Source: Thermoflavimicrobium daqui
Lineage (GTDB): Bacteria > Bacillota > Bacilli > Thermoactinomycetales > Thermoactinomycetaceae
Length of the DNA: 64,000 nt
Reading direction: 5' to 3'
NCBI RefSeq assembly: GCF_003313465.1
Contig: NZ_KZ845672.1
Span: 1 to 64,000 of the forward strand
Each line of letters begins with the position of its first letter. Within the stretch, counting starts at the first letter, position 1. Under the pieces are notes generated by a model. It worked only from the letters and a program-made list of their open reading frames with translations, had not been told where the DNA came from and searched no databases. Made by a program: the position numbers and the translations under genes. Shown piece after piece: positions 1 through 64,000 of this stretch.

Positions 1-256
<256 letters not shown>

Positions 257-360
257 GTTCTTAGCGATAGCTTAGTACTTCTTGTCCCGGAATCCATGAT
301 TCTGGGGCTACCGCTAGTAGTTTGATTGCTCATCAGAATTAACGAGTCATGTTCACTCTT

Positions 361-376
361 TAGTTTTCAAGGAACA
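361..376 (-). promoter_or_regulatory. boxA-like antitermination site in rRNA leader
   Basis: The complement reads TGTTCCTTGAAAACTA, close to the conserved TGTTCTTTGAAAACT segment found upstream of 16S genes in Bacillus. It lies between the promoters and the 16S start, as expected for an rRNA antitermination signal. The role is inferred from similarity only. Confidence 0.6.
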
Positions 377-418
377 CTTTCATTTATCGAGCTCATCTCT
401 CGAGCAGCGACATCATCT

Positions 419-447
419 ATTATATCATAACTACTAAGAGGTGTCAA
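419..447 (-). promoter_or_regulatory. rRNA promoter P2 (proximal)
   Basis: On the complement, a perfect TTGACA (447-442) is followed by a 17 nt spacer and a perfect TATAAT (424-419). This is an ideal sigma-A promoter about 160 nt upstream of the 16S start, as usual for rrn operons. Confidence 0.9.
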
Positions 448-494
448 CAATTTTTTTCTCAATCAAATTTTATGTTGTCTTAGCAACGAAATTC

Positions 495-523
495 AATATA
501 CCATATCATTATATCAATGTCAA
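495..523 (-). promoter_or_regulatory. rRNA promoter P1 (distal)
   Basis: On the complement, TTGACA (523-518), a 17 nt spacer and TATATT (500-495) form a second sigma-A promoter 76 nt upstream of P2. Tandem P1/P2 promoters are typical of Bacillus rrn operons. The rest of 257-700 holds the rRNA leader and AT-rich sequence with no gene that I can see. Confidence 0.75.
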
Positions 524-700
524 CCTACTTTTATCAATTAACTAACATAGTAATTGTTTACGATTTAAATATACCCAAGGTTGCCTTCTAAATTAGCCAA
601 GCATCGCTTCCCCGTCCACTCCTTTGGTCTTAAACTTCTTAGAAATTCTTGTCTCTAGAGCAGAAGAGTTAATCGTACAACAAAGTGTTTCGCTCCGAAT

Positions 701-1813
701 CTAGGAATGATTTAACCATTTCTTACTTAACTCCTCTACTGATATCCCCCAAACATGATCTATTCCTTTTCTAGTTCGCCAATTGGTCGTCTTGATTTTT
801 TCACTACTTTCACAGTCAAGCTTAGGAAACTTACCTAAAAAAGTGAAGAAACGTCTCATCTGCTTTTCTCCATACTCTTGTACCATAAAATCAAACAAAT
901 GATAGCATGACTGATAATAAAGATGTGCTTGATGCATCGGTAACTTCTCTAAACGTATCTTTTCTAGTCTGTCCAAACCAATCAATGGAGTTCTTATAAT
1001 CTTCCCAGACATCGGCTTAGACAAAAGATTTTTTTCATAATAAGTTGCTGCTCCTTCTTGTAACCAATAAGATGCATTATCATTGGTTATTTCACTTACC
1101 ATTTGATGAACTAACTCATGTATAAGCCCGAAAGCTAACTCTTTTTTATCCATACCTTCAGCGACAAACTTAATAGCTTGATCAGCTTCATGCCATCCAA
1201 TAGCCCATTTAGGCAAAGAAGGTTTAACAGACTGGCGAAAGATCTCTGGATGATGATACAATTTCACTTCGATTCGCTTTGGTCTCCAATGATATTTACT
1301 ACTCAATAAAAAAATAGCCTTTTTCAATGTATCTAATGCAAGCTTTCCTTGTTCTTTTAACTTCGAATCTGAGAAGCGTACAACAATTGAATCACTTTGG
1401 ATCTGATGAAAAGCAAGATCAGCATCTTTAAAACCTAGGTGTGTTTTTACAAAACGAAGAGGATATTTGATTGTAAATAACTTTCCATTCCTTTTATATG
1501 ATTGCTGAACCCATACATCAATTTGTTGATCGGATTGAGATATCACAGACAACAGATTGATCTGATAAGAACCTGGATCAATATATTGAATGGTATCAAA
1601 AAACCAACGCTTCTGTTCTTGGATATAATAGGGATGATCAGGGTGTAATATCGAAACATAACGGGACCAATCATGCTGATTTACAGCTTGTTCTTTCTGT
1701 TTAATCAGAGAGGATAGGATATTTACTGGCGAAGATGCCTCTACAGTTAAACCCATACTATTTAAATGAAGCAATATGACTAATAAACAAATTAGCAAAC
1801 GAAAAATATACAT
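701..1813 (-). CDS. Exported gluzincin-type (peptidase MA-like) metallopeptidase
   Basis: This is a 370 aa protein with an N-terminal hydrophobic signal (about residues 3-24). The central FGLIHELVHQ segment carries an HExxH zinc motif, and about 20 residues on there is LQEGAATYYE, whose Glu would be the third zinc ligand, as in the peptidase MA-like family. The protein is therefore probably a secreted or membrane-anchored zinc peptidase. The ATG at 1813 has a strong site, GGAGGT, 5 nt upstream. The substrate is unknown. The gene stands alone between the rrn operon and the terminator of the purine permease gene. Confidence 0.7.
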   Translation of the reverse strand: MYIFRLLICLLVILLHLNSMGLTVEASSPVNILSSLIKQKEQAVNQHDWSRYVSILHPDHPYYIQEQKRWFFDTIQYIDPGSYQINLLSVISQSDQQIDVWVQQSYKRNGKLFTIKYPLRFVKTHLGFKDADLAFHQIQSDSIVVRFSDSKLKEQGKLALDTLKKAIFLLSSKYHWRPKRIEVKLYHHPEIFRQSVKPSLPKWAIGWHEADQAIKFVAEGMDKKELAFGLIHELVHQMVSEITNDNASYWLQEGAATYYEKNLLSKPMSGKIIRTPLIGLDRLEKIRLEKLPMHQAHLYYQSCYHLFDFMVQEYGEKQMRRFFTFLGKFPKLDCESSEKIKTTNWRTRKGIDHVWGISVEELSKKWLNHS

Positions 1814-1861
1814 AAATACCTCCTTTCAACACTAGTGTAAGAAAGATCATCAAATTTATAC

Positions 1862-1894
1862 AAAAAGAGCCTTTCTTCAAAGAAAAGGCTCTTA
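1862..1894 (-). terminator. Rho-independent terminator of guaA-pbuG operon
   Basis: On the complement, AAGAGCC-TTTTC pairs with GAAAGGCTCTT and is followed by five U. It lies about 40 nt past the permease stop codon. Confidence 0.85.
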
Positions 1895-1934
1895 ATAATT
1901 CGTGCAAGATGGCTTTCACTTCTAGAGTACTTGT

Positions 1935-3266
1935 TCATATAGCTCCCAGATAAATAAATCGTAAAATAAAAGCGACACCTAATACATAGATAATCGGGTG
2001 TACACTTCTCCACTCACCCGAGAATAATTTCACAATGGGATATAATACAAATCCAACAGCAATCCCTGTTGCAATACTAAAAGAAAGTGGCATCATAATG
2101 ATGGTTAGAAAGGCTGGAACTGCTTCAGAGAAGAAATCCCACTCAATCTCTTTCATACTCCCCGCCATTAATACTCCAACAATAATAAGTGCTGGTGAAG
2201 TAATTGCAGCAACAGAAGCAAACGTTTCAATCAATGGAAAGAAAAATAAAGAGAATGCGAAACAGATGGATGTTGTTACCGCAGTCATCCCCGTTCTCCC
2301 ACCTGATGCAACACCGGCCGTTGACTCGACAAATGAGGTTACTGTTGACGTCCCGAGCAGTGCTCCACTCATCGTTGCTATGGAGTCTGTTGTTAATGCT
2401 TTGCCCGCGCGAGGTAATTGATTATCACGTAACAAACCTGCTTGATTGGCGACTGCAACCAATGTACCTGCATTGTCAAATAAGTCAACAAACAAGAAAG
2501 CAAAGACAATCGTCACTAGACCCATATCTAACGCACCCAAGATATCTAATTGAAACAAAGTAGGAGAAATACTGGGTGGTAATGCAAAGATCTTTGTGGG
2601 TACTTTCACTAATCCTGTTATCATCCCAACAATAGCCGTACTAATCATTCCTATAAAAATAGCACCTTTTACTTTACGAACCATCAAAATAACAGTGAAA
2701 ATAAGTCCAAATAAAGTTAAAAGAATTTCAGGCTTATGCGTTAAATTAGGATTAAGCGTCACAAAAGTAGACTCTGATGAAATCACAATTTGTGAGTTTT
2801 TTAAACCGATAAATGCGATAAACAGACCAATTCCAGCTGATACAGCATACTTTAGCCCTCGTGGAATGGAATTAATAATCAATTCACGGACTTTGGTAAT
2901 CGTTAAAATAAAGAAAATAACGCCTGAAATAAAGACAGCACCTAGAGCTTTAGGCCATGGAACTTTCATACCCAAGACGACGACATACGTAAAATAAGCG
3001 ATTAAGCCTAGCCCTGGTGCTAAAGCAATCGGATAATTTGCAATGACTCCCATTAAGAAAGTTCCTAGGGCTGCAGCAATTGCTGTCGCCACAAATACAG
3101 CCCCAAAGTCCATTCCTGCTTGTTTTCCCAACATAAATGGACTGACAAGCAGGATATATGCCATGGTAAAAAAAGTGGTAACACCAGCTAAAAGCTCTGT
3201 TTTTAGGTTCGTTCCATATTTTTCGAAGCCAAAGTAGCTAGAAATTCCAGAACGTAACTTGTTCAT
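1935..3266 (-). CDS. pbuG: Guanine/hypoxanthine permease (NCS2, AzgA/PbuG type)
   Basis: This is a 443 aa polytopic membrane protein of the NCS2/AzgA family, which imports guanine and hypoxanthine by proton symport. The N-terminus (FGFEKYGTNLKTELLAGVTTF) is nearly invariant in PbuG/PbuO proteins. The DLFDNAGTLVAVANQAGL and TSFVESTAGVASGGRTG segments are typical substrate-site helices. It starts 15 nt after the guaA stop with an AGGTGG site, so the two genes share one mRNA governed by the upstream guanine riboswitch. Synthesis of GMP and import of guanine are thus shut off together. PbuO is an equally possible name. Confidence 0.9.
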   Translation of the reverse strand: MNKLRSGISSYFGFEKYGTNLKTELLAGVTTFFTMAYILLVSPFMLGKQAGMDFGAVFVATAIAAALGTFLMGVIANYPIALAPGLGLIAYFTYVVVLGMKVPWPKALGAVFISGVIFFILTITKVRELIINSIPRGLKYAVSAGIGLFIAFIGLKNSQIVISSESTFVTLNPNLTHKPEILLTLFGLIFTVILMVRKVKGAIFIGMISTAIVGMITGLVKVPTKIFALPPSISPTLFQLDILGALDMGLVTIVFAFLFVDLFDNAGTLVAVANQAGLLRDNQLPRAGKALTTDSIATMSGALLGTSTVTSFVESTAGVASGGRTGMTAVTTSICFAFSLFFFPLIETFASVAAITSPALIIVGVLMAGSMKEIEWDFFSEAVPAFLTIIMMPLSFSIATGIAVGFVLYPIVKLFSGEWRSVHPIIYVLGVAFILRFIYLGAI

Positions 3267-3281
3267 CCAAAGCCACCTCGC

Positions 3282-4820
3282 TTATTCCCATTCAATCGTA
3301 GATGGCGGTTTGGATGTAATATCATAAACGACACGATTGACATCTGCAACTTCATTAACAATACGGGTAGAAATTCTCTCCAATAGATCATAGGGAATAC
3401 GAGCCCAATCCGCTGTCATTCCATCAATAGAGGTAACTGCCCGAATTCCTACTGTATAGGCATAAGTTCGTACATCTCCCATAACTCCAACGCTACGGAA
3501 ATCAGGTAAGGCGGTAAAGTATTGCCATATTTCGCGATCCAATCCTGCATTCTTAATCTCTTCACGTAAAATCGCATCCGATTCACGAACAATATCTAAT
3601 TTATGTTCAGTCACTTCACCAATCACTCGAATCGCGAGTCCCGGCCCTGGGAATGGCTGACGCCAAACAATCTCATCTGGAAGTCCCAGTTCTTCCCCTA
3701 CTTTTCGCACCTCATCTTTAAATAAGGTATTTAAGGGTTCAATTAGCTCCATTTTCATATCTTCAGGAAGTCCACCCACATTATGATGGGATTTGATCGT
3801 ATGTGCTGTATCAGTCCCTGATTCAATAATATCTGTGTATAAAGTTCCTTGCCCTAAGAATCGATGATCACCAAATTTAGCTGATTCCTCTTCAAAAACA
3901 CGGATAAATTCATTTCCGATAATTTTCCGTTTTTGCTCTGGATCAGATACACCCTTCAATTTTTGTAAAAAGCGATCACGAGCGTCAATTTTCACCAAGT
4001 TCATATGAAAATGCTCACCGAAGGTTTGGACGACTCCTTCTGCTTCCCCTTTACGTAAGAGCCCATGATCTACAAACATACAAGTCAACTGATCACCAAT
4101 AGCTCGGTGGATCAATGCAGCAACCACTGAAGAATCAACGCCTCCACTTAAAGCACAAAGCACCTTTTCTTCACCGACACGCTGACGGATATCTTGGATG
4201 GCATCTTCAATAAATGTCTCCATACTCCAGTTGCCTTCGCACTGACAAATATCATAAAGAAAATGAGAAATCAGCTGATTTCCATTCACACTATGCCGGA
4301 CTTCTGGATGAAACTGCACCGTATATATTTTTCTTTCTGGGTTACTCATGGATGCCACAGGAGCCGAATGAGTTTTTCCATCGATTTGAAATCCTTCAGG
4401 AGGTGCTACCACTACATCCGTATGGCTCATCCATACAGTCTGCTTCCGATCCATCTCTTTATAGAGAACAGAGTCAGAAATCACTTCCAGATCCGCTTTT
4501 CCATACTCCCTCTTTTCTGCTCGATCTACTTTCGCTCCAAAGTGAGCAGCAATTAACTGCATACCGTAGCAAATCCCGAGAATAGGTATATCCAGTTCAA
4601 AGATGCTTGGGTCACACTTGGGGGACTTTTCATCATATACACTATTGGGTCCTCCTGAGAATACAATCCCTTTCGGAGCCATCTTTTTAAGTTCTTCGGC
4701 AGTGATATTATGGGGTAATAATTCACTAAAAACACCTAAGTCACGAATTCGTCTAGCAATCAACTGATTATACTGCCCACCAAAATCAAGTACAACAACT
4801 CGTTCCATGGGTTTTTCCAC
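3282..4820 (-). CDS. guaA: GMP synthase (glutamine-hydrolysing)
   Basis: GuaA converts XMP, glutamine and ATP to GMP. The N-terminal class I amidotransferase domain has the GICYGMQ nucleophile loop and the QFHPEV His-Glu pair. The ATP pyrophosphatase domain has the [10 protein letters not shown]-loop, and the C-terminal dimerisation domain ends in PPSTIEWE. The reading frame opens at 4934, but those extra residues are not family-like. I choose GTG 4820, preceded by GAGGG with 7 nt spacing, which gives 512 aa against 513 in B. subtilis. ATG 4807 is the alternative. The gene is preceded by a guanine riboswitch and an intrinsic terminator. Confidence 0.95.
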
Positions 4821-4944
4821 TATCAATCCCTCATTTCTACTCCATTGGGGTATTACATATGATTGTTGTTTGAATGTTGTTTCATCCGCTTTTTTTCTAG
4901 ATGTCCACCTAGAATCGTGCTTGATTGACAACAAACTCGCTTCT

Positions 4945-4992
4945 AAAAAAACCGGGTACTATATCGCAAATAAAGCGATATAGATCCCGGTC
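4945..4992 (-). terminator. Riboswitch-controlled intrinsic terminator of guaA
   Basis: On the complement, ACCGGGATCTATATCGC pairs with GCGATATAGTACCCGGT around a 7 nt loop and is followed by seven U. It lies between the purine aptamer and guaA, so it should form when guanine is bound. Confidence 0.9.
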
Positions 4993-5059
4993 CCTTTTTC
5001 TTCATTTCGTCCATCCTTTTTACTATCTATGAAGAAAAACATGAGAACTCCAGAAAATC

Positions 5060-5140
5060 CATCGCTCGTAGTCTGACTATTTACGGTAGTCGGGTAGAAA
5101 CGTTTAGGCCCTATTCCTAAACATATACGTGCTATAGATC
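5060..5140 (-). ncRNA. Purine (guanine) riboswitch aptamer
   Basis: The complement carries the purine aptamer core: GTATA on the 5' P1 side, a P2 hairpin GTTTAGG..CCTAAAC, the invariant GTTTCTACC junction, a P3 hairpin GACTACCGTAAATAGTC and AGACTACG closing P1. The pyrimidine that sets specificity is C (GAC, not GAT), as in guanine-binding members. It sits just downstream of a sigma-A promoter and upstream of a terminator, a transcription-attenuation layout. Confidence 0.92.
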
Positions 5141-5151
5141 TGTCGGAATTT

Positions 5152-5181
5152 ATCATACCAAAGCCAGAAAGAGCAGGTCAA
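5152..5181 (-). promoter_or_regulatory. guaA-pbuG promoter
   Basis: On the complement, TTGACC (5181-5176), an 18 nt spacer and TATGAT (5157-5152) lie just upstream of the riboswitch, as expected for a sigma-A promoter. Confidence 0.7.
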
Positions 5182-5539
5182 GCTGTATATATCCATACCC
5201 TAATCAGGGTACTTTTATTTATCAAAATGGGAAGTCGATATGATAATGATCTAATCATTCAATCATATCACCGTGACTTCACTTGCCTAAAAGTTTCCTT
5301 ATGTAGTTGGTTTGTCATGAGTAGTTTCTAGACATACTTCAAATAATGAATAAATAACAACAAAAATCAAAATAGAACTCTATGCTATTTCTTTATACAT
5401 CACACTTTGGTAAGATTATACAACGATTAAGTATTTAGCTGATCTCCCTATGATATAACTCGCTCTACTCCCTTCATTTTCGTTTTTTGCAATGAATCAA
5501 TTGTCCAAAAAAGATCGATAAAAGAATGGAGGTACTGCG
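5182..5539. other. Intergenic region with a long hairpin
   Basis: No gene is seen here. The region holds a small hairpin (TACCCT-AATC-AGGGTA near 5196-5211) and a larger inverted repeat at 5231-5280: GAAGTC plus GATATGAT plus AATGAT pair with ATCATT, ATCATATC and GACTTC through small bulges. Neither has a clear U tract. The region separates divergent guaA and the next gene. Confidence 0.5.
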
Positions 5540-6484
5540 ATGTGGAGACCAAACATTTTAGAAGAAGCATGTCGAAGATTTACTGGAAAAACCACCCCGC
5601 TCCAGTCTCTAAGTGGAATTTATAAAAATATGTATGAATATACACATAATGGACATCCTCATATTTTAAAACTGATTCCAATCGCTGCACGTGGTGCTGA
5701 ACTTCTAGACACTGAGCTTCAGTGGGTCAATTATTTAAAGGAAAACGGGATCTCTACACCTCATTTTATTCAATCGAAAGAAATGCGTTATGTTGAAGTC
5801 ATTCATAAGCTACCATTTCCTTGTTGTGTGATCTCTTTTAAAAAATTAAAGGGGAAACAGGTAAAACACCATCAAAATGAATGGAACGAGCAACTATTTC
5901 GTTCTTGGGGAAAAGCAATGGGAAAAATGCATATGCTATCCAAAAAAGACTGGTCGAAGCAACCGCTACATTTTTCCCAATGGAATGAAGGAGAGATCTA
6001 TTATCGTGATCTTTCTTTTGCTGGTGAAAAAATCCTTAGAAAATGGGAAAAGTCGATCAAAACGATTTGTGACTTGAAACAAACCAAACAAAATTATGGA
6101 CTCATTCACAACCATTTAACTCCAGAATCCTTCTTGGTCGCGAATGACGGTAAACCTTTGATCTTTGACTTTTCGCATTGTAAGTTTCATTTTTTCGCCT
6201 ATGATATTTCTGTTGCATTATATGATGCATGTATGGTCATGAAGCCTGCTGAACGAGGCTTATTTAAAAATATTTTTCTCAACGCTTTTATAGATGGATA
6301 TCAGTCCGAAAATGAACTAGATTCCAACTGGAAGGAATGGGTAGACTTTTTCATTGAATTCCGGTTTCTCTTTCTATACTTTTCGAGTTACCTTAATCCC
6401 ACAGGACTATCCCCCACCCAAAAAGAAAAACTTTATCAAATGCGTCTCAAAATAGAACGCGGAACCCCTGCTTTTAGTGCATAA
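5540..6484 (+). CDS. Phosphotransferase-fold protein, probably catalytically degenerate
   Basis: This 314 aa protein resembles the aminoglycoside phosphotransferase/CotS-like kinase fold (APH family). The beta-3 Lys (K44) and a Glu further on (E59) can be matched. The catalytic loop, normally HGDLHxxN, reads HNHLTPES here, so the catalytic Asp is His192 and the metal-binding Asn is Ser197. The later IFDF metal motif (D210) remains. It may be a pseudokinase or a scaffold. Start ATG 5540 has GGAGGT upstream. The gene is isolated, with a terminator after it, and its substrate is unknown. Confidence 0.65.
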   Translation: MWRPNILEEACRRFTGKTTPLQSLSGIYKNMYEYTHNGHPHILKLIPIAARGAELLDTELQWVNYLKENGISTPHFIQSKEMRYVEVIHKLPFPCCVISFKKLKGKQVKHHQNEWNEQLFRSWGKAMGKMHMLSKKDWSKQPLHFSQWNEGEIYYRDLSFAGEKILRKWEKSIKTICDLKQTKQNYGLIHNHLTPESFLVANDGKPLIFDFSHCKFHFFAYDISVALYDACMVMKPAERGLFKNIFLNAFIDGYQSENELDSNWKEWVDFFIEFRFLFLYFSSYLNPTGLSPTQKEKLYQMRLKIERGTPAFSA

Positions 6485-6487
6485 ATT

Positions 6488-6526
6488 AAAACTCCTACGA
6501 GAATCGAGTTCCCGTAGGAGTGTTTA
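6488..6526 (+). terminator. Terminator after phosphotransferase-fold gene
   Basis: ACTCCTACG pairs with CGTAGGAGT, followed by GTTTATT. The stem is good but the U tract is weak. Confidence 0.55.
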
Positions 6527-6770
6527 TTAAAAAGAAATAGCATCCTATCTTTATATCCTTTGATAAACAAAGATTTTCTATTTATAAGAATATAAAATAG
6601 AAATGACAACTCAAAAATCTGCTTTTCAAAGGAAACTGCCAATAACATAAAACTCATGTCAATACAAATATTTTTTATATTTTAAGTGAAAAATGAAGTA
6701 TGGTTCTTTATCAGTGAACTATTAACCTTTACCAAATGCAGATGTATTATATTAACATTTCTTTTATTTA

Positions 6771-7565
6771 TTAAAACACACTACGCACTAATCCCCCATC
6801 TATTCGTAATGCGGAACCATTAATAGCCGAGGAAAGGGGACTACTTAAGAAGTTAACAAGATGTGCAATTTCTTCTGGTCGAATAAGCCTTTGAATAATA
6901 GAAGTTGGTCGATTCTCTTTCATAAATCGCTTTTCAGCTTCTTCCATTGTCAATTTTTCATTAGGATAAAGGCTATTTAACATCGTTTCTACTCCCTCTG
7001 TTAAAGTGGAACCTGGCATAACAGTATTGACAGTCACATTTGTTCCTTTAGTTAGCTCAGCTAAACTGCGGGAAAGCGAGAGCTGCATCGTTTTGGTCGC
7101 ACTATAATGAGCCATTTCTTGAGATGGCATAATCGCTGCTTCGCTAGCGATAAAGATGACTCTGCCTTCTTTTTTCTGAATCATTTGTTTTAGATAATGG
7201 CGAGTAAGTCGAACACCACTCATGATGTTGGTCTCAAACAGCTTAAACCAATCTTCATCAGGGATATCAAAATATTCAACAGGCTCAAAAATTCCCAGGT
7301 TGTTAATAAGGATATCTACTTCAGGGTACTTCTCAATAACCTTTTGGCATCCTTGTTCTGTTCCTAAATCAGCTACTACTGACTGAAGGATAGCTTCAGG
7401 ATACTTTGCTTTAATTTCTTTTATCGTTTGATTAACTTTTTCTTCACGACGTCCATTAATAAGTACAGTGGCACCTTCCGCCACTAATGACATGGCGATT
7501 GCTTTTCCAATTCCTGATGTAGACCCAGTAACTAGTGCCATTTTTCCTTTTAAATGCAATTGCAT
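6771..7565 (-). CDS. SDR family NAD(P)-dependent oxidoreductase
   Basis: This 264 aa short-chain dehydrogenase has the cofactor motif TGSTSGIG near residue 14, the NNLG motif, the active-site Tyr and Lys in YSATK and an upstream Ser. The C-terminal SAINGSALRIDGG matches classical SDRs related to 3-ketoacyl reductases. The substrate cannot be told. The ATG has GGGAGGG upstream. It is transcribed in the same direction as the aldo/keto reductase but 160 nt away, so it may be a separate unit. Confidence 0.85.
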   Translation of the reverse strand: MQLHLKGKMALVTGSTSGIGKAIAMSLVAEGATVLINGRREEKVNQTIKEIKAKYPEAILQSVVADLGTEQGCQKVIEKYPEVDILINNLGIFEPVEYFDIPDEDWFKLFETNIMSGVRLTRHYLKQMIQKKEGRVIFIASEAAIMPSQEMAHYSATKTMQLSLSRSLAELTKGTNVTVNTVMPGSTLTEGVETMLNSLYPNEKLTMEEAEKRFMKENRPTSIIQRLIRPEEIAHLVNFLSSPLSSAINGSALRIDGGLVRSVF

Positions 7566-7727
7566 TCAGATCCCTCCCAGATTCATGTTTTAGATCATTA
7601 ACCTATATAGAAATGAATATTTACGTTTAATAGTATGGATCACTCCTCTTACTTTAAACATCAGAAATAAGAGGAGCTACTCTTTACTCAAAGACCAAAA
7701 AATGCGACTATATCTTTCTGCGTCTTA

Positions 7728-8573
7728 TTAAAAGTCAAAATTGTCCGGATCCGGTCCTACTCGATAATTCTGATTCAAGTCATCAATGATTTGCATTTCC
7801 TCTTTCGTCAATTCAAAATCAAACACATTCGCATTTTCAACAATTCGATGTTCTTTTGTTGATTTCGGAATTATAACAACCCCGTGTTGCAAGTGCCAAC
7901 GCAAAATAATTTGGGCGACAGATTTATTATGCTTGTCCGCAATTTCCTGTAAAACTTCATTAGATAGCAATTGACCTTGCATTAATGGCGACCATGCTTC
8001 AAGTTGAATATCGTTGTTTTGACAAAATGATTGCAGCTCTTTTTGAGTTAGTCGAGGGTGGCGCTCTACTTGATTGACCATTGGTTTAATTTCAGCATCC
8101 TTCATTAATTCTTCCAAATGATGAATTTGAAAATTACTTACACCAATTGCTTTTACTCGCCCTTCTTTATAAAGAGTTTCCAATGCTCTCCAAGCATCTT
8201 TATATTTGCCTTCAACTGGCCAATGAATCAAATATAAATCTAAATACTCTAAGCCAAGTTTCTTTAAACTTGTTTCATATGCAGCAATTGTTGATTCATA
8301 CCTTAAATCTGCGTTCCAAACCTTAGAAGTAACAAATAGCTCTTCTCTTGAAATACCCGCTTCTTCTAAGCCTTCTTGGATTCCTTTTCCAACACCTTCT
8401 TCATTCTCATAAATCGCTGCAGTATCTACGCTACGGTATCCATGTTTAATAGCTGCTTTTACTGCGTTTACTAATACAGGACCCTCTTCGACTTTAAAAA
8501 CTCCAATTCCAAGCCAAGGCATTTTCACACCATTATGCAAAGTTGTTGTATCTTGTAATTTTTTTACCATCAT
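7728..8573 (-). CDS. Aldo/keto reductase (YvgN-like)
   Basis: This 281 aa NADPH-dependent reductase closely follows B. subtilis YvgN, a methylglyoxal/glyoxal reductase. Asp, Tyr, Lys and His of the catalytic tetrad are visible in SVDTAAIYENEEGVG, SKVWN and LIHWP. The nucleotide-binding IPKSTKEHRI lies near the end. The frame opens at a TTG (8588) that overlaps the GGAGG site, so I use ATG 8573 (7 nt spacing); 8570 is also possible. It lies 19 nt after the MFS transporter stop, so the two form an operon for reactive carbonyl or electrophile stress. Confidence 0.88.
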   Translation of the reverse strand: MMVKKLQDTTTLHNGVKMPWLGIGVFKVEEGPVLVNAVKAAIKHGYRSVDTAAIYENEEGVGKGIQEGLEEAGISREELFVTSKVWNADLRYESTIAAYETSLKKLGLEYLDLYLIHWPVEGKYKDAWRALETLYKEGRVKAIGVSNFQIHHLEELMKDAEIKPMVNQVERHPRLTQKELQSFCQNNDIQLEAWSPLMQGQLLSNEVLQEIADKHNKSVAQIILRWHLQHGVVIIPKSTKEHRIVENANVFDFELTKEEMQIIDDLNQNYRVGPDPDNFDF

Positions 8574-8592
8574 CTTTAAAACCTCCAAAATT

Positions 8593-9786
8593 TTATATTT
8601 TACTTATTTGATATTTTCGTTCCAAAGCTCTACTAAATCCAGTTAAGACTGCAGCCACTAAAACCATAAGTGCTCCAATCCAAGACGTATGGATAAGTCC
8701 TATCGAGTCTGTAATAAGACCGCCTAAATAGGAGCCAATTGCAATCCCTGCATTGAATGCAGCAATATTTATTGCTGATGCCACATCAACCGCACTCGGA
8801 ACAAAGCGTTCAGCCAGCATCACAACATATACTTGTAAGCCTGGCACATTCATAAATGCTAACAGCCCCATCAAAAGAATTGTTATTAATCCAGCAATTT
8901 TAAATGGTGCAGTAAACATCAAAATAAATAAGACAACAGCCTGTACAATAAACATATAGAACAATGCACGAATTGGATTTTGATTCGATAACTTACCTCC
9001 AATCATATTGCCAATCGCAATTGCGATTCCATAAGCTAATAAAATAACAGCTACAGTTTCTTCTTTAAACCCGGTAATATCTTGAAGCAATGGGGATAAG
9101 AAAGTGAAAACAACAAATGTTCCGCCATATCCTAATGCCGTAATGATGAATAAAAGCAATAATCGGCCATTTGTCACAAGCTTAAGCTGATCACGAAAAG
9201 AAGTTTTTACTCCTTTTCGTAAATTAGATGGAACCAAAATGCTATTTGCAATTAAGGCAATGACACCAATAATAACAATGGTAATAAAGGCCGTTCTCCA
9301 ACCTAGTTGCTGCCCAATAAAGGTGCCAAATGGAACGCCAGTTACCGTAGCTACTGTAAGACCCGTAAACATAAATGAAATCGCACTGGCTCTGCGATTT
9401 TCTGGAACTAAATCGGCAGCTATTGTTGATCCTATTGACATGAAGACCCCATGTGAAAATGCTGAGATCACACGTGCTACTAGCAATAACCCAATTGTCG
9501 TAGAGATTGCAGCAAGAGTATTGCCAATAATAAAGACAAGCATAATCCAAAGTAACAATGTCTTACGTGACATTCTCGATGTCAATGATGTCAAAATAGG
9601 AGCTCCAAATGTTACCCCTAAGGCATATAAAGAAACCGTTAACCCAGCAGTGGTCACCGGAATACTTAAATCAGTTGCAATAAGAGGTAGCAATCCGACG
9701 CTGATAAATTCAGTCGTTCCGATTGCAAAAGCACTAACTGCTAAAGCGAGTAATGCTAACGTGCTTTGTTTTTTACTTAAAGCCAT
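8593..9786 (-). CDS. MFS efflux transporter (DHA1, YdhP/AraJ type)
   Basis: This 397 aa drug/metabolite:proton antiporter has 12 predicted helices. The N-terminus has TTEFISVGLLP, typical of AraJ/YdhP proteins, and the first cytoplasmic loop is SLTSRMSRKTLL. It is the first gene of a two-gene unit with the aldo/keto reductase and is divergent from an HxlR regulator, which probably controls it. GGAGGAG precedes the ATG. The exported compound is unknown. Confidence 0.88.
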   Translation of the reverse strand: MALSKKQSTLALLALAVSAFAIGTTEFISVGLLPLIATDLSIPVTTAGLTVSLYALGVTFGAPILTSLTSRMSRKTLLLWIMLVFIIGNTLAAISTTIGLLLVARVISAFSHGVFMSIGSTIAADLVPENRRASAISFMFTGLTVATVTGVPFGTFIGQQLGWRTAFITIVIIGVIALIANSILVPSNLRKGVKTSFRDQLKLVTNGRLLLLFIITALGYGGTFVVFTFLSPLLQDITGFKEETVAVILLAYGIAIAIGNMIGGKLSNQNPIRALFYMFIVQAVVLFILMFTAPFKIAGLITILLMGLLAFMNVPGLQVYVVMLAERFVPSAVDVASAINIAAFNAGIAIGSYLGGLITDSIGLIHTSWIGALMVLVAAVLTGFSRALERKYQISKI

Positions 9787-9910
9787 ATTATCTCCTCCTT
9801 TCTTCTGTTATATAAATGGAAACTTTCTTTTCAGCGAATAATAAATTTCGAAAGAAAGTATAGTATGAATCGGCCTGCAAATGTTATTATGAGATATATC
9901 AATTATAAAA

Positions 9911-9970
9911 AAAAGTACGCACTTTAAAGTTATATAGTAACCTAAAAGTAATATAGGTACTTTTTAGTGC
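9911..9970. promoter_or_regulatory. Probable HxlR operator between divergent genes
   Basis: AAAAGTAC (9911-9918) and GTACTTTT (9957-9964) form a perfect 8 bp inverted repeat, and GTAACCTA (9937) with TAGGTAC (9954) form a second one inside it. The position just upstream of the HxlR gene and between divergent genes fits an autoregulatory operator. This is inference from symmetry. Confidence 0.45.
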
Positions 9971-9987
9971 CTATAAGGAGGACAAGC

Positions 9988-10359
9988 ATGCAAAAAAAGA
10001 AATACAATATTTCTGTTGAAGCGACATTAGAAGTCATCGGTGGAAAGTGGAAATGTGTGATTCTCTGCCATCTAACTCACGGAAAAAAAAGAACAAGCGA
10101 ACTAAAGCGCCTCATGCCAAATATCACACAAAAAATGCTCACCCAACAGCTGCGCGAGCTAGAAAAGGATGGTGTCATCAATCGAATCGTGTACAATCAA
10201 GTTCCACCAAAAGTAGAATACGAACTCAGTGAATATGGACAAAGCTTAGAAGGTATCTTAAATTCACTATGTATATGGGGAGAAAAACATATTACCAAAG
10301 TATATGGTGATAAATTTGCTGTATTAGAGAATAGCGTTTTAAATGATAACTTGAAGTAA
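9988..10359 (+). CDS. HxlR-family transcriptional regulator
   Basis: This 123 aa winged-helix regulator of the HxlR/YodB type has the family signature IGGKWK (residues about 15-20), followed by ELKRLMPNITQKMLTQQLRELEKDG for the recognition helix and a wing ending in VEYELSEYG. Members sense electrophiles, quinones or formaldehyde, usually through cysteines; Cys near residues 21, 25 and 93 could serve. The ATG at 9988 has AAGGAGGA 5 nt upstream. The upstream GTG 9967 overlaps the operator. It is divergent from the MFS-AKR operon. Confidence 0.9.
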   Translation: MQKKKYNISVEATLEVIGGKWKCVILCHLTHGKKRTSELKRLMPNITQKMLTQQLRELEKDGVINRIVYNQVPPKVEYELSEYGQSLEGILNSLCIWGEKHITKVYGDKFAVLENSVLNDNLK

Positions 10360-10437
10360 CATTTTCATTGAATAGATTAGACTATCTAATACGAAAATAT
10401 ACAGGATTTTACTTATTGAGTACGTAAAAACCCAAAA

Positions 10438-10470
10438 ATTCAACTCCAATGTAGTGGAGTTGAATTTTTT
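10438..10470 (+). terminator. Terminator after HxlR gene
   Basis: ATTCAACTCCA pairs perfectly with TGGAGTTGAAT around a 6 nt loop and is followed by six T. The rest of the gap 10360-10719 contains only this and the groEL terminator. Confidence 0.85.
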
Positions 10471-10585
10471 GTTAATTAACAAATTACACATTCTACGACT
10501 CTAAAGCCTATAATTCATCTAATATACTGCCTGTTTGTTTAAATTTATTTGCATATATTAAAATCTACAACATTACAAAAGGCAT

Positions 10586-10630
10586 AAAAAAAGAAGCTTC
10601 CCAAAAGTTCAAAGAACTAATGGAAAGCCC
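10586..10630 (-). terminator. Terminator of groES-groEL operon
   Basis: On the complement, GGGGCTTTCC..AGTTC pairs imperfectly with GAACT..GGGAAGCTTC and is followed by seven U. It lies about 90 nt past the groEL stop. Confidence 0.7.
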
Positions 10631-10719
10631 CTTATGATCAAGGTTCATGCTACTTTAATATGACCCGAATGGGGCATTAAAGAACAGAGTCCTTATCTAG
10701 CAAGAGCTTGGGGGAATGA

Positions 10720-12399
<1,680 letters not shown>

Positions 12400-12423
12400 T
12401 CATTTTATCCTCAAAAATCCAAA

Positions 12424-12708
12424 CTATTCAACGATCGCTAATACGTCGCTTTCGCGAAGGATTAAGTATTCTTTATTATCGTATTTAACTTCGGTACCTG
12501 CATATTTGGAGAAAATCACACGATCTCCAACTTTTACTTCTAAAGCTACACGGCTCCCTTTTTCATCAATACGTCCAGAGCCAACAGCTACCACACGTCC
12601 TTCTTGTGGTTTTTCTTTAGCGGTTTCAGGCAGTACGATACCGCTAGCAGTCTTTTCTTCCTTTTCAATTGCTTCTAATACAATGCGATCACCCAATGGT
12701 TTGATCAT
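12424..12708 (-). CDS. groES: Co-chaperonin GroES
   Basis: This 94 aa protein starts at [12 protein letters not shown] and is the lid of the GroEL cavity. The mobile loop ([17 protein letters not shown]) and the C-terminal half ([17 protein letters not shown]) are canonical. The open frame extends 24 codons further but runs through the CIRCE operator. The ATG at 12708 has GGAGGG 6 nt upstream and is the family start. First gene of the groESL operon. Confidence 0.97.
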
Positions 12709-12746
12709 GATATGCCCTCCTTTATTAAGGTGGTCTTTTCTTTTTG

Positions 12747-12773
12747 TTAGCACTCGATCGGTTCGAGTGCTAA
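12747..12773 (-). promoter_or_regulatory. CIRCE operator (HrcA binding site)
   Basis: A perfect TTAGCACTC, nine bases, GAGTGCTAA inverted repeat lies between the groESL promoter and groES. This is the consensus HrcA operator and implies heat-shock derepression. hrcA itself is not in the window. Confidence 0.97.
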
Positions 12774-12785
12774 CACCCAATTACT

Positions 12786-12814
12786 ATGATATTCATCTAA
12801 GCACCTTTTTGCAA
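12786..12814 (-). promoter_or_regulatory. groESL promoter
   Basis: On the complement, TTGCAA (12814-12809), a 17 nt spacer and TATCAT (12791-12786) lie just upstream of CIRCE. The operator overlaps the expected transcription start. Confidence 0.75.
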
Positions 12815-12864
12815 GTCCTTAAAAGAAGAAAATATCAAAACGAAAAAATAGCCATGAAGATCGC

Positions 12865-13173
12865 TTATTCCTCATCCGATGCGTTATATGTTAAACCGTA
12901 TTTACTACGGTCATCATAAAGGCGAGTTACACTTTCTTCAATCATGGGATCTATTTTTCCATCCATTGCATTCGGTAATGAAGTGGCATTTTGTTTCTCG
13001 CTATTTTTATTCTTCCACTTATCCATTGACTGTTTAATACGCTTACTCCCACTTTTTATCCATTTACTATCTATTTTTCGAGTGAATAAAGCATATAACA
13101 GAAATAGAAGAGTAGCTATCGCGATTAGCCAACCTATTTTCTGTGATTTGGAAAACGGATAACTTTTTCTCAT
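12865..13173 (-). CDS. Small single-pass membrane protein, unknown function
   Basis: This 102 aa protein has a basic N-terminus, one strong hydrophobic segment (about residues 13-30, [18 protein letters not shown]) and a charged, Lys-rich tail that would be cytoplasmic. ATG 13173 has AGGAGG with 7 nt spacing, whereas ATG 13179 is too close. I do not recognise the family. It lies between groES and tatC in the same orientation. Confidence 0.7.
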
Positions 13174-13252
13174 GACCATTCCTCCTAAGTACTTATGTCC
13201 TTATTATCCATTGTTTCCAAATCAATAGGGTCTATGTAGTAATCCAAGGTAG

Positions 13253-13280
13253 AAAAAAAAGAAGGCTTACTCGCCTTCTA
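13253..13280 (-). terminator. Terminator overlapping the tatC stop
   Basis: On the complement, AGAAGGC-GAGTAA-GCCTTCT is followed by eight U. The stem includes the last tatC codons. Confidence 0.85.
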
Positions 13281-14037
13281 ATCCATCTTCTTCAAGTGGA
13301 ATCTGTTGTTCTTCTCTTTCCATTCGTTTCGTTAGCCAATAGGAAAGCAAAATACTAATCTCATATAATAAAATGAGCGGAATCGTGACAATGACACAAG
13401 AGATCACATCGGGCGGTGTAATCACTGCTGATACAACCACTAACGCTAAATAGGCAAAACGTCTTATTTTCCCTAAAAATTGTGGTGTGATCAAACGGAT
13501 TCGAGTCAAAAATAATGTGATCACAGGTAACTCAAAAAAGAATCCCAAAGGTAAAATAATATTTAACATAAAACTAAAATAGTCATAGACACCATATACT
13601 TCTGGAATTCCAAGCTGTTGATTTAATTCCTGCAAAAAGTGAATTAGATATGGAAATAAAACAAAGTATCCAAATAAAAGCCCACCTAAAAATAAAAGAA
13701 TGGCTACGGGAATATAAACTAAAGCAGCTCGCTGTTCACTTTTTCTTAGTCCTGGACGTACAAACTGCCAAAGATGATATAAAATCACAGGCAAAGTTGT
13801 CACAATTGAACAGATGAATCCGATTTGCATCCAGACTCGAAGAGATTGACCAGGTGCGAAGGTATGAAGTTGTACACCTTTCATCGAATCTTGGCGAATC
13901 CACTCAAAAATATCCTTAGCATAAATCACGCTGACAATAAAAGTGATCAAGAAGAAAAGGACAATCCATAAAATACGATTACGTAGCTCACGTATATGTT
14001 CGGTCAGTGGTTGGACTTGCTCTTGATCGACATGCAT
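13267..14037 (-). CDS. tatC: Sec-independent twin-arginine translocase subunit TatC
   Basis: This 256 aa, six-helix membrane protein is the receptor subunit of the twin-arginine translocase. It has the conserved N-terminal LTEHIRELRNRI, the LYHLWQFVRPGLRKSE loop and the SAVITPPDV segment. ATG 14037 is 7 nt from AAGGAG; ATG 14043 is too close. No tatA gene is next to it, so TatA must be encoded elsewhere. Two proteins in this window carry SRR Tat signals and could be its cargo. Confidence 0.95.
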   Translation of the reverse strand: MHVDQEQVQPLTEHIRELRNRILWIVLFFLITFIVSVIYAKDIFEWIRQDSMKGVQLHTFAPGQSLRVWMQIGFICSIVTTLPVILYHLWQFVRPGLRKSEQRAALVYIPVAILLFLGGLLFGYFVLFPYLIHFLQELNQQLGIPEVYGVYDYFSFMLNIILPLGFFFELPVITLFLTRIRLITPQFLGKIRRFAYLALVVVSAVITPPDVISCVIVTIPLILLYEISILLSYWLTKRMEREEQQIPLEEDGLEGE

Positions 14038-14067
14038 AATCATACTCCTTATCGACTGTTTTCAAGC

Positions 14068-14721
14068 TTACTCTTCATTTATGTCTTCATCAGCAGGGAA
14101 GTTTTTTAAGAAGTAAATGAGTGTCTGAAGCTCTGAAGTTAAATCAATATGATGGATGCGCACATGTGTAGGTGTATTTAATCGAGCTGGAGTAAAGTTT
14201 AAAATACCACGAATACCCGAGTCAATGAGAAAATCTGTAGTAGCTTGAGCTACATTAACGGGTACAGTTAAAATAGCTACTTCAACATGATGTAACTCCG
14301 TTACTTCCTGAAAACGATCCATTGAATAAACAGGAATTCCATCAATATCTGTTCCTACTTTGGCAGGATCTTTATCAAAACCTGCTACAATTTTCGTACT
14401 ATGACTCCGATAAAAATTATAACGTAAAAGTGCTGTTCCTAAATTCCCTACGCCTACCAAAACGACATTGGTTACTTCATCTTGCTTCAAAAAGTCACGT
14501 AAAAACTGCAATAAATACGTTACATTATATCCATATCCCTTTTTTCCTAATTCGCCCAAATAAGAAAAATCTCGTCGAATCGTTGCAGGGTCGATTTGCA
14601 ATGCATCACTTAAATCCGCTGAAGAAACACGCTGTTTACCTATTGCATGTAACTTTTCTAAATATCTGTAATAAAGTGGTAATCGTTTGGCTGTCACCTG
14701 TGGGATTTTTTGTTCACCCAT
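14068..14721 (-). CDS. rex: Redox-sensing transcriptional repressor Rex
   Basis: This 217 aa NADH-sensing repressor of fermentative and respiratory genes has an N-terminal winged helix ([35 protein letters not shown]) and a Rossmann domain with [13 protein letters not shown]. It ends in the swapped helix (FLKNFP). Start ATG 14721 (MGEQKIPQ) has GGGGG upstream; nine further codons in frame are not family-like. Its position near tatC and groESL matches B. subtilis. Confidence 0.96.
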
Positions 14722-14832
14722 AATAAACCCCCATATGAATAGATTCAAGCTACCTTTAAATATATCACAAACTTAGGCTTCAATCCCGTTATTATGATTA
14801 AAATATACCATGTTCAAACTCTTCCCAAACGG

Positions 14833-15399
14833 TCAAACATTGAATATTTGTTGAGGAGTCACAATCAAATGCATCGGTTGATCATGACTTTCAGGATAAA
14901 CGGTTGCAACTATTTGCTCAGGATACGCAACACCTACTCGAATACAGCTTGTATACTTACTAAAAAATCGATCATAATAACCGCCTCCATAACCTAAACG
15001 AAACCCTAACGGATCAAAGGCTACTCCAGGAACAATCACAAGCGGAATCGTGCCCGGATCTATTTCTTTGGTTGGATCACTCGGCGGCTCTACGATACCA
15101 TAAGAGCCTAATTCCAATTCTGAAAATGAATCGATTCGATAACAATTCATGGTACGCTCTTTGGGATTTACTTTCGGTAAAGCAATTTGTTTCCCTAATT
15201 GCCATGCTGACTTCATCGCTGCTCGAAGATCGACTTCACTACGAATAGCCATATAAAATAAAATGACATCTGCATCTATAAAAAAAGATGATTGTACTAG
15301 TTTCTCACTAATTTGCTGTGAGGATTGTGTAATATATTGGGGAGATAACTGTTTTCTTACTAAAATCATTTCGGCTCTTAATTTCTTTTTTGTAATCAT
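14833..15399 (-). CDS. 5-formyltetrahydrofolate cyclo-ligase
   Basis: This 188 aa enzyme (YqgN type) uses ATP to convert 5-formyl-THF to 5,10-methenyl-THF. The N-terminal RAEMILVRKQLSP, the LPKVNP substrate loop and the GFRLGYGGGYYDRF ATP-site motif are typical. The ATG has AAAGGA 11 nt upstream. It is transcribed in the same direction as rex, 111 nt before it. Confidence 0.92.
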   Translation of the reverse strand: MITKKKLRAEMILVRKQLSPQYITQSSQQISEKLVQSSFFIDADVILFYMAIRSEVDLRAAMKSAWQLGKQIALPKVNPKERTMNCYRIDSFSELELGSYGIVEPPSDPTKEIDPGTIPLVIVPGVAFDPLGFRLGYGGGYYDRFFSKYTSCIRVGVAYPEQIVATVYPESHDQPMHLIVTPQQIFNV

Positions 15400-15488
15400 G
15401 TTTTTCCAGATCCTTTCTATTTGCTCAGTAGTGTTGATTATCCAAAAAGTGGATTTGAAGAGGATTATTTTTCGGCTAAGAGTCTTTT

Positions 15489-15632
15489 AGATGTCCTACT
15501 TAGCGGAAAAGGTCGGAATCAGATGTGCTTTTAGGGCAACCTCCTTCTTTGTGTTGCTTCCATTTCGGCTTTGCCCGTTACATCTGATAGAGATCTTTGG
15601 AGCGGACAGTTCAGCTTCGTTGTAGGACATCT
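15489..15632. repeat. Nested inverted repeat, possible structured leader RNA
   Basis: Three nested pairs of arms occur: AGATGTCCTAC (15489-15499) with GTAGGACATCT (15622-15632), ATCAGATGT (15518-15526) with ACATCTGAT (15580-15588), and GGGCAA (15534) with TTGCCC (15571). GCAAC/GTTGC lies inside. It precedes the ABC-F gene on the plus strand by about 120 nt. It could be a folded leader RNA, a small palindromic mobile relic, or both. Confidence 0.55.
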
Positions 15633-15749
15633 GTAGAAACGTGACGAAAATATGACCTCTCCTATTTCCTCTATTTGGTAAATCAACACTACTACTATTT
15701 GCTAGGTTCTATATTCTTTTATAGACTTATAAGCAATGAGGTGAACATC

Positions 15750-17666
15750 ATGTTAATCTTACAAACCAAAAATATTTATAAATCATATGGTAGCACAGAA
15801 GTCTTAAATCAAATTAACTTACAAGTTCGTGAGAATGAGCGGGTAGGTTTAGTTGGAGCAAATGGAGCTGGAAAAACAACTTTACTTAAAATTATAACAG
15901 GTGAAATACAACCCGACGACGGTGAGATCATCTTAAGTAAAAAGGCTCGTATAGGCTACTTAGCTCAAAATAGTAAACTCGACTCTAGTAAAACGATTTG
16001 GGATGAACTAAATCAAGTCTTTTCCGATTTAAAGCAGATGGAGGCTGATTTACGACAGCTGGAAAATAAAATGGGACAAGAACATATTTTTTCCAATGAA
16101 AAACTTTACCAGAAAACACTCGAAAAATATGCATCTCTTCAGGAAGCCTATGAAGAAAAAGGCGGTTATAGCTATGAAGCAAGAATTCGTGGTACTTTAC
16201 ATGGATTAGGAATAGGACATTTAGATCCGCACACCACGAGAATCCATGAGCTTAGCGGTGGACAAAAAACACGTGTTGCTTTGGCCAAAATGCTACTCGA
16301 AGAGCCTGGATTACTTATTTTGGACGAACCAACTAACTATCTGGATATCGCCGCTACTGAGTGGCTAGAACACACGCTAAGTAATTATAAAGGAGCTGTC
16401 TTACTTGTCTCTCATGATCGCTATTTTTTAGATCGACTTGTTTCAGTCATCTATGAGATCGAACAGCACCAAGCGACTCGTTATGTCGGTAATTATACAG
16501 ACTATATGGTACAAAAAGAAGAGCGGATTCATGCGCAACTTAAAGCTTATGAAGAACAACAAGTTGAAATTAAAAAAATGGAAGACTTTATTCAAAAAAA
16601 TATTGCTCGTGCTTCTACCACTAAACGTGCACAAAGCCGCCGAAAAACACTCGAAAAAATGGAACGTTTAGAAAAGCCTCTTATCCAAAATAAGCAAGCT
16701 GCTATTCGCTTTGATACTGCTGTTAGTAGCGGAAAACAGGTATTAGAGGTAAAAGATTTAAGTGTAGGTTATGAGAAGCCTCTTCTTAAAAATTTGTCCT
16801 TTCGTCTAGAGCGCGGTGAACACGTAGCGATTATCGGTCCCAATGGTATCGGAAAGTCTACCTTACTAAAAACCTTAGTTGGACACCTGCCTTCTCTTGA
16901 TGGTGAGATGAAGTGGGGTGTACAAGTTCAAATGGATTATTATGATCAAGAGCAAAAAGAGCTAAACCCAGAAAAACAAGTGATTGATGAAATATGGGAT
17001 TACCATCCACATCTAGATCAAACGACCATCCGCTCCTATTTGGGACAGTTTCTTTTTAGTGGCGAAGATGTGTTTAAGAAAGTATCTGATCTAAGTGGTG
17101 GGGAAAAAGCACGCCTTTCTTTACTGAAGCGACTCTTAAATCAAGCTAATTTTCTCTTAATGGATGAGCCGACTAACCATTTGGATATGTTTAGTAAAGA
17201 GCGTTTGGAGCAAGCACTTGAAAACTTTCCAGGTACATTATTGTTTATTTCCCATGACCGTTATTTTATCAATCGGCTTGCAAATCGCGTCTGGGAAATT
17301 TCTTCAGAAGGAATTAAGGATTATCCAGGTAGCTACGAGTGGTATCTGGAGAAAAAAGCCTTGGAAAAGCTAGAAGAAACAACTGGAGTCCCAGAGGAAG
17401 AAGCTACTCATTCATCAGCTCAAACCTATCGTCAGCAAGAAAAAGAATTAAGACGTCAACAAAAAAAGCAGCAGCAAAAAATCATGGAGCTGGAAAAAGA
17501 CATTATCGAAATAGAAGAGCGGATCGCAGAAATTCATGAGCTGCTTTGTAATCCCAATCTATTTTCTGATCCCCTAAAAAGCTCTGAGCTAAAGCAAGAA
17601 TTGGAACAACTCGAAAATAAACTCACCTTAAAAACAGATGAATGGGCAGAACTAGCAGATACGTAG
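15750..17666 (+). CDS. ydiF: ABC-F family ATPase (YdiF-like)
   Basis: This 638 aa soluble ABC-F protein has two ATPase domains. Walker A motifs are GANGAGKTT and GPNGIGKST; the signatures are LSGGQKTR and LSGGEKAR, each followed by LDEPTN or MDEPTN. The linker with RASTTKRAQSRRKTLEKM is typical of YdiF, which acts on the ribosome during translation. A charged C-terminal coiled coil (about 540-635) follows. ATG 15750 has GAGGTGA upstream; the frame opens earlier at 15675 without support. A structured leader precedes the gene. Confidence 0.92.
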   Translation: MLILQTKNIYKSYGSTEVLNQINLQVRENERVGLVGANGAGKTTLLKIITGEIQPDDGEIILSKKARIGYLAQNSKLDSSKTIWDELNQVFSDLKQMEADLRQLENKMGQEHIFSNEKLYQKTLEKYASLQEAYEEKGGYSYEARIRGTLHGLGIGHLDPHTTRIHELSGGQKTRVALAKMLLEEPGLLILDEPTNYLDIAATEWLEHTLSNYKGAVLLVSHDRYFLDRLVSVIYEIEQHQATRYVGNYTDYMVQKEERIHAQLKAYEEQQVEIKKMEDFIQKNIARASTTKRAQSRRKTLEKMERLEKPLIQNKQAAIRFDTAVSSGKQVLEVKDLSVGYEKPLLKNLSFRLERGEHVAIIGPNGIGKSTLLKTLVGHLPSLDGEMKWGVQVQMDYYDQEQKELNPEKQVIDEIWDYHPHLDQTTIRSYLGQFLFSGEDVFKKVSDLSGGEKARLSLLKRLLNQANFLLMDEPTNHLDMFSKERLEQALENFPGTLLFISHDRYFINRLANRVWEISSEGIKDYPGSYEWYLEKKALEKLEETTGVPEEEATHSSAQTYRQQEKELRRQQKKQQQKIMELEKDIIEIEERIAEIHELLCNPNLFSDPLKSSELKQELEQLENKLTLKTDEWAELADT

Positions 17667-17670
17667 ACAA

Positions 17671-17713
17671 AGAGTGACTTTATCAGTGCGACAAAAATAG
17701 TCGCTCTTTTTTT
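17671..17713 (+). terminator. Terminator after ydiF
   Basis: AGAGTGACT pairs with AGTCGCTCT (one G-U pair), followed by seven T. Confidence 0.75.
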
Positions 17714-17785
17714 ATGCATAAATATGGATAGTCTTGTGCCACAATAAAAAGGAAAAATCTTGTAAGTCGACGAGGTGTAATCAAG

Positions 17786-19300
17786 TTGAGTTTTCTCAAA
17801 TGGTTTAGTGGAATACTTGGTAAAGAAAATAAGAAGGAACCTGACCAAGCAAAGCCCATTTCAAAAAGGTTAACCCAAAACTTAAATACGCTAAAGGAGC
17901 ACTTTTCATTAGCCCCTGATCTTACCGTCCGTCAATTTCAAATCCATGATGGGACGCAAGTTGCTCTAGCCTATCTAGAAGATTTAGTGGATAAAGTGGC
18001 GATCAATGATCAAGTATTGCGCCCGATCATGCTTGAATCGAAAACAATCCAAGATATTCTGAACTACCTCCTTCCCATCGGAAAGATGGAAACAGCTCAA
18101 AATTGGGAGGAGATCGATTCTTCCCTTTTAGCTGGAAAAAGTATTCTTTTTATCAACGGAAACGCTCATGTATTTATATTATATACACAAGGCTGGCCTC
18201 AACGCGCGATCGAAGAATCTCCTGTGGAGACGACCATTAAAGGAAGTCATCAAGGTTTTGTAGAGAAGGCATCGACAAATATTGCACTCATCCGGCGCTA
18301 TATTCCAAACCGCGAGCTAAAAATCAAGAAGCTCTCTGTTGGTGAGCGTAGTAAAACGACTATTTTCTTATTGTATATGCAGGATATCGCAAAACCGGAG
18401 ATTGTCTGGGAGTTAGAAAAGCGAATCAAAAAAGCTCGCATCGATGCCATTATAAACGCTGGGGAACTTGAGGAACTCATTGAGGATCATCCTTATAGCA
18501 TCTTCCCACAATTCGAAACTTCAGAAAGACCTGATCATACTTCCATGCAACTTTTACAAGGGAGAATTGCCGTCCTTGTTGATCATTCACCTCGGGTAAT
18601 CATAGCTCCTATGAATTTCACTTCTTATTTTCAAAGTGTTGATGATTTTAGTTTTCGATGGGCGATTGCTTCATTTACTCGTTTTTTACGACTCTCTGCT
18701 ATTTTTATTGCCACAGTCTTTCCAGCTACCTATATTGCGATTATTTCTTTTCATTATGAAGTGATACCGATGGACTTAATGCTTTCCATTGCTAGTTCCC
18801 GTGCCAGAGTTCCCTTTCCTCCTATCATCGAAGCACTCTTGATGGAACTTGCGATTGAAATGCTAAGAGAAGCAGGACTTCGCCTACCCAAATCAATTGG
18901 ACAAACGATCGGTGTCGTAGGAGGGATTGTGATCGGCGAGGCAGCAGTTCAGGCGGGTATTGTTAGTAACATTATGGTGATTGTTGTAGCGGTAACAGCT
19001 ATTTCTTCTTATATCATTCCGAACTTCGATATGGCTTCATCTATCCGTTTATCTCGTTTTCCTATTATGATCCTAGCTTCGATTTTAGGCATGGTGGGAA
19101 TTATCATTGGCGTCACCATTATTATCATTCATTTAACTTCGATGGAATCGCTAGGCGTTCCCTATACCAGTCCGCTTGCCCCCATGCGTTTTTCCGACTG
19201 GAAAGATACATGGATTCGTATTCCTTTGCGTAAAATGATTAATCGTCCTCTCTCTGTTCATCCTACCCAATTGAAGAGACAAGGACATAAGAAAGAGTGA
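17786..19300 (+). CDS. GerA-family spore germination protein (A subunit)
   Basis: This 504 aa membrane protein is the GerAA/GerKA-type subunit of a germinant receptor in the spore inner membrane. The soluble N-terminal half (to about 270) is followed by helices with FPATYIAIISFHYEVIPMDLML and PFPPIIEALLMELAIEMLREAGLRLP, the GerA hallmark, then GQTIGVVGGIVIGEAAVQAG. It starts at TTG 17786 with GAGGTG 8 nt upstream. It is the first gene of a three-gene gerA-B-C operon, probably forespore-expressed. Confidence 0.93.
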   Translation: MSFLKWFSGILGKENKKEPDQAKPISKRLTQNLNTLKEHFSLAPDLTVRQFQIHDGTQVALAYLEDLVDKVAINDQVLRPIMLESKTIQDILNYLLPIGKMETAQNWEEIDSSLLAGKSILFINGNAHVFILYTQGWPQRAIEESPVETTIKGSHQGFVEKASTNIALIRRYIPNRELKIKKLSVGERSKTTIFLLYMQDIAKPEIVWELEKRIKKARIDAIINAGELEELIEDHPYSIFPQFETSERPDHTSMQLLQGRIAVLVDHSPRVIIAPMNFTSYFQSVDDFSFRWAIASFTRFLRLSAIFIATVFPATYIAIISFHYEVIPMDLMLSIASSRARVPFPPIIEALLMELAIEMLREAGLRLPKSIGQTIGVVGGIVIGEAAVQAGIVSNIMVIVVAVTAISSYIIPNFDMASSIRLSRFPIMILASILGMVGIIIGVTIIIIHLTSMESLGVPYTSPLAPMRFSDWKDTWIRIPLRKMINRPLSVHPTQLKRQGHKKE

Positions 19301-19306
19301 AACCAA

Positions 19307-20407
19307 ATGCCCAAAGAAAATCAAGTCACCCTTTCAACAACACAGTTTACTTTTACGATCTATAAAACACAAATCGGCATCGCTATCCTAACCATTCCAC
19401 GTGAATTAGTGGAGATTAGTGGATGGGATGCCATTATTTCGATGACTTTTGGATGGTTGGTTGCACTTATAATTGGTTTCTTGGTTATCCATGTGATGAA
19501 AAATAATCCGAATGAAACTATATATGAAATCCTCCCCAAATACTTTGGGAAATGGATTGGAAAGAGTTTGTGCGTGATTTGGATCTTATACTCCTTTCTT
19601 ATTGCTACAGTTATTCTTCTCACTACAGTGGATATTATTTGTCTCTGGATTTTACCTAACACTCCTACTTTCTTAATTATGCTCTCTTTTATCATCCCTA
19701 TTTATATGCTGATACAACGAGGTCTCCAAGCCATTGGAAGATTTGCGGAAATTGCTTACCTCATCACCATCTGGATGCCCCTTATTCTTTTGGTGTCCTT
19801 AAAAAATGGTCAATGGCTGAACCTATTACCTGTAATCAAAGAGGGCTGGCTACCCATTTTTCAGTTTATTAAACTAACGGCTCCCGCTTTTTTGGGATTT
19901 GAAATCATTTTTGTTCTCTATCCCTTTTTAGAGAAGAAAAAAGAAGCTGCGAAAGGATTTTTCATCGCCAATACTTTAACACTTGTCATTTATCTATTTG
20001 CTCTACTTATTTGCTATATTCGTTTCAGTCAAGCTGAAATTCGAGCATTTATCTGGCCTACGTTAAACTTACTTAAACTGATTCAATTTCCTTTCTTAGA
20101 ACGACTAGAGATTATCTTTCTATCTTTTTATATCATCATTCTATTAATGTCAGTTGTTCCCTATTTTTATATGAGCCTAATGGGAGTTAATCGCCTATTT
20201 CATAAAAAAAAGCATATCCCACTATTACCAATGGTTTGTTTCATTTGGCTAATTATCCCCTTTATTAAATCGCCGAGTTATTTTGATGTTATTGTCATTG
20301 GGAATGTAACAAGAACTATAACCAACATCGTGACTCTCTTGATGACCACGATTCTCTACTTATATAGCTACTTTTATCGTTGGCTAAAAAAGGAGCGAGT
20401 TCCATGA
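19307..20407 (+). CDS. Spore germination protein, GerB/KB-type permease
   Basis: This 366 aa protein has ten predicted helices and belongs to the GerAB branch of the APC superfamily. It starts 6 nt after the A subunit stop. Features include the N-terminal TIYKTQIGIAILTIPRELVE helix and FLGFEIIFVLYPFLEKKKEA in the middle. The B subunit is thought to bind the germinant amino acid or sugar; the ligand cannot be read from the sequence. Its TGA overlaps the C-subunit ATG. Confidence 0.92.
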   Translation: MPKENQVTLSTTQFTFTIYKTQIGIAILTIPRELVEISGWDAIISMTFGWLVALIIGFLVIHVMKNNPNETIYEILPKYFGKWIGKSLCVIWILYSFLIATVILLTTVDIICLWILPNTPTFLIMLSFIIPIYMLIQRGLQAIGRFAEIAYLITIWMPLILLVSLKNGQWLNLLPVIKEGWLPIFQFIKLTAPAFLGFEIIFVLYPFLEKKKEAAKGFFIANTLTLVIYLFALLICYIRFSQAEIRAFIWPTLNLLKLIQFPFLERLEIIFLSFYIIILLMSVVPYFYMSLMGVNRLFHKKKHIPLLPMVCFIWLIIPFIKSPSYFDVIVIGNVTRTITNIVTLLMTTILYLYSYFYRWLKKERVP

Positions 20408-21630
20408 AGAAAGTCAGAGGCATCTTATTATCTTTGATGCTTGTTGGCTTATCGACAGGCTGTGGTGACCAGATTTACTTGGAAGAGGCTGAAGTGATCT
20501 TAGGGATTGGGATTGATCTAAATGAAAATGATCAACTGCAGATCACCAACTCTGTTCCTATTATCAGTGAGCAGACTGCTATTGCATCTCAAATGGTAAC
20601 AACTTCATCAAGGAATTTACGACAGGCAAAAGATAAACTTGATTTGTCAGTGCCTGGGAAATCAGCACTCGGGAAAATCCAAAATATTTTAATTGGAAGG
20701 CGGCTTCTCGAAAAAAAGAATCTCCTTCCTTATCTCGATGTTTTTTTCCGCAATCCCAAAAGTGAGATTAATGCTAGAGTCATCGCTGTGAAAGGTACAA
20801 TCCAAGAGGTGGATCATGCCGAATTTCAAGGACGGGTTCCGGGCATTTTTATAAAAGATTTAATCGATAAATCTTATGAAAGCCGTAATTCTGTACTAAC
20901 CAATTTACAACAAGTTCATCGGCAATTGCTTAATCCAGAGTCAACACCCTATTTATCCGAAATTAGCGTGGTAAATAAAAAGGTATTGATTTCTGGAACG
21001 GCTTTACTAAATCGTAATGGATTATATACTACTTCTCTAAATAAAGAAGAAACTTCCACCTTTCTCGTTTTGCTAGAAGATACAGAAAGTCCTATTCCTC
21101 TTAATTTTCCATATCGCACTGGTGAAATGAGCATTTTAGTCGAGGAAGCAAAAAATGAGATCCAAACAAAGTATGAAAATGGTCGTTTTCAATTCGATAT
21201 AAAGCCAAAATTAAAAGTAGTCATCATGGAGGCAATAGGCGAAATCGACTTCCCCAAACAAAGAGATGTCCTTGAGCAGTTTATCCAAAAGGTAATAAAG
21301 AAGCGCTATGAAGATTTAATCTGTAAATTTCAACAACACCAGATTGATCCAATTGGATATGGTTTATATGTTAAAGCTTTTCATTATTCTTATTGGAAAA
21401 AGATCAAGGATCATTGGTCTGAAGAGTTTGCCAAAGCTAAAGTAACAGTTACTCCCTCTATCGAAATATCTAATTTTGGAATCAAATTGTATTCCAATAA
21501 AAGTATGGCGGATATAGGCTACAGTCGATATTTTCACGCTCCTCTTCCGGTAAGTACAACATTAGCTTATGTAAAAAATAACAACTCTCCGGGAAATGAT
21601 GTTCCAAAAAGCGTAATGATAAGCTATTGA
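20404..21630 (+). CDS. Spore germination lipoprotein, GerC/KC type
   Basis: This 408 aa lipoprotein has signal residues 1-18 and a lipobox LSTGC, so Cys is the likely lipidated residue. GDQIYLEEAEVILGIGIDLNE matches the GerAC start. ATG 20404 overlaps the B-subunit stop as ATGA and has AAGGAG upstream. The C-terminus extends about 40 residues past the usual end and overlaps the convergent DUF2935-type gene by 149 nt. The extension may be non-functional or a recent fusion with antisense sequence. Confidence 0.9.
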   Translation: MKKVRGILLSLMLVGLSTGCGDQIYLEEAEVILGIGIDLNENDQLQITNSVPIISEQTAIASQMVTTSSRNLRQAKDKLDLSVPGKSALGKIQNILIGRRLLEKKNLLPYLDVFFRNPKSEINARVIAVKGTIQEVDHAEFQGRVPGIFIKDLIDKSYESRNSVLTNLQQVHRQLLNPESTPYLSEISVVNKKVLISGTALLNRNGLYTTSLNKEETSTFLVLLEDTESPIPLNFPYRTGEMSILVEEAKNEIQTKYENGRFQFDIKPKLKVVIMEAIGEIDFPKQRDVLEQFIQKVIKKRYEDLICKFQQHQIDPIGYGLYVKAFHYSYWKKIKDHWSEEFAKAKVTVTPSIEISNFGIKLYSNKSMADIGYSRYFHAPLPVSTTLAYVKNNNSPGNDVPKSVMISY

Positions 21631-22318
21631 TAACCTTATTATCTTTATATTGGTGTACTACTTTAGAAACAAGCTGAGTAAATGCACTTACATCCCGAAT
21701 AATTTGGTGGACAAATTTGACTTGGGCAGGAAATAAAGGTCTTGTAAACCGCATATAGCCAGCAAACTGTTTGTTTTTGAGCTGATAGTATCGGAATTTC
21801 AAAACCACTTTTCTCACTTGATCCATTAATTCTTCTTCAGTGCTATCCAATCCATGAATTAAAAGTAAGGCATGACCTTCTTGGTCAAATAACCATAAGT
21901 CGAGAAAACGCTCGAAAGGAAGTAGAGGAGGATTCTGACCATGTAGGTAATATTCAAGTAAGCGAAGATACTCTGCATTTTCATCCAAAGTACCATTAAA
22001 GTAAGTGGGAGGTAGGTTAAACTGAATTTGATTGTAAATCCGTAGATGTTGGATTCTACCTTCATAATGATAATATTTACATGCAATCGGATAAATCTGA
22101 TTGGCCAGCAGAATCATTTCCGCTGAAGAAACTGGAGCATTCTTTGGGAGTTGTTTCAGATGTTTTCGCAACCAAGTAAACTGATCAATATATGCTTTTG
22201 CCATCTGTGTCCAATATTTTTCTTTGGGAGAAAGATAATCATAAACAAAATAAGCATGATCTCGTAAAATCCGTAACCAAAACTCATGTTCCTCCCACGG
22301 GGTGAATCTTCTATTCAT
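21482..22318 (-). CDS. DUF2935-type protein
   Basis: This 278 aa soluble helical protein starts MNRRFTPWEEHEFWLRILRDHAYF, the pattern that opens DUF2935 proteins of Bacillales. It has repeated His/Glu pairs (EH, DHA, HH, LEHH) spread over two similar helical halves, which suggests a metal-binding ferritin-like bundle, but no function is established. It is convergent with and overlaps the germination lipoprotein gene by 149 nt. The overlapping part encodes its own conserved LEHHFPESCYFLHKL segment. Confidence 0.8.
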   Translation of the reverse strand: MNRRFTPWEEHEFWLRILRDHAYFVYDYLSPKEKYWTQMAKAYIDQFTWLRKHLKQLPKNAPVSSAEMILLANQIYPIACKYYHYEGRIQHLRIYNQIQFNLPPTYFNGTLDENAEYLRLLEYYLHGQNPPLLPFERFLDLWLFDQEGHALLLIHGLDSTEEELMDQVRKVVLKFRYYQLKNKQFAGYMRFTRPLFPAQVKFVHQIIRDVSAFTQLVSKVVHQYKDNKVINSLSLRFLEHHFPESCYFLHKLMLYLPEEERENIDCSLYPPYFYWNTI

Positions 22319-22427
22319 CTTCTTTTCACTCCACTCTTTATTTTATTCTTTATTTCATATATATTCACCTCATTTTTTGATAACACAAACCACCTAAAAA
22401 GAATATTTTTTACAAAAACATCTATAC

Positions 22428-22461
22428 AAAAAGGAGGATTTTCCGATTCGAAAAGCCTCCC
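22428..22461 (-). terminator. Terminator downstream of NTF2-like gene
   Basis: On the complement, GGAGGCTTTTC pairs with GAAAATCCTCC with one mismatch and is followed by five U. It lies about 135 nt after the stop codon at 22595. Confidence 0.6.
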
Positions 22462-22594
22462 ATCCATTTCAACTTGAGACAAAATTTCTTTTTATGGCAT
22501 TTTTCTTTTTATGTTTCTCTGGCGCTGGGTAAAAAGAGACAAAATCATTTAGTTAAAAAAGGTTAGACGAGTGATAAGGTTGTCTCCAAGTTTA

Positions 22595-23050
22595 TCAGTA
22601 TTCAATTTGTGCTGCACTAGCTTCCTCCACACCCAGTTGGGCTAAGCGCTCACAAACCTCATTTAACTTATGAACATCCTCCAAATAAGTGATGATCTCA
22701 ACTACTTTCGTATTTTTTACATGAAGAGTATAGGTCCCTTGATTTGCATATTCCTTTCCATCGGATGTCATCGCTTGATCTTGCCAGCGAATGATTACTT
22801 TGCAGTCGTTTACGGGGCCATCAACTTCAATATCTTCAATCTTATATGTTAAATTAGGTAATAGTTTAAATAAACGGTTAAACCAGTCTTCCAAACCTTT
22901 TACACTATTCCTTGTTCCCCCCAAAGCATGCTGTCCGGGAAAGGTATGTACAACATTCGTCGCACACATTTTTAATAAAGGATGATAATCACCTCGATTT
23001 AAAGCATCAAAAGTTTTCTTCACCATATTTTTTATAATCATATTAAACAT
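22595..23050 (-). CDS. SnoaL/NTF2-like domain protein
   Basis: This 151 aa protein fits a nuclear transport factor 2-like cone fold. It has an N-terminal helix FDALNRGDYHPLLKMCATNVVHTFPG, a helix GLEDWFNRLFKLLPNLTYKIEDI, and two strands with VIIRWQDQ and EYANQGTYTLHVKNTKVVEIITYLEDVHKL. Members include polyketide cyclases, dehydratases and binding proteins, and the substrate cannot be told. AGAAGG precedes the ATG. The gene is monocistronic with its own promoter. Confidence 0.82.
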   Translation of the reverse strand: MFNMIIKNMVKKTFDALNRGDYHPLLKMCATNVVHTFPGQHALGGTRNSVKGLEDWFNRLFKLLPNLTYKIEDIEVDGPVNDCKVIIRWQDQAMTSDGKEYANQGTYTLHVKNTKVVEIITYLEDVHKLNEVCERLAQLGVEEASAAQIEY

Positions 23051-23133
23051 TTATGTACCTTCTTTCTAATGGATGTTATGAAATCCTTAGACTACCTACT
23101 GTCCTTATCTTTAGCATTTATTTATCAGTTCTA

Positions 23134-23162
23134 ATAAAAGCATGAATGAACAATGATGTCAA
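23134..23162 (-). promoter_or_regulatory. Promoter of NTF2-like gene
   Basis: On the complement, TTGACA (23162-23157), a 17 nt spacer and TTTTAT (23139-23134) lie about 85 nt upstream of the start codon. The remainder of the 23051-23381 gap shows only the tsaD terminator. Confidence 0.55.
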
Positions 23163-23308
23163 CGGATAGAATAAATATTTTAAATTTATAAACAAAACTG
23201 TGACGAATATCTGATGTATCACCGAATATTCCCTAAAATATGAATCAAACTCTTTATATTATTGAGCGAAAAATGATGAGAACTAAACTTTGTAACAATC
23301 GCCGAATT

Positions 23309-23358
23309 AAAAAAAGGATTTCTCTTTTCCGCTTATCACTACGCTTCCAGAGAAATCC
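23309..23358 (-). terminator. Terminator of thiL-tsaD operon
   Basis: On the complement, GGATTTCTCT pairs perfectly with AGAGAAATCC across a 23 nt loop and is followed by seven U. Confidence 0.8.
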
Positions 23359-23381
23359 ATGTTTTTATCTTATAGCAACGA

Positions 23382-24398
23382 TCAATTAATTAAAGATAAA
23401 TTGGGATCTGCATTTAAGGATAAGTTTGCAAATTTTCCTTCATAAAATAGATAAGTTCCTGCTGCTGCAATCATTGCTGCATTATCTGTACATAGCTCTA
23501 ATGGAGGAATTCTTAGATCTATTCTCTCTTGTTCACATCTGTTGGCTAACTGTACTCTCAATCCACTGTTTGCTGATACCCCTCCAGCTAGAAGTAACTG
23601 TTTCACACCTGCTTTTTTTACTGCCCGAATCGATTTTTCTACCAAAACATCCAGCACAGCTTGTTGGAAACTTGCAGCAAGATCCGCTTCATTTATCTTT
23701 TCATTACGCCCCTCAGCTTTTTGTATGAGTTGCATAACTGATGATTTAAGTCCGCTAAAACTAAAATCGAGTGAATCTGACTCTAACCAAGCACGAGGTA
23801 AATCATAGCTAGGAGAACCTTGTGTCGCTAATCGATCAATCTGTGGACCTCCAGGATAAGGAAGCCCCATTAACCGAGCTACTTTATCAAAAGCTTCACC
23901 GGCAGCATCATCTCTCGTTCTACCTAAATGCACAAAGTGATTATGCTTTTCCATATAAATTAATTCAGTGTGCCCACCAGAGACAACTAATGCAACCAAT
24001 GGAAATTGAAGCGGTTTAACCAAATGATTAGCATAAATATGACCAGCTATATGATGTACGCCAATCAAAGGGATACTTGTCGCAAAGGATAGAGCTTTTG
24101 CAGCAGCTACACCAATCAATAATGCCCCTACTAAACCTGGTCCTTGTGTAACAGCAATCGCATCTAACTCAGACAGATCTACATTTGCTTTGGTTAGTGC
24201 TTCTTCAATAATCAACGTCATTCTTTCAACATGTCGCCGTGAAGCAACCTCTGGAACAACGCCACCGAACCGACGATGTACATCCATTTGCGAAGAGATT
24301 ATATTGGATAAAACATCTGTTCCATTTAAGACAACTGCTGCAGAGGTTTCGTCACAACTTGTTTCAATCCCGAGTACTAGACTTTGCTTTTTTTTCAT
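23382..24398 (-). CDS. tsaD: tRNA N6-threonylcarbamoyladenosine transferase TsaD
   Basis: This 338 aa catalytic subunit transfers the threonylcarbamoyl group to A37 of ANN-decoding tRNAs, working with TsaB and TsaE. It has the ASKHA start [13 protein letters not shown], the metal-binding [11 protein letters not shown], the VSGGHTEL and [14 protein letters not shown] motifs and the typical length. The ATG overlaps the end of rimI by 35 nt, consistent with translational coupling. Last gene of the operon. Confidence 0.97.
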
Positions 24399-24855
24399 TA
24401 AATGTCACCCACATAATTAAGGCATCTTCTTGATTATCTGAATAATATTTTGGGCGTATGCCCGATGGGACAAAACCCATCTTTTTATATAACGATTGAG
24501 CAATATGATTGGAAACTCTTACTTCCAAAGTCATTTTGTTCGCCCCAAGCATTTTAGCCGTTTCCATTACATACATTAATGTAGCTTCTCCGAGTCCCTT
24601 CCCACGATAATTTGGGTGGATAGCAATATTGGTTATATGAGCTTCATCCAAAATAATCCAGAGTCCACAGTAACCAATCACTTTATCATTTATGGTTACT
24701 ACTGTATAATGAGCAAATTGGTTTCGCACTAGCTCATTGTAAAAAGCTTGTTTAGGCCATGGGGCACTAAATGAATTGACCTCCACATCGAGAATAGAGG
24801 AGAGATCAGATACTTCCATCGGACGAAACGCGATTTTCTCATTTTGGTAGCTCAT
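24364..24855 (-). CDS. rimI: Ribosomal protein bS18 N-alanine acetyltransferase RimI
   Basis: This 163 aa GNAT acetyltransferase has the acetyl-CoA loop [14 protein letters not shown] and the C-terminal [39 protein letters not shown] 24855 (MSYQNEK) overlaps the tsaB stop as ATGA; the longer frame is not used because it lies inside tsaB. Its place between tsaB and tsaD matches most Bacillales. Substrate assignment (S18) rests on family knowledge. Confidence 0.92.
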
Positions 24856-25568
24856 GCTCTCTCTCCATTTCTCTGCTTTTGTAACCACTTCGCTTCCGCT
24901 TCTGTCATTTGCAGATAATCTGGAGCAAACATTTGACCTTCTGGTTGCTCTCCACGCTTAAGCTTCTGATATGCGATCCAACCTAATTGACTTGGACGTG
25001 GGATATTTTCAGCCGGATTTCCAAAGATAGCCTGTTCACTTAGCTTTAGGATGATTGGCTCATGAAAACGCGCTACATCATCACCTAAAAATAAAACAGG
25101 TTCTGCTAGAGCCTTTATTTGGTCTAACCATCCATCTAGAGAAGCCACTTGTGGTTGTATCACTTCGATTAACTGTTCTCCCTTTCGTCGGTATACACCT
25201 GAATAAGCTCGTTGTCTTTTGGCATCAAATAACGGGACAATGAGCCCTTCAAAACGGTACCCATTCATGGCGAGTACAGTTAAACTCGATTCACTATATA
25301 GTGGGATTTTCCTCGCCCAAGCAATGGTCTTAGCAGTCGTTACTCCTATCCGTATTCCTGTATATGAACCGGGGCCATTAGTGACAGCAATCGCTTCAAT
25401 CTCACTAAGTGGAATATCCAAATCTTGGAGCAGACGATCGATCGTTGGCATCAATCGAACGGAGTGATTTTTTAGCAGATTAGTTGTCACTTCACCTAGC
25501 ACTTTTTCATTTTCAAGTACGGCTACTCCCATTACCAAGGTAGTCGTATCCATCGCTAGTATTTTCAT
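24852..25568 (-). CDS. tsaB: tRNA threonylcarbamoyladenosine biosynthesis protein TsaB
   Basis: This 238 aa ASKHA-fold partner of TsaD in the t6A complex starts MKILAMDTTTLVMG and has the signature VTNGPGSYTGIRIGVTTAK near residue 65. ATG 25568 follows an AGGGGGG site and lies one base past the tsaE stop. The frame extends 42 codons further through tsaE but without family resemblance. Confidence 0.95.
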   Translation of the reverse strand: MKILAMDTTTLVMGVAVLENEKVLGEVTTNLLKNHSVRLMPTIDRLLQDLDIPLSEIEAIAVTNGPGSYTGIRIGVTTAKTIAWARKIPLYSESSLTVLAMNGYRFEGLIVPLFDAKRQRAYSGVYRRKGEQLIEVIQPQVASLDGWLDQIKALAEPVLFLGDDVARFHEPIILKLSEQAIFGNPAENIPRPSQLGWIAYQKLKRGEQPEGQMFAPDYLQMTEAEAKWLQKQRNGERA

Positions 25569-25569
25569 A

Positions 25570-26019
25570 TCAAAGCCCCCCCTTGCATAGCTGCTTCGCT
25601 CGTATATGTGTAGAGCGAATTTCAATCTTACGGGAGTCATCAGGTTGTACAGTGATAGAAAGATAAATCGTTTCCTCTGGTAGGATAGAGGCAATCCGAG
25701 AAGCCCACTCTACTAAACAGATCCCTTCGCCGTAAAAATATTCATCAAGTCCTAATTCTGCCTCGGCAGTTTCCAAGCGGTAGACATCCATGTGATAAAA
25801 GGGATATACACCCAAATATTCCTTAATAATCGTGAAGGTAGGGCTGTCTACATGTCTTGTAATACCTAATCCTTCTGCCAGACCTTTTGCAAAAGTGGTT
25901 TTACCAGCTCCAAGATCTCCTTCAAGAGCCAACACATCACCTGGTTTTAATTGCTTAGCAAGTCTTCGTGCTAAATCTTTCGTTTCTGCTTCAGAACGTG
26001 TAAAAAACTGACAAGTCAT
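25570..26019 (-). CDS. tsaE: tRNA t6A biosynthesis ATPase TsaE
   Basis: This 149 aa P-loop ATPase drives turnover of the TsaB-TsaD complex. It has Walker A GDLGAGKTTFAKGLA, the SPTF motif, the HMDVYRLE segment and VEWASR. It starts 6 nt after the thiL stop and is tightly packed with tsaB. Confidence 0.96.
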   Translation of the reverse strand: MTCQFFTRSEAETKDLARRLAKQLKPGDVLALEGDLGAGKTTFAKGLAEGLGITRHVDSPTFTIIKEYLGVYPFYHMDVYRLETAEAELGLDEYFYGEGICLVEWASRIASILPEETIYLSITVQPDDSRKIEIRSTHIRAKQLCKGGL

Positions 26020-26025
26020 TCCTAA

Positions 26026-27018
26026 TCACCTATCTGCAAAATGATTATATCCACCTTGTGGGAGAGTCATACAAGTTCCTCCCAAGTTGACTTTCACAGT
26101 TGGCTCTCCTGTTTCAATATGACCGATCCTCGTAAGACAAAATCCTAATTCTTTAGCCATTTGTTTTAATTTTACCCAGTTTTCTTGACTTACTGTACCT
26201 ATAAGCTGATAATCTTCGCCACCAAACCAAACCCATTCATATGGATCTTTTTGCACTTTTTTAGCAAACTGTACCATTGAATGTGATAAAGGAATTTTAT
26301 CCTTATCTAATACAATTGCTACCTGACTCGCTCTTGCAATTTCCCAAGCTTCTTGAGCCAGTCCATCACTAATATCATCACAAGTCAAACGAAACCCGGT
26401 TTCAACAAGCTTCCGACCTATTTCGATCTGTGGTTGAGGCCTACAATGTGCAGCTACGAGTTTAGGGAAATGCTCAGTTTTTGTTGGATGATTTAATAAT
26501 AAATGAAGTCCTGCTGCTGAGTCTCCCAGAACTCCCGACACAAATACAATATCTCCGGGCTTAGCTGAGGAACGTAAAAGAGCTTGACCATGCTCGATTT
26601 CTCCAAGCAATGTAATTGTCAGTGTCAGATCACTTGGAGCTTTCACAGTATCCCCACCCATGATCGTAACCTGGTACTGGTTAGCCAAGGTATATATTCC
26701 ATGATAAATCTCTTCAATTTCAGCTAACGCCCAAGAAGGAGGAACTGCAACTGAAACTAATGCATATGTAGGAACTCCTCCCATTGCCGCGATATCACTT
26801 AGATTGGAGGCAAGGAGCTTCCATCCAATATCAAAAGGCTGCATGGTTTCACGAAGAAAGTGAATTGTTTCTACCATAGTATCACAAGTCATTACCAATG
26901 AGCGATTTGGATGTGGTACGACTACAGCTGCATCATCCCCCACATCTACTTCAATACGATTAGTTTGTATTTGACGATGGGCAAGTAAGGAATGAATGAA
27001 AGAAAATTCACCATTCAC
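26026..27018 (-). CDS. thiL: Thiamine-monophosphate kinase
   Basis: ThiL phosphorylates thiamine monophosphate to the cofactor TPP. The 330 aa protein has the PurM-like features VGDDAAVV, TCDTMVETIHF, LASNLSDIAAMGG and GGDTVKA, and a C-terminal GGEDYQL. It begins at GTG 27018 with AGAGGA upstream. It is the first gene of the thiL-tsaE-tsaB-rimI-tsaD operon, which lies directly downstream of the tRNA array and might receive read-through from it. Confidence 0.95.
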   Translation of the reverse strand: MNGEFSFIHSLLAHRQIQTNRIEVDVGDDAAVVVPHPNRSLVMTCDTMVETIHFLRETMQPFDIGWKLLASNLSDIAAMGGVPTYALVSVAVPPSWALAEIEEIYHGIYTLANQYQVTIMGGDTVKAPSDLTLTITLLGEIEHGQALLRSSAKPGDIVFVSGVLGDSAAGLHLLLNHPTKTEHFPKLVAAHCRPQPQIEIGRKLVETGFRLTCDDISDGLAQEAWEIARASQVAIVLDKDKIPLSHSMVQFAKKVQKDPYEWVWFGGEDYQLIGTVSQENWVKLKQMAKELGFCLTRIGHIETGEPTVKVNLGGTCMTLPQGGYNHFADR

Positions 27019-27062
27019 TATGATTTCCTCTTTTCTTTTCTACAAGTGGTAAATAAAATAAA

Positions 27063-27091
27063 GAGCCGCAGCTAACGCCGCGACTCAAGTT
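27063..27091 (-). terminator. Terminator of tRNA array
   Basis: On the complement, GAGTCGCGGC-GTTA-GCTGCGGCTC (with mismatches) precedes a UUUAUUUUAUUU stretch. Moderate strength. Confidence 0.6.
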
Positions 27092-27095
27092 TGTA

Positions 27096-27169
27096 TGGAG
27101 CGGGTGAAGGGAATCGAACCCTCGCATTCGGCTTGGAAGGCCGATGTTCTACCACTGAACTACACCCGC
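27096..27169 (-). tRNA. tRNA-Gly(TCC)
   Basis: A full cloverleaf with encoded CCA: acceptor GCGGGTG/CACCCGC, anticodon loop CTTCCAA. 74 nt, last in the array. Confidence 0.97.
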
Positions 27170-27198
27170 ATATTTAATTCATCAACACTTATTCGGGA

Positions 27199-27275
<77 letters not shown>

Positions 27276-27331
27276 TAATATTATTCATATGAAATATTAC
27301 TCTTGGTAGTGCAAGCTGCCTTTATATGAAT

Positions 27332-27417
27332 TGGTGCGGTCGGCGAGACTCGAACTCGCACGGTCATAGACCACTACCCCCTCAAGATAGCGTGTCTGCC
27401 GGTTCCACCACGACCGC
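27332..27417 (-). tRNA. tRNA-Leu(GAG)
   Basis: Acceptor GCGGTCG/CGACCGC, anticodon stem CTATC/GGTAG with loop TTGAGGG, long variable arm, encoded CCA, 86 nt. Confidence 0.95.
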
Positions 27418-27436
27418 AAACTATATGATTTTAAAT

Positions 27437-27520
27437 TGGTGCGGGTGGAGGGACTTGAACCCCCACGCCATAGGCGCTAGAACCTAAATCTAGTGCGTCT
27501 GCCAATTCCGCCACACCCGC
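27437..27520 (-). tRNA. tRNA-Leu(TAG)
   Basis: Acceptor GCGGGTG/CACCCGC, stem CTAGA/TCTAG with loop TTTAGGT, long variable arm, encoded CCA, 84 nt. Confidence 0.96.
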
Positions 27521-27523
27521 ATA

Positions 27524-27599
27524 TGGTGAGCCATGAAGGACTCGAACCTTCGACCCTCTGATTAAAAGTCAGATGCTCTACCAACTGAGCTAATGGCTC
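27524..27599 (-). tRNA. tRNA-Lys(TTT)
   Basis: Acceptor GAGCCAT/ATGGCTC, anticodon loop CTTTTAA, encoded CCA, 76 nt. Confidence 0.97.
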
Positions 27600-27608
27600 A
27601 TAAATTTT

Positions 27609-27683
27609 TGGCTGGGAAGGTAGGGATCGAACCTACGCATCACGGAGTCAAAGTCCGTTGCCTTACCACTTGGCTACTTCCCA
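27609..27683 (-). tRNA. tRNA-Gln(TTG)
   Basis: Acceptor TGGGAAG/CTTCCCA, anticodon loop CTTTGAC, discriminator G, encoded CCA, 75 nt. Confidence 0.97.
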
Positions 27684-27692
27684 ACTATAAAG

Positions 27693-27769
27693 TGGGGCGA
27701 CTAGTGGGAATCGAACCCACGAATGCCGGAGCCACAATCCGGTGCGTTAACCACTTCGCCATAGCCGCC
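27693..27769 (-). tRNA. tRNA-His(GTG)
   Basis: Acceptor GCGGCTA/TAGTCGC with the extra G-1 opposite discriminator C73, which is the histidine identity pair. Anticodon loop TTGTGGC, encoded CCA, 77 nt. Confidence 0.96.
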
Positions 27770-27774
27770 ATAAG

Positions 27775-27851
27775 TGGCGGAGCTGACGGGATTCGAACCC
27801 GCGATCTCCTGCGTGACAGGCAGGCATGTTAGGCCTCTACACCACAGCTCC
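27775..27851 (-). tRNA. tRNA-Asp(GTC)
   Basis: Acceptor GGAGCTG/CAGCTCC with discriminator G73, stem CCTGC/GCAGG, anticodon loop CTGTCAC, encoded CCA, 77 nt. Two more upstream bases (GC) could extend the pairing but would displace the discriminator. Confidence 0.95.
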
Positions 27852-27856
27852 GCAAG

Positions 27857-27932
27857 TGGTGGACGGTGACGGGATCGAACCGCCGACCCCCTGCTTGTAA
27901 GGCAGGTGCTCTCCCAGCTGAGCTAACCGTCC
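27857..27932 (-). tRNA. tRNA-Val(TAC)
   Basis: Acceptor GGACGGT/ACCGTCC, stem CCTGC/GCAGG, loop CTTACAA, encoded CCA, 76 nt. Confidence 0.97.
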
Positions 27933-27970
27933 ATGGGGTAGGCTAGATATGTCTAACCTACTTTATAAAA

Positions 27971-28046
27971 TGGTGACCCGTAGGGGATTCGAACCCCTGC
28001 ATGCCAGCGTGAAAGGCTGGTGTGTTGACCGCTTCACCAACGGGCC
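27971..28046 (-). tRNA. tRNA-Glu(TTC)
   Basis: Acceptor GGCCCGT/ACGGGTC (one G-U), stem CCAGC/GCTGG, loop CTTTCAC, encoded CCA, 76 nt. Confidence 0.97.
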
Positions 28047-28054
28047 AGAATGAA

Positions 28055-28146
28055 TGGCGGAGAGAGAGGGATTCGAACCCTCGCGGGGCTAGTAGCCCCC
28101 TAACGGTTTAGCAAACCGTCCTCTTCGGCCTCTTGAGTATCTCTCC
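28055..28146 (-). tRNA. tRNA-Ser(GCT)
   Basis: Acceptor GGAGAGA/TCTCTCC, stem ACGGT/ACCGT, loop TTGCTAA, long variable arm, encoded CCA, 92 nt. Confidence 0.96.
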
Positions 28147-28150
28147 AAAA

Positions 28151-28225
28151 TGGCTCCCCAGGCAGGACTCGAACCTGCAACCTACCGGTTAACAGCCGGG
28201 CGCTCTACCATTGAGCTACTGAGGA
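28151..28225 (-). tRNA. tRNA-Asn(GTT)
   Basis: Acceptor TCCTCAG/CTGGGGA, anticodon loop CTGTTAA, encoded CCA, 75 nt. First gene of the 12-tRNA transcript. Confidence 0.96.
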
Positions 28226-28266
28226 ATGCTTTAAATTTATATCCGCTATCAACAGCGGCGAGATTA

Positions 28267-28295
28267 ATTATAGCTCATTTTCCATTACTTTGCAA
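28267..28295 (-). promoter_or_regulatory. Promoter of the tRNA array
   Basis: On the complement, TTGCAA (28295-28290), a 17 nt spacer and TATAAT (28272-28267) lie about 40 nt upstream of tRNA-Asn. A small leader hairpin (CCGCT..AGCGG, 28244-28259) sits between. Confidence 0.85.
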
Positions 28296-28446
28296 GAGGC
28301 TTTTTTATCTTTTTCGCTTTGCTTATTATCTCGAAGCGACTCTTATAATTTATCATGGCCTTTTAGTTTCGTCAAGGGTTTTTTATAAAAAACTATTATT
28401 TTATTTTTTATCCTCTTATAATCACTATTTATAGGATATAAGACAC

Positions 28447-28474
28447 AAAAAGCCCCTGCTAAAAAGCAGGAGCT
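28447..28474 (-). terminator. Terminator of BI-1 family gene
   Basis: On the complement, AGCTCCTGCT pairs with AGCAGGGGCT, followed by five U. Confidence 0.85.
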
Positions 28475-28485
28475 TTAAATCTCAA

Positions 28486-29187
28486 TCAGTCATCACTACC
28501 TAAAATATAGATCAGATTTTTGAAAATCGCTAAAAAGTCAATATAGAGCATCAATGCACCAAAAATCGCAAATTTAGTCGCAGTCTCTTCGTCCATTGCC
28601 TGATCTCCGATCGCTTTGATCGATTGAATATCATAAGCGGTAATAAAGCAAAAGAGACCAACAATAATATAAGAAAGAATTAAGGTAAACATACTGCTTT
28701 TTAAGAAGAAGAGATTGATCAAAGTCGCAAGGATAATCCCAATGAGCGCCATGAATATAATACTACCGAACTTACTTAGATCTCGCTTCGTCACAAATCC
28801 AATCAATGCAGAAATTCCAAACATCCCTGCCGCAATAAAAAAGGCTGCACCAATCGTACCGATATTAAAGTAGGCTAAAATGACGGTGAAAGTAACCCCA
28901 TTTAATGCAGCATAAAAAAAGAAAGCTAACGTCGCAAAAAAGGAAGAAATGCGATTAAGTAGAAACGATAGCCCTATTACAGTAATCAGCTCTAAAGCGA
29001 TAATTCCATAAAACATAGCTTTATTCTGTACTAACATTTGAGGAACATTTGGATTCATACTTAAGGCAATCGCCACAATAGCTGTAAGTGATAATCCAAC
29101 AAACATCCATGAAAAAACACGTTGCATTAGACGCTGTTGCGTTTTAGCTGAAGTGGAAGTATGCATTCTTGGAAAATTGGGTTCCAT
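28486..29187 (-). CDS. Bax inhibitor-1/YetJ family membrane protein
   Basis: This 233 aa protein has seven predicted helices and belongs to the BI-1/LFG/YccA family, some of whose members are pH-sensitive calcium leak channels (YetJ). The C-terminal FCFITAYDIQSIKAI and LYIDFLAIFKNLIYILG segments hold the conserved Asp residues of the family's pH-sensing site. GGGGGAG precedes the ATG. It is monocistronic with a strong terminator. Confidence 0.9.
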   Translation of the reverse strand: MEPNFPRMHTSTSAKTQQRLMQRVFSWMFVGLSLTAIVAIALSMNPNVPQMLVQNKAMFYGIIALELITVIGLSFLLNRISSFFATLAFFFYAALNGVTFTVILAYFNIGTIGAAFFIAAGMFGISALIGFVTKRDLSKFGSIIFMALIGIILATLINLFFLKSSMFTLILSYIIVGLFCFITAYDIQSIKAIGDQAMDEETATKFAIFGALMLYIDFLAIFKNLIYILGSDD

Positions 29188-29302
29188 AAAAATTCTCCCC
29201 CTATTAATTCATTTCACTTACTAGTATAAAGTGAAGTATATAGAAGATCAAGCGATCCACGAACGAAGGTTCGATTATGCTAGATCCTCTTTTTATGTTT
29301 AT

Positions 29303-29626
29303 CTATATGATCATTCCAGACTCTTTCATTCTTGTTTTTGTTTCTTCAGTTCCCAATCGATAAATCATTCGGTAAACCTCTTCCAATCGATCATCATAAT
29401 TATGTTCTGCCTGTCTTTCTTTATTTTTATATGGTAAATGCGCTTGTATAAATGTATCTAAGTCTTCTTCAGCTATCTCAGAAAATAAATGCTCAAGCTC
29501 TTTAATTTCTTGAGGAGTTGCTTTGATTTCAAAATCATAAACGGCATCAAAATCATGTGCTTGTTCATGAATTTCACCAGCATTAGGACCTAAGTCAACT
29601 GCTATATAATAGGTTTTTTTCTCCAT
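29303..29626 (-). CDS. Conserved small acidic protein of unknown function
   Basis: This 107 aa soluble protein starts MEKKTYYIAVDLG; ATG 29626 has AAAGGAG 8 nt upstream, so the longer frame is dropped. It has a beta-rich N-terminus (YDFEIKATPQEI), a helical middle (LEHLFSEIAEEDLDTFIQAHLPY) and a C-terminal DDRLEEVYRMIYRLGTEETK. Similar short proteins occur in Bacillales but I know no function. It is divergent from the ThiF/MoeB gene. Confidence 0.72.
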   Translation of the reverse strand: MEKKTYYIAVDLGPNAGEIHEQAHDFDAVYDFEIKATPQEIKELEHLFSEIAEEDLDTFIQAHLPYKNKERQAEHNYDDRLEEVYRMIYRLGTEETKTRMKESGMII

Positions 29627-29803
29627 TTTTCTTAACTCCTTTAAGGTTAAAGTATCACCCAAATGCTCTTTATTCTAAAAAAATGATCTTATCTTTATCT
29701 CTTTCCTATCTTTTCTATATACATACCTAACAAAATTCTTTTCCCTTTGATGCGTTATCATGAGAAAATAATATAGAAGCTTTTCTCTAAGGGAGAGATC
29801 GAT

Positions 29804-30832
29804 ATGACCATCGACACGAAACGTTATTCTAGACAAATTTTATTTCCGCCCATAGGTAAAAACGGGCAAGAACGACTGATGCAAGCTAAGATTGCCATTG
29901 TAGGAATGGGAGCCCTCGGTACCGCTCTGGCTAATCATATGGCACGTGCTGGAATAGGGTATATACGTGTAATCGATCGTGACTTTGTCGAAGAAAGCAA
30001 TTTACAACGACAAATGCTTTTTGATGAAAAAGATGCCCATGAGCAAATACCAAAAGCAATCGCAGCAAAGCAGAAACTCGAAATGATTAATTCACATATT
30101 CAGATTGAAGCTGAAGTGACAGACCTTAATTGGCGAAACGCTGAAACACTTTTATCAAATGTCGATTTAATTTTAGATGGAACTGATAATTTTTTAGTTC
30201 GCTACTTAGTAAATGATGTTAGTTTAAAGCACCATATTCCATGGATTTATGGGGGAGCAGTCAGTGCACGTGGAATGACTTTTACCATTCGCCCTGGAAT
30301 CACTGCATGTTTACGTTGTCTTTTCCCCAGTCCACCTACACCGGGAAGTGCTGAGACTTGTGATACAGCAGGAGTAATTGGTCCTATTATCCATATGGTT
30401 ACTTCATTCCAAGCTACGGAAGCGTTGAAATTATTGATAAACGATACGGAGTCACTCGATACGCGATTACGTCATATAGAGCTATGGAAAAATCATCATA
30501 CTACCATGGATGTAAGGAAAAACCCTGAATGTCCAGCCTGTCAGAAACATCAATATGAATTTTTACAGCCACAACAGCATGAAGAACTTGCTGTGTCGCT
30601 TTGCGGACGACAAACGATCCAAATTTCCCCAACTCGTTCGACACAGTTGAATTTAAATCATCTTGCTTCACAATTACAATCTGTAGGGAAAACTGAGTTA
30701 AATCCTTTTCTACTTCGGGTAACCATAGATCCCTATCGATTAGTAGTATTTCCCGATGGGCGCGTTCTTGTACAAGGAACCGATGAAATTTCAATTGCAA
30801 AAACATTAGTCGCAAAGTATATTGGTATGTAA
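29804..30832 (+). CDS. ThiF/MoeB family adenylyltransferase
   Basis: This 342 aa E1-like enzyme adenylates the C-terminal Gly-Gly of a sulfur carrier (ThiS, MoaD or similar). It has the RYSRQILF N-terminus, the ATP loop VGMGALGTALANHMARAG, DRDFVEESNLQRQ, DGTDNFLVRYLVND, and zinc Cys pairs CLRC and CPAC. ETCDTAGVIGP holds the conserved Cys region. A C-terminal part of about 90 residues (from 255) is longer than E. coli ThiF but seen in Bacillus MoeB-like proteins. No thiS or moaD lies nearby, so the pathway is open. Confidence 0.88.
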   Translation: MTIDTKRYSRQILFPPIGKNGQERLMQAKIAIVGMGALGTALANHMARAGIGYIRVIDRDFVEESNLQRQMLFDEKDAHEQIPKAIAAKQKLEMINSHIQIEAEVTDLNWRNAETLLSNVDLILDGTDNFLVRYLVNDVSLKHHIPWIYGGAVSARGMTFTIRPGITACLRCLFPSPPTPGSAETCDTAGVIGPIIHMVTSFQATEALKLLINDTESLDTRLRHIELWKNHHTTMDVRKNPECPACQKHQYEFLQPQQHEELAVSLCGRQTIQISPTRSTQLNLNHLASQLQSVGKTELNPFLLRVTIDPYRLVVFPDGRVLVQGTDEISIAKTLVAKYIGM

Positions 30833-30859
30833 TTAAAATAAAAATGTTTATTCTGATAA

Positions 30860-30895
30860 AAATGGGTTTCTCTAGAAATTTAGAGAAACCCATTT
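30860..30895 (+). terminator. Bidirectional terminator
   Basis: AAATGGGTTTCTCTA pairs with TAGAGAAACCCATTT around a short loop. It lies between the convergent ThiF/MoeB and dehydrogenase genes. Confidence 0.75.
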
Positions 30896-31016
30896 CAATT
30901 TACCTATAAAATCCTCTTATAGAATAGAGCATGTTGCATTATTTAATCAAAAACCTAAACGATTCCTAAACTTTGTAACGTAGCTATAGAGAAAATAGCG
31001 ATTAGAATGGATCCTA

Positions 31017-31919
31017 TTATTTTTCAGGTGTGATCTTAATCTGTGCTAGCTGTTCCATGACACGAATCAGAGCATGAGTCCCATCCTCATCTCCACCCAT
31101 TGCCTGTACAGAACGTAATAGTTGTTGAACCATTGATGTACCAAGCATAGGAATTTCCATCCGCTCAGCCTCTTGTAAGGCAATACGGAGATCTTTTTGC
31201 TGGAAGCGAACCGAAAAGCCAGGATCTAAATCTCCCTTGACTACTCGTGGTCCTAGATTGGACAGAGCCCATGATCCACCAGCACCTTGGGTTGTAACCT
31301 CTAACATTTTTTCTAAATCTACTCCAGCTTTTTTAGCAAAAGTGAATGCTTCTACCATTGCTAATAAATGAACGCCACATAAAATTTGATTACAAGCTTT
31401 TACAGTTTGTCCTGCACCAATCGGTCCACAATGGACAATGGACTTGGCCATCGGTTCCAAGATCGGACGAGCTTTTTCTAGAACTTCTGCTTCTCCTCCC
31501 ACCATAATCGATAAAGTTCCTTCTCTTGCCCCGATGTCACCACCACTTACAGGGGCATCAAGCATATAAACGTTTTTGGCAGCCGCATGTTTCGCTATTT
31601 CTCGTGTCGCATTGGGAGAAATCGTGCTCATATCGATCAAAATAGTCCCTGGGCGTGCTCCAGACAAAATCCCGTTCTCGCCTTCGACTACTTCACGCAC
31701 ATCGGGCGTATCACCCACCATGGTAATCACTATATCACTTACTTTTGCCACCTCTTTAGGAGAACCTGCAACCTTTGCCCCTAACTTCATGGCTTCCTCC
31801 ATTTTTACAGGAGTTCGATTCCAAACTGTGACAGGGAAACCAGCTTGGTAAATATGTCGCCACATCGATTTCCCCATAATTCCTAAGCCGATAAATCCTA
31901 CATGGATTGTTTGAGTCAT
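31017..31919 (-). CDS. NAD(P)-dependent beta-hydroxyacid dehydrogenase
   Basis: This 300 aa enzyme of the 3-hydroxyisobutyrate / tartronate semialdehyde reductase family has the Rossmann signature GFIGLGIMGKSMWRHI, the substrate loop DAPVSGGDIGAREGTL and the catalytic Lys in GAGQTVKACNQI. ATG 31919 follows GGAAGGAGC; the upstream frame lacks similarity. It lies 17 nt after the thioredoxin-like gene, forming a two-gene unit. The precise acid substrate is unknown. Confidence 0.88.
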   Translation of the reverse strand: MTQTIHVGFIGLGIMGKSMWRHIYQAGFPVTVWNRTPVKMEEAMKLGAKVAGSPKEVAKVSDIVITMVGDTPDVREVVEGENGILSGARPGTILIDMSTISPNATREIAKHAAAKNVYMLDAPVSGGDIGAREGTLSIMVGGEAEVLEKARPILEPMAKSIVHCGPIGAGQTVKACNQILCGVHLLAMVEAFTFAKKAGVDLEKMLEVTTQGAGGSWALSNLGPRVVKGDLDPGFSVRFQQKDLRIALQEAERMEIPMLGTSMVQQLLRSVQAMGGDEDGTHALIRVMEQLAQIKITPEK

Positions 31920-31936
31920 TTTTATTGCTCCTTCCT

Positions 31937-32497
31937 TTAAAAAGTAGCTAATAGTTTTCCAATGATACTCGATTTTACAAAGTCCCAAATCGTAGTGTCA
32001 TTAGAAATACGCTCCCGAAAAGTTTGAATCATCTCTTTTTGTTTTTCGGCAAAAGTAGGATCATCTTGAGGTGGAAGTGCTTTCCTCATTTCAGTGACCA
32101 TCTGTTGTACTTCTGGCGCTCGAGGCCCCCATACAGCTCTTTCCTGTCCTTGCTCATCGATCAGAATAAAAATAGGGATCGAACGCGATGTTCCATTGGT
32201 TAGATATTGGTCCATTAGCTCTAAATTTTCATCTCGAATTAAAAACCGCATATCGATTTCAAGAACTTCCGTGATCCGCTTCATAATCGGAACACATAGC
32301 ATAGCGTCACCACACCAGTCCGCTGTTAGGGAAATCATACGCCATCCTTTTTTCTGATTAGCCTCTAAAAGAGATTGTTCTTCTACTGTTAGTGCTACAT
32401 TTTCATAAATATGAAGCATTTCTTGCTGATTTGTATTCATACCTTCTACATATGCTTGGAAAGTTTGTCCTTTGTCAAACCAGTCATTTAAATTCAT
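31937..32497 (-). CDS. Thioredoxin-fold protein with WCGD motif
   Basis: This 186 aa thioredoxin-like protein has the active-site region LTADWCGDAMLC. Here the second cysteine of the usual CxxC is replaced (C-G-D-A), though another Cys lies 5 residues on. A later cis-Pro segment SIPIFILIDEQG is retained. It may act as a monothiol or non-redox binding protein. ATG 32497 is 7 nt from GAGGG; ATG 32500 is also possible. First gene of the unit with the dehydrogenase. Confidence 0.82.
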   Translation of the reverse strand: MNLNDWFDKGQTFQAYVEGMNTNQQEMLHIYENVALTVEEQSLLEANQKKGWRMISLTADWCGDAMLCVPIMKRITEVLEIDMRFLIRDENLELMDQYLTNGTSRSIPIFILIDEQGQERAVWGPRAPEVQQMVTEMRKALPPQDDPTFAEKQKEMIQTFRERISNDTTIWDFVKSSIIGKLLATF

Positions 32498-32601
32498 CAT
32501 GTTTCCCTCATTTACATATAAAATTTGTCTCAAACAAACACGAACAACTTTATTATCTCATAAACTGAAAAATAGAGTGATACAAAAAGGGGGCGTTTTT
32601 T

Positions 32602-32742
32602 TTGCCCAGATGGCTAATTAAACAACTGAAACAAGCATTTTACAACCGAGATCGCAGACAGATTCGTTTCCTAAATCAGTGTTGGTTCTCCTTTTATGAA
32701 AAAGAATACACCCGTAAGAAAAAACAGTCTGCTTCCTTCTGA
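32602..32742 (+). CDS. cmpA: CmpA-like spore cortex morphogenetic peptide
   Basis: This is a 46 aa protein starting at TTG 32602 with a GGGGG site 8 nt upstream. The translation begins MPRWLIKQLKQAF and continues RDRRQIRFLNQCW, matching the B. subtilis CmpA pattern MPxWLxxQxxxAFxxxDxxQIxxLNxCW. CmpA is a sporulation adaptor that links SpoIVA degradation to cortex assembly. In B. subtilis cmpA is also close to ydcI (tex), which is the next gene here. The tail is about 9 residues longer than in B. subtilis. Confidence 0.85.
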   Translation: MPRWLIKQLKQAFYNRDRRQIRFLNQCWFSFYEKEYTRKKKQSASF

Positions 32743-32842
32743 CCTAAAAGGGCAATGGGTATCCAAAGTTCTTATATTTGTAGTGCTGTTCATCATTCGA
32801 TTAAAAGTTTGGATTAATCCTTATTAAAACCCATCTTAAAAC

Positions 32843-32886
32843 AAAAACATGACATCAATCATTCATTGATATCATGTTTTTGTTTT
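32843..32886. terminator. Bidirectional terminator between cmpA and tex
   Basis: AAAACATGA..ATCAAT pairs with ATTGAT..TCATGTTTT with one bulge; T tracts are present on both strands. Confidence 0.75.
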
Positions 32887-32897
32887 ATATGTAAATA

Positions 32898-35054
32898 TTA
32901 CTTTTTCTCCAACTCTTCATATGGAATCATACTTAAACCAACGCGCTCCCGTTCTTCATCTACTGTCATCACCCATACATCGACAATATCGCCAACGGTT
33001 ACTATATCCATCGGGTTTTTTACAAATCGCTTGCTCAACTTGGAGATATGGACTAATCCATCATGTTTTAACCCGATATCAACAAAAGCACCAAAATCCA
33101 CAACATTACGGACTGTTCCTGTTAGCTTCATTCCTATATGTAGGTCTTTGATTTCCAATACATCTGAGCGTAATAAAGGTGCAGGCAGTTCTTCACGAGG
33201 GTCTCGTCCCGGACGAAGTAAAGCTTCAATAATATCGCGTAAGGTAGGCACTCCACAGCCAAGTTGCGATGCGGTTGTTTCAATATCGAGTTCTCGCAAT
33301 CGATCATTACAATCTATGCTGCCAATTTGCTCTGGATGGATTTCAATCAACCCGAGTAACTTTTCAACCACTGTATAGGACTCTGGGTGGATTGGAGTTT
33401 TATCAAGCGGATTTTCTCCATCCATAATTCGCAAGAACCCGACACACTGTTCGTATGTTTTAGCTCCTAAACGTGGGACCTCTTTTAGTTGATTGCGATG
33501 ACTAAATCTACCTATCTCTTCTCGCTTCTTTACAATATTTTTGGCTACATTTGCGCTAATTCCTGAGACATACTGAAGTAGTGCTGATGAAGCTGTATTC
33601 ACATTGACACCGACATAGTTTACAGCTGATTCTACAACGGTGGTTAGGCTCTCACTAAGCCTCTTTTGTGATACATCATGCTGATATTGTCCTACACCAA
33701 TTGACTTTGGATCAATCTTGACAAGCTCAGCAAGAGGATCTTGTAAGCGACGGGCAATAGAGATGGCACTTCGCTGTGCTACATCTAAGTCAGGAAACTC
33801 TTCTTTTGCCAGTTTGGATGCAGAATACACACTTGCACCAGCTTCATTAACAATCACATAGTATACTGGACGACCTACCTCTTTAATAAGGCTTGCGACA
33901 AAGCTTTCTGTCTCACGGGAAGCTGTTCCATTTCCGATGGCAATGACATCAATTGGATATTTTTCTAATAATCCTTGTACGATTTCTTTTGCCTGATCCA
34001 GCTGATTATGTGGTGGAGTCGGGTAAATCACCCCTACTTCCCAGAGTTTTCCTGTATCATCCACCACTGCCCACTTACAGCCGGTACGATAAGCTGGATC
34101 AATACCAAGAACCGTTTTCCCTTGGATGGGTGGCTGTAAGAGCAGATGACGCAGATTTTCGGAAAAAATATGTATAGCTTGCTCCTCCGCTTTCTCTGTC
34201 ATCATTGAATGTACTTCCCTTTCAATCGAAGGGGCGATGAGGCGTTTATAGCTATCCTGAATCACTTGTTCTAGATAACTATAGAGGGATTGCGGAAACC
34301 ACTCTTTTAAACGAGTAAAGATCGCCTCTTCCTCTACCTCGATTTTTACCTTTAAAAACTCTTCTCTCTCCCCACGATTAACAGCAAGTACACGGTGTGA
34401 AGGAATGGTACGAACTGGCTCTTTATAATCATAATACATTTCATAAACTGAGCGCTTTTCGGTATCTTTTGCTTTCGAAACGAGCATTCCAGTTGTCCAA
34501 GTATACTCTCGTACCCATTTACGGATTTCTGCATCTTCAGAGAGTTCTTCTGCCAAAATATCCATGGCTCCCCTAATAGCATCTTCCACCGTCTCTATGC
34601 CTAACTCCGCATTAATGAATTCAACCGCTTTTGCATCAACACTAGCTTGATCATTGGCAACAAGCATCCCTTTCGCTAACGGCTCCAGTCCTTTCTCTTT
34701 CGCCATGGATGCACGTGTTTTTCGCTTAGGACGATAAGGCAAATAAAGGTCCTCTAATTCTTGTAGCTTGGTTGCCTTTTCGATTTTTACACGTAATTCA
34801 TCCGTAAGCTTACCCTGCTCGTCAATCAAACGAAGGACTTCTTCACGACGCTGATTTAGCTGTGTAAGATAATGGAAGCGCTCCTCAATTGCTCGTAATT
34901 TCTCTTCATCCAACTCTCCTGTTTGTTCTTTTCGGTAGCGAGCAATGAAAGGAATTGTATTACCTTCTTGCATCAAATCGACACTTCGTTTTACTTGTTG
35001 AAATCGAATACCCAGCTCTTCGGAAATCATTTGATACATTTGTTCTAAGTTCAA
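32898..35054 (-). CDS. tex: Tex-family S1 RNA-binding protein (YdcI)
   Basis: This 718 aa protein has the Tex N-terminal helical domain (TIPFIARYRKEQTGELDEE), a YqgF-like RNase H fold (VLGIDPAYRTGCKWAVVD), tandem helix-hairpin-helix motifs (SGISANVAKNIVKKREEIG) and a C-terminal S1 domain (GTVRNVVDFGAFVDIGLKHDGLVHIS). The family binds nucleic acids and affects transcription or stress survival. It is close to sigB as in B. subtilis. GAAC-rich start region; ATG 35054 has a GGGGTG site. Confidence 0.95.
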   Translation of the reverse strand: MNLEQMYQMISEELGIRFQQVKRSVDLMQEGNTIPFIARYRKEQTGELDEEKLRAIEERFHYLTQLNQRREEVLRLIDEQGKLTDELRVKIEKATKLQELEDLYLPYRPKRKTRASMAKEKGLEPLAKGMLVANDQASVDAKAVEFINAELGIETVEDAIRGAMDILAEELSEDAEIRKWVREYTWTTGMLVSKAKDTEKRSVYEMYYDYKEPVRTIPSHRVLAVNRGEREEFLKVKIEVEEEAIFTRLKEWFPQSLYSYLEQVIQDSYKRLIAPSIEREVHSMMTEKAEEQAIHIFSENLRHLLLQPPIQGKTVLGIDPAYRTGCKWAVVDDTGKLWEVGVIYPTPPHNQLDQAKEIVQGLLEKYPIDVIAIGNGTASRETESFVASLIKEVGRPVYYVIVNEAGASVYSASKLAKEEFPDLDVAQRSAISIARRLQDPLAELVKIDPKSIGVGQYQHDVSQKRLSESLTTVVESAVNYVGVNVNTASSALLQYVSGISANVAKNIVKKREEIGRFSHRNQLKEVPRLGAKTYEQCVGFLRIMDGENPLDKTPIHPESYTVVEKLLGLIEIHPEQIGSIDCNDRLRELDIETTASQLGCGVPTLRDIIEALLRPGRDPREELPAPLLRSDVLEIKDLHIGMKLTGTVRNVVDFGAFVDIGLKHDGLVHISKLSKRFVKNPMDIVTVGDIVDVWVMTVDEERERVGLSMIPYEELEKK

Positions 35055-35349
35055 ATAGCTTCACCCCTATATCTCAATCAAAGGATCTATCTTAGTCAGA
35101 TTAAAAAAAAGATCTATATCATTAAATTTCATTTTTTCCTATTTATTGTATCACTTTGTATCTGAAAAAGTTGTTTCTCTTTTTCTACAAAACTCATTTT
35201 TCGAGGATTGGATAAACCATCATAGAGTTCTACTTTTCTCAATTGCTATCCAATTTCTATACTATACAATTTATAATAAGTTTGTCCTTGATCTCAGCTA
35301 TTCATCGCTTTTGTAATTTACATCATGATAAGATAAGGAGCCTCCATTC

Positions 35350-36207
35350 ATGACTCAACCTGAAATGTCACGTCGAACGTTTTTGAAAAAAGCCGCTATA
35401 AAATGGTCTAGCCTTAGTATTCTAGGGTTTTCCGGAGTTTATGCCTTTGGAATAGAACCTCATTGGATAGACATTACCCATGAGACCATATCACTATCTA
35501 CATTACCCAAGTCGTTTATAGGCACACGTATCGTACATATCAGTGACCTTCATCTAGGATTTTATATGGATACCGATGATTTAATCGAACTAGTCCTACA
35601 GATTCAACAACTTCAACCTGACCTATTGTGCTTTACAGGTGATCTTGTAGATCATGACCCAGCTATTAGTTTAGCAGCAATCCCTTATCTAAAAAAATTA
35701 CAAGCTCCACTAGGAAAGTTTGCTGTACTAGGAAACCATGATTATCAAAGAAATGCAGCAGTAGTTACGCAATCCCTTACAAAAGGTGGCTTTCAAGTTT
35801 TAAATAACTCACATCGAATTCTACGAAAACATACAGATCAAATTGCCATCATTGGTGTTGAAGATCAATTAATGGGTCAGCCAAATCTGGCTAAGGCTTG
35901 CGAAGGACTCTCTAAAACTTGTTCTATCTTACTTTCTCACTGTCCAGATTTCGCTGAGGAGATCACATCATTTCCCATTGGACTACAACTATCGGGTCAT
36001 AGCCACGGAGGACAGGTTCGTCTCCCGTTCGTTGGGCATCTAATGACTCCTACCTACGCAAAAAAGTATGTTGAGGGTCTATATCAAATGGAAGAAAATG
36101 AGCTTCAGGTATATGTAAATCGTGGTATAGGTACGACAATTTTACCTGTTCGCTTCTTCTGTCGTCCACAGATTAGTGTAATTGAACTAAAAAAAGCGAA
36201 GCCATGA
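35350..36207 (+). CDS. Tat-exported metallophosphoesterase (YkuE-like)
   Basis: This 285 aa calcineurin-like phosphoesterase has a twin-arginine signal, SRRTFLKKA at residues 8-16, followed by a hydrophobic stretch. Metal motifs are HISDLHLG, TGDLVDHD, LGNHDY, LLSHCPD and LSGHSHGGQV. B. subtilis YkuE is a known TatAy-TatCy substrate with the same layout. A wall or membrane-associated phosphoesterase role is likely. AAGGAG precedes the ATG. Confidence 0.9.
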   Translation: MTQPEMSRRTFLKKAAIKWSSLSILGFSGVYAFGIEPHWIDITHETISLSTLPKSFIGTRIVHISDLHLGFYMDTDDLIELVLQIQQLQPDLLCFTGDLVDHDPAISLAAIPYLKKLQAPLGKFAVLGNHDYQRNAAVVTQSLTKGGFQVLNNSHRILRKHTDQIAIIGVEDQLMGQPNLAKACEGLSKTCSILLSHCPDFAEEITSFPIGLQLSGHSHGGQVRLPFVGHLMTPTYAKKYVEGLYQMEENELQVYVNRGIGTTILPVRFFCRPQISVIELKKAKP

Positions 36208-36220
36208 CTTGACCCTATTA

Positions 36221-36273
36221 AATAAACAACCAACGTCCCAAATCATTTAAAGAGGATGTTGGTCGTTTATTTT
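36221..36273 (+). terminator. Terminator after phosphoesterase gene
   Basis: AATAAAC-ACCAAC-TCC pairs with GGA-GTTGGT-GTTTATT through single-base bulges, followed by TTTG. Confidence 0.65.
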
Positions 36274-36360
36274 GCATTTAAGTTAAATATAGCATTGAAT
36301 ATTCTGTCACTTATATTGTAAAATACTAGATAATATTGAAAATTAAAGGAGGATCACTTT

Positions 36361-37356
36361 ATGAAAGATCACGAATTGGAGGAAGCGATGCAATTACTGG
36401 AAGGATTTCGTACTGATCTTGATCCGCTACTCCCACATCAACCTAGTGAAAAACCCGAAAGCAAATTAAGAATCAATCATCATTCTCTCAAAAAAATAAG
36501 TGCAACTGTTCTAGTTACTTTCTTGCTTTCAGGTGGAGTTTTTGCTACAATAATGAATTCATCAACTTCGATTTTCTCCCGACTATTACCCAGCTCATTA
36601 CAATTCGGTGGACAAGCTCCTATGGTTACCCAAACAAAACCATCTCAATCCAACGATAAGCCTATGAAAAATTTAGCAAAAAATCCATTTACACCAGATG
36701 ATCAATCCGATCTTAAAGCACAAAAAGAGAAGCCATCCATTTCGATACATAAAGAAAAAGAAAAATCATCCTCCTATGAAGAGCAACAAGTATCTATCCC
36801 TCAAGCCAACTTATATCGTTCCAATCGATCCAATGCAAAATCTAAAAGAGAACCCAAACAGGAAAAGCACAAAGAACTAAATCGGTCCATTTACAAGAAA
36901 AACATAGATATGCCCAAGCTAAATCGTTCTTATCTAGACAAGAAATTTGAAACAAGGACTAACTATCTCAAGGATCAAAACCAATCATTGATTAAAGTAA
37001 TCCATCATGGTACCCATCATAAGCTCCAACATTCGCAGTATCTAAAAAACGTTACTTTCTTAAAGCCACGCAAACACCAAGAATTTCCACAGGTTAATTT
37101 GACAGATAATAAAAACTTATCTAAGAGTTATAAAGATAAATCTCTTCCTTTTACTTTTTACCTAAACCAGCATTTAAAATGCACTTTAATGATTAGCAAT
37201 TCTCACAAACATACATATCCATTTCAATTAATCATTGAAAGTAGGAAGAATGGGAAAAAAGAACAAATTAGGATGGAAGGCGAATTCCGCATTCGAAAAG
37301 CCAAAAAAAGAACGATCCCTACAAAACATTTATCTCCTAACCGTCATTCTGTATAA
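36361..37356 (+). CDS. Basic single-pass membrane protein, unknown
   Basis: I do not recognise this 331 aa protein. It has about 45 cytoplasmic residues (MKDHELEEAMQLLEGF...), one transmembrane helix (about 48-65, ATVLVTFLLSGGVFAT) and an outer region rich in Lys, Ser, His and Asn with several KE-rich stretches (EKEKSSSYEE, KREPKQEKHKEL). The last 100 residues look more ordered (FTFYLNQHLKCTLMISNS, YPFQLIIESR). GGAGGA precedes the ATG. It lies convergent to sigB. The topology recalls anti-sigma-like or wall-binding proteins, but this is speculation. Confidence 0.7.
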   Translation: MKDHELEEAMQLLEGFRTDLDPLLPHQPSEKPESKLRINHHSLKKISATVLVTFLLSGGVFATIMNSSTSIFSRLLPSSLQFGGQAPMVTQTKPSQSNDKPMKNLAKNPFTPDDQSDLKAQKEKPSISIHKEKEKSSSYEEQQVSIPQANLYRSNRSNAKSKREPKQEKHKELNRSIYKKNIDMPKLNRSYLDKKFETRTNYLKDQNQSLIKVIHHGTHHKLQHSQYLKNVTFLKPRKHQEFPQVNLTDNKNLSKSYKDKSLPFTFYLNQHLKCTLMISNSHKHTYPFQLIIESRKNGKKEQIRMEGEFRIRKAKKRTIPTKHLSPNRHSV

Positions 37357-37400
37357 ATAGTCACGTGCGAAAATATACTGCGGTAAAAACATTTTTATGC

Positions 37401-37442
37401 AAAAAAGTGTATCTAGCAACTAGTCTGCTAGATACACTTTTT
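37401..37442. terminator. Bidirectional terminator between convergent genes
   Basis: AAAGTGTATCTAGCA pairs perfectly with TGCTAGATACACTTT around a 6-7 nt loop, with T runs on both strands. It serves the preceding plus-strand gene and sigB. Confidence 0.88.
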
Positions 37443-38231
37443 CTATCCCATGATCTCGGCCAATTCCATCCGGATCGCTTGACGAAGCTTTTTTAATGCT
37501 CTGCGCTGTAAACGCGAAACATGCATTTGTGATATTCCTAATTGTTCTCCTACTTGTTTTTGACTTAAATGATCAAAAAAAGTCATCTGTAAAATTTCTC
37601 GCTCTCGTTCAGTCAAGACATGAAAAACTTTTTCAAGTAACAATTTTCGATCAATCTGATCATAACCCCTGTCTTCTGTTCCAACCAAGTCTAGCAAAGT
37701 CACTTGACTACCATCACTACTCGCTTCAATTGGGCTATCAATCGAAGCAGCCTGATAGCTACGACCCATCTCCATCGTTTCTAATACTTCTTCTTGTGTT
37801 ACATCTAGATACTCTGCAATTTCCTTAATTTGTGGAGATCGCTGGAGTTTGGTAGTAAGTTCTTCTGCCGCACTTTTAATTCGCGGACCTAGCTCCTTGA
37901 TCCGCCTTGGAACATGTACACTCCATGTTTTATCACGTATATGCCTTTTAATTTCTCCTACAATCGTTGGAACAGCAAACCCTTCGAAATTTCGTCCAAA
38001 GGAAGGATCGTATCTTCGAATCGAAGCAAGAAGTCCAATCATTCCTACCTGAATTAGATCTTCATATGGCTCAGAGCCACGTGCAAATTTATAAGCAAGC
38101 GTTTCTACCAAGTCTCGATAATATGATACAAGCCACTCTTGCGCTTCAACATCGCCATCCTTTTGGTACCGCCCAATCATCTCTAAAACCAGCTTTTCAT
38201 CTGTAGGGGTAAGATGCGGGCGACTTGACAT
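37443..38231 (-). CDS. sigB: RNA polymerase sigma-B factor
   Basis: This 262 aa sigma factor has region 2 (YEDLIQVGMIGLLASIRRYDPSFG), region 3 with RDKTWSVHVPRRIKELGPRIK, nearly identical to B. subtilis SigB, and region 4 (SQKQVGEQLGISQMHVSRLQRRALKKLR). It directs the general stress regulon. ATG 38231 has AGGTGG 6 nt upstream, inside the end of rsbW. Gene order rsbU-rsbV-rsbW-sigB is kept; rsbX is absent downstream. Confidence 0.95.
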   Translation of the reverse strand: MSSRPHLTPTDEKLVLEMIGRYQKDGDVEAQEWLVSYYRDLVETLAYKFARGSEPYEDLIQVGMIGLLASIRRYDPSFGRNFEGFAVPTIVGEIKRHIRDKTWSVHVPRRIKELGPRIKSAAEELTTKLQRSPQIKEIAEYLDVTQEEVLETMEMGRSYQAASIDSPIEASSDGSQVTLLDLVGTEDRGYDQIDRKLLLEKVFHVLTEREREILQMTFFDHLSQKQVGEQLGISQMHVSRLQRRALKKLRQAIRMELAEIMG

Positions 38232-38682
38232 GCAGCTCCACCTCATTTTTTCGAAGATGCTTTGTTAACTTTACAATAACACCGTTATCTCCCTTAATTT
38301 CTACATCATCCATCAGTGTTTTCATTAGATAGATTCCGAGCCCTCTTTCACGTAGTGCATTCATTGAAGGCTCAAAACCAATCGGACCTGTACGTTGTTC
38401 TACTTCATTTACATCAAAGCTATGCCCACGATCAATGACATTAATCTCTAAGCGATCTCCAAAGAGATTACAATTCACTTCGATATCACCATCTCCACCA
38501 CTATAAGCATGATCTACTGCATTTGTACATGCTTCAGAAACAGCTAATTTAAGGTCCTCAATGTCATCATAGGAGAAACCCATACGATTCGCAATACCAG
38601 AAACTAATAAGCGTACAATTCCCACAAAATCCGGCTTAGCAGGAATTGTTAAGTCTATAGAGTCTAAGGGCTGATCCTTCAT
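38197..38682 (-). CDS. rsbW: Anti-sigma-B factor and serine kinase RsbW
   Basis: This 161 aa GHKL-fold protein binds and blocks sigma-B and phosphorylates RsbV. The N box is EACTNAVDHAY (Asn54), and the other ATP-site boxes are DRGHSF and RERGLGIYLMKTLMDDV. It overlaps rsbV by 4 nt (ATGA) and sigB by about 35 nt, which supports coupled, stoichiometric synthesis. Confidence 0.96.
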   Translation of the reverse strand: MKDQPLDSIDLTIPAKPDFVGIVRLLVSGIANRMGFSYDDIEDLKLAVSEACTNAVDHAYSGGDGDIEVNCNLFGDRLEINVIDRGHSFDVNEVEQRTGPIGFEPSMNALRERGLGIYLMKTLMDDVEIKGDNGVIVKLTKHLRKNEVELHVKSPASYPYR

Positions 38683-39014
38683 ACTTTTCCATCCTCCTGC
38701 TTCCGATCTTCAATCTCGATCACTTCATGCAATCCTGTAATGCGTAAAAGGCGATAGATACGAGCGTTAACTCCTTTTAACACGAGTCTTCCAGCAGTTG
38801 CACGTTGTGCTTTATATGCTCCGATTAGTACACCTAAACCTGTACTATCTATATAGTCCACTTTAGATAAGTCTACATACACAGTCTTTCCATTTTGACA
38901 TAAAGGGAGCAGTTTTTCTCTTAATTGCGGAGCTGTGTAAACATCTACTTCACCTTCTACAAAAATGGTTACTCCATTTTTGTTATCTGTCTTTTCTTCT
39001 ATTAACACATTCAC
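38679..39014 (-). CDS. rsbV: Anti-anti-sigma factor RsbV
   Basis: This 111 aa STAS protein frees sigma-B from RsbW when unphosphorylated. The phosphorylation site is IDSTGLGVL (Ser57, equal to Ser56 of B. subtilis). It starts at GTG 39014 with GGAGG about 10 nt upstream. Confidence 0.95.
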   Translation of the reverse strand: MNVLIEEKTDNKNGVTIFVEGEVDVYTAPQLREKLLPLCQNGKTVYVDLSKVDYIDSTGLGVLIGAYKAQRATAGRLVLKGVNARIYRLLRITGLHEVIEIEDRKQEDGKV

Positions 39015-39065
39015 CGTCTTTCGCCCTCCAACTTTTTCTTTCTACAAGTTGATGTACTAATGATT

Positions 39066-39123
39066 AGCGATTCGTTATTCTGGAAGTAATTCGAACTCGT
39101 TTTCCAATGAATAACGAATCGCT
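39066..39123 (-). repeat. Perfect 14 bp inverted repeat between rsbU and rsbV
   Basis: AGCGATTCGTTATT (39066-39079) and AATAACGAATCGCT (39110-39123) pair perfectly, and TGGAA/TTCCA continues the stem inside. There is no U tract, so it is not a classic terminator. In the rsbU-rsbV mRNA it could be an mRNA-stabilising or processing hairpin. Confidence 0.6.
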
Positions 39124-39148
39124 GCTCGAATAAAGTACTACAAACTTT

Positions 39149-40162
39149 TTAAGAAAGGGATTCAACTCTTTTTATAATCATGATGGTTTGGTCGTCTTTC
39201 ATACTGTACTTAGTCATCTCGAATAGCCTTTGATAAATAGCTTCAACAGCTTGTTGAGCTGGCAACTCCAGATACTCACATATAATTTGTTTGAGCTGTT
39301 CTCTCTGTAGAAACTTTCCATCTACTTTACATTCTGTTACCCCATCGGAAAACAAAATAATCGCATCCCCTAAGGATAACTCAATCGTATACTCTGGATA
39401 ATCTACATCTTTAGCTACTCCCAAGACCAAACCTTGCGTCTCTAAATCATGAAACTCACCATCACTTGCTTTATAAACCAGCCCTGGCTCATGACCTGCT
39501 GTAGCATAGCGAAAATGGTGATTCAACGAATCATATACCCCATATACCATGGTAATAAACATACTTGAATCGACATTTCTTTCCACAACTGTATTAAGTC
39601 CCCTTAAAACCTCTGAAGGCGAAAGAGGTTGATCATCGAATCGATCCATCGAATATTTAATCATAGACATACATAATGCAGCTGGAATTCCTTTACCAAT
39701 AATATCCGAAATAGCAATCCCCAGTGAACCCTGACCATGGTCTACAAAGTTATAATAATCTCCACTCATCCGGTTCGCTGCTACACTTAGAACACCTATA
39801 TCAACTCCTTCGAGTGGTGGAGGACTTTTAGGTAACAGAGTCTGTTGCATGCGAACTGCTACTTCAATTTCATCTTCTAATTCACGCTGCCGATTTACTA
39901 AATGATCACGATCTTGATAAGCCACTCCATAACCAATCATTACTTCAATCAAAAAATCAAATGAAATTTTCACTTCATTGGGTAAGTCTGGTAATAAATT
40001 CTTAATCGTAGCAATATGGATACTAACCACTTCTTCAGGTGGAACACGTTGTTGTAAAATCCATTTGCTTAGTTGCTGGGCACCATATAAATGATCTTCT
40101 CTTGTATCTTGAATATAGGAAGTTAGTAACTTCTCATATTGTTTTTGCAAATCAATGTTCAT
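39149..40162 (-). CDS. rsbU: PP2C-type serine phosphatase RsbU
   Basis: This 337 aa protein dephosphorylates RsbV-P. The N-terminal RsbU domain (residues 1-80, with PPEEVVSIH and FDFLIEVMIGYGVAYQ) is the part that binds RsbT in B. subtilis. The SpoIIE-type phosphatase domain has SGDYYNF, ISDIIGKGIPAALCMSMIK, TAGHEPG, FSDGVTEC and DDQTIMII. ATG 40162 follows AAGGGG. No rsbT, rsbS or rsbR is beside it, so its activator is unknown here. Confidence 0.94.
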   Translation of the reverse strand: MNIDLQKQYEKLLTSYIQDTREDHLYGAQQLSKWILQQRVPPEEVVSIHIATIKNLLPDLPNEVKISFDFLIEVMIGYGVAYQDRDHLVNRQRELEDEIEVAVRMQQTLLPKSPPPLEGVDIGVLSVAANRMSGDYYNFVDHGQGSLGIAISDIIGKGIPAALCMSMIKYSMDRFDDQPLSPSEVLRGLNTVVERNVDSSMFITMVYGVYDSLNHHFRYATAGHEPGLVYKASDGEFHDLETQGLVLGVAKDVDYPEYTIELSLGDAIILFSDGVTECKVDGKFLQREQLKQIICEYLELPAQQAVEAIYQRLFEMTKYSMKDDQTIMIIKRVESLS

Positions 40163-40561
40163 GTAAAAATCCCCTTGGATCCGATATCTTCGGTCAAACG
40201 CCAATGTTCAGCATCTTTCCATTACTCAGCTTCAATACAAAGACGACAATCACCAAGTATATTTCAAAGCGAGGTTGCCCTCTAAACCAGCCACTCATCG
40301 TTTTTTAGTTTACAATAGTCTTGATCCATCCATAGAACTTTTAACAGCAATGCTCTTAAAGGATACGATATATCGATCCTATAGCTTTAAGGTTAGATGA
40401 GATGATATATTGACTTTTGGCTGCTTAAAATAATATCGTTATATATCTTTATCGTTCGTATTTAAAATAACACAGAACGGACCATGATGAAATAAGGGAA
40501 GACAATTTGTAAATAAAAAAAGAGAGCGAATCGCTCCCATTCTCCAGTATCTGCCAATTTT
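40163..40561. other. rsbU upstream region, no gene seen
   Basis: This 400 nt gap is where rsbR, rsbS and rsbT lie in B. subtilis. I see no remnant of them. It contains the ndoA terminator at its right end, a weak palindrome near 40355-40391 (CTTAAA..TTTAAG with GGAT/ATCC inside) and a stretch near 40336-40377 that faintly resembles the repeat found around alr. A clear sigma-B promoter was not found. Confidence 0.4.
40515..40538 (-). terminator. Terminator after ndoA
   Basis: On the complement, GGAGCGA-T-TCGCTCT is followed by seven U, just past the toxin stop codon. Confidence 0.75.
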
Positions 40562-40912
40562 TCAAAAATCAATTAAACCCAAGCTAATTTGCAGTGCTTC
40601 ATTAACTCGACTCATCATTTCTTCATCTAAGTGGGTAATTTTATCAGTTAATCTTTGCTTATCAATGGTTCGGATTTGCTCTAATAAGATGACAGAATCA
40701 CGATCAAATCCATAAGTTTTGGCATCGATCTCAACATGTGTAGGAAGTTTAGCCTTTTGGATTTGGGCAGTAATCGCGGCGACGATCACAGTGGGGCTAA
40801 ATCGATTACCAATATCATTTTGAATTACAAGTACAGGCCGTACCCCACCCTGCTCGGATCCGACCACAGGGGAAAGATCTGCAAAATAGACATCGCCACG
40901 TTTAACAATCAA
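40562..40912 (-). CDS. ndoA: MazF-type endoribonuclease toxin NdoA
   Basis: This 116 aa PemK/MazF toxin cleaves mRNA at UAC-type sites in B. subtilis. It has the start [33 protein letters not shown] and [18 protein letters not shown]. It starts 5 nt after the antitoxin stop. In B. subtilis ndoA directly precedes the rsb operon, as here. Confidence 0.96.
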
Positions 40913-40917
40913 ATTAC

Positions 40918-41190
40918 TTACACCCCACTAACTAAGCGCTCTAAAGTATGATCTGCTTCTTCCTCTGCTTCAAACGCTTCTGAGGCAATATTTAAGTTTA
41001 TTTTCGCCATTTCCATATAACCACGTTGCATCGCTTCACGAATTCGGCGTTTTTTACGCTCTTGTAAATATAATTTCATCGCTTGGCGAATAAATTCACT
41101 GCGATTGGAATTATCCTTTTGAACCATACCATCTACTTCTTGTAACAAATTTGTTGGCAGACTGATCATAATTCTCTTGGTACCTGACAA
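40918..41190 (-). CDS. ndoAI: Antitoxin NdoAI (MazE/EndoAI)
   Basis: This 90 aa ribbon-helix-helix antitoxin starts at TTG 41190 ([12 protein letters not shown]), aligned with MSESSARTEMKISLP of B. subtilis (93 aa), with a GGGGG site 9 nt upstream. The C-terminal toxin-binding segment [29 protein letters not shown] is strongly conserved here. The longer frame back to 41268 lacks support. Confidence 0.92.
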
Positions 41191-41648
41191 ATTCGTGCAC
41201 CCCCAACCAATCATCACCATTAGCGATTTTCCCTTATCAATACTACCATTATGATGAATTAAATGCAAAAATATACTTAAAATGAATTCCTACAAATAGA
41301 TAAAATGACACATACTAAAATTTATTCGTGCCAACCTCTCAAATTCCTTCTAAAAAATTTAGCGATAAATATTGGAGAAGTTTCATTTACATTTCCAAAA
41401 AGCTTTTTTCCATTTACGTCCAAACCTAGCGCTCATCGCTTATCTACTCACTCCCGCTAAAGGGTTGACACAAAAGTCAATCCTATACAAAAACGATTCG
41501 CGACTTCCTCTAGGTACGATCCGGATTTTTAATCAAATTATGCAATATGCTGTAAGAGAACATGATGTAAATGCATCGTTCATCGATTCACTACTTATCT
41601 TTTTATAAAAATTCCTTTATTGGAAGAATATCACTTAAAACCAACTTA
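41191..41648. other. Intergenic region between alr and ndoAI
   Basis: No credible gene: a 78-codon plus-strand frame (41372-41608) has no ribosome site and odd composition. The right strand content of note is a diverged repeat at 41472-41560 that matches 43555-43633 on the other side of alr. Confidence 0.5.
41472..41560 (+). repeat. Diverged direct repeat, copy 1
   Basis: The segment starts AAAAGTCAATCCTATAC, continues AAAAACGATTC, has CTAGG in the middle and ends ATTATGCAATATGCTGTAA. Copy 2 at 43555-43633 keeps AAAAGTC--TCCTATACAAAAAC-ATTC, CTAGG and AT-ATGCA-CATGCTGTAA in the same order and orientation. Confidence 0.6.
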
Positions 41649-42854
41649 TTAAACTGACAAACTTTCGAGTTTGCGTAATTCATTAATGATCGCTATCGGT
41701 TTACCATCTTGCAAATAAATACGCGGAATACGCCTAGAGAGCATCGAAGTCACTTCATAATTAATCGTGTCTAACTGCTTAGCCACTTCATCCACATGAA
41801 TCTCCGCATCTTCTTGTTTACCATAAAGAACAACTTCATCCCCAATTTGAACAGGCATCGCCTTTGTTACATCTAACATAAGTTGATCCATACACACCCG
41901 TCCAACAATAGGGACTTTTATCCCTCGCACTAAAGCAAATCCACGATTTGATAAGTGGCGACTAAATCCATCTGCATACCCGATCGGAACAACAGCAATC
42001 CACTCATCACCTCTTGCAATGTAGGTTTTTCCATAGCTAATACCAGTACCTGGCGGAGATTGCTTTAAATGAATAACCTTAGACTTTAATGTAAGTGCTG
42101 GCTGTAAATGGATTTTCTGTCTATCCACTTCCGGTGAAGGATACAAGCCATAAAGGCTAATACCAATTCGTACCATGTCAAAAATGCGATTAGGAATTTC
42201 AATCGCTGCTGCACTATTGGCGCAGTGAATAATTGGCTTAGCTATTCCTGATCGTTTTATATCATGGATCGCTTCAAGAAAGCGATTATACTGATAGTTT
42301 AGATACATTTTATTTTTTTCATCCGCTGTTGCAAAATGCGTAAATACACCTTCTAATCGAACATGTGACATATTTAAGAGTACTTGTAAGAAGTCAGGAA
42401 TCTCTTCTGGTAAGATTCCTAAGCGCCCCATCCCTGTATCAATTTTAAGATGCACATTGGCGGTAAGACCCAAATTTTTGGCATTCTCTTGGATTTGATA
42501 CAAGTGATCTTCATTATAAACCGTGAACGACAGTCGATACTTAAGTGCCTCTTTGATAGCATAGGTAGGGGTAAAACCAAGTACAAGAATGGGAGCTTCG
42601 ATACCAGCGTTACGTAACTCTATTCCTTCATCCACAAATGCAACACCTAAAGCATGAGCTCCTGCCTCTATTGCAGCTTGAGATACGTAAGTCGCTCCGT
42701 GTCCATAAGCATTTCCTTTGACAGCCACTAGAATTCGTGTATCTATAGGGAGATACTGTTTAAATTGCTGAACATTATAACGAATGGCATCCAAATCAAC
42801 TTCAATTATCGTATCTCTTCCATAATTAATAAAATCTTTATGAGTTCCAGCCAC
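41649..42854 (-). CDS. alr: Alanine racemase
   Basis: This 401 aa PLP enzyme makes D-alanine for peptidoglycan. The PLP lysine is in VAVKGNAYGHG, and the other signature parts are THFATADE, HCANSAA, the tyrosine region GISYGKTY and GRVCMDQLMLDV. It starts at GTG 42854, which overlaps the upstream gene by 17 nt and has GGAAGTGA 7 nt before it. Order ydcC-...-alr-ndoAI-ndoA follows B. subtilis. Confidence 0.95.
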   Translation of the reverse strand: MAGTHKDFINYGRDTIIEVDLDAIRYNVQQFKQYLPIDTRILVAVKGNAYGHGATYVSQAAIEAGAHALGVAFVDEGIELRNAGIEAPILVLGFTPTYAIKEALKYRLSFTVYNEDHLYQIQENAKNLGLTANVHLKIDTGMGRLGILPEEIPDFLQVLLNMSHVRLEGVFTHFATADEKNKMYLNYQYNRFLEAIHDIKRSGIAKPIIHCANSAAAIEIPNRIFDMVRIGISLYGLYPSPEVDRQKIHLQPALTLKSKVIHLKQSPPGTGISYGKTYIARGDEWIAVVPIGYADGFSRHLSNRGFALVRGIKVPIVGRVCMDQLMLDVTKAMPVQIGDEVVLYGKQEDAEIHVDEVAKQLDTINYEVTSMLSRRIPRIYLQDGKPIAIINELRKLESLSV

Positions 42855-43266
42855 GTTTTATCACTTCCAACTGTAAGTTTAGATGTTCTAAACATTCATC
42901 ACTGACTAGTAAAGGAGTTCGTTTCCCACGAATCTGAAAGTAATAAGGTAGGTCTTGGCTATGCTTGATCTCTGAAATGGGAATCGAATCGGTTCGATTA
43001 CCGATTTGGACGACAAGCCGATCATTATACAGAATATAACGCGGATGAAACATGAGCAAGTAAAGAAAAGGAATCACAAAGAGAATGAAGATTATTAAGA
43101 TTACAAAACCTATAATAAAAGTCATACTACGCCATTCAAAAAATACAAGTAATAAAAACAAACCAAGCAGAATAAAACCATTTTCGATGATTTTCATCAT
43201 TCGATTCTTTCTAGTAAGAAGAACACGATAAGATGTCTTCTCCTCATAAATGGGTTGCTGATTCAT
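42838..43266 (-). CDS. Two-helix membrane protein with bPH-like C-terminus
   Basis: This 142 aa protein has two hydrophobic helices (about 30-45 and 50-75) followed by a beta-rich tail (YILYNDRLVVQIGNRTDSIPISEIKHSQDL) similar in pattern to bacterial PH domains. ATG 43266 has AAGGA 8 nt before; ATG 43275 overlaps that site. It is translationally coupled to alr. Function unknown. Confidence 0.72.
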   Translation of the reverse strand: MNQQPIYEEKTSYRVLLTRKNRMMKIIENGFILLGLFLLLVFFEWRSMTFIIGFVILIIFILFVIPFLYLLMFHPRYILYNDRLVVQIGNRTDSIPISEIKHSQDLPYYFQIRGKRTPLLVSDECLEHLNLQLEVIKRGWNS

Positions 43267-43554
43267 AACTGTCATCCTTAGCTGGTTTTATCTTCCCATC
43301 GTTTATTAACTTCCCATATCGTTTCTTGTAAAGGATATTATATCAAAGTTTCCTAGGAAAAGAATAAGGGGATTCTTGGCTAATTTTTACCTCTATTTTC
43401 TGTAGATTTGCTTGATTTTAGATGGGATCATAGATGGTCTTCAAAAATAAAAGCGATATCTCTGCATTTCAGTCTCTATCATGAGGTTATAGCCTTAATC
43501 GGTCCATAGAGTTTCTTAGAGCTTTGCTCTTGAGACACTCTTGTCCCTTTGGGG

Positions 43555-43633
43555 AAAAGTCGGTCCTATACAAAAACAATTCACTCTAGCTGATCTAGGT
43601 TTTGGGCTCGAATGATGCAACATGCTGTAACAT
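43555..43633 (+). repeat. Diverged direct repeat, copy 2
   Basis: Same order of blocks as copy 1 at 41472: AAAAGTCGGTCCTATAC, AAAAACAATTC, CTAGG and ATGATGCAACATGCTGTAA. The two copies flank alr and its partner gene in direct orientation. Confidence 0.6.
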
Positions 43634-43719
43634 AAGTGCTATCCGCCAAATAACTTAAAACGAATACAAAACTTTGTCAATATGAATCTCATATTTTTAC
43701 TTTATACAAACATAACGAT

Positions 43720-43743
43720 GAGGGTACTTTTACTTAGTACCCT
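43720..43743 (-). terminator. Hairpin after YdcC-like gene
   Basis: GAGGGTAC pairs with GTACCCTC. The U tract on the complement is weak, so termination is uncertain. Confidence 0.4.
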
Positions 43744-43791
43744 CCGACTGCTCCTCATCTTATCTAACTATCATGAATGATTAAGCTGATT

Positions 43792-44817
43792 TTATTTCTC
43801 TACTTGATCAGCAAAGGAATTCGCAATCTTGATCATTTCCTCTTCGGATAATGCCCCCGTTAATTCAAATTCTCTCTGTCCATCTAACCATTTTAACTGT
43901 TTTTGCTTATCCTGGTTAAGTAAAACACCAAATCCTTGATAAAGCATCACGGGTTTAGCCTGTTCAGATAAAAAAGTTTCTATCTCTTGAGGCTTTTTCT
44001 GGGTAATTGTAAACGGCTTACTTCCTGTATATCTCATGATGACAGCTGGACCAGCAATGGTTTGAACTGTTTTTTCTCCATCCAATTGACTACCCATAGG
44101 GATATACATCGGAGCGAGGGAAGCCATTCCACGTTTATCCATTTTTTGTTTAAGACCAGCTAAAGTTTGTTTGGATTCCTCGGTCATCTGACTTAAATTT
44201 CGTTTCATATCGAATGCATCTTTATCAAAAGATGGATCTAATTGAAAGCGATCAAACACCATTTCTACCATAACTTCATCTTTATCATTAAAAACACTCA
44301 CTTTTTTCGGATTAAGCTTTTGATCTAGCCACACTTTTTGTTTTTTCCAGTTTTGGTTAAGGGTAAATTTCGCAGCTACTTCAAAAAGATAGGTACCTTT
44401 CTCCCTCTGGAATTGACGCTTTTGATCATCAATAATACTACCTAAAATAGACTGATATAAATAAATTTGTCCACTTGACTCTGGCCAATCACTTTGAAAC
44501 CGATAACTTTTTTTCAAACTAGGAGTTAATACATATACCCCCTCATCATTTCTAAGTAAAATCTGTGTAATATCTTTCTTTGGATTTTTTAGGGCTACTC
44601 GATAATAATGTGGTTTTTTATACCATACTTCTACATCAACAATTTGTGGTTCTTGTCCTGTTTGAATCGTTAACTTTCCATGACTGATATAAGACTCCAT
44701 TTTCTCAGAGCGCTTCGATAAATCATTAACAAGGGTTTTGGCATCTTTTTCACCACAACCTGCTAAAAACAGCAATATCAAAAATAAAGGAACAATAATC
44801 CATTTATTCCGACACAT
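43792..44817 (-). CDS. ydcC: YdcC-like lipoprotein (LolA/sorting-protein fold)
   Basis: This 341 aa lipoprotein has signal residues 1-20 and the lipobox FLAGC. The body matches the outer-membrane lipoprotein sorting-like YdcC family: MESYISHGKLTIQTG, VEVWYKKPHYYRVAL, LTPSLKKSYRFQSDWP. The last 110 residues form a DUF4367-like domain. The role in Gram-positives is unknown, but synteny (acpS, ydcC, alr) supports the assignment. Confidence 0.88.
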   Translation of the reverse strand: MCRNKWIIVPLFLILLFLAGCGEKDAKTLVNDLSKRSEKMESYISHGKLTIQTGQEPQIVDVEVWYKKPHYYRVALKNPKKDITQILLRNDEGVYVLTPSLKKSYRFQSDWPESSGQIYLYQSILGSIIDDQKRQFQREKGTYLFEVAAKFTLNQNWKKQKVWLDQKLNPKKVSVFNDKDEVMVEMVFDRFQLDPSFDKDAFDMKRNLSQMTEESKQTLAGLKQKMDKRGMASLAPMYIPMGSQLDGEKTVQTIAGPAVIMRYTGSKPFTITQKKPQEIETFLSEQAKPVMLYQGFGVLLNQDKQKQLKWLDGQREFELTGALSEEEMIKIANSFADQVEK

Positions 44818-44857
44818 TTATTTCCTCACCTCGACAATTTCCCAGGAAATGTGTCGG

Positions 44858-46405
44858 TTAGGATAGGGGTAATTGTTCGAATGCTTTACCAAGTGCTACG
44901 ATTATATCCTGATAACATACCGCATGTTCCGAAACGGTTTGGCTCGCTATAACTCCTGCCTGCCCATGTAAATAAGTTGCCATCGGCACAGCTTGGTTGG
45001 CGGGAATTCGCTGTGCTAATAAAGAACCTAATAAGCCTGCTAGCAAATCACCTGATCCTGCTTTAGCTAAAGCAGGACTTCCTATTATATTTACTACCTG
45101 TTTTCCTGTTGGATAGGCAATAATTGTATATCTTCCTTTTAAGACCACAATCATCCCTGTATGATTTGCAACGGTCCTTGCAGCGGACAATCGAGAAGAT
45201 TCAACTTCCGATATACTACAGTGAAGCAAGCGAGCCATTTCACCAGGATGAGGTGTTAATACAGTAGGGTACTCTGAGTCACGTAGTTTGATGAGTTCTG
45301 GATGATCTGCCAAAATATTCAATGCATCTGCATCTAGAACCAATGGAGCTTTTATTGTAGATAATAAATCACCTAACCATTTGTCTTCACCCATAAATCT
45401 TCCGAGACCTGGGCCAATCACTACTGCAGAATACCGGGAAGCGCGTTCCATAAATTGCTTTGCACTTTCTGCTGAGAATACAGACTTACCAGACCAAGAC
45501 CAAATAAGCTCCTGTGTCACTTTCCCTGCCAAAGATACTTCTTGTCCTTCTGGAACAGTAAGGGTTACCATCCCTACCCCACTTCGATAAGCCACAGCAC
45601 CTGCCATAGTGATTGCACCAAGCATTCCCTTTGCCCCACCAATTAAAAGAGCATGACCATATGTTCCTTTATGTGCCCATGGATTACGTGGCTGAATATA
45701 GCCCCTCCAAAGAGCAGGTTCATTTAGCTGTGCTTTGGGAGTAAGATCTGCAGGAAACTGGGTAGGTAGCCCGATATCAACAACATTTACTTCACCACAA
45801 ACATCAGCACCAGGATATAAATAATGGCCCCATTTCGGATAGCCAAACGTGATCGTTTGTTGGGCGTGAACAACTTCAGAAGAGACCATTCCTGTGTCCG
45901 TATCCATTCCAGTAGGAATATCTACTGAAACAACCCATGCTTTTGGCTGTTGGTTGATAAGCGAAACAACCTCTCGTAATAAAGGGCGAAGCTCCCCTTT
46001 TACTCCTGTACCTAGTAGTGCATCTACAATAACCTGTGCCTCTTGTAAATGCTTCTTCATTAGCTTCTGCTTACTTTTATCATGATAAATATGGACAGAA
46101 GTTAGCTTTTGACAAACATGATAGAATATCTTGGCATCAGGAGTTAGCTTATCTTCATTTCCTACCAACCAAGCTTCTACGTTCCATCCAGCAAAAAGTA
46201 AATACCTTATAGCAACCCAGCCATCTCCCCCATTATTTCCTGTTCCACAAAGTACAACTGCATTCTTAGGCTCTGGAAATTTCCTTTGAATAGACTCAGC
46301 TACCGCCCTACCAGCATTCTCCATTAACACCACACCTGGAATTCCTAGTGTATCTATAGCAAAATGGTCTATGTTGCGCATTTCTTGAGCTGTAACTAGA
46401 TACAC
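44858..46405 (-). CDS. nnr: Bifunctional NAD(P)H-hydrate repair enzyme
   Basis: This 515 aa protein repairs damaged NAD(P)HX. The N-terminal epimerase domain (1-215) has GTGNNGGDGWVAIRYL and the C-terminal ADP-dependent dehydratase (about 225-510) has LIGGAKGMLGAI, LTPHPGEMARLL and the phosphate loop AKAGSGDLLAG. It follows acpS by 48 nt in the same direction. Confidence 0.96.
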   Translation of the reverse strand: MYLVTAQEMRNIDHFAIDTLGIPGVVLMENAGRAVAESIQRKFPEPKNAVVLCGTGNNGGDGWVAIRYLLFAGWNVEAWLVGNEDKLTPDAKIFYHVCQKLTSVHIYHDKSKQKLMKKHLQEAQVIVDALLGTGVKGELRPLLREVVSLINQQPKAWVVSVDIPTGMDTDTGMVSSEVVHAQQTITFGYPKWGHYLYPGADVCGEVNVVDIGLPTQFPADLTPKAQLNEPALWRGYIQPRNPWAHKGTYGHALLIGGAKGMLGAITMAGAVAYRSGVGMVTLTVPEGQEVSLAGKVTQELIWSWSGKSVFSAESAKQFMERASRYSAVVIGPGLGRFMGEDKWLGDLLSTIKAPLVLDADALNILADHPELIKLRDSEYPTVLTPHPGEMARLLHCSISEVESSRLSAARTVANHTGMIVVLKGRYTIIAYPTGKQVVNIIGSPALAKAGSGDLLAGLLGSLLAQRIPANQAVPMATYLHGQAGVIASQTVSEHAVCYQDIIVALGKAFEQLPLS

Positions 46406-46453
46406 CTTTATCCCTCCTAACCGTGTTATATATGTATGTCCAATTTGGACCAG

Positions 46454-46834
46454 TTATGCTTCGTTCACTTCGATCACTGCTATAGCAACGGCATACTTTT
46501 CACTATGTGAAATGGAAAGATGAACTTTCATAGACTTTCCAATAAAAAAATAAGCGGATACTTTTTCAGATATACTTACCTCAGGTGCCCCTTTGGTATT
46601 ATTTAGGATCGTTAAATCTAAGAAACTGACGATCTCTCCAATTCCAGTTCCTAATGCTTTGGATATGGCTTCTTTAGCAGCAAATCGACCAGCTAGATAT
46701 TCAACTTGACGGTGTAACTGGTCAGGCAGTTGTTCCTTTTCACTCGGTGTTAAAATTCGTTTCGTTAGCCGGTCAGTTCCTACTTTTTGTATACGTTCCA
46801 GCTCAATGATATCAGTTCCAATTCCAAAGATCAT
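46454..46834 (-). CDS. acpS: Holo-[acyl-carrier-protein] synthase
   Basis: This 126 aa AcpS transfers 4'-phosphopantetheine from CoA to acyl carrier protein. It has the start MIFGIGTDIIELERI, the motif YLAGRFAAKEAISKALGTGIG and HLSISHSEKYAVAIA. ATG 46834 has AAAGGAG upstream; the ORF opens 8 codons earlier without support. Confidence 0.96.
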   Translation of the reverse strand: MIFGIGTDIIELERIQKVGTDRLTKRILTPSEKEQLPDQLHRQVEYLAGRFAAKEAISKALGTGIGEIVSFLDLTILNNTKGAPEVSISEKVSAYFFIGKSMKVHLSISHSEKYAVAIAVIEVNEA

Positions 46835-46897
46835 AATTCTGTTCTCCTTTTCAATCATTCATCCCTATCTATTTTACACTAAACAATTTTATCAACT

Positions 46898-46932
46898 AAA
46901 AAACCGATACCCTGATTTGGCAAGGAATCGGT
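46898..46932 (-). terminator. Terminator of the AraC/beta-sandwich operon
   Basis: On the complement, ACCGAT-CC pairs with GG-ATCGGT and is followed by six U, 12 nt past the 49-codon ORF. Confidence 0.8.
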
Positions 46933-46943
46933 CTTCGACATGC

Positions 46944-47093
46944 TTAGGAGAATATTTTTTTTACAATCCAAACGATGAACGCAATCACCAGAATAATTAG
47001 GATCAAATAAAGGATCAACATCCATTTGGCAATGGATAACAACCAGCCCAATAAGCCTTTCTTTTTAAGGAGCAACAAAAAAAACCATTTCAT
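46944..47093 (-). CDS. Small (49 aa) membrane protein
   Basis: ATG 47093 has AGAGGTGG 6 nt upstream and the frame stops at 46944. The product starts MKWFFLLLLKKKGLLGWL, has one long hydrophobic helix (about residues 24-44, LILYLILIILVIAFIVWIV) and ends KKIFS. It is the last gene before a strong terminator and 73 nt after the other small membrane protein, so it probably belongs to the same operon. I know no homologue. Confidence 0.7.
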   Translation of the reverse strand: MKWFFLLLLKKKGLLGWLLSIAKWMLILYLILIILVIAFIVWIVKKIFS

Positions 47094-47166
47094 CGAAGTC
47101 CACCTCTAGCTTATTTCAACGCTTTGATCCTTTATTATTTCCTGTTAGAGATATTTCTATTTCTTT

Positions 47167-47313
47167 TTAGGTTCTTATTGATCTACCAAAAACGATACAG
47201 AAAAAGACAAATCCTATAGCTCCCAATATTAGAGAAACAGAAACAGCTTCATACCAAGCAAGCTCAAAAATATAAGTAAGGAAGAAATAGAAAAATGATA
47301 CCCATTTACTCAT
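47167..47313 (-). CDS. Small (48 aa) membrane protein coupled to AraC gene
   Basis: ATG 47313 lies inside the last codons of the AraC gene (ATGAGTAA overlap) and has GGGAGGT upstream. The product starts MSKWVSFFYFFLTYIFEL and has two short hydrophobic segments split by AWYEAVS, ending in a basic RSIRT. Strong site and overlap argue that it is translated and coupled. No family recognised. Confidence 0.7.
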   Translation of the reverse strand: MSKWVSFFYFFLTYIFELAWYEAVSVSLILGAIGFVFFCIVFGRSIRT

Positions 47314-48199
47314 TTTGCACACCTCCCGAAAAATGGAGATTGACAGGTGCTAAAGGTAGACTTCTTAAGTACTTTTGATAAAGCTCTAAAATATTTTCCT
47401 CGGTCTCCTTAAACTGAAGACTATCCAACCATACATGCCCCTTTCCAATTAATTGAAGCCCAAAGCGAATCACATCTACCTTTTCTGGAATGACTGTAGA
47501 AACTAGATATGGACTCCAAAGGCTTGTCCCAATCAACGGCTGACTTTGTATAAAATGAAGTGTATTTTTTTCTTGTTCTAACTCAAAAAATAAGGTTACT
47601 TGCTCAACATTCTGTGCCTGTAAAAAACCTGTTAAATGAATTCTTTTCCCTCGATATGGCTCGGCTTTGATCTGCTGGAAGAGTGAAATATAGCCGTTTG
47701 CTTGGTCATAACGGCTTTTTAAAAAAGCAGATGCTGTTCCCATATGAACCGTTTGATGATCAATCCCTACTTCATAATTGATCCAATCGCCATCTACATT
47801 CCAACCTTTTGGAACTGTTGATGTAGGAATCATACTTCTACTCCTCCTACGAATTTGTAGATAATGTTTTCGATACATTCCTGGTGGCATCTGAAACATC
47901 TTCTGAAAAGCACGCGTAAATGATTCTTGTGTAGAAAAACGATAGGTAACTGCAATATCTAATATTCGACAATCGGTATGAATTAGGTCAATAGCAGCTA
48001 AAGTTAGACGTCGCCTACGAATATATGCCGTCACACTCATTCCTATGACTGACTGAAAGAGTCGATGAAAATGATAGCTTGAGAAGCCCATATAATTTGC
48101 TACTTTGTCTAATGAAATATCATGTTGTATATACTTTTCTATATAAAAGATTGCTTGACGCTGAAACTGTAGAGAATCGACCTCTTTCACGCTATTCAC
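47306..48199 (-). CDS. AraC regulator fused to beta-sandwich-like module
   Basis: This 297 aa protein has two AraC helix-turn-helix motifs at the N-terminus (residues about 15-110: SLDKVANYMGFSSYHFHRLF and ILDIAVTYRFSTQESFTRAF). The C-terminal part (about 130-265) is one copy of a module that also occurs three times in the adjacent upstream protein, with PKGW, YRGKRIHLTGFLQAQNV and a Trp-Asp pair (HVWLDSL). The module looks like a carbohydrate-binding-type beta sandwich and may sense a ligand. It lies 14 nt after that protein's stop. Confidence 0.85.
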   Translation of the reverse strand: MNSVKEVDSLQFQRQAIFYIEKYIQHDISLDKVANYMGFSSYHFHRLFQSVIGMSVTAYIRRRRLTLAAIDLIHTDCRILDIAVTYRFSTQESFTRAFQKMFQMPPGMYRKHYLQIRRRSRSMIPTSTVPKGWNVDGDWINYEVGIDHQTVHMGTASAFLKSRYDQANGYISLFQQIKAEPYRGKRIHLTGFLQAQNVEQVTLFFELEQEKNTLHFIQSQPLIGTSLWSPYLVSTVIPEKVDVIRFGLQLIGKGHVWLDSLQFKETEENILELYQKYLRSLPLAPVNLHFSGGVQNE

Positions 48200-48213
48200 C
48201 TCATCATCCTGAC

Positions 48214-49746
48214 TTATTCATCGAAACTTAAGTTGATGGGTCGATCATAAATAATCGGCTTCCTTCCTGTAACAGGCACTGAAGCATCCACAACTTCTAA
48301 TGACAAACGGTCTATCCAAATACATCCTTGTTGAGATAGGTAAGATCCTAGTTGAATCCATTCACTCTCCTTAGGTACATCGATAATAATTTCATATAAA
48401 CCCCAATCCTTTGTACCTACAAGTGCACGTTCCCCCATATCATCCATTACACAAACTTCCTCATCACGGCCCCTCATTTCTATCCATAAACCAGCTTGTT
48501 TTACATTTTGGGCCTTAAGATAACCAGAAAAACGAATCCGCTTACCACGATATAAAGTAGCTTCAAAAGCTTGTGTTAATGTGGCAAAGGTTTGGTTAGT
48601 CCGTTTAGCACGTAGATAAGCAGGAGACTGATCGAAAGCTTTTTCTTTCTTCTCAAGTCCTGCTTCATAATCCAATAAATAGTGACTCATGAGTTTCCAA
48701 GCACAAGACAATTGAGATTCACCCATTTGTGCAAAAGAAAGCTGCGGATGTTGAGGCAATTTTTTTTCTGTGTCTGGAATCGAAGAGTCACAAACTTCAA
48801 GAGACAGCCCATCAATCCACATAGACCCTGCTCCAGCAAATAAAAAACCGATATGAATAAATAAACTTTCGTCTGGAACATCTAAAACAAGTTGAATATC
48901 TGTCCAATCTTTAATCCCTACCAATGGCGCATCTTGTATATCTGCACAACTTAATATTTGCTCATCTTGGTTATAGATTTGCATGTAGCATTCTGCTCTT
49001 ACAGCCGCTTTGACTTTGATCCTAGCTACTAAGCGAATACGGTTACCCTGAAACTTCTTGGCTGAAATAATACGATGAAGTGTAGTATATCCGTGTGGTT
49101 TCTCTGATTTTGCTTGTATTTGAAGTGAATAGTTTCCTAAAACCATGTCATCTGAAGCCAATTTTATTCCATATTCATCATCATAGCTTTGCCATACACG
49201 CCAACCAGTAGGGGTTTTTGATTTATGATCCCAAAGAGAAAAATCAAAATTATAAGCATCCTCCTCCCCAGGCAAAATATTGCTGATTGGAACACTACTT
49301 TCAACGATCTCTAACTGCAAACCATCTATCCAAACACAACCTCTGGCACCTAAGATCATTCCAAAGCTGATAACATAGCCTTCGTCTGGAACATCAAGTG
49401 TAATTGAATACTTTTCCCAATCTTTCGTCCCTACTATATGCTGATCATACATGTTATAGAAAGAGAGCAATTCTCTTTCTTTCCCATCAATCCTCATCCA
49501 CAATGCAGCATAACCCGCTTTTTCTGTTTTCACATACCCCGATAATTGAACCCTTTTTCCTCTATATTGATCAGCACGAATGTTTTGTCCAAGCGTAGCC
49601 CAACCTTCGACAGTCTGTTCTTGTTTGGCACGAATAAAAGCAGAAGTTGATCCTACTTTACACACAATGGTATCAATTCCTGTCTCGAAATACTTTTGAT
49701 GGTCTTCTCCCGTAAAAAACCAACCTTCTGGAATTTGACTAATCAT
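48214..49746 (-). CDS. Protein of three tandem beta-sandwich-like modules
   Basis: This 510 aa protein has no signal peptide and is built from three similar units of about 155 residues (1-155, 170-335, 345-500). Each has a P-x-GW or similar start, a YRGKRV/FQGNRI/YRGKRI strand, an LVGxKDW strand, a DVPxE turn and a closing GxxWIDxLxLEVxDSSVP-like strand. The shape suggests a galactose-binding-like or CBM-like fold. It is first in an operon with the AraC protein carrying a fourth copy. It may be a ligand reservoir or co-sensor. ATG 49746 follows GAGGGTGAG. Confidence 0.75.
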   Translation of the reverse strand: MISQIPEGWFFTGEDHQKYFETGIDTIVCKVGSTSAFIRAKQEQTVEGWATLGQNIRADQYRGKRVQLSGYVKTEKAGYAALWMRIDGKERELLSFYNMYDQHIVGTKDWEKYSITLDVPDEGYVISFGMILGARGCVWIDGLQLEIVESSVPISNILPGEEDAYNFDFSLWDHKSKTPTGWRVWQSYDDEYGIKLASDDMVLGNYSLQIQAKSEKPHGYTTLHRIISAKKFQGNRIRLVARIKVKAAVRAECYMQIYNQDEQILSCADIQDAPLVGIKDWTDIQLVLDVPDESLFIHIGFLFAGAGSMWIDGLSLEVCDSSIPDTEKKLPQHPQLSFAQMGESQLSCAWKLMSHYLLDYEAGLEKKEKAFDQSPAYLRAKRTNQTFATLTQAFEATLYRGKRIRFSGYLKAQNVKQAGLWIEMRGRDEEVCVMDDMGERALVGTKDWGLYEIIIDVPKESEWIQLGSYLSQQGCIWIDRLSLEVVDASVPVTGRKPIIYDRPINLSFDE

Positions 49747-49847
49747 TCTCTCTCACCCTCATTCGCTGTCTTTATCCTTCTCTTCGTATCCTAACACTCC
49801 TCAATCTTTTACTTTTGACTTTTTTTGCGCCTTTTTTTAGAAATTAC

Positions 49848-49875
49848 TTGCATTTAGTGTATGTAGTGTTATAAT
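49848..49875 (+). promoter_or_regulatory. Promoter of GntR-ABC operon
   Basis: TTGCAT (49848-49853), a 16 nt spacer and TATAAT (49870-49875) lie about 70 nt before the regulator gene. Confidence 0.7.
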
Positions 49876-49912
49876 ACACTTAAACAAAGTGTTTGATATG
49901 AGTCCATACACT
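49856..49912 (+). promoter_or_regulatory. GntR/YtrA-type operators
   Basis: AGTGT-TATAAT-ACACT (49865-49880) is a palindrome centred on the -10 box. A second pair, AGTGTATG (49856-49863) and CATACACT (49905-49912), encloses it. Overlap with the promoter fits autorepression by the adjacent GntR protein; binding is inferred. Confidence 0.6.
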
Positions 49913-49944
49913 CCATACTGTTAAGCTTCTAAAGGGGGAGGGAC

Positions 49945-50331
49945 ATGGAAACAAGAGTAGTCGGACCACTCACTTTTACAATTGATTTCTCCATACCGCT
50001 TTATGAACAGATTGTGGAACAAATTCGTCATGCAGTAGCGAGAGGAGAGATTGCATTGGGAAAAAAGCTACCTTCTGTTCGTGAAATGGCTCAAAATCTA
50101 AAAGTAAATCCAAGTACTGTCGTTCGGGCATATCTAGAGTTAGAACATGATGGGCTATGTGAAAAAAGAAGAGGACAAGGTACTTTTATCACTAACTCGG
50201 AGGAAAAAGTACAGAAGATTAAACGAGGTCTCGCAGAGGAAGCACTAAATAACTTTGTACACACAATGAAGTCTTTAGGAATTGATAAAAATACTGCCCA
50301 ACAGTGGCTAAAGGAGATGGATTGGCAATGA
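49945..50331 (+). CDS. GntR-family regulator (YtrA/YhcF type)
   Basis: This 128 aa short GntR protein has the winged helix near residues 20-85: PLYEQIVEQIRHAVARGEIALGKKLPSVREMAQNLKVNPSTVVRAYLELE, and a short helical tail. YtrA/YhcF proteins repress their own ABC exporter operons. GGGGGAGGGAC precedes the ATG. Its TGA overlaps the next ATG. Confidence 0.92.
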   Translation: METRVVGPLTFTIDFSIPLYEQIVEQIRHAVARGEIALGKKLPSVREMAQNLKVNPSTVVRAYLELEHDGLCEKRRGQGTFITNSEEKVQKIKRGLAEEALNNFVHTMKSLGIDKNTAQQWLKEMDWQ

Positions 50332-51023
50332 GCATCGCTGTGGAATTTCATCATGTCTCATACCGTTATGGGCGAAAGTTTGCACTTCAAGATTTATCTC
50401 TTTCGATCCCAAAAGGGAAAGCGACTGGCTTACTTGGCGAAAATGGAGCAGGTAAATCCACCCTATTAAAACTGATCACAAGTATTGGAAAACCTACCTT
50501 AGGGGAAATCAAGGTTTTTGGACAAAAGCCAGGTTGGAAAGTAAACGAGCAGATTGCTTATCTCGGAGATCGTGCACAGTGGTATAAATTTCATAGCATC
50601 GAAAAAGCCATACAATACGCAGAAAAAATATTTCCGAACTTTCAAGTCCAACAAGCCAAAGAGTATCTCGACTTTATGAAGCTAGACAGCAAAGCAAAAG
50701 TTGGTGATCTCTCAAAAGGACAAATGATGCGATTACAACTGATACTCTGTCTTTCACGGAAAGTAGACCTCTTTTTATTAGATGAACCTTTATCCGGTAT
50801 TGACCTGATATCACGCGAAAAAATTATTGATCTCTTAATACATCTTTTATCAGAACAAGAAGTAACTATAGTTATCAGTACACATGAAATTATGGAAACA
50901 GAGGGGCTATTTGAACATCTCATATTTTTGAAAGAAGGAAAAGTAGTCAAGTCGGGAAATGTCGAAACACTTCGTGCTCGGGAAGGCTCGATTCAACATA
51001 TATATCGGGAGGTATTTCAATGA
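50328..51023 (+). CDS. ABC transporter ATP-binding protein (YhcG-like)
   Basis: This 231 aa ATPase has Walker A GENGAGKST, signature LSKGQMMRLQL, Walker B LFLLDEPLSGID and switch His in VISTHE. ATG 50328 overlaps the regulator stop (ATGA), with AAGGAG upstream. It pairs with the following permease as an exporter. The signature LSKGQ rather than LSGGQ is usual for this small-exporter group. Confidence 0.93.
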   Translation: MSIAVEFHHVSYRYGRKFALQDLSLSIPKGKATGLLGENGAGKSTLLKLITSIGKPTLGEIKVFGQKPGWKVNEQIAYLGDRAQWYKFHSIEKAIQYAEKIFPNFQVQQAKEYLDFMKLDSKAKVGDLSKGQMMRLQLILCLSRKVDLFLLDEPLSGIDLISREKIIDLLIHLLSEQEVTIVISTHEIMETEGLFEHLIFLKEGKVVKSGNVETLRAREGSIQHIYREVFQ

Positions 51024-51730
51024 ACGCTTTTTGGAGCATAGTCAAAAATGACTTTCGCATGGTTTTTCCCAAGAAATATATTTTTCCTCTTACTTCCATG
51101 TTAATAGGGGGGACGATTTTCGGGGTTCTCTGTTCTCTTTTAAATTTTACACAAATTAAACCTGAGATTCATTGGGTATATACTTGGATACTCTTTGCAT
51201 TACCTGGTTTTACTACAGGTATCGTTATGGCAGAAGAGAGGGAAAAAACACTAGGATGGTGGTTGTCATTACCTTATCCCAGACATTGGCTTATTGCCGC
51301 TAAATGCATCGCTATGCTTCTCCGAGCGTTACAAATTATTTTGATTCTATTTTTATTTACCAATTTCATTCTCTACCTCTTTACTTGGATTAGACCTGAA
51401 GCTTATGAAAACATAGCTTGGGGAGAGCTGTTTTACTATCAGTTGATGATCATTGGTGAACGTCTGATCTATGTCCCACTCATTATCACCTTAGGACTAT
51501 TAGCGGGATTACTTACCTTCTCTTCGATGAAACTATTAAATATCCCCATCTGGATATTCTTTGGTCTATTTGTTTCTTTCATTGTGTTACGCCATGTATC
51601 TAAAGTATCCCGTTTAGATTGGGACATTGTAAATATCCCTTTGATATGGATCGGACTGTTTAGTTTCCTCATTAGTTTACTCTTTTATTACTGGTCTATC
51701 TCCATTTTAAATCGAAAATTACAAATATAG
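51020..51730 (+). CDS. ABC transporter permease
   Basis: This 236 aa permease with six predicted helices overlaps the ATPase gene by 4 nt. The N-terminus MNAFWSIVKNDFRMVFPKKY and a cytoplasmic loop EEREKTLGWWLSLPYPRHWLIAAK fit permeases of antibiotic or envelope-stress exporters linked to YtrA-type regulators. Substrate unknown. Confidence 0.85.
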   Translation: MNAFWSIVKNDFRMVFPKKYIFPLTSMLIGGTIFGVLCSLLNFTQIKPEIHWVYTWILFALPGFTTGIVMAEEREKTLGWWLSLPYPRHWLIAAKCIAMLLRALQIILILFLFTNFILYLFTWIRPEAYENIAWGELFYYQLMIIGERLIYVPLIITLGLLAGLLTFSSMKLLNIPIWIFFGLFVSFIVLRHVSKVSRLDWDIVNIPLIWIGLFSFLISLLFYYWSISILNRKLQI

Positions 51731-51739
51731 ACTATATCA

Positions 51740-51771
51740 AAAGCCCCATGTCATAAGGACACGGGGCTTTA
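51740..51771. terminator. Bidirectional terminator
   Basis: AAAGCCCC-TGTC pairs with GACA-GGGGCTTT with one bulge. It lies between the convergent permease and oligopeptide-binding protein genes. Confidence 0.8.
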
Positions 51772-51802
51772 GGGTAACACTTTATCATCAGCCTCTTCAT
51801 AT

Positions 51803-53416
51803 TTATTTTTCCAGCTTCGTCCATCTTAAGCTATAATCCGCACCGATGGGATGCGTGTAGTAGTCCTTCACATACGGCTTTTTCAACAACACACTATACC
51901 GATAATAAATTGGAGCGAGTACGGCTTGATCCTCTACTAACATTTTTTCTAATTGACTTAACATCTCCATTCGCTTTTTAACATCGGTCTCTTGACGAGC
52001 TTGCACCACTTGCTTGTTAAAGTCCTCGTTTTTAAAACCTGCCGAGTTTTTATTTTCATGGGTATTCCATAACTCAAGGTAAGCCATGGCATCGTTGTAG
52101 TCGGCTCCCCAAGCAGAGATGGTTAGATCGAAATCCCCTCTTTCACGACGATCATCTAACGCTTTTGGCGCAGGAGTTTCAATCTCAATGTTAAGACCTA
52201 AGTTAACACGTAGCTGCTCTTTAATAACGGACGCGATATCCTTGTAAGCATTTGAAGTGATTAGAGTCAATTTCTCGGGTGGTTTACTCATCCCCAGCTC
52301 CTGAAGTCCTTTTTGTAAATACTCCTTCGCTTTAGCCGCATCATAGGTCACTAATTCTTTCTTCGTCGCATCCCGGAATGACTGATTTTCTAATCCTGCA
52401 ATCGCTGGATGAACTAATGCATATGCTGGTAAAGATCCATCTCGTAAAACTTTTTCAGCAATCACCGCTCGATCATACGCATGAGTAATCGCTTTACGAA
52501 TATTACTATTTTGTGTAAAGCGATTGGATCTTACATTCATAGGCATATAAATCGATGTGGCTCGCTCAGCTTTCACCAAGTCTGGAGAACTTTTATATTT
52601 ATTGATAAAAACATTATTAATTGGAGCAATATCTACTTGTCCTGAATTATAGAGATTCACACCAGTACTCACATCTTTTAATAAATTCAGATCAATTTGA
52701 TCTAAATTTACATTTTTAGCATCCCAATACTTCTCATTTTTTGTTAAAACAATTTTCGTTTGACCGGCACTCTTAAGGATAAAGGGGCCACTATACACAA
52801 TTTTGTCTGGATGTCCAAGTGCATCTTGTTTGAGTTTATCGATCATATCTTCACGCTGAGGAAGAAAAGCAGGCAAAATCGTATAGTCTAAGAAATTGAT
52901 CATCGGTGCTTTTAATCGTACTTCTAAAGTTTGATCATTGATCGCTTTCACACCAACTTCATTCTCTTTTGCTTTACCGCGATAGAAATCTTCTGCCTTA
53001 TCAATAGGAAAAAGAATATATGCATATTCAGATTTAGTCTCTGGTTTCATCATCCGTTTCCAACCAAACTCAAAATCTTTGGCAGTGATCGGTTTACCAT
53101 CACTCCACTTCGCATCGCGTAAGATAAATGTATAAACTCGCTTATCTGAACTTACTTTCACGTCTTTAGCAATACCTGAAACTGGCTTTTTATCTTGATT
53201 TAACCTCATCAATCCTTCATAGACATGATTAGCTAAGATGAAAGAGCCACCATCTACTACTGTTGCGGGGTCGATACTTGTAAACTCTTCTGTTTCAGCA
53301 ATTCGGAGCACTTTTTTCTGTTGGATAGCGCTTTCATTAGAGCCCTTGTTACCACAGGCCGTCAAAAGAAGGCTCGATATTGTCGTACATAATAGGAGTA
53401 ATTTCCACCTTTTCAA
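51803..53416 (-). CDS. Oligopeptide-binding lipoprotein (OppA/DppE family)
   Basis: This 537 aa SBP family 5 lipoprotein has the lipobox LLTAC near residue 21 and the family segments IDPATVVDGGSFILANHVYEGL, AKWSDGKPITAKDFEFGWKR and FDLTISAWGADYNDAMAYLELW. It starts at TTG 53416 with AGGAGG upstream. No permease or ATPase subunits are nearby, so it must dock with a transporter encoded elsewhere or act as a chaperone or sensor. Confidence 0.9.
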   Translation of the reverse strand: MKRWKLLLLCTTISSLLLTACGNKGSNESAIQQKKVLRIAETEEFTSIDPATVVDGGSFILANHVYEGLMRLNQDKKPVSGIAKDVKVSSDKRVYTFILRDAKWSDGKPITAKDFEFGWKRMMKPETKSEYAYILFPIDKAEDFYRGKAKENEVGVKAINDQTLEVRLKAPMINFLDYTILPAFLPQREDMIDKLKQDALGHPDKIVYSGPFILKSAGQTKIVLTKNEKYWDAKNVNLDQIDLNLLKDVSTGVNLYNSGQVDIAPINNVFINKYKSSPDLVKAERATSIYMPMNVRSNRFTQNSNIRKAITHAYDRAVIAEKVLRDGSLPAYALVHPAIAGLENQSFRDATKKELVTYDAAKAKEYLQKGLQELGMSKPPEKLTLITSNAYKDIASVIKEQLRVNLGLNIEIETPAPKALDDRRERGDFDLTISAWGADYNDAMAYLELWNTHENKNSAGFKNEDFNKQVVQARQETDVKKRMEMLSQLEKMLVEDQAVLAPIYYRYSVLLKKPYVKDYYTHPIGADYSLRWTKLEK

Positions 53417-53555
53417 ATTAAACTTCCTCCTATTCGCTCATAAATTTAAGAACCATTCCAAATAAAGGGTTACATCATTATCATAACAAATTTCCATCTT
53501 ATTTCATAATATTATTTATGATTATGAGTTATAATTTTATTTTATACAAAAAACT

Positions 53556-53578
53556 AAAAACCCCCTTGATGGGGGTTA
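53556..53578 (-). terminator. Terminator after second oligopeptide-binding gene
   Basis: On the complement, AACCCCC-ATCA-AGGGGGTT followed by UUUAG. Confidence 0.8.
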
Positions 53579-53588
53579 TATTCTCTAT

Positions 53589-55241
53589 TTAAGAATGGTT
53601 ACTACTTAAGTAAGTCCATTTTAGACTGTAATCGGCACCAATAGCATGATTATAAAAGTCCTGTACATAAGGCTTCTGTAAAAACGAACTGGTTCGATAA
53701 AAAAGAGGGACAATTACAGCTTGATCTTGAATCAGCTTTTTCTCGGCTATACTTAGGTGTTTAATCTTCTCTTCAGGAAGTACTGTCTTTTTAGACTTCT
53801 CTAGTAAATCATTAAACTCTTTATCCTTAAACCTAGCAATATTTAACCTTCTATCAGCACTCCACAACTCTAGATAGGCAATAGGATCATTATAATCGGC
53901 TCCCCAACTAGAAACTGCAATATCAAATTTACCTTGATTTTGGCATACTATTTTTTCCTTACTGGTCACTGAGTCAATTTGCACTTGCAGTCCTAAAATA
54001 TCTTGCAGTTGTTTTTTCACTGCAATAGCTACCTCTCGCTTCTCATCATCATAACTAAGTAAATGAATTTCATCAGGTGGCTTGTCCATATTTAGTTCGC
54101 TTAGCCCTTTAGCTAGAAGTGCTTTCGCTTGCTGTGGTTGATATCTTACCCACTCCTTTTTAGTCATCTGACGAAATGATTTATTTCCTATACCCGAAAT
54201 AGCTGGATGAATCAATGCCCCTGCTGGCTTAGAACCATCTCTTAAAATTTGATCAGTTAATTTTTGTCGATTAATACTTAAATTAATAGCACGACGAATG
54301 TTTGGATTAGCTAGAAATTTATTCTGCTGATTCATTACCAAATAGTAAGAAGTGGCTCGCTCCACTATTTTCAATTCAGATGAATCTTTGAAAGAACCGA
54401 TATATTTCCGATTAACAGGTGCTATATCTACTTGGTTCGATTGATACAGTTGAACTGCGGTATCGATATTTTTAACAAGACGAAGTTCTACCTGTTGTAG
54501 ACTGACATTATTTCGATCCCAATAACGGTCATTCTTTGTAAGTACTGTTTTCGCTCTATTAAATTCTTTGACAACGAAGGGACCACTATAAACCGTATTC
54601 TGACTGGTCGTCGCATACTTATCACCAAACTTCGTGACTAAATCTTGTCTCTGTGGTAAATATGCTGGCAATGTAGTTAAACTAAGGAAGTTTAACATGG
54701 GTTCTTTTAACTTTACAACTAATGTATGTGGGTCCAGTGATGTAATTCCTACCTCATTTTGATTTTTTATACCATCATGATATTCTTTGGCTCCTTGAAT
54801 TGGAAAGAGGATAAAGGAATATGAAGATTTCGTCTTCGGATCCAAAACGCGTTTCCAGCCGAATTCAAAATCTTGTGCTGTGATCGGCTTCCCATCACTC
54901 CATTTTGCATCTTTCCTTAATGTAAAAGTATAAGTAAGTTGATCGGAACTTATATTTACATTTTCTGCAATCCCTTCTACAGGTTGTTTATTTTTTAGTC
55001 TCATTAATCCCTCTTGTACATTATTTAGCAAAATGAAGGAACCATTATCCACTACTTTAGCAGGATCCAAGCTCGAAGCTTCATTCATCTCTGCGATACG
55101 TAACACTTGATTTTTTGCTGACCCTATGGTTGATTCACCCTTCATTGAGTCAACTATCGAATTACAAGCAACTAACCAAATACTACAAATGAAGGAACCA
55201 ATCAGTCCATATCGAAATTTTTTTCTCTTACCTTTATTCAT
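53589..55241 (-). CDS. Oligopeptide-binding lipoprotein, paralogue
   Basis: This 550 aa paralogue of the neighbour has the lipobox WLVAC, SSLDPAKVVDNGSFILLNNVQEGL and FDIAVSSWGADYNDPIAYLELW. The frame opens at TTG 55244, but ATG 55241 is 7 nt from AGGGG and is preferred. The AGGGG site can pair with the first codons of a short upstream ORF, which suggests translational control. Its terminator separates it from the other paralogue. Confidence 0.9.
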   Translation of the reverse strand: MNKGKRKKFRYGLIGSFICSIWLVACNSIVDSMKGESTIGSAKNQVLRIAEMNEASSLDPAKVVDNGSFILLNNVQEGLMRLKNKQPVEGIAENVNISSDQLTYTFTLRKDAKWSDGKPITAQDFEFGWKRVLDPKTKSSYSFILFPIQGAKEYHDGIKNQNEVGITSLDPHTLVVKLKEPMLNFLSLTTLPAYLPQRQDLVTKFGDKYATTSQNTVYSGPFVVKEFNRAKTVLTKNDRYWDRNNVSLQQVELRLVKNIDTAVQLYQSNQVDIAPVNRKYIGSFKDSSELKIVERATSYYLVMNQQNKFLANPNIRRAINLSINRQKLTDQILRDGSKPAGALIHPAISGIGNKSFRQMTKKEWVRYQPQQAKALLAKGLSELNMDKPPDEIHLLSYDDEKREVAIAVKKQLQDILGLQVQIDSVTSKEKIVCQNQGKFDIAVSSWGADYNDPIAYLELWSADRRLNIARFKDKEFNDLLEKSKKTVLPEEKIKHLSIAEKKLIQDQAVIVPLFYRTSSFLQKPYVQDFYNHAIGADYSLKWTYLSSNHS

Positions 55242-55248
55242 CAAAAAA

Positions 55249-55357
55249 CCCCTGCTACTAAATACATAAAATAATATCCCTATGTAAAAAGTTCTTGTTT
55301 CACCACATCTCGCTCGTTATGTGTAGATGTAAAGGATACAATTTTACTAGTAGCAGG
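55249..55357 (-). promoter_or_regulatory. Possible RBS-sequestering leader structure
   Basis: In the mRNA (complement), CCTGCTACTA (55357-55348), at the start of the leader ORF, is a perfect 10 nt complement of TAGTAGCAGG (55260-55251), which runs into the AGGGG ribosome site of the oligopeptide-binding gene. Ribosomes on the leader ORF would melt the left arm and free the site. This is inferred from base pairing alone. Confidence 0.5.
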
Positions 55358-55360
55358 CAT
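55280..55360 (-). CDS. Putative 26-codon leader peptide
   Basis: ATG 55360 is preceded by AAAGGAGGTGA (spacing short, 3-4 nt). The peptide begins MPATSKIVSFTST and ends at 55280, 38 nt before the start of the oligopeptide-binding gene. Its codons 2-4 form one arm of the hairpin that covers the downstream ribosome site. No homologue is known to me; translation is plausible but unproven. Confidence 0.45.
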   Translation of the reverse strand: MPATSKIVSFTSTHNERDVVKQELFT

Positions 55361-55774
55361 TCACCTCCTTTTGAAGATACCCTTACTCTATTCCCAATAT
55401 TACATTTATTCGTGCTACTTACTTTTCCTATTTACATTTACAAGTGTTATCAATCTATTTCCTATCTACCTATTTATTAGTCACTCATTTTAGTTTCACT
55501 GAACTATAATTAAGGAAAGATTTGTTTCTTTATTTGTTGTTCTATTTATCCTCTCAATTTCCTTTTATGAATCCAAACTTTTGGGAAAATTGGTGAAATC
55601 GTTTAATTAAAAAAAGAATAAGCATCCGTCTTATGAGAGACCACCCTCTCCTAAAAATGATCTTTATTGACCATAAATCCATAACAATTTGTCCATGGAT
55701 TTTTTGTTTTACTAACATCTTCTCTATTCTAGGTTTTGTATAATAAAGATAAAAGGAGAAAGGAGTGATCCTAC
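55361..55774. other. Divergent promoter region, no gene seen
   Basis: This AT-rich 410 nt stretch separates the oligopeptide-binding gene from the NfeD-flotillin operon. It holds a hairpin with a T tract on the plus strand (AAATCCAT..ATGGATTTTTT, 55672-55707). A 77-codon minus frame (55554-55787) has no ribosome site and is doubtful. Confidence 0.45.
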
Positions 55775-56296
55775 ATCTTAGAGTCAATATTTTGGGTTTG
55801 CTTTCTGTTGGGAGTTGCTATGACCATCCTTAGCTTTATATTTAGTAATTTTCTGGATGGGATCTTAGATAGTTTATTTTCCTTTGATCTCCCTATCGTT
55901 TCCTCTGTGACCATATTTAGTGCGCTAACTGTCTTTGGAGGAAGTGGTCTGATTCTATCACGGTATACAGAGCAGCCTAATAGTATGGTTATCACCTTTT
56001 CTTTACTCCTTTCATTTGCTTCCTTTATACTCGTTTATTTTCTCCTAGTCCGACCGTCTCAAAAAGTAGAGTCTTCTGTGGGCTTTCGCCTTGCCGAGCT
56101 TAAAGGTAAAAAGGGTGTTGTGATCACCACCATCCCTCGTCAAGGCATGGGGGAAGTTATGATTACGACGAGTGGTGGAAATACAAATCAGATTGCCCAA
56201 AGTGCTACAGGTGATTCGATCTCTCAGGGAACCAAGATTATCGTGTCAGACGTTGCCGGTCATATCTTGCTGGTTAAACCTCTAGCTAATAAATAA
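55775..56296 (+). CDS. NfeD-like membrane protein (YuaF type)
   Basis: This protein has two to three N-terminal helices (WVCFLLGVAMTILSF, VTIFSALTVFGGSG, VITFSLLLSFASFILVYFL) and a C-terminal OB fold (KGVVITTIPRQGMGEV, IIVSDVAGHILLVKP). It belongs with flotillin (YuaF-YuaG pair). There is no in-frame ATG, GTG or TTG close to the AAGGAG site at 55760. The only start with good spacing (9 nt) is ATC 55775, giving 173 aa, like YuaF (174). TTG 55808 is the conventional alternative but lacks a ribosome site. Confidence 0.75.
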   Translation: MLESIFWVCFLLGVAMTILSFIFSNFLDGILDSLFSFDLPIVSSVTIFSALTVFGGSGLILSRYTEQPNSMVITFSLLLSFASFILVYFLLVRPSQKVESSVGFRLAELKGKKGVVITTIPRQGMGEVMITTSGGNTNQIAQSATGDSISQGTKIIVSDVAGHILLVKPLANK

Positions 56297-56309
56297 TGGA
56301 GTGATGTCA

Positions 56310-57815
56310 ATGGAGGTCATCCAAGGTCCTATTCTGATTGTATTGACAGTGGTTGGAGTCCTGTTGATTTTAGCCATTGCTTTCTGGTCTCGTTATAAAA
56401 CCGTAGGTGCTGAAGATGCTCTGATCGTAACAGGTAGTATGCTTGGTCGGAAAAATGTCATGACAGATGATTCAAAACGAAAAATTAAGATTATTCGTGG
56501 CGGAGGCGCATTTATTCTCCCTATTTTCCAGCGTGCCGAGCGAATTAGCTTACTCTCTCATAAGTTACAAGTTTCTACACCTGAAGTTTATACAGCACAA
56601 GGTGTTCCTATCCTCGTCGACGGAGTCGCAATTATCAAAATTGGTAGTTCCCTTGACGACCTAGCCACTGCAGCGGAACAATTTATGGGTAAAAGTAATG
56701 ATCAACTAAATGATGAAGCGCGTGAGGTATTAGAAGGTCACTTACGTGCGATTTTAGGAACACTTACGGTTGAGGAAGTTTACCAAAATCGTGAACGGTT
56801 TGCTCAAGAAGTACAGACAGTAGCCGCTGTTGACTTAAAGAAAATGGGTTTACAAATCATTTCCTTTACCATCAAAGATGTTCGTGATAAAAATGGCTAT
56901 TTAGAAGCTCTAGGCCGCCCTCGTATTGCAGCCGTAAAACGTGATGCAGATATTGCTGAAGCACAAGCCGTTCGTGATACAGAAATCCAAACAGCCAAAG
57001 CGCGTGAAGAAGGAACAAAAGCCTCTTTAATCGCGGAAACAAACATTGCTGAAGCAACCAAAAACAAAGAAATTCGTGTTTCAGAATTTAAAATCGAACA
57101 AGATATGAAAAAGGCGGAAGCTGACCAAGCTTATCATTTGCAAGCGAACCGTTATCAGCAACAAGTGACTGAAGAGCAAATGAAAATTGAATTAGTAAGA
57201 AAACAAAAGGAAATTGAACTTGAAGAAAAAGAGATTGTCCGGCGCGAGAAACAGTATGACGCAGAAGTACGCAAAAAAGCCGATGCTGATCGTTATGCCA
57301 AAGAACAATCTGCAGAAGCTGAGCGCTTCCAACAAGAAGCTCGTGCTAAAGCTGAAGCCGCTACCATCCGAGCAAAAGGGCTCGCTGATGCGGAAGCACA
57401 AAAAGCACGTGGAGCAGCCAAAGCTGAAGTTGAAAAAATGGAAGGGCTCGCAGAATCAGAAGTAATTCGAGCGAAAGGATTAGCAGAAGCAGAGGCTAAG
57501 CAAAAATTAGCAGAGGCATTTGAAAAATATGGACAAGCAGCTGTTTTAGACTTAATTGCCAAAATGTTACCAGAGCTTGCTAAACAGGTAGCTCAACCGC
57601 TCGGTAATATTGATAAAATCACTGTAATCGATTCCTCTGGAAGTGATGGTGGTGCGAGCAAAGTCAGTAACTATGTTACACAACTTATGGCACAAACTCC
57701 TGAAATGGTAAAACAGGTATCCGGCTTGGATATTAACCAGATGATTAAAAATCTTACTGACTCAAAAACAAATTCTTCTCCCGACTCCAAGGTTGACAAC
57801 AAACAGGACTCTTAG
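56310..57815 (+). CDS. floT: Flotillin-like protein FloT
   Basis: This 501 aa SPFH protein organises membrane microdomains. It has an N-terminal membrane anchor (about 5-28), the PHB/SPFH domain (about 30-200, with RGGGAFILPIFQRAERISLLS), a long Ala/Glu/Lys coiled coil with EAEA repeats (about 210-405), and a C-terminal VLDLIAKMLPELAKQVAQPLGNIDKI. ATG 56310 is 8 nt from GGAG; GTG 56301 is within that site. It forms an operon with the NfeD-like gene, as yuaF-floT in B. subtilis. Confidence 0.95.
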   Translation: MEVIQGPILIVLTVVGVLLILAIAFWSRYKTVGAEDALIVTGSMLGRKNVMTDDSKRKIKIIRGGGAFILPIFQRAERISLLSHKLQVSTPEVYTAQGVPILVDGVAIIKIGSSLDDLATAAEQFMGKSNDQLNDEAREVLEGHLRAILGTLTVEEVYQNRERFAQEVQTVAAVDLKKMGLQIISFTIKDVRDKNGYLEALGRPRIAAVKRDADIAEAQAVRDTEIQTAKAREEGTKASLIAETNIAEATKNKEIRVSEFKIEQDMKKAEADQAYHLQANRYQQQVTEEQMKIELVRKQKEIELEEKEIVRREKQYDAEVRKKADADRYAKEQSAEAERFQQEARAKAEAATIRAKGLADAEAQKARGAAKAEVEKMEGLAESEVIRAKGLAEAEAKQKLAEAFEKYGQAAVLDLIAKMLPELAKQVAQPLGNIDKITVIDSSGSDGGASKVSNYVTQLMAQTPEMVKQVSGLDINQMIKNLTDSKTNSSPDSKVDNKQDS

Positions 57816-57824
57816 TACCATTCA

Positions 57825-57865
57825 AAAAAGCGTGCTTCAACTTACTTGAAACACGCTTTTTTTTA
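57825..57865. terminator. Bidirectional terminator after floT
   Basis: AAAAAAGCGTG-TTCAA pairs with TTGAA-CACGCTTTTTT; T runs on both strands. Confidence 0.88.
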
Positions 57866-59407
57866 TTTAATCAACTCACGCAATGCATTTCTCGTAATGG
57901 TTTCAATATGCTTATTACGTCTACCCTGAACGGTATGATGAATCGGATCTAAAAACCAGTTCCAATAAAATGTTCCTACCGAGAAGCATTTTTTACCTGT
58001 TGGCTTTTGATACCATACGACATTGGCTAGCTTTCTTTTCCCATATAAATTAACGGGTGATTTCGCAATAACTTCTACTCCTGGTATAGGTCGAACATAG
58101 CTATCCACTTCTCCACCAATCACCCCAGGAATTTTATCTCCATTTCTTAGTCCTGTTCCGTCATAAAGCCAATGGTTAGCATCACTCACTACCATCGGTA
58201 CAGTGGCTTTCGGAATACCTGTATACATCACTCCGAATATACTATCTTCAGGCATATTGATCACAGGATCACGCCACAGAGCGGTAGTAAGTTGTTTATT
58301 TGTAAGGCGATAGGGGTCCATTTTATGAGCAAACTGTTTATAAGAAACGAGTAGTCGATCTGGACGGCCAGTAGCATCTTCATGATAGCGAACCTGCCAA
58401 TAGCAGACATTTGCACTAAAATTGGCCAAATTAAATTTAGTAGCGGATAGCTTTTCCACACTTTTCCGCATTTTCATCGTCCAGTACTCCGCATGTCCAG
58501 CGATGAGGAGGGCCTTAATATTTACATGTTCTAATATATCATTATGAATATCCCAGTCCGTAAAATAAGTTAATGAATAGCCTTCTTTTTCTAACCAACG
58601 TATAAGGTTATACTCAAATTGGAAAAATAAACCAGAACCATAATAGTTTCTAAATGGTCGATTAAAGGATACTTGATATGCTTGCTTTCCAAAACTACTA
58701 TTATATCCATATAAACTTTTCCCACCCCAGTTATCATATGCATGATAAGAGTTGGTGGCGATTTGAATACCATAATCAGCAGAAGGGGAGGTTTCAACAA
58801 CCACGAAAATGATATAGCTTTCCCGCCCCTCGGTATTTACCAATTTATTGAGATAAACACCTGTTGGCCAGTCAGAGGGAATACGTAAAACTTGGCTAGG
58901 CGCCCAGGAGACACCAAAGTTATTTGGATCGGGATTTAAGATTTGCTCAGTCGGATGAATTCCATCAATTACTTTCATCAGCCGCCCACCAGCACCACCA
59001 TAATAACCCATTCGGTATATTTCCATGCGATATGGTTTCTTACTGTGAACGTAAAAAGTGATTGATCCATCGGGTTGCACTGAGAAATCAGACGCATAAC
59101 CTTGTAATCGCGAACCTGCTGGTTTAGTGATTTTCCACTTATTTGTTCCAGGCTTTTTATTTTCTTCTCGAATATTTACATTTCCTAATGACTTTGTTGA
59201 GTTGGGATGAGCCGGTAATAGTTTGCCCGACTTTTGCTGGATCGTTTGTATTCCCATTGACTGAAGTAATTGTGGTGTGATTAGCATCGATCCCACTAAA
59301 AAACTAGCTGCTTGTGGGATGTATTTCAGTAATTCACGCCTACTTAATTTCGTTTCCCCAACGTTATGCACAGACTCTGTTAACCAATCTTTGTTTCCCT
59401 TTTCCAA
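57863..59407 (-). CDS. Tat-signal N,N-dimethylformamidase-like protein
   Basis: This 514 aa protein has an N-terminal twin-arginine signal, LSRRELLKYIPQAASFLVGSML (residues about 20-42). The body resembles the large (beta) subunit of N,N-dimethylformamidase: YRMGYYGGAGGRLM, FNRPF, LFFQFEYNLIRWLEKEGYSLTYFTDWDIH, ALLIAGHAEYWTMKMR and FSVGTFYWNWFLDP. Export by Tat fits folding with a metal cofactor. Real substrate unknown. Single gene, sharing a terminator with floT. Confidence 0.82.
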   Translation of the reverse strand: MEKGNKDWLTESVHNVGETKLSRRELLKYIPQAASFLVGSMLITPQLLQSMGIQTIQQKSGKLLPAHPNSTKSLGNVNIREENKKPGTNKWKITKPAGSRLQGYASDFSVQPDGSITFYVHSKKPYRMEIYRMGYYGGAGGRLMKVIDGIHPTEQILNPDPNNFGVSWAPSQVLRIPSDWPTGVYLNKLVNTEGRESYIIFVVVETSPSADYGIQIATNSYHAYDNWGGKSLYGYNSSFGKQAYQVSFNRPFRNYYGSGLFFQFEYNLIRWLEKEGYSLTYFTDWDIHNDILEHVNIKALLIAGHAEYWTMKMRKSVEKLSATKFNLANFSANVCYWQVRYHEDATGRPDRLLVSYKQFAHKMDPYRLTNKQLTTALWRDPVINMPEDSIFGVMYTGIPKATVPMVVSDANHWLYDGTGLRNGDKIPGVIGGEVDSYVRPIPGVEVIAKSPVNLYGKRKLANVVWYQKPTGKKCFSVGTFYWNWFLDPIHHTVQGRRNKHIETITRNALRELIK

Positions 59408-59562
59408 GACTTATTTCTCCTTCTTACCGGAAATATAAATACATTTCCTCCAATTATCTCCACATATAAAATATATACATTTAATTATATATAGATTGCC
59501 TAATTGAGCAAAGGACAATTATGTTAACGAAAATAACTACTTTACATCTAATTCCAGCTTGC

Positions 59563-60147
59563 TTATAAAGCGATTCCTCTCCAAAAAATATCCCATCTTT
59601 TTTGTAACTTTTGGGCCACATGTTCTCGTCCATAGTAAAATCCATGTATTTCGGTTCCATCTAATAAAGAATAGTAAGCATAGAGTAAGTCCTCCATATT
59701 TTCAGGGCGAATCAACTTTTGCTTAATCCCTTCTGCAAAGACTTTGATAAGTATACGAGATAGTTGTTGTTCAACTTCTAAAAATTGAGCCCGAATTCGC
59801 TCCTTCAAAAAAGATGGTGGGAAGATGGTCGTACGTTTTAAGAACTCTAACTTTTCCTCATCATATCCTTCCAGTTCACAACTAAAAAAATATAAAATCC
59901 GATATAACTTTTCTTCAACAGAGTTTTGTTTCATTTCATCAACAATCTTTTCAATCCAGTGAACGTGTTCAACTAATACTTCTCTATATACAGTGAGAAA
60001 TAAGTCTTCTTTACTGCGAAAATGTGCATAGATCGAAGGCTTTTTAATACCAACTTCACTCGCTATTTTCGAAAGTGATGCTCCTTCATAACCCGATTTA
60101 CTAAACTGTTTTAAAGCAGCTTCCTTTATTTTCTGAGCAGTCATCAT
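59563..60147 (-). CDS. TetR/AcrR family regulator
   Basis: This 194 aa protein has the TetR helix-turn-helix (residues about 5-50): ALKQFSKSGYEGASLSKIASEVGIKKPSIYAHFRSKEDLF. The ligand domain is distinct. It lies 93 nt downstream of sugE in the same direction, after a weak terminator, and probably controls it. ATG 60147 or 60144 follow AGGAG. Confidence 0.9.
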   Translation of the reverse strand: MMTAQKIKEAALKQFSKSGYEGASLSKIASEVGIKKPSIYAHFRSKEDLFLTVYREVLVEHVHWIEKIVDEMKQNSVEEKLYRILYFFSCELEGYDEEKLEFLKRTTIFPPSFLKERIRAQFLEVEQQLSRILIKVFAEGIKQKLIRPENMEDLLYAYYSLLDGTEIHGFYYGREHVAQKLQKRWDIFWRGIAL

Positions 60148-60192
60148 TACATCTCCTAACCTTTTTCATTGTCCACGTAGATTACATATCAA

Positions 60193-60219
60193 ACAAGAAA
60201 AGTGTCCTTGACGGACACT
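60193..60219 (-). terminator. Intercistronic hairpin after sugE
   Basis: On the complement, AGTGTCC-GTCAA-GGACACT is followed by UUUUCUUG. It could lower tetR expression relative to sugE. Confidence 0.6.
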
Positions 60220-60240
60220 ATATATAAACCACTTCATTTT

Positions 60241-60564
60241 TCAGGCAGAGGTTTCTGTAAACTTAAGTCCAAGAATACCAGCCACAATCAGCAAGATAAA
60301 GAGAATCCGCATTACGTTGGTCGGCTCTTTTAAAAAGATCATTCCAAATAATACGGTTCCCACTGCTCCAATTCCTGTCCAGATAGCGTAGGCGGTTCCA
60401 ATCGGTAATGTTTTTAAGGAATAAGATAAAAGTCCAAAACTAATCACCATACAAACCACAGTAAAAATAGATGGTACTAAGCGTGAAAACCCTTCCGTAT
60501 ATTTAAGCCCAATAGCCCATGCCGTTTCAAATAAACCTGCAATAACCAAAAATATCCAACTCAT
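60241..60564 (-). CDS. sugE: SMR exporter SugE/Gdx type
   Basis: This 107 aa four-helix small multidrug resistance protein has the catalytic Glu in [17 protein letters not shown] (E13) and the [17 protein letters not shown] loop of the SugE/Gdx branch, which exports guanidinium. Only one SMR gene is present, as for homodimeric Gdx. No guanidine riboswitch is seen upstream; a TetR operator-like palindrome is found instead. Confidence 0.92.
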
Positions 60565-60598
60565 CTTTGCTCACTCCTCTATACCGCCATAAAACTAC

Positions 60599-60612
60599 CT
60601 ATCGTTCGTTAG
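60599..60612 (-). promoter_or_regulatory. Possible TetR operator of sugE
   Basis: CTATCGTTCGTTAG is a near-perfect palindrome directly downstream of the sugE -10 box. Binding by the adjacent TetR protein is inferred. Confidence 0.45.
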
Positions 60613-60616
60613 TTTA

Positions 60617-60645
60617 AAAATAGCACTCACTGTTAATTTAGTCAA
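60617..60645 (-). promoter_or_regulatory. sugE promoter
   Basis: On the complement, TTGACT (60645-60640), a 17 nt spacer and TATTTT (60622-60617). Sigma-A type. Confidence 0.6.
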
Positions 60646-60840
60646 TAATTATTTCAAATAACAAGATAAAATAAAAACAAAAGAAAGAAGATACTTTCAT
60701 TTCTAATAACGTCTCGCACTGGAAATTGATCACTCGGTTCCTTTCAACTTATATTGCACAAATCAATAATCAAATAGATAATCCAATTTAATCCAAGCTT
60801 TATTTACTTTTAACACGAAATTTTCATCTATCTATACTGA

Positions 60841-60930
60841 AAAAAAGAGGGAGTTTATTTTTCTTATTGGATAATGTGGTGAAAGAGTCTCGTCTACTCT
60901 TGCCATCCATTTCTAAGAAAAATAACTCCC
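60841..60930 (-). ncRNA. Large structured element downstream of reverse transcriptase
   Basis: GGGAGTT-ATTTTTCTTA-type arms pair over about 17 bp (60849-60866 with 60914-60930, one bulge). The 47 nt loop can form GGAT/ATCC and AGAGT/ACTCT stems. On the complement it ends CCCTC followed by seven U, so it can serve as the terminator of the reverse transcriptase gene. Its size and inner structure also make it a candidate retron RNA. No gene lies in 60565-60969. Confidence 0.5.
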
Positions 60931-60969
60931 CTATTTTGTATACTATTCATTCGTTACCAACATAACTAT

Positions 60970-62418
60970 TTACAAATTATTCACAGGTAGGGATAAATTT
61001 AATCGGTATTTCCCAGCAATCCGAACGAGTTGTTGTGTAAACTTCTCGCCAAGATCCGGTCGAACCATTCGAATATAGTTTACATAGCCTTTGATATATT
61101 CCCAAAAATGAGGATGATTACTACGATTTTCTTTTTCTAACCCATTCTTCTCTACATTATGGAGTAGTGCCCGAAAAGCTTTTAGCTCTTTACGACTCAA
61201 ATTAGGCTTTTCATTTACCACAATCCCCGTAACTCGCTGTCTGCGTGAGGCCCGTAAAATTCGCGTTTTCGCTTCATTTATCATGAATCCTTCACTACTT
61301 ACAATATCACGGATTTTTTTTAACAAGAGTCCAATTCGGCTCATAGAAGCTTCTTTACAGGAGAAAGTTAAATCATCCGCATATCTTGTATAATAAAACC
61401 CATGTGTATCAGCCAAACGACTCAGTCGCTGGTCCAGACGGCGACAAATAATATTGGTAAGTGCGGGACTGGTACAAGCTCCTTGAGGAAGTTGCCGTTT
61501 TCCCATAGCAACATAATAGTATCGACCGTCAAACTCCACTTCTGAGCGCGGTGGCTCTGTACAAAGCAAACCAAATAAAGTACTAATGGCTTCACTATAA
61601 CCAAATGATTGAAATACTCCTCTTACCCGATAAAAATCGATGGTAGGGAAGAAGTCTTTTAGATCCATCTTGATCACTACAGCTTGTTGCAAATGTTGCT
61701 TGGCATTATCGACAGTGCTTCTTCCTTGTACAAAGCCATACGCTGCCGAATGAACCGGAATAGGATCCAAAAGATGCTCTTTTACCCATGCTTGAGCCTG
61801 ACGCAACTCTTTCTTTGGTGCAGAAATTTCTCGTACCCCACCGCTTTTCTTAGGAATCGTAAAGCGGGCATAATGACACAGTGTCGCTGTATCCCGATGA
61901 TACGTAAGCCATTTGAGACGGCTAAGAGGCATCTCCATCGCTTCAGCTAATTCCATTGCGCTCCGGATCAGAGGAAGCTGATGAGTGATTAATTTTTCCT
62001 CATCATAATGAATAGAGGTAAGACCAGCTGAATATCCTTCCCCAACATGTACAATATGTGTTGCCTGGTGCTCTTCCCATCTTTTTTTAGCCTCTTGGCG
62101 AGCAAGTTCGCGCTGTGCTTTTCGCTCTGCACGTTTTCTTTTACTCTCCTCAATCCTCTTCTTTCGCACTTCATTAATTTTCTCTTGAATATTGGGTAGC
62201 TTTTCACTTTCTTCTTTTAATCGTTGTAATTCTTTTTCAAGTTGCTGGCGTTCTCTATTTTCGATTGCGAGCTGTTCTTCTTCTTCAGGTGTTAAAGGCT
62301 CTTCGGACCAAAATCCCAATCGAATCATCTCTTTTTTAATGACCTCGGTCCGTCCTTCTTGTTGTAAGCGCTCTAACCACTCTTCCCGTGTGAGTGGATG
62401 ATTTTGTTCTTCTGCCAT
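60970..62418 (-). CDS. Retron-type reverse transcriptase with coiled-coil N-terminus
   Basis: This 482 aa RNA-directed DNA polymerase has about 125 N-terminal residues that are very rich in Glu, Lys, Arg and Gln and form a coiled coil (residues about 42-115). The RT domain follows: YARFTIPKKSGGVREISAP, IKMDLKDFFPTIDF (catalytic Asp), LPQGACTSPALTN, YTRYADDLTFS (YADD) and VTGIVVNEK, the VTG motif seen in retron RTs. C-terminal YIKGYVNYIRMV belongs to the thumb. ATG 62418 has GGGAGGGG 5 nt upstream, 20 nt after the SWIM gene stop. Confidence 0.88.
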   Translation of the reverse strand: MAEEQNHPLTREEWLERLQQEGRTEVIKKEMIRLGFWSEEPLTPEEEEQLAIENRERQQLEKELQRLKEESEKLPNIQEKINEVRKKRIEESKRKRAERKAQRELARQEAKKRWEEHQATHIVHVGEGYSAGLTSIHYDEEKLITHQLPLIRSAMELAEAMEMPLSRLKWLTYHRDTATLCHYARFTIPKKSGGVREISAPKKELRQAQAWVKEHLLDPIPVHSAAYGFVQGRSTVDNAKQHLQQAVVIKMDLKDFFPTIDFYRVRGVFQSFGYSEAISTLFGLLCTEPPRSEVEFDGRYYYVAMGKRQLPQGACTSPALTNIICRRLDQRLSRLADTHGFYYTRYADDLTFSCKEASMSRIGLLLKKIRDIVSSEGFMINEAKTRILRASRRQRVTGIVVNEKPNLSRKELKAFRALLHNVEKNGLEKENRSNHPHFWEYIKGYVNYIRMVRPDLGEKFTQQLVRIAGKYRLNLSLPVNNL

Positions 62419-62438
62419 GGCTTCCCCTCCCATCTAAT

Positions 62439-64000
62439 CTATTGTCTATGAGTTCGATCGAATAACGTAATCAGTGATAAAATATGCTCACAAGGACCTT
62501 GGGTTAAGCGATTTCTACGGAAGAAGAAACAGTTACAGTTTGCATTTTTGATTCGCCGATCTTCATCCAGCTCCACAGAAGGTGTAATCTGAATGGATTG
62601 TCCGTGTACTTCACCAGACAATGAAATTCCTTTCTCTATCGACTCTATCTTTTGTACAATCACTTTTTCCGTTTCAATAAGCTCCTTCGCTTTTTCTTCA
62701 CGTGGATTCGCATACATGAGCTGATCCATCGGTAATGGATCTTTTGTTAGCTCACGTAACCGATATTTTCCGATCTCCAAGTCAAACATGACTCGTCCAG
62801 CACTACATAGCTGTCTTAAAGCACCTTGTACCACTTCATCCGATAGCTTTGTCCACGACACTAACTCTCCTAGACTAGTTGTTTTCTTATGCTTAAGCTG
62901 ATCAAAAACCTGTGTACTCTGTTCAGGAGTTACCTCTTTACTCTGTCCAACCATCAGGTCAAAGTTACCCGCTGCTGCCCAATCATTCCGTGTCCAACCA
63001 GAAAGCCCAAGTGTAAAGCTTAATGCTCCCATATCTACTATATAGAAGCTAGGTAACCCCGTTCCGAGTAAATGCACCGTAATTTTATTCGCTAGAGGTA
63101 ACAAACGTTCAAGCAAGAAAAGTCTACGCCGACCCCATGTACGAATTTCTCTAGCTTCTGTTCCTTGATATATCGAGCCACTTAATACCAACTCTTCGCT
63201 CCATGGCTCCATTACCACTTTGACAGACTCACCTGGTTTCAGAATAAAACGAAGCGAACGTGGACCTTGCTTTTCTCGATGCTGCCTCAAAAATAGACAT
63301 AAATTATACAGATGAATTGGCTTCATCTCAAATGATACGGTTGGTAAATTCATGGCTGATTGTACCTGTAAGAAGCCACGTACCCAACTTTCAGGAACAT
63401 CAATTTTCTGCTCTTTATATACCTCATGCCCTGCTGTTGCTACTTCAAATCCTGAGGGATCAATTTGAAATTCAGTAGGGCGATAGGTGCGGATGCGTTT
63501 AAGTGCCCCTAATAAGGAATCAGAAAAATCAATATTGGTTGTACCATATTGGAATTCTTTTACATCACTAAATAAACGATCATGAACGGCTAGGCGACCA
63601 TAAGAAGATTCATCCAACGAAAACGCTTCAAAAAAGACTTGATCAGGTGCAACAGTTATCACAGGATCTAGTACATACCACCCAGGCTTATCATTTTCCC
63701 ACAACCAATTAAAATAACGGCTACGGGCTTTAAAAAAGTCCGCATTTCGTATGTCTCTTAACCTATCAAGCTCCCTGATACGTAACACAATTTCTTTCAT
63801 CCGATCAGCAACTTGCTGATGAGCTTCTAATACATCGGCTATATCCAATAAGTATTGTTCTTGAACCCATGCTTGATAAGCGCTATGATCTCGAGGTTTA
63901 TAGTTTAGATCAGAAACAACCACATCCCTGAGCGCAATCATTGCATCTCGATAGCGAATTGGATCAGCGATTTTCCCTCGAAAAAACGTAGGCTCACGAC
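62439..64000 (-). CDS. Winged-helix and SWIM zinc-finger protein (5' end beyond window)
   Basis: At least 519 residues are visible. The frame stays open to the window edge, and the part before the first ATG (63941) reads REPTFFRGKIADPIRYRDAM in one run with the rest, so the true start lies beyond 64000. Counting from that ATG, a winged helix spans about 351-398 (TSLGELVSWTKLSDEVVQGAL..GKYRL) and a SWIM zinc finger has C469-x-C471 and C484-x-H486. The remaining N-terminal 330 residues are unrecognised. It directly precedes the reverse transcriptase gene and matches the WH-SWIM partner of one retron class. Confidence 0.8.
   Translation of the reverse strand, partial: REPTFFRGKIADPIRYRDAMIALRDVVVSDLNYKPRDHSAYQAWVQEQYLLDIADVLEAHQQVADRMKEIVLRIRELDRLRDIRNADFFKARSRYFNWLWENDKPGWYVLDPVITVAPDQVFFEAFSLDESSYGRLAVHDRLFSDVKEFQYGTTNIDFSDSLLGALKRIRTYRPTEFQIDPSGFEVATAGHEVYKEQKIDVPESWVRGFLQVQSAMNLPTVSFEMKPIHLYNLCLFLRQHREKQGPRSLRFILKPGESVKVVMEPWSEELVLSGSIYQGTEAREIRTWGRRRLFLLERLLPLANKITVHLLGTGLPSFYIVDMGALSFTLGLSGWTRNDWAAAGNFDLMVGQSKEVTPEQSTQVFDQLKHKKTTSLGELVSWTKLSDEVVQGALRQLCSAGRVMFDLEIGKYRLRELTKDPLPMDQLMYANPREEKAKELIETEKVIVQKIESIEKGISLSGEVHGQSIQITPSVELDEDRRIKNANCNCFFFRRNRLTQGPCEHILSLITLFDRTHRQ

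Follow-up and report, generated by a model that had tools for sequence, protein, structure and literature searches.

Does the right edge of the window analysed here (64,000 nucleotides of Thermoflavimicrobium daqui, C10:1–64000 of a 110.6 kb contig) hold a retron of the kind used in defence, and where is the rest of it? An earlier note, made from the sequence alone, had placed there a probable type XIII retron, consisting of a reverse transcriptase (RT) and a protein with a winged helix and a SWIM zinc finger, and had proposed looking past position 64000 for a HEAT-like gene and an msr-msd RNA. The SWIM reading frame, with its stop codon at 62439, is still open where the window ends; since the contig runs beyond the window, the system could be completed. 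Both expected parts were found at 64109–67120 of the same contig, the HEAT gene upstream of the SWIM gene on the minus strand and the RNA upstream of the HEAT gene. The protein genes are as follows (coordinates on C10).

60970–62433, minus strand: retron RT, 487 aa from the first ATG, matching RT_XIII, with YADD, VTG and NAxxH motifs and a charged N-terminal extension
62439–64085, minus strand (the window holds 62439–64000): WH-SWIM protein, 548 aa, matching SWIM_XIII and Pfam SWIM
64109–66553, minus strand: HEAT/ARM protein, 814 aa, matching HEAT-ARM_XIII and WGR_XIII

The first ATG of the RT lies 5 nt from the SWIM stop codon; the second, at residue 6 and preceded by GGGAGGGG, lies 20 nt from it. 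The gap of 20 nt given previously holds therefore only if the second ATG is the start. NAxxH and VTG mark retron RTs. In an alignment of 16 relatives YADD (residues 351–354), T402 and G403 of VTG, and A244 and H247 of the NAxxH stretch were invariant, and V401 was almost invariant; the YADD and VTG motifs which had been noticed are thus conserved, and a charged stretch of about 125 residues is present at the N-terminus, as judged by eye. PADLOC scored the RT with RT_XIII at 597 bits (E 6.8e-180), the next-best model reaching 352 bits. Of the NCBIfam models, three for retrons gave 224–243 bits, each under its own cut-off, compared to 79 bits for a group II intron model and about 41 bits for the best Drt model. 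Retron models thus score highest, and by these scores a grouping with group II intron, DGR or Abi clades, which would have refuted the proposal, was not seen. The RT very likely belongs to retron type XIII, a judgement based on profile scores only and not on a tree.

The other two proteins matched type XIII models as well: SWIM_XIII with 685 bits (E 1.4e-206), and, for the HEAT protein, HEAT-ARM_XIII (E 7.2e-80) and WGR_XIII (E 9.8e-98). With all three proteins matching, the type XIII assignment of the earlier note held. The zinc finger is firm, Pfam SWIM being matched by 16 of 16 members; the winged helix is weak by Pfam (HTH_24, 6 of 16 members) and is seen in the structure model, which shows three helices and a hairpin at residues 387–443. 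The HEAT protein was modelled confidently (pLDDT 86) as a helical solenoid, and it was the fastest-changing of the three proteins in all five close pairs compared, for instance with 85% identity in the Kroppenstedtia pair versus 94–95% for the other two. The edge of the window holds most of a type XIII retron, and together with the parts beyond it the chromosomal operon is complete; the anti-phage role, which had been proposed before, remains inferred, as there is no phage assay.

Just downstream of the retron, at 59563–60564 of the window, a TetR-type regulator and a small multidrug-resistance-type transporter were recognized by eye. Upstream, a 692-aa protein is encoded at C10:69946–72024 (L005 11947–14025), which we take to be a DUF262-type restriction protein and a possible second defence gene.

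The SWIM_XIII model was searched across 42 genomes of the order and matched in 21, one of them (G035) showing only a weak zinc-finger match, which leaves 20 genomes carrying the gene; in the family of the window these are 15 of 23. The 20 genomes contain 21 operons. By tblastn on these loci, the order HEAT-SWIM-RT is kept in 20, and the contig of the exception ends inside SWIM; hence the SWIM gene is not a housekeeping gene found without the RT, as might have been objected. Thermoflavimicrobium dichotomicum has a SWIM protein with 80% identity to that of the window, and further relatives include Hazenella, Shimazuella, Laceyella, Kroppenstedtia and others. Among 398 genomes of the class, the eight matches outside the order were all weak (E 8e-5 or worse); distant relatives with 35–45% identity occur in Methylobacterium, myxobacteria and proteobacterial MAGs. 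The genes flanking the operon are common within genera, and also to Laceyella and G011, so the locus is stable there. No SWIM relative and no exact match to the msd-frame pattern (see below) was obtained from IMG/VR, and a plasmid collection yielded four SWIM records, of which one, from Methylobacterium, covered most of the protein; in these collections there is no sign of a phage or plasmid origin.

Some genomes deviate. G024 carries two separate type XIII operons (L029 and L035) with two tandem armed RNA genes each, and thus four different arms. The operon of Paenactinomyces guangxiensis (G012) carries the HEAT gene twice (L033 3803–8822). In G026 the match to the SWIM gene is split in two (L044 6434–8052); the gene is therefore probably frameshifted and the retron perhaps inactive.

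Upstream of the HEAT gene, two direct repeats were found, one of 151 nt (77% identity) and one of 48 nt (79%), and here lie two tandem RNA genes.

66906–67118, minus strand: armed first msr-msd copy, distal to HEAT, 213 nt, with the arm at 66954–67027 (sequence anatomy)
67140–67168, minus strand: promoter-like TTGACG-17-TATACT of the armed copy (sequence)
66612–66731, minus strand: arm-less second msr-msd copy, nearer to HEAT, 120 nt from a1 to a2 (sequence anatomy)

Both units possess a promoter-like TTGACG/TATACT at one end and a terminator-like hairpin at the other, and between these a1, a short msr hairpin and a2; in relatives, as judged by eye, the elements follow one another in the same way (a1, TAGC or CAGC, msr hairpin, msd, a2). 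TAGC and CAGC are given as priming sequences in PMC6868368, and what is expected of a retron RNA, namely a1/a2 ends and a priming G in TAGC or CAGC, is met in the sequences. A search of Rfam gave no retron RNA match for the units. The msd frame was 127–134 nt long in 23 units, from which a model (R1) was built; in 20 of 20 genomes R1 detected the frame upstream of the operon, in 24 units including one (G005) on which it was not trained. In Shimazuella soli the frame is about 3 kb away from HEAT, and Shimazuella shows by eye an apparent remnant of promoter and terminator in front of HEAT. Two armed RNA copies are present in three of 21 operons, those of Hazenella and both of G024. The consensus that RNAalifold derived from a MAFFT alignment was poor (6 pairs, none changed on both sides), because the arms misalign; R1 works therefore mainly by sequence. 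An unidentified repeat of about 50–80 nt lies between the two RNA genes of L035 (query 359–447) and recurs in other genomes, including that of the window (G037:C10:76343–76423, G000:C12:455–505 and G000:C23:15099–15149).

In the msd a long hairpin arm is set between two conserved parts, the base and the tip. A hairpin scan showed arms of 19–34 bp with at most one mismatch in 19 of 24 units; in the remaining five the arms were bulged or outside the scanned stretch. Folding gave long arms also for the units of S. alba, S. kribbensis and Paenactinomyces and for the first RNA copy in the first operon of G024. For counting pairs the hairpin register was set by hand, and single-sequence folds reproduce the hand-set arms for the Thermoactinomycetales units which were folded.

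In five pairs of sequences the arm had changed faster than the rest of the RNA: the tandem copies of Hazenella (18/62 positions differing in the arm versus 1/184 in the rest) and of G024 (18/63 versus 17/181), and the species pairs of Kroppenstedtia (30/62 versus 15/186), Thermoflavimicrobium (41/62 versus 37/184) and Methylobacterium (15/38 versus 13/171). Arm positions are paired, and per-position tests of difference overstate therefore their independence. Counted by base pairs, 9 of 25 were changed on both sides in the Hazenella tandem copies, 15 of 24 in the Kroppenstedtia orthologs and 5 of 17 in Methylobacterium, with no one-sided change in any and one unpaired in Methylobacterium; these counts cover three of the five pairs, G024 and Thermoflavimicrobium having been left out. 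Some close relatives, both in Thermoactinomycetales and in Methylobacterium, thus have arms in which the two strands have been replaced together. This rapid change is not universal, since the Laceyella arms are identical (0/62 versus 5/181 in the rest) and two of three Shimazuella comparisons are frame-like (13/62, 7/62 and 14/62 versus 28/183, 31/183 and 16/183, respectively), only the third being nominally different (p 0.007).

Several explanations for the arm should be considered. Gene conversion of the frames could possibly account for the tandem copies; it is insufficient for Kroppenstedtia and Methylobacterium, because those pairs are between species. Alternatively, the arm need only be a stem, which drifts without selection while template switching in palindromes (quasipalindrome correction) keeps it paired. 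The absence of one-sided changes in the three pairs counted fits such concerted copying, and the arms of Shimazuella and Laceyella, which change slowly or not at all, also speak for this reading. Against it, the rest of the RNA barely changes in Hazenella (1/184) and Kroppenstedtia (15/186), with 18/62 and 30/62 differences in the arms, and G-run motifs are common to the arms beyond shuffled expectation (GGGGT in 14 of 24, expected 5.9; GGGTRC in 10 of 24, expected 2.6). The 24 arms are partly related and not all independent, and the motifs are a hint only. We lean against this neutral reading without being able to dismiss it. A third possibility is that phages encode an antagonist of the retron which binds the arm, and that the arm changes in order to escape it, not to sense phages. 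The same variation of the arms and the fast evolution of HEAT would be in accordance with this; on the other hand, no phage factor is known from the data, and nothing separates escape from the reading of the arm as a bait. We consider it unlikely. The armed RNA of the window had no match in 50,697 phage records, and thus no phage partner was seen. The present data do not separate the bait, escape and neutral readings.

Pieces of msd were detected also outside the operons. In G024, 18 places were counted by BLAST at E 0.01 or better, and R1 found three more, one of them weak (E 9.9e-4); Shimazuella alba has two, and Seinonella, G011 and G001 have one each. G036, which is without a SWIM gene, contains a full-length msd (L108 3368–3496), with no msr seen in the preceding 140 nt, beside a sequence which we take to be RHS-like. 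Dropped before the count of 18 were self matches, the locus of operon 1, places with E >0.01 (including L134, L135, L136, L139 and L140) and G024:C1:2029963 (L137), which matches query 382–447 between the RNA copies, a part that also matches G037 and G000. L138 (E 0.0013) was rejected as an msd piece, since its match is to the window unit's promoter end and it is not supported by G001's own unit. At E 0.01, no msd pieces were found in the genome of the window outside its own locus, nor in G037, which belongs to the genus of G024 and lacks the SWIM gene.

The query contained the msr and the terminator too, and all 18 places in G024 lie within 97–252 of the 298-nt unit; five start at 97–109, ten end at 237–252 and the other three are internal. 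Both msr and terminator are absent from all of them, for which the chance is 1.5e-6 under uniform placement. The pieces are roughly 80–98% identical, and several have an arm sequence resembling the resident arms and not equal to them. A stretch which is continuous in S. kribbensis is broken in S. alba by a piece of about 58 nt; this extends from the arm to the boundary of msd and a2, its end coinciding with that boundary or lying no more than 4 nt away. This is the only empty-site comparison that worked: G024 flanks gave a single one-sided match in G037, and the G001 flank gave nothing across the insertion in G000 or G002. As a rival, the pieces could be decayed copies of RNA genes from ordinary DNA duplication rather than integrated reverse-transcribed DNA. 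In its favour, they are short and mutated, and for most of their flanks no check of an empty site was possible. Against it stand the lack of msr and terminator in 18 of 18 places, the end of the S. alba insertion at the msd/a2 boundary with a continuous S. kribbensis stretch, and the full-length msd of G036 without msr; decayed copies are thus very unlikely. Retro-integration of msDNA is the simplest reading and a likely one, inferred from genome sequences. Since the pieces end near the predicted ends of msDNA, they support, indirectly, real msDNA synthesis in relatives.

What might the SWIM protein contribute? The structure model suggested the following domains (all predicted).

Residues about 33–365: PCNA-like
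Residues 387–443: winged helix
Residues 504–539: SWIM

Over residues 33–365 the model resembled PCNA with Z 17.7 (220 residues aligned, rmsd 3.1). Foldseek gave PCNA at E 4e-7, and 50 of 50 rows inspected were PCNA or beta clamp, with moderate TM-scores (0.24–0.29 by query, about 0.5–0.6 by most PCNA targets) and 8–17% identity to PCNA. The confidence of the model is modest, with a mean pLDDT of 59 and ten-residue means of 63–93 over 251–360 and mostly below 60 before that. No PCNA match was found by sequence among the PDB sequences searched, nor did the Pfam rows inspected for SWIM members, 16 of them near and 10 far, include it. The clamp fold is a possible lead, predicted by one model and without support at the sequence level.

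The following mechanism is proposed. The distal msr-msd RNA would fold through its a1/a2 ends, and the RT would prime at the G of TAGC and reverse-transcribe the msd, yielding msDNA roughly 150 nt long, mostly one long hairpin with a conserved base and tip and a duplex arm of about 20–34 bp between them. While the genes and the RNA anatomy are observed, synthesis and length of the msDNA are inferred from that anatomy and from the insertions in relatives, without an msDNA experiment. Known retrons restrain a toxin through RT and msDNA (PMC12548924). By analogy, the resting complex may comprise RT, msDNA, the HEAT solenoid and the SWIM protein, whose predicted clamp-like body, winged helix and zinc finger would all be suited to binding duplex DNA. 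If a phage acts on the msDNA, or if the msDNA is lost, one or more toxic proteins may then be freed and the infected cell stopped; the protein which kills is not identified. Complex, trigger, killing and defence are all inferred, in the absence of phage or toxicity experiments. The arm would be the part exposed to phage factors and, under that pressure, would be replaced, always paired, while frame and genes stay; this exposure is a proposal, the replacement itself being observed in several lineages, as are the dispersed msd pieces. Taken as a whole, a complete type XIII retron with an msDNA-held toxin complex and a phage-exposed arm could as well fail as hold. A bolder version, which we think unlikely, would make the arm an exchangeable bait, held by a clamp of the PCNA kind to which a zinc finger is fused, where a swap of about 25 bp re-aims the same toxin machinery at new DNA-acting proteins of phages; one or two baits per operon and up to four per genome would then be counted, and the insertions would record past arms.

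Beyond the earlier note, the new results are the paired replacement of the arm, the dispersed msd pieces with an empty site and the clamp fold predicted by a model. Retron msDNA has been called a conserved template (PMC8867640); in contrast to such a fixed template, an arm which changes while remaining paired points to a possible meeting place of phage and retron, and gives a direct handle on what retrons sense. The insertions provide indirect, genome-only evidence of msDNA being produced in Bacillota and being able to enter their chromosomes. The clamp-like fold, if true, suggests how an otherwise uncharacterised accessory protein holds duplex msDNA. In the open-access literature searched, type XIII is named in PMC11953036, as a single PADLOC prediction in Variovorax, and no other mention was found; matches for retron and SWIM used "swim" for motility, and the best-ranked matches for retron and sliding clamp or PCNA contained none on the topic, as judged by title.

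Compared to known systems, the operons agree with the type XIII models of PADLOC-DB (RT_XIII, SWIM_XIII, HEAT-ARM_XIII, WGR_XIII) in all three proteins and in gene company; here the RNA lies upstream of HEAT, is sometimes in tandem and has a long variable arm, which published type XIII RNAs may have as well. PCNA sliding clamps may share with the SWIM protein the fold predicted over 220 residues by the model of modest confidence, whereas the latter is fused to a winged helix and SWIM, and ring formation is not established. Partial chromosomal copies of msDNA and duplicated msr-msd are on record, as here, from Nannocystis (Lampson and Rice 1997; Lampson 2002; cited in PMC6868368); those are myxobacterial, while the present pieces are tied to type XIII and include an empty orthologous site. 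Diversity-generating retroelements use template and variable repeats and adenine-directed change in a protein gene, whereas here the variation is in the RNA gene itself and is paired on both strands. Myxobacterial and proteobacterial type XIII relatives (L060–L077), with SWIM and RT about 34–43% identical, have an msr hairpin of the CGGTGTTTCGCCG type in the gap between SWIM and RT in 16 of 18 loci (none in L063 and L067); in those 16 this gap thus contains the RNA, whose msd, by eye, is short, is conserved at its tip and lacks a long arm. We take this group perhaps to include Retron-Mxa2 (Mx65), for which the GAGC priming sequence in PMC6868368 is the only support. The type XIII retrons of Methylobacterium fujisawaense and M. 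bullatum (L058 and L152; 45–46% SWIM identity) also have the RNA between SWIM and RT, unlike the present operons, and share with those of the Thermoactinomycetales the long arm and its paired replacement between both species.
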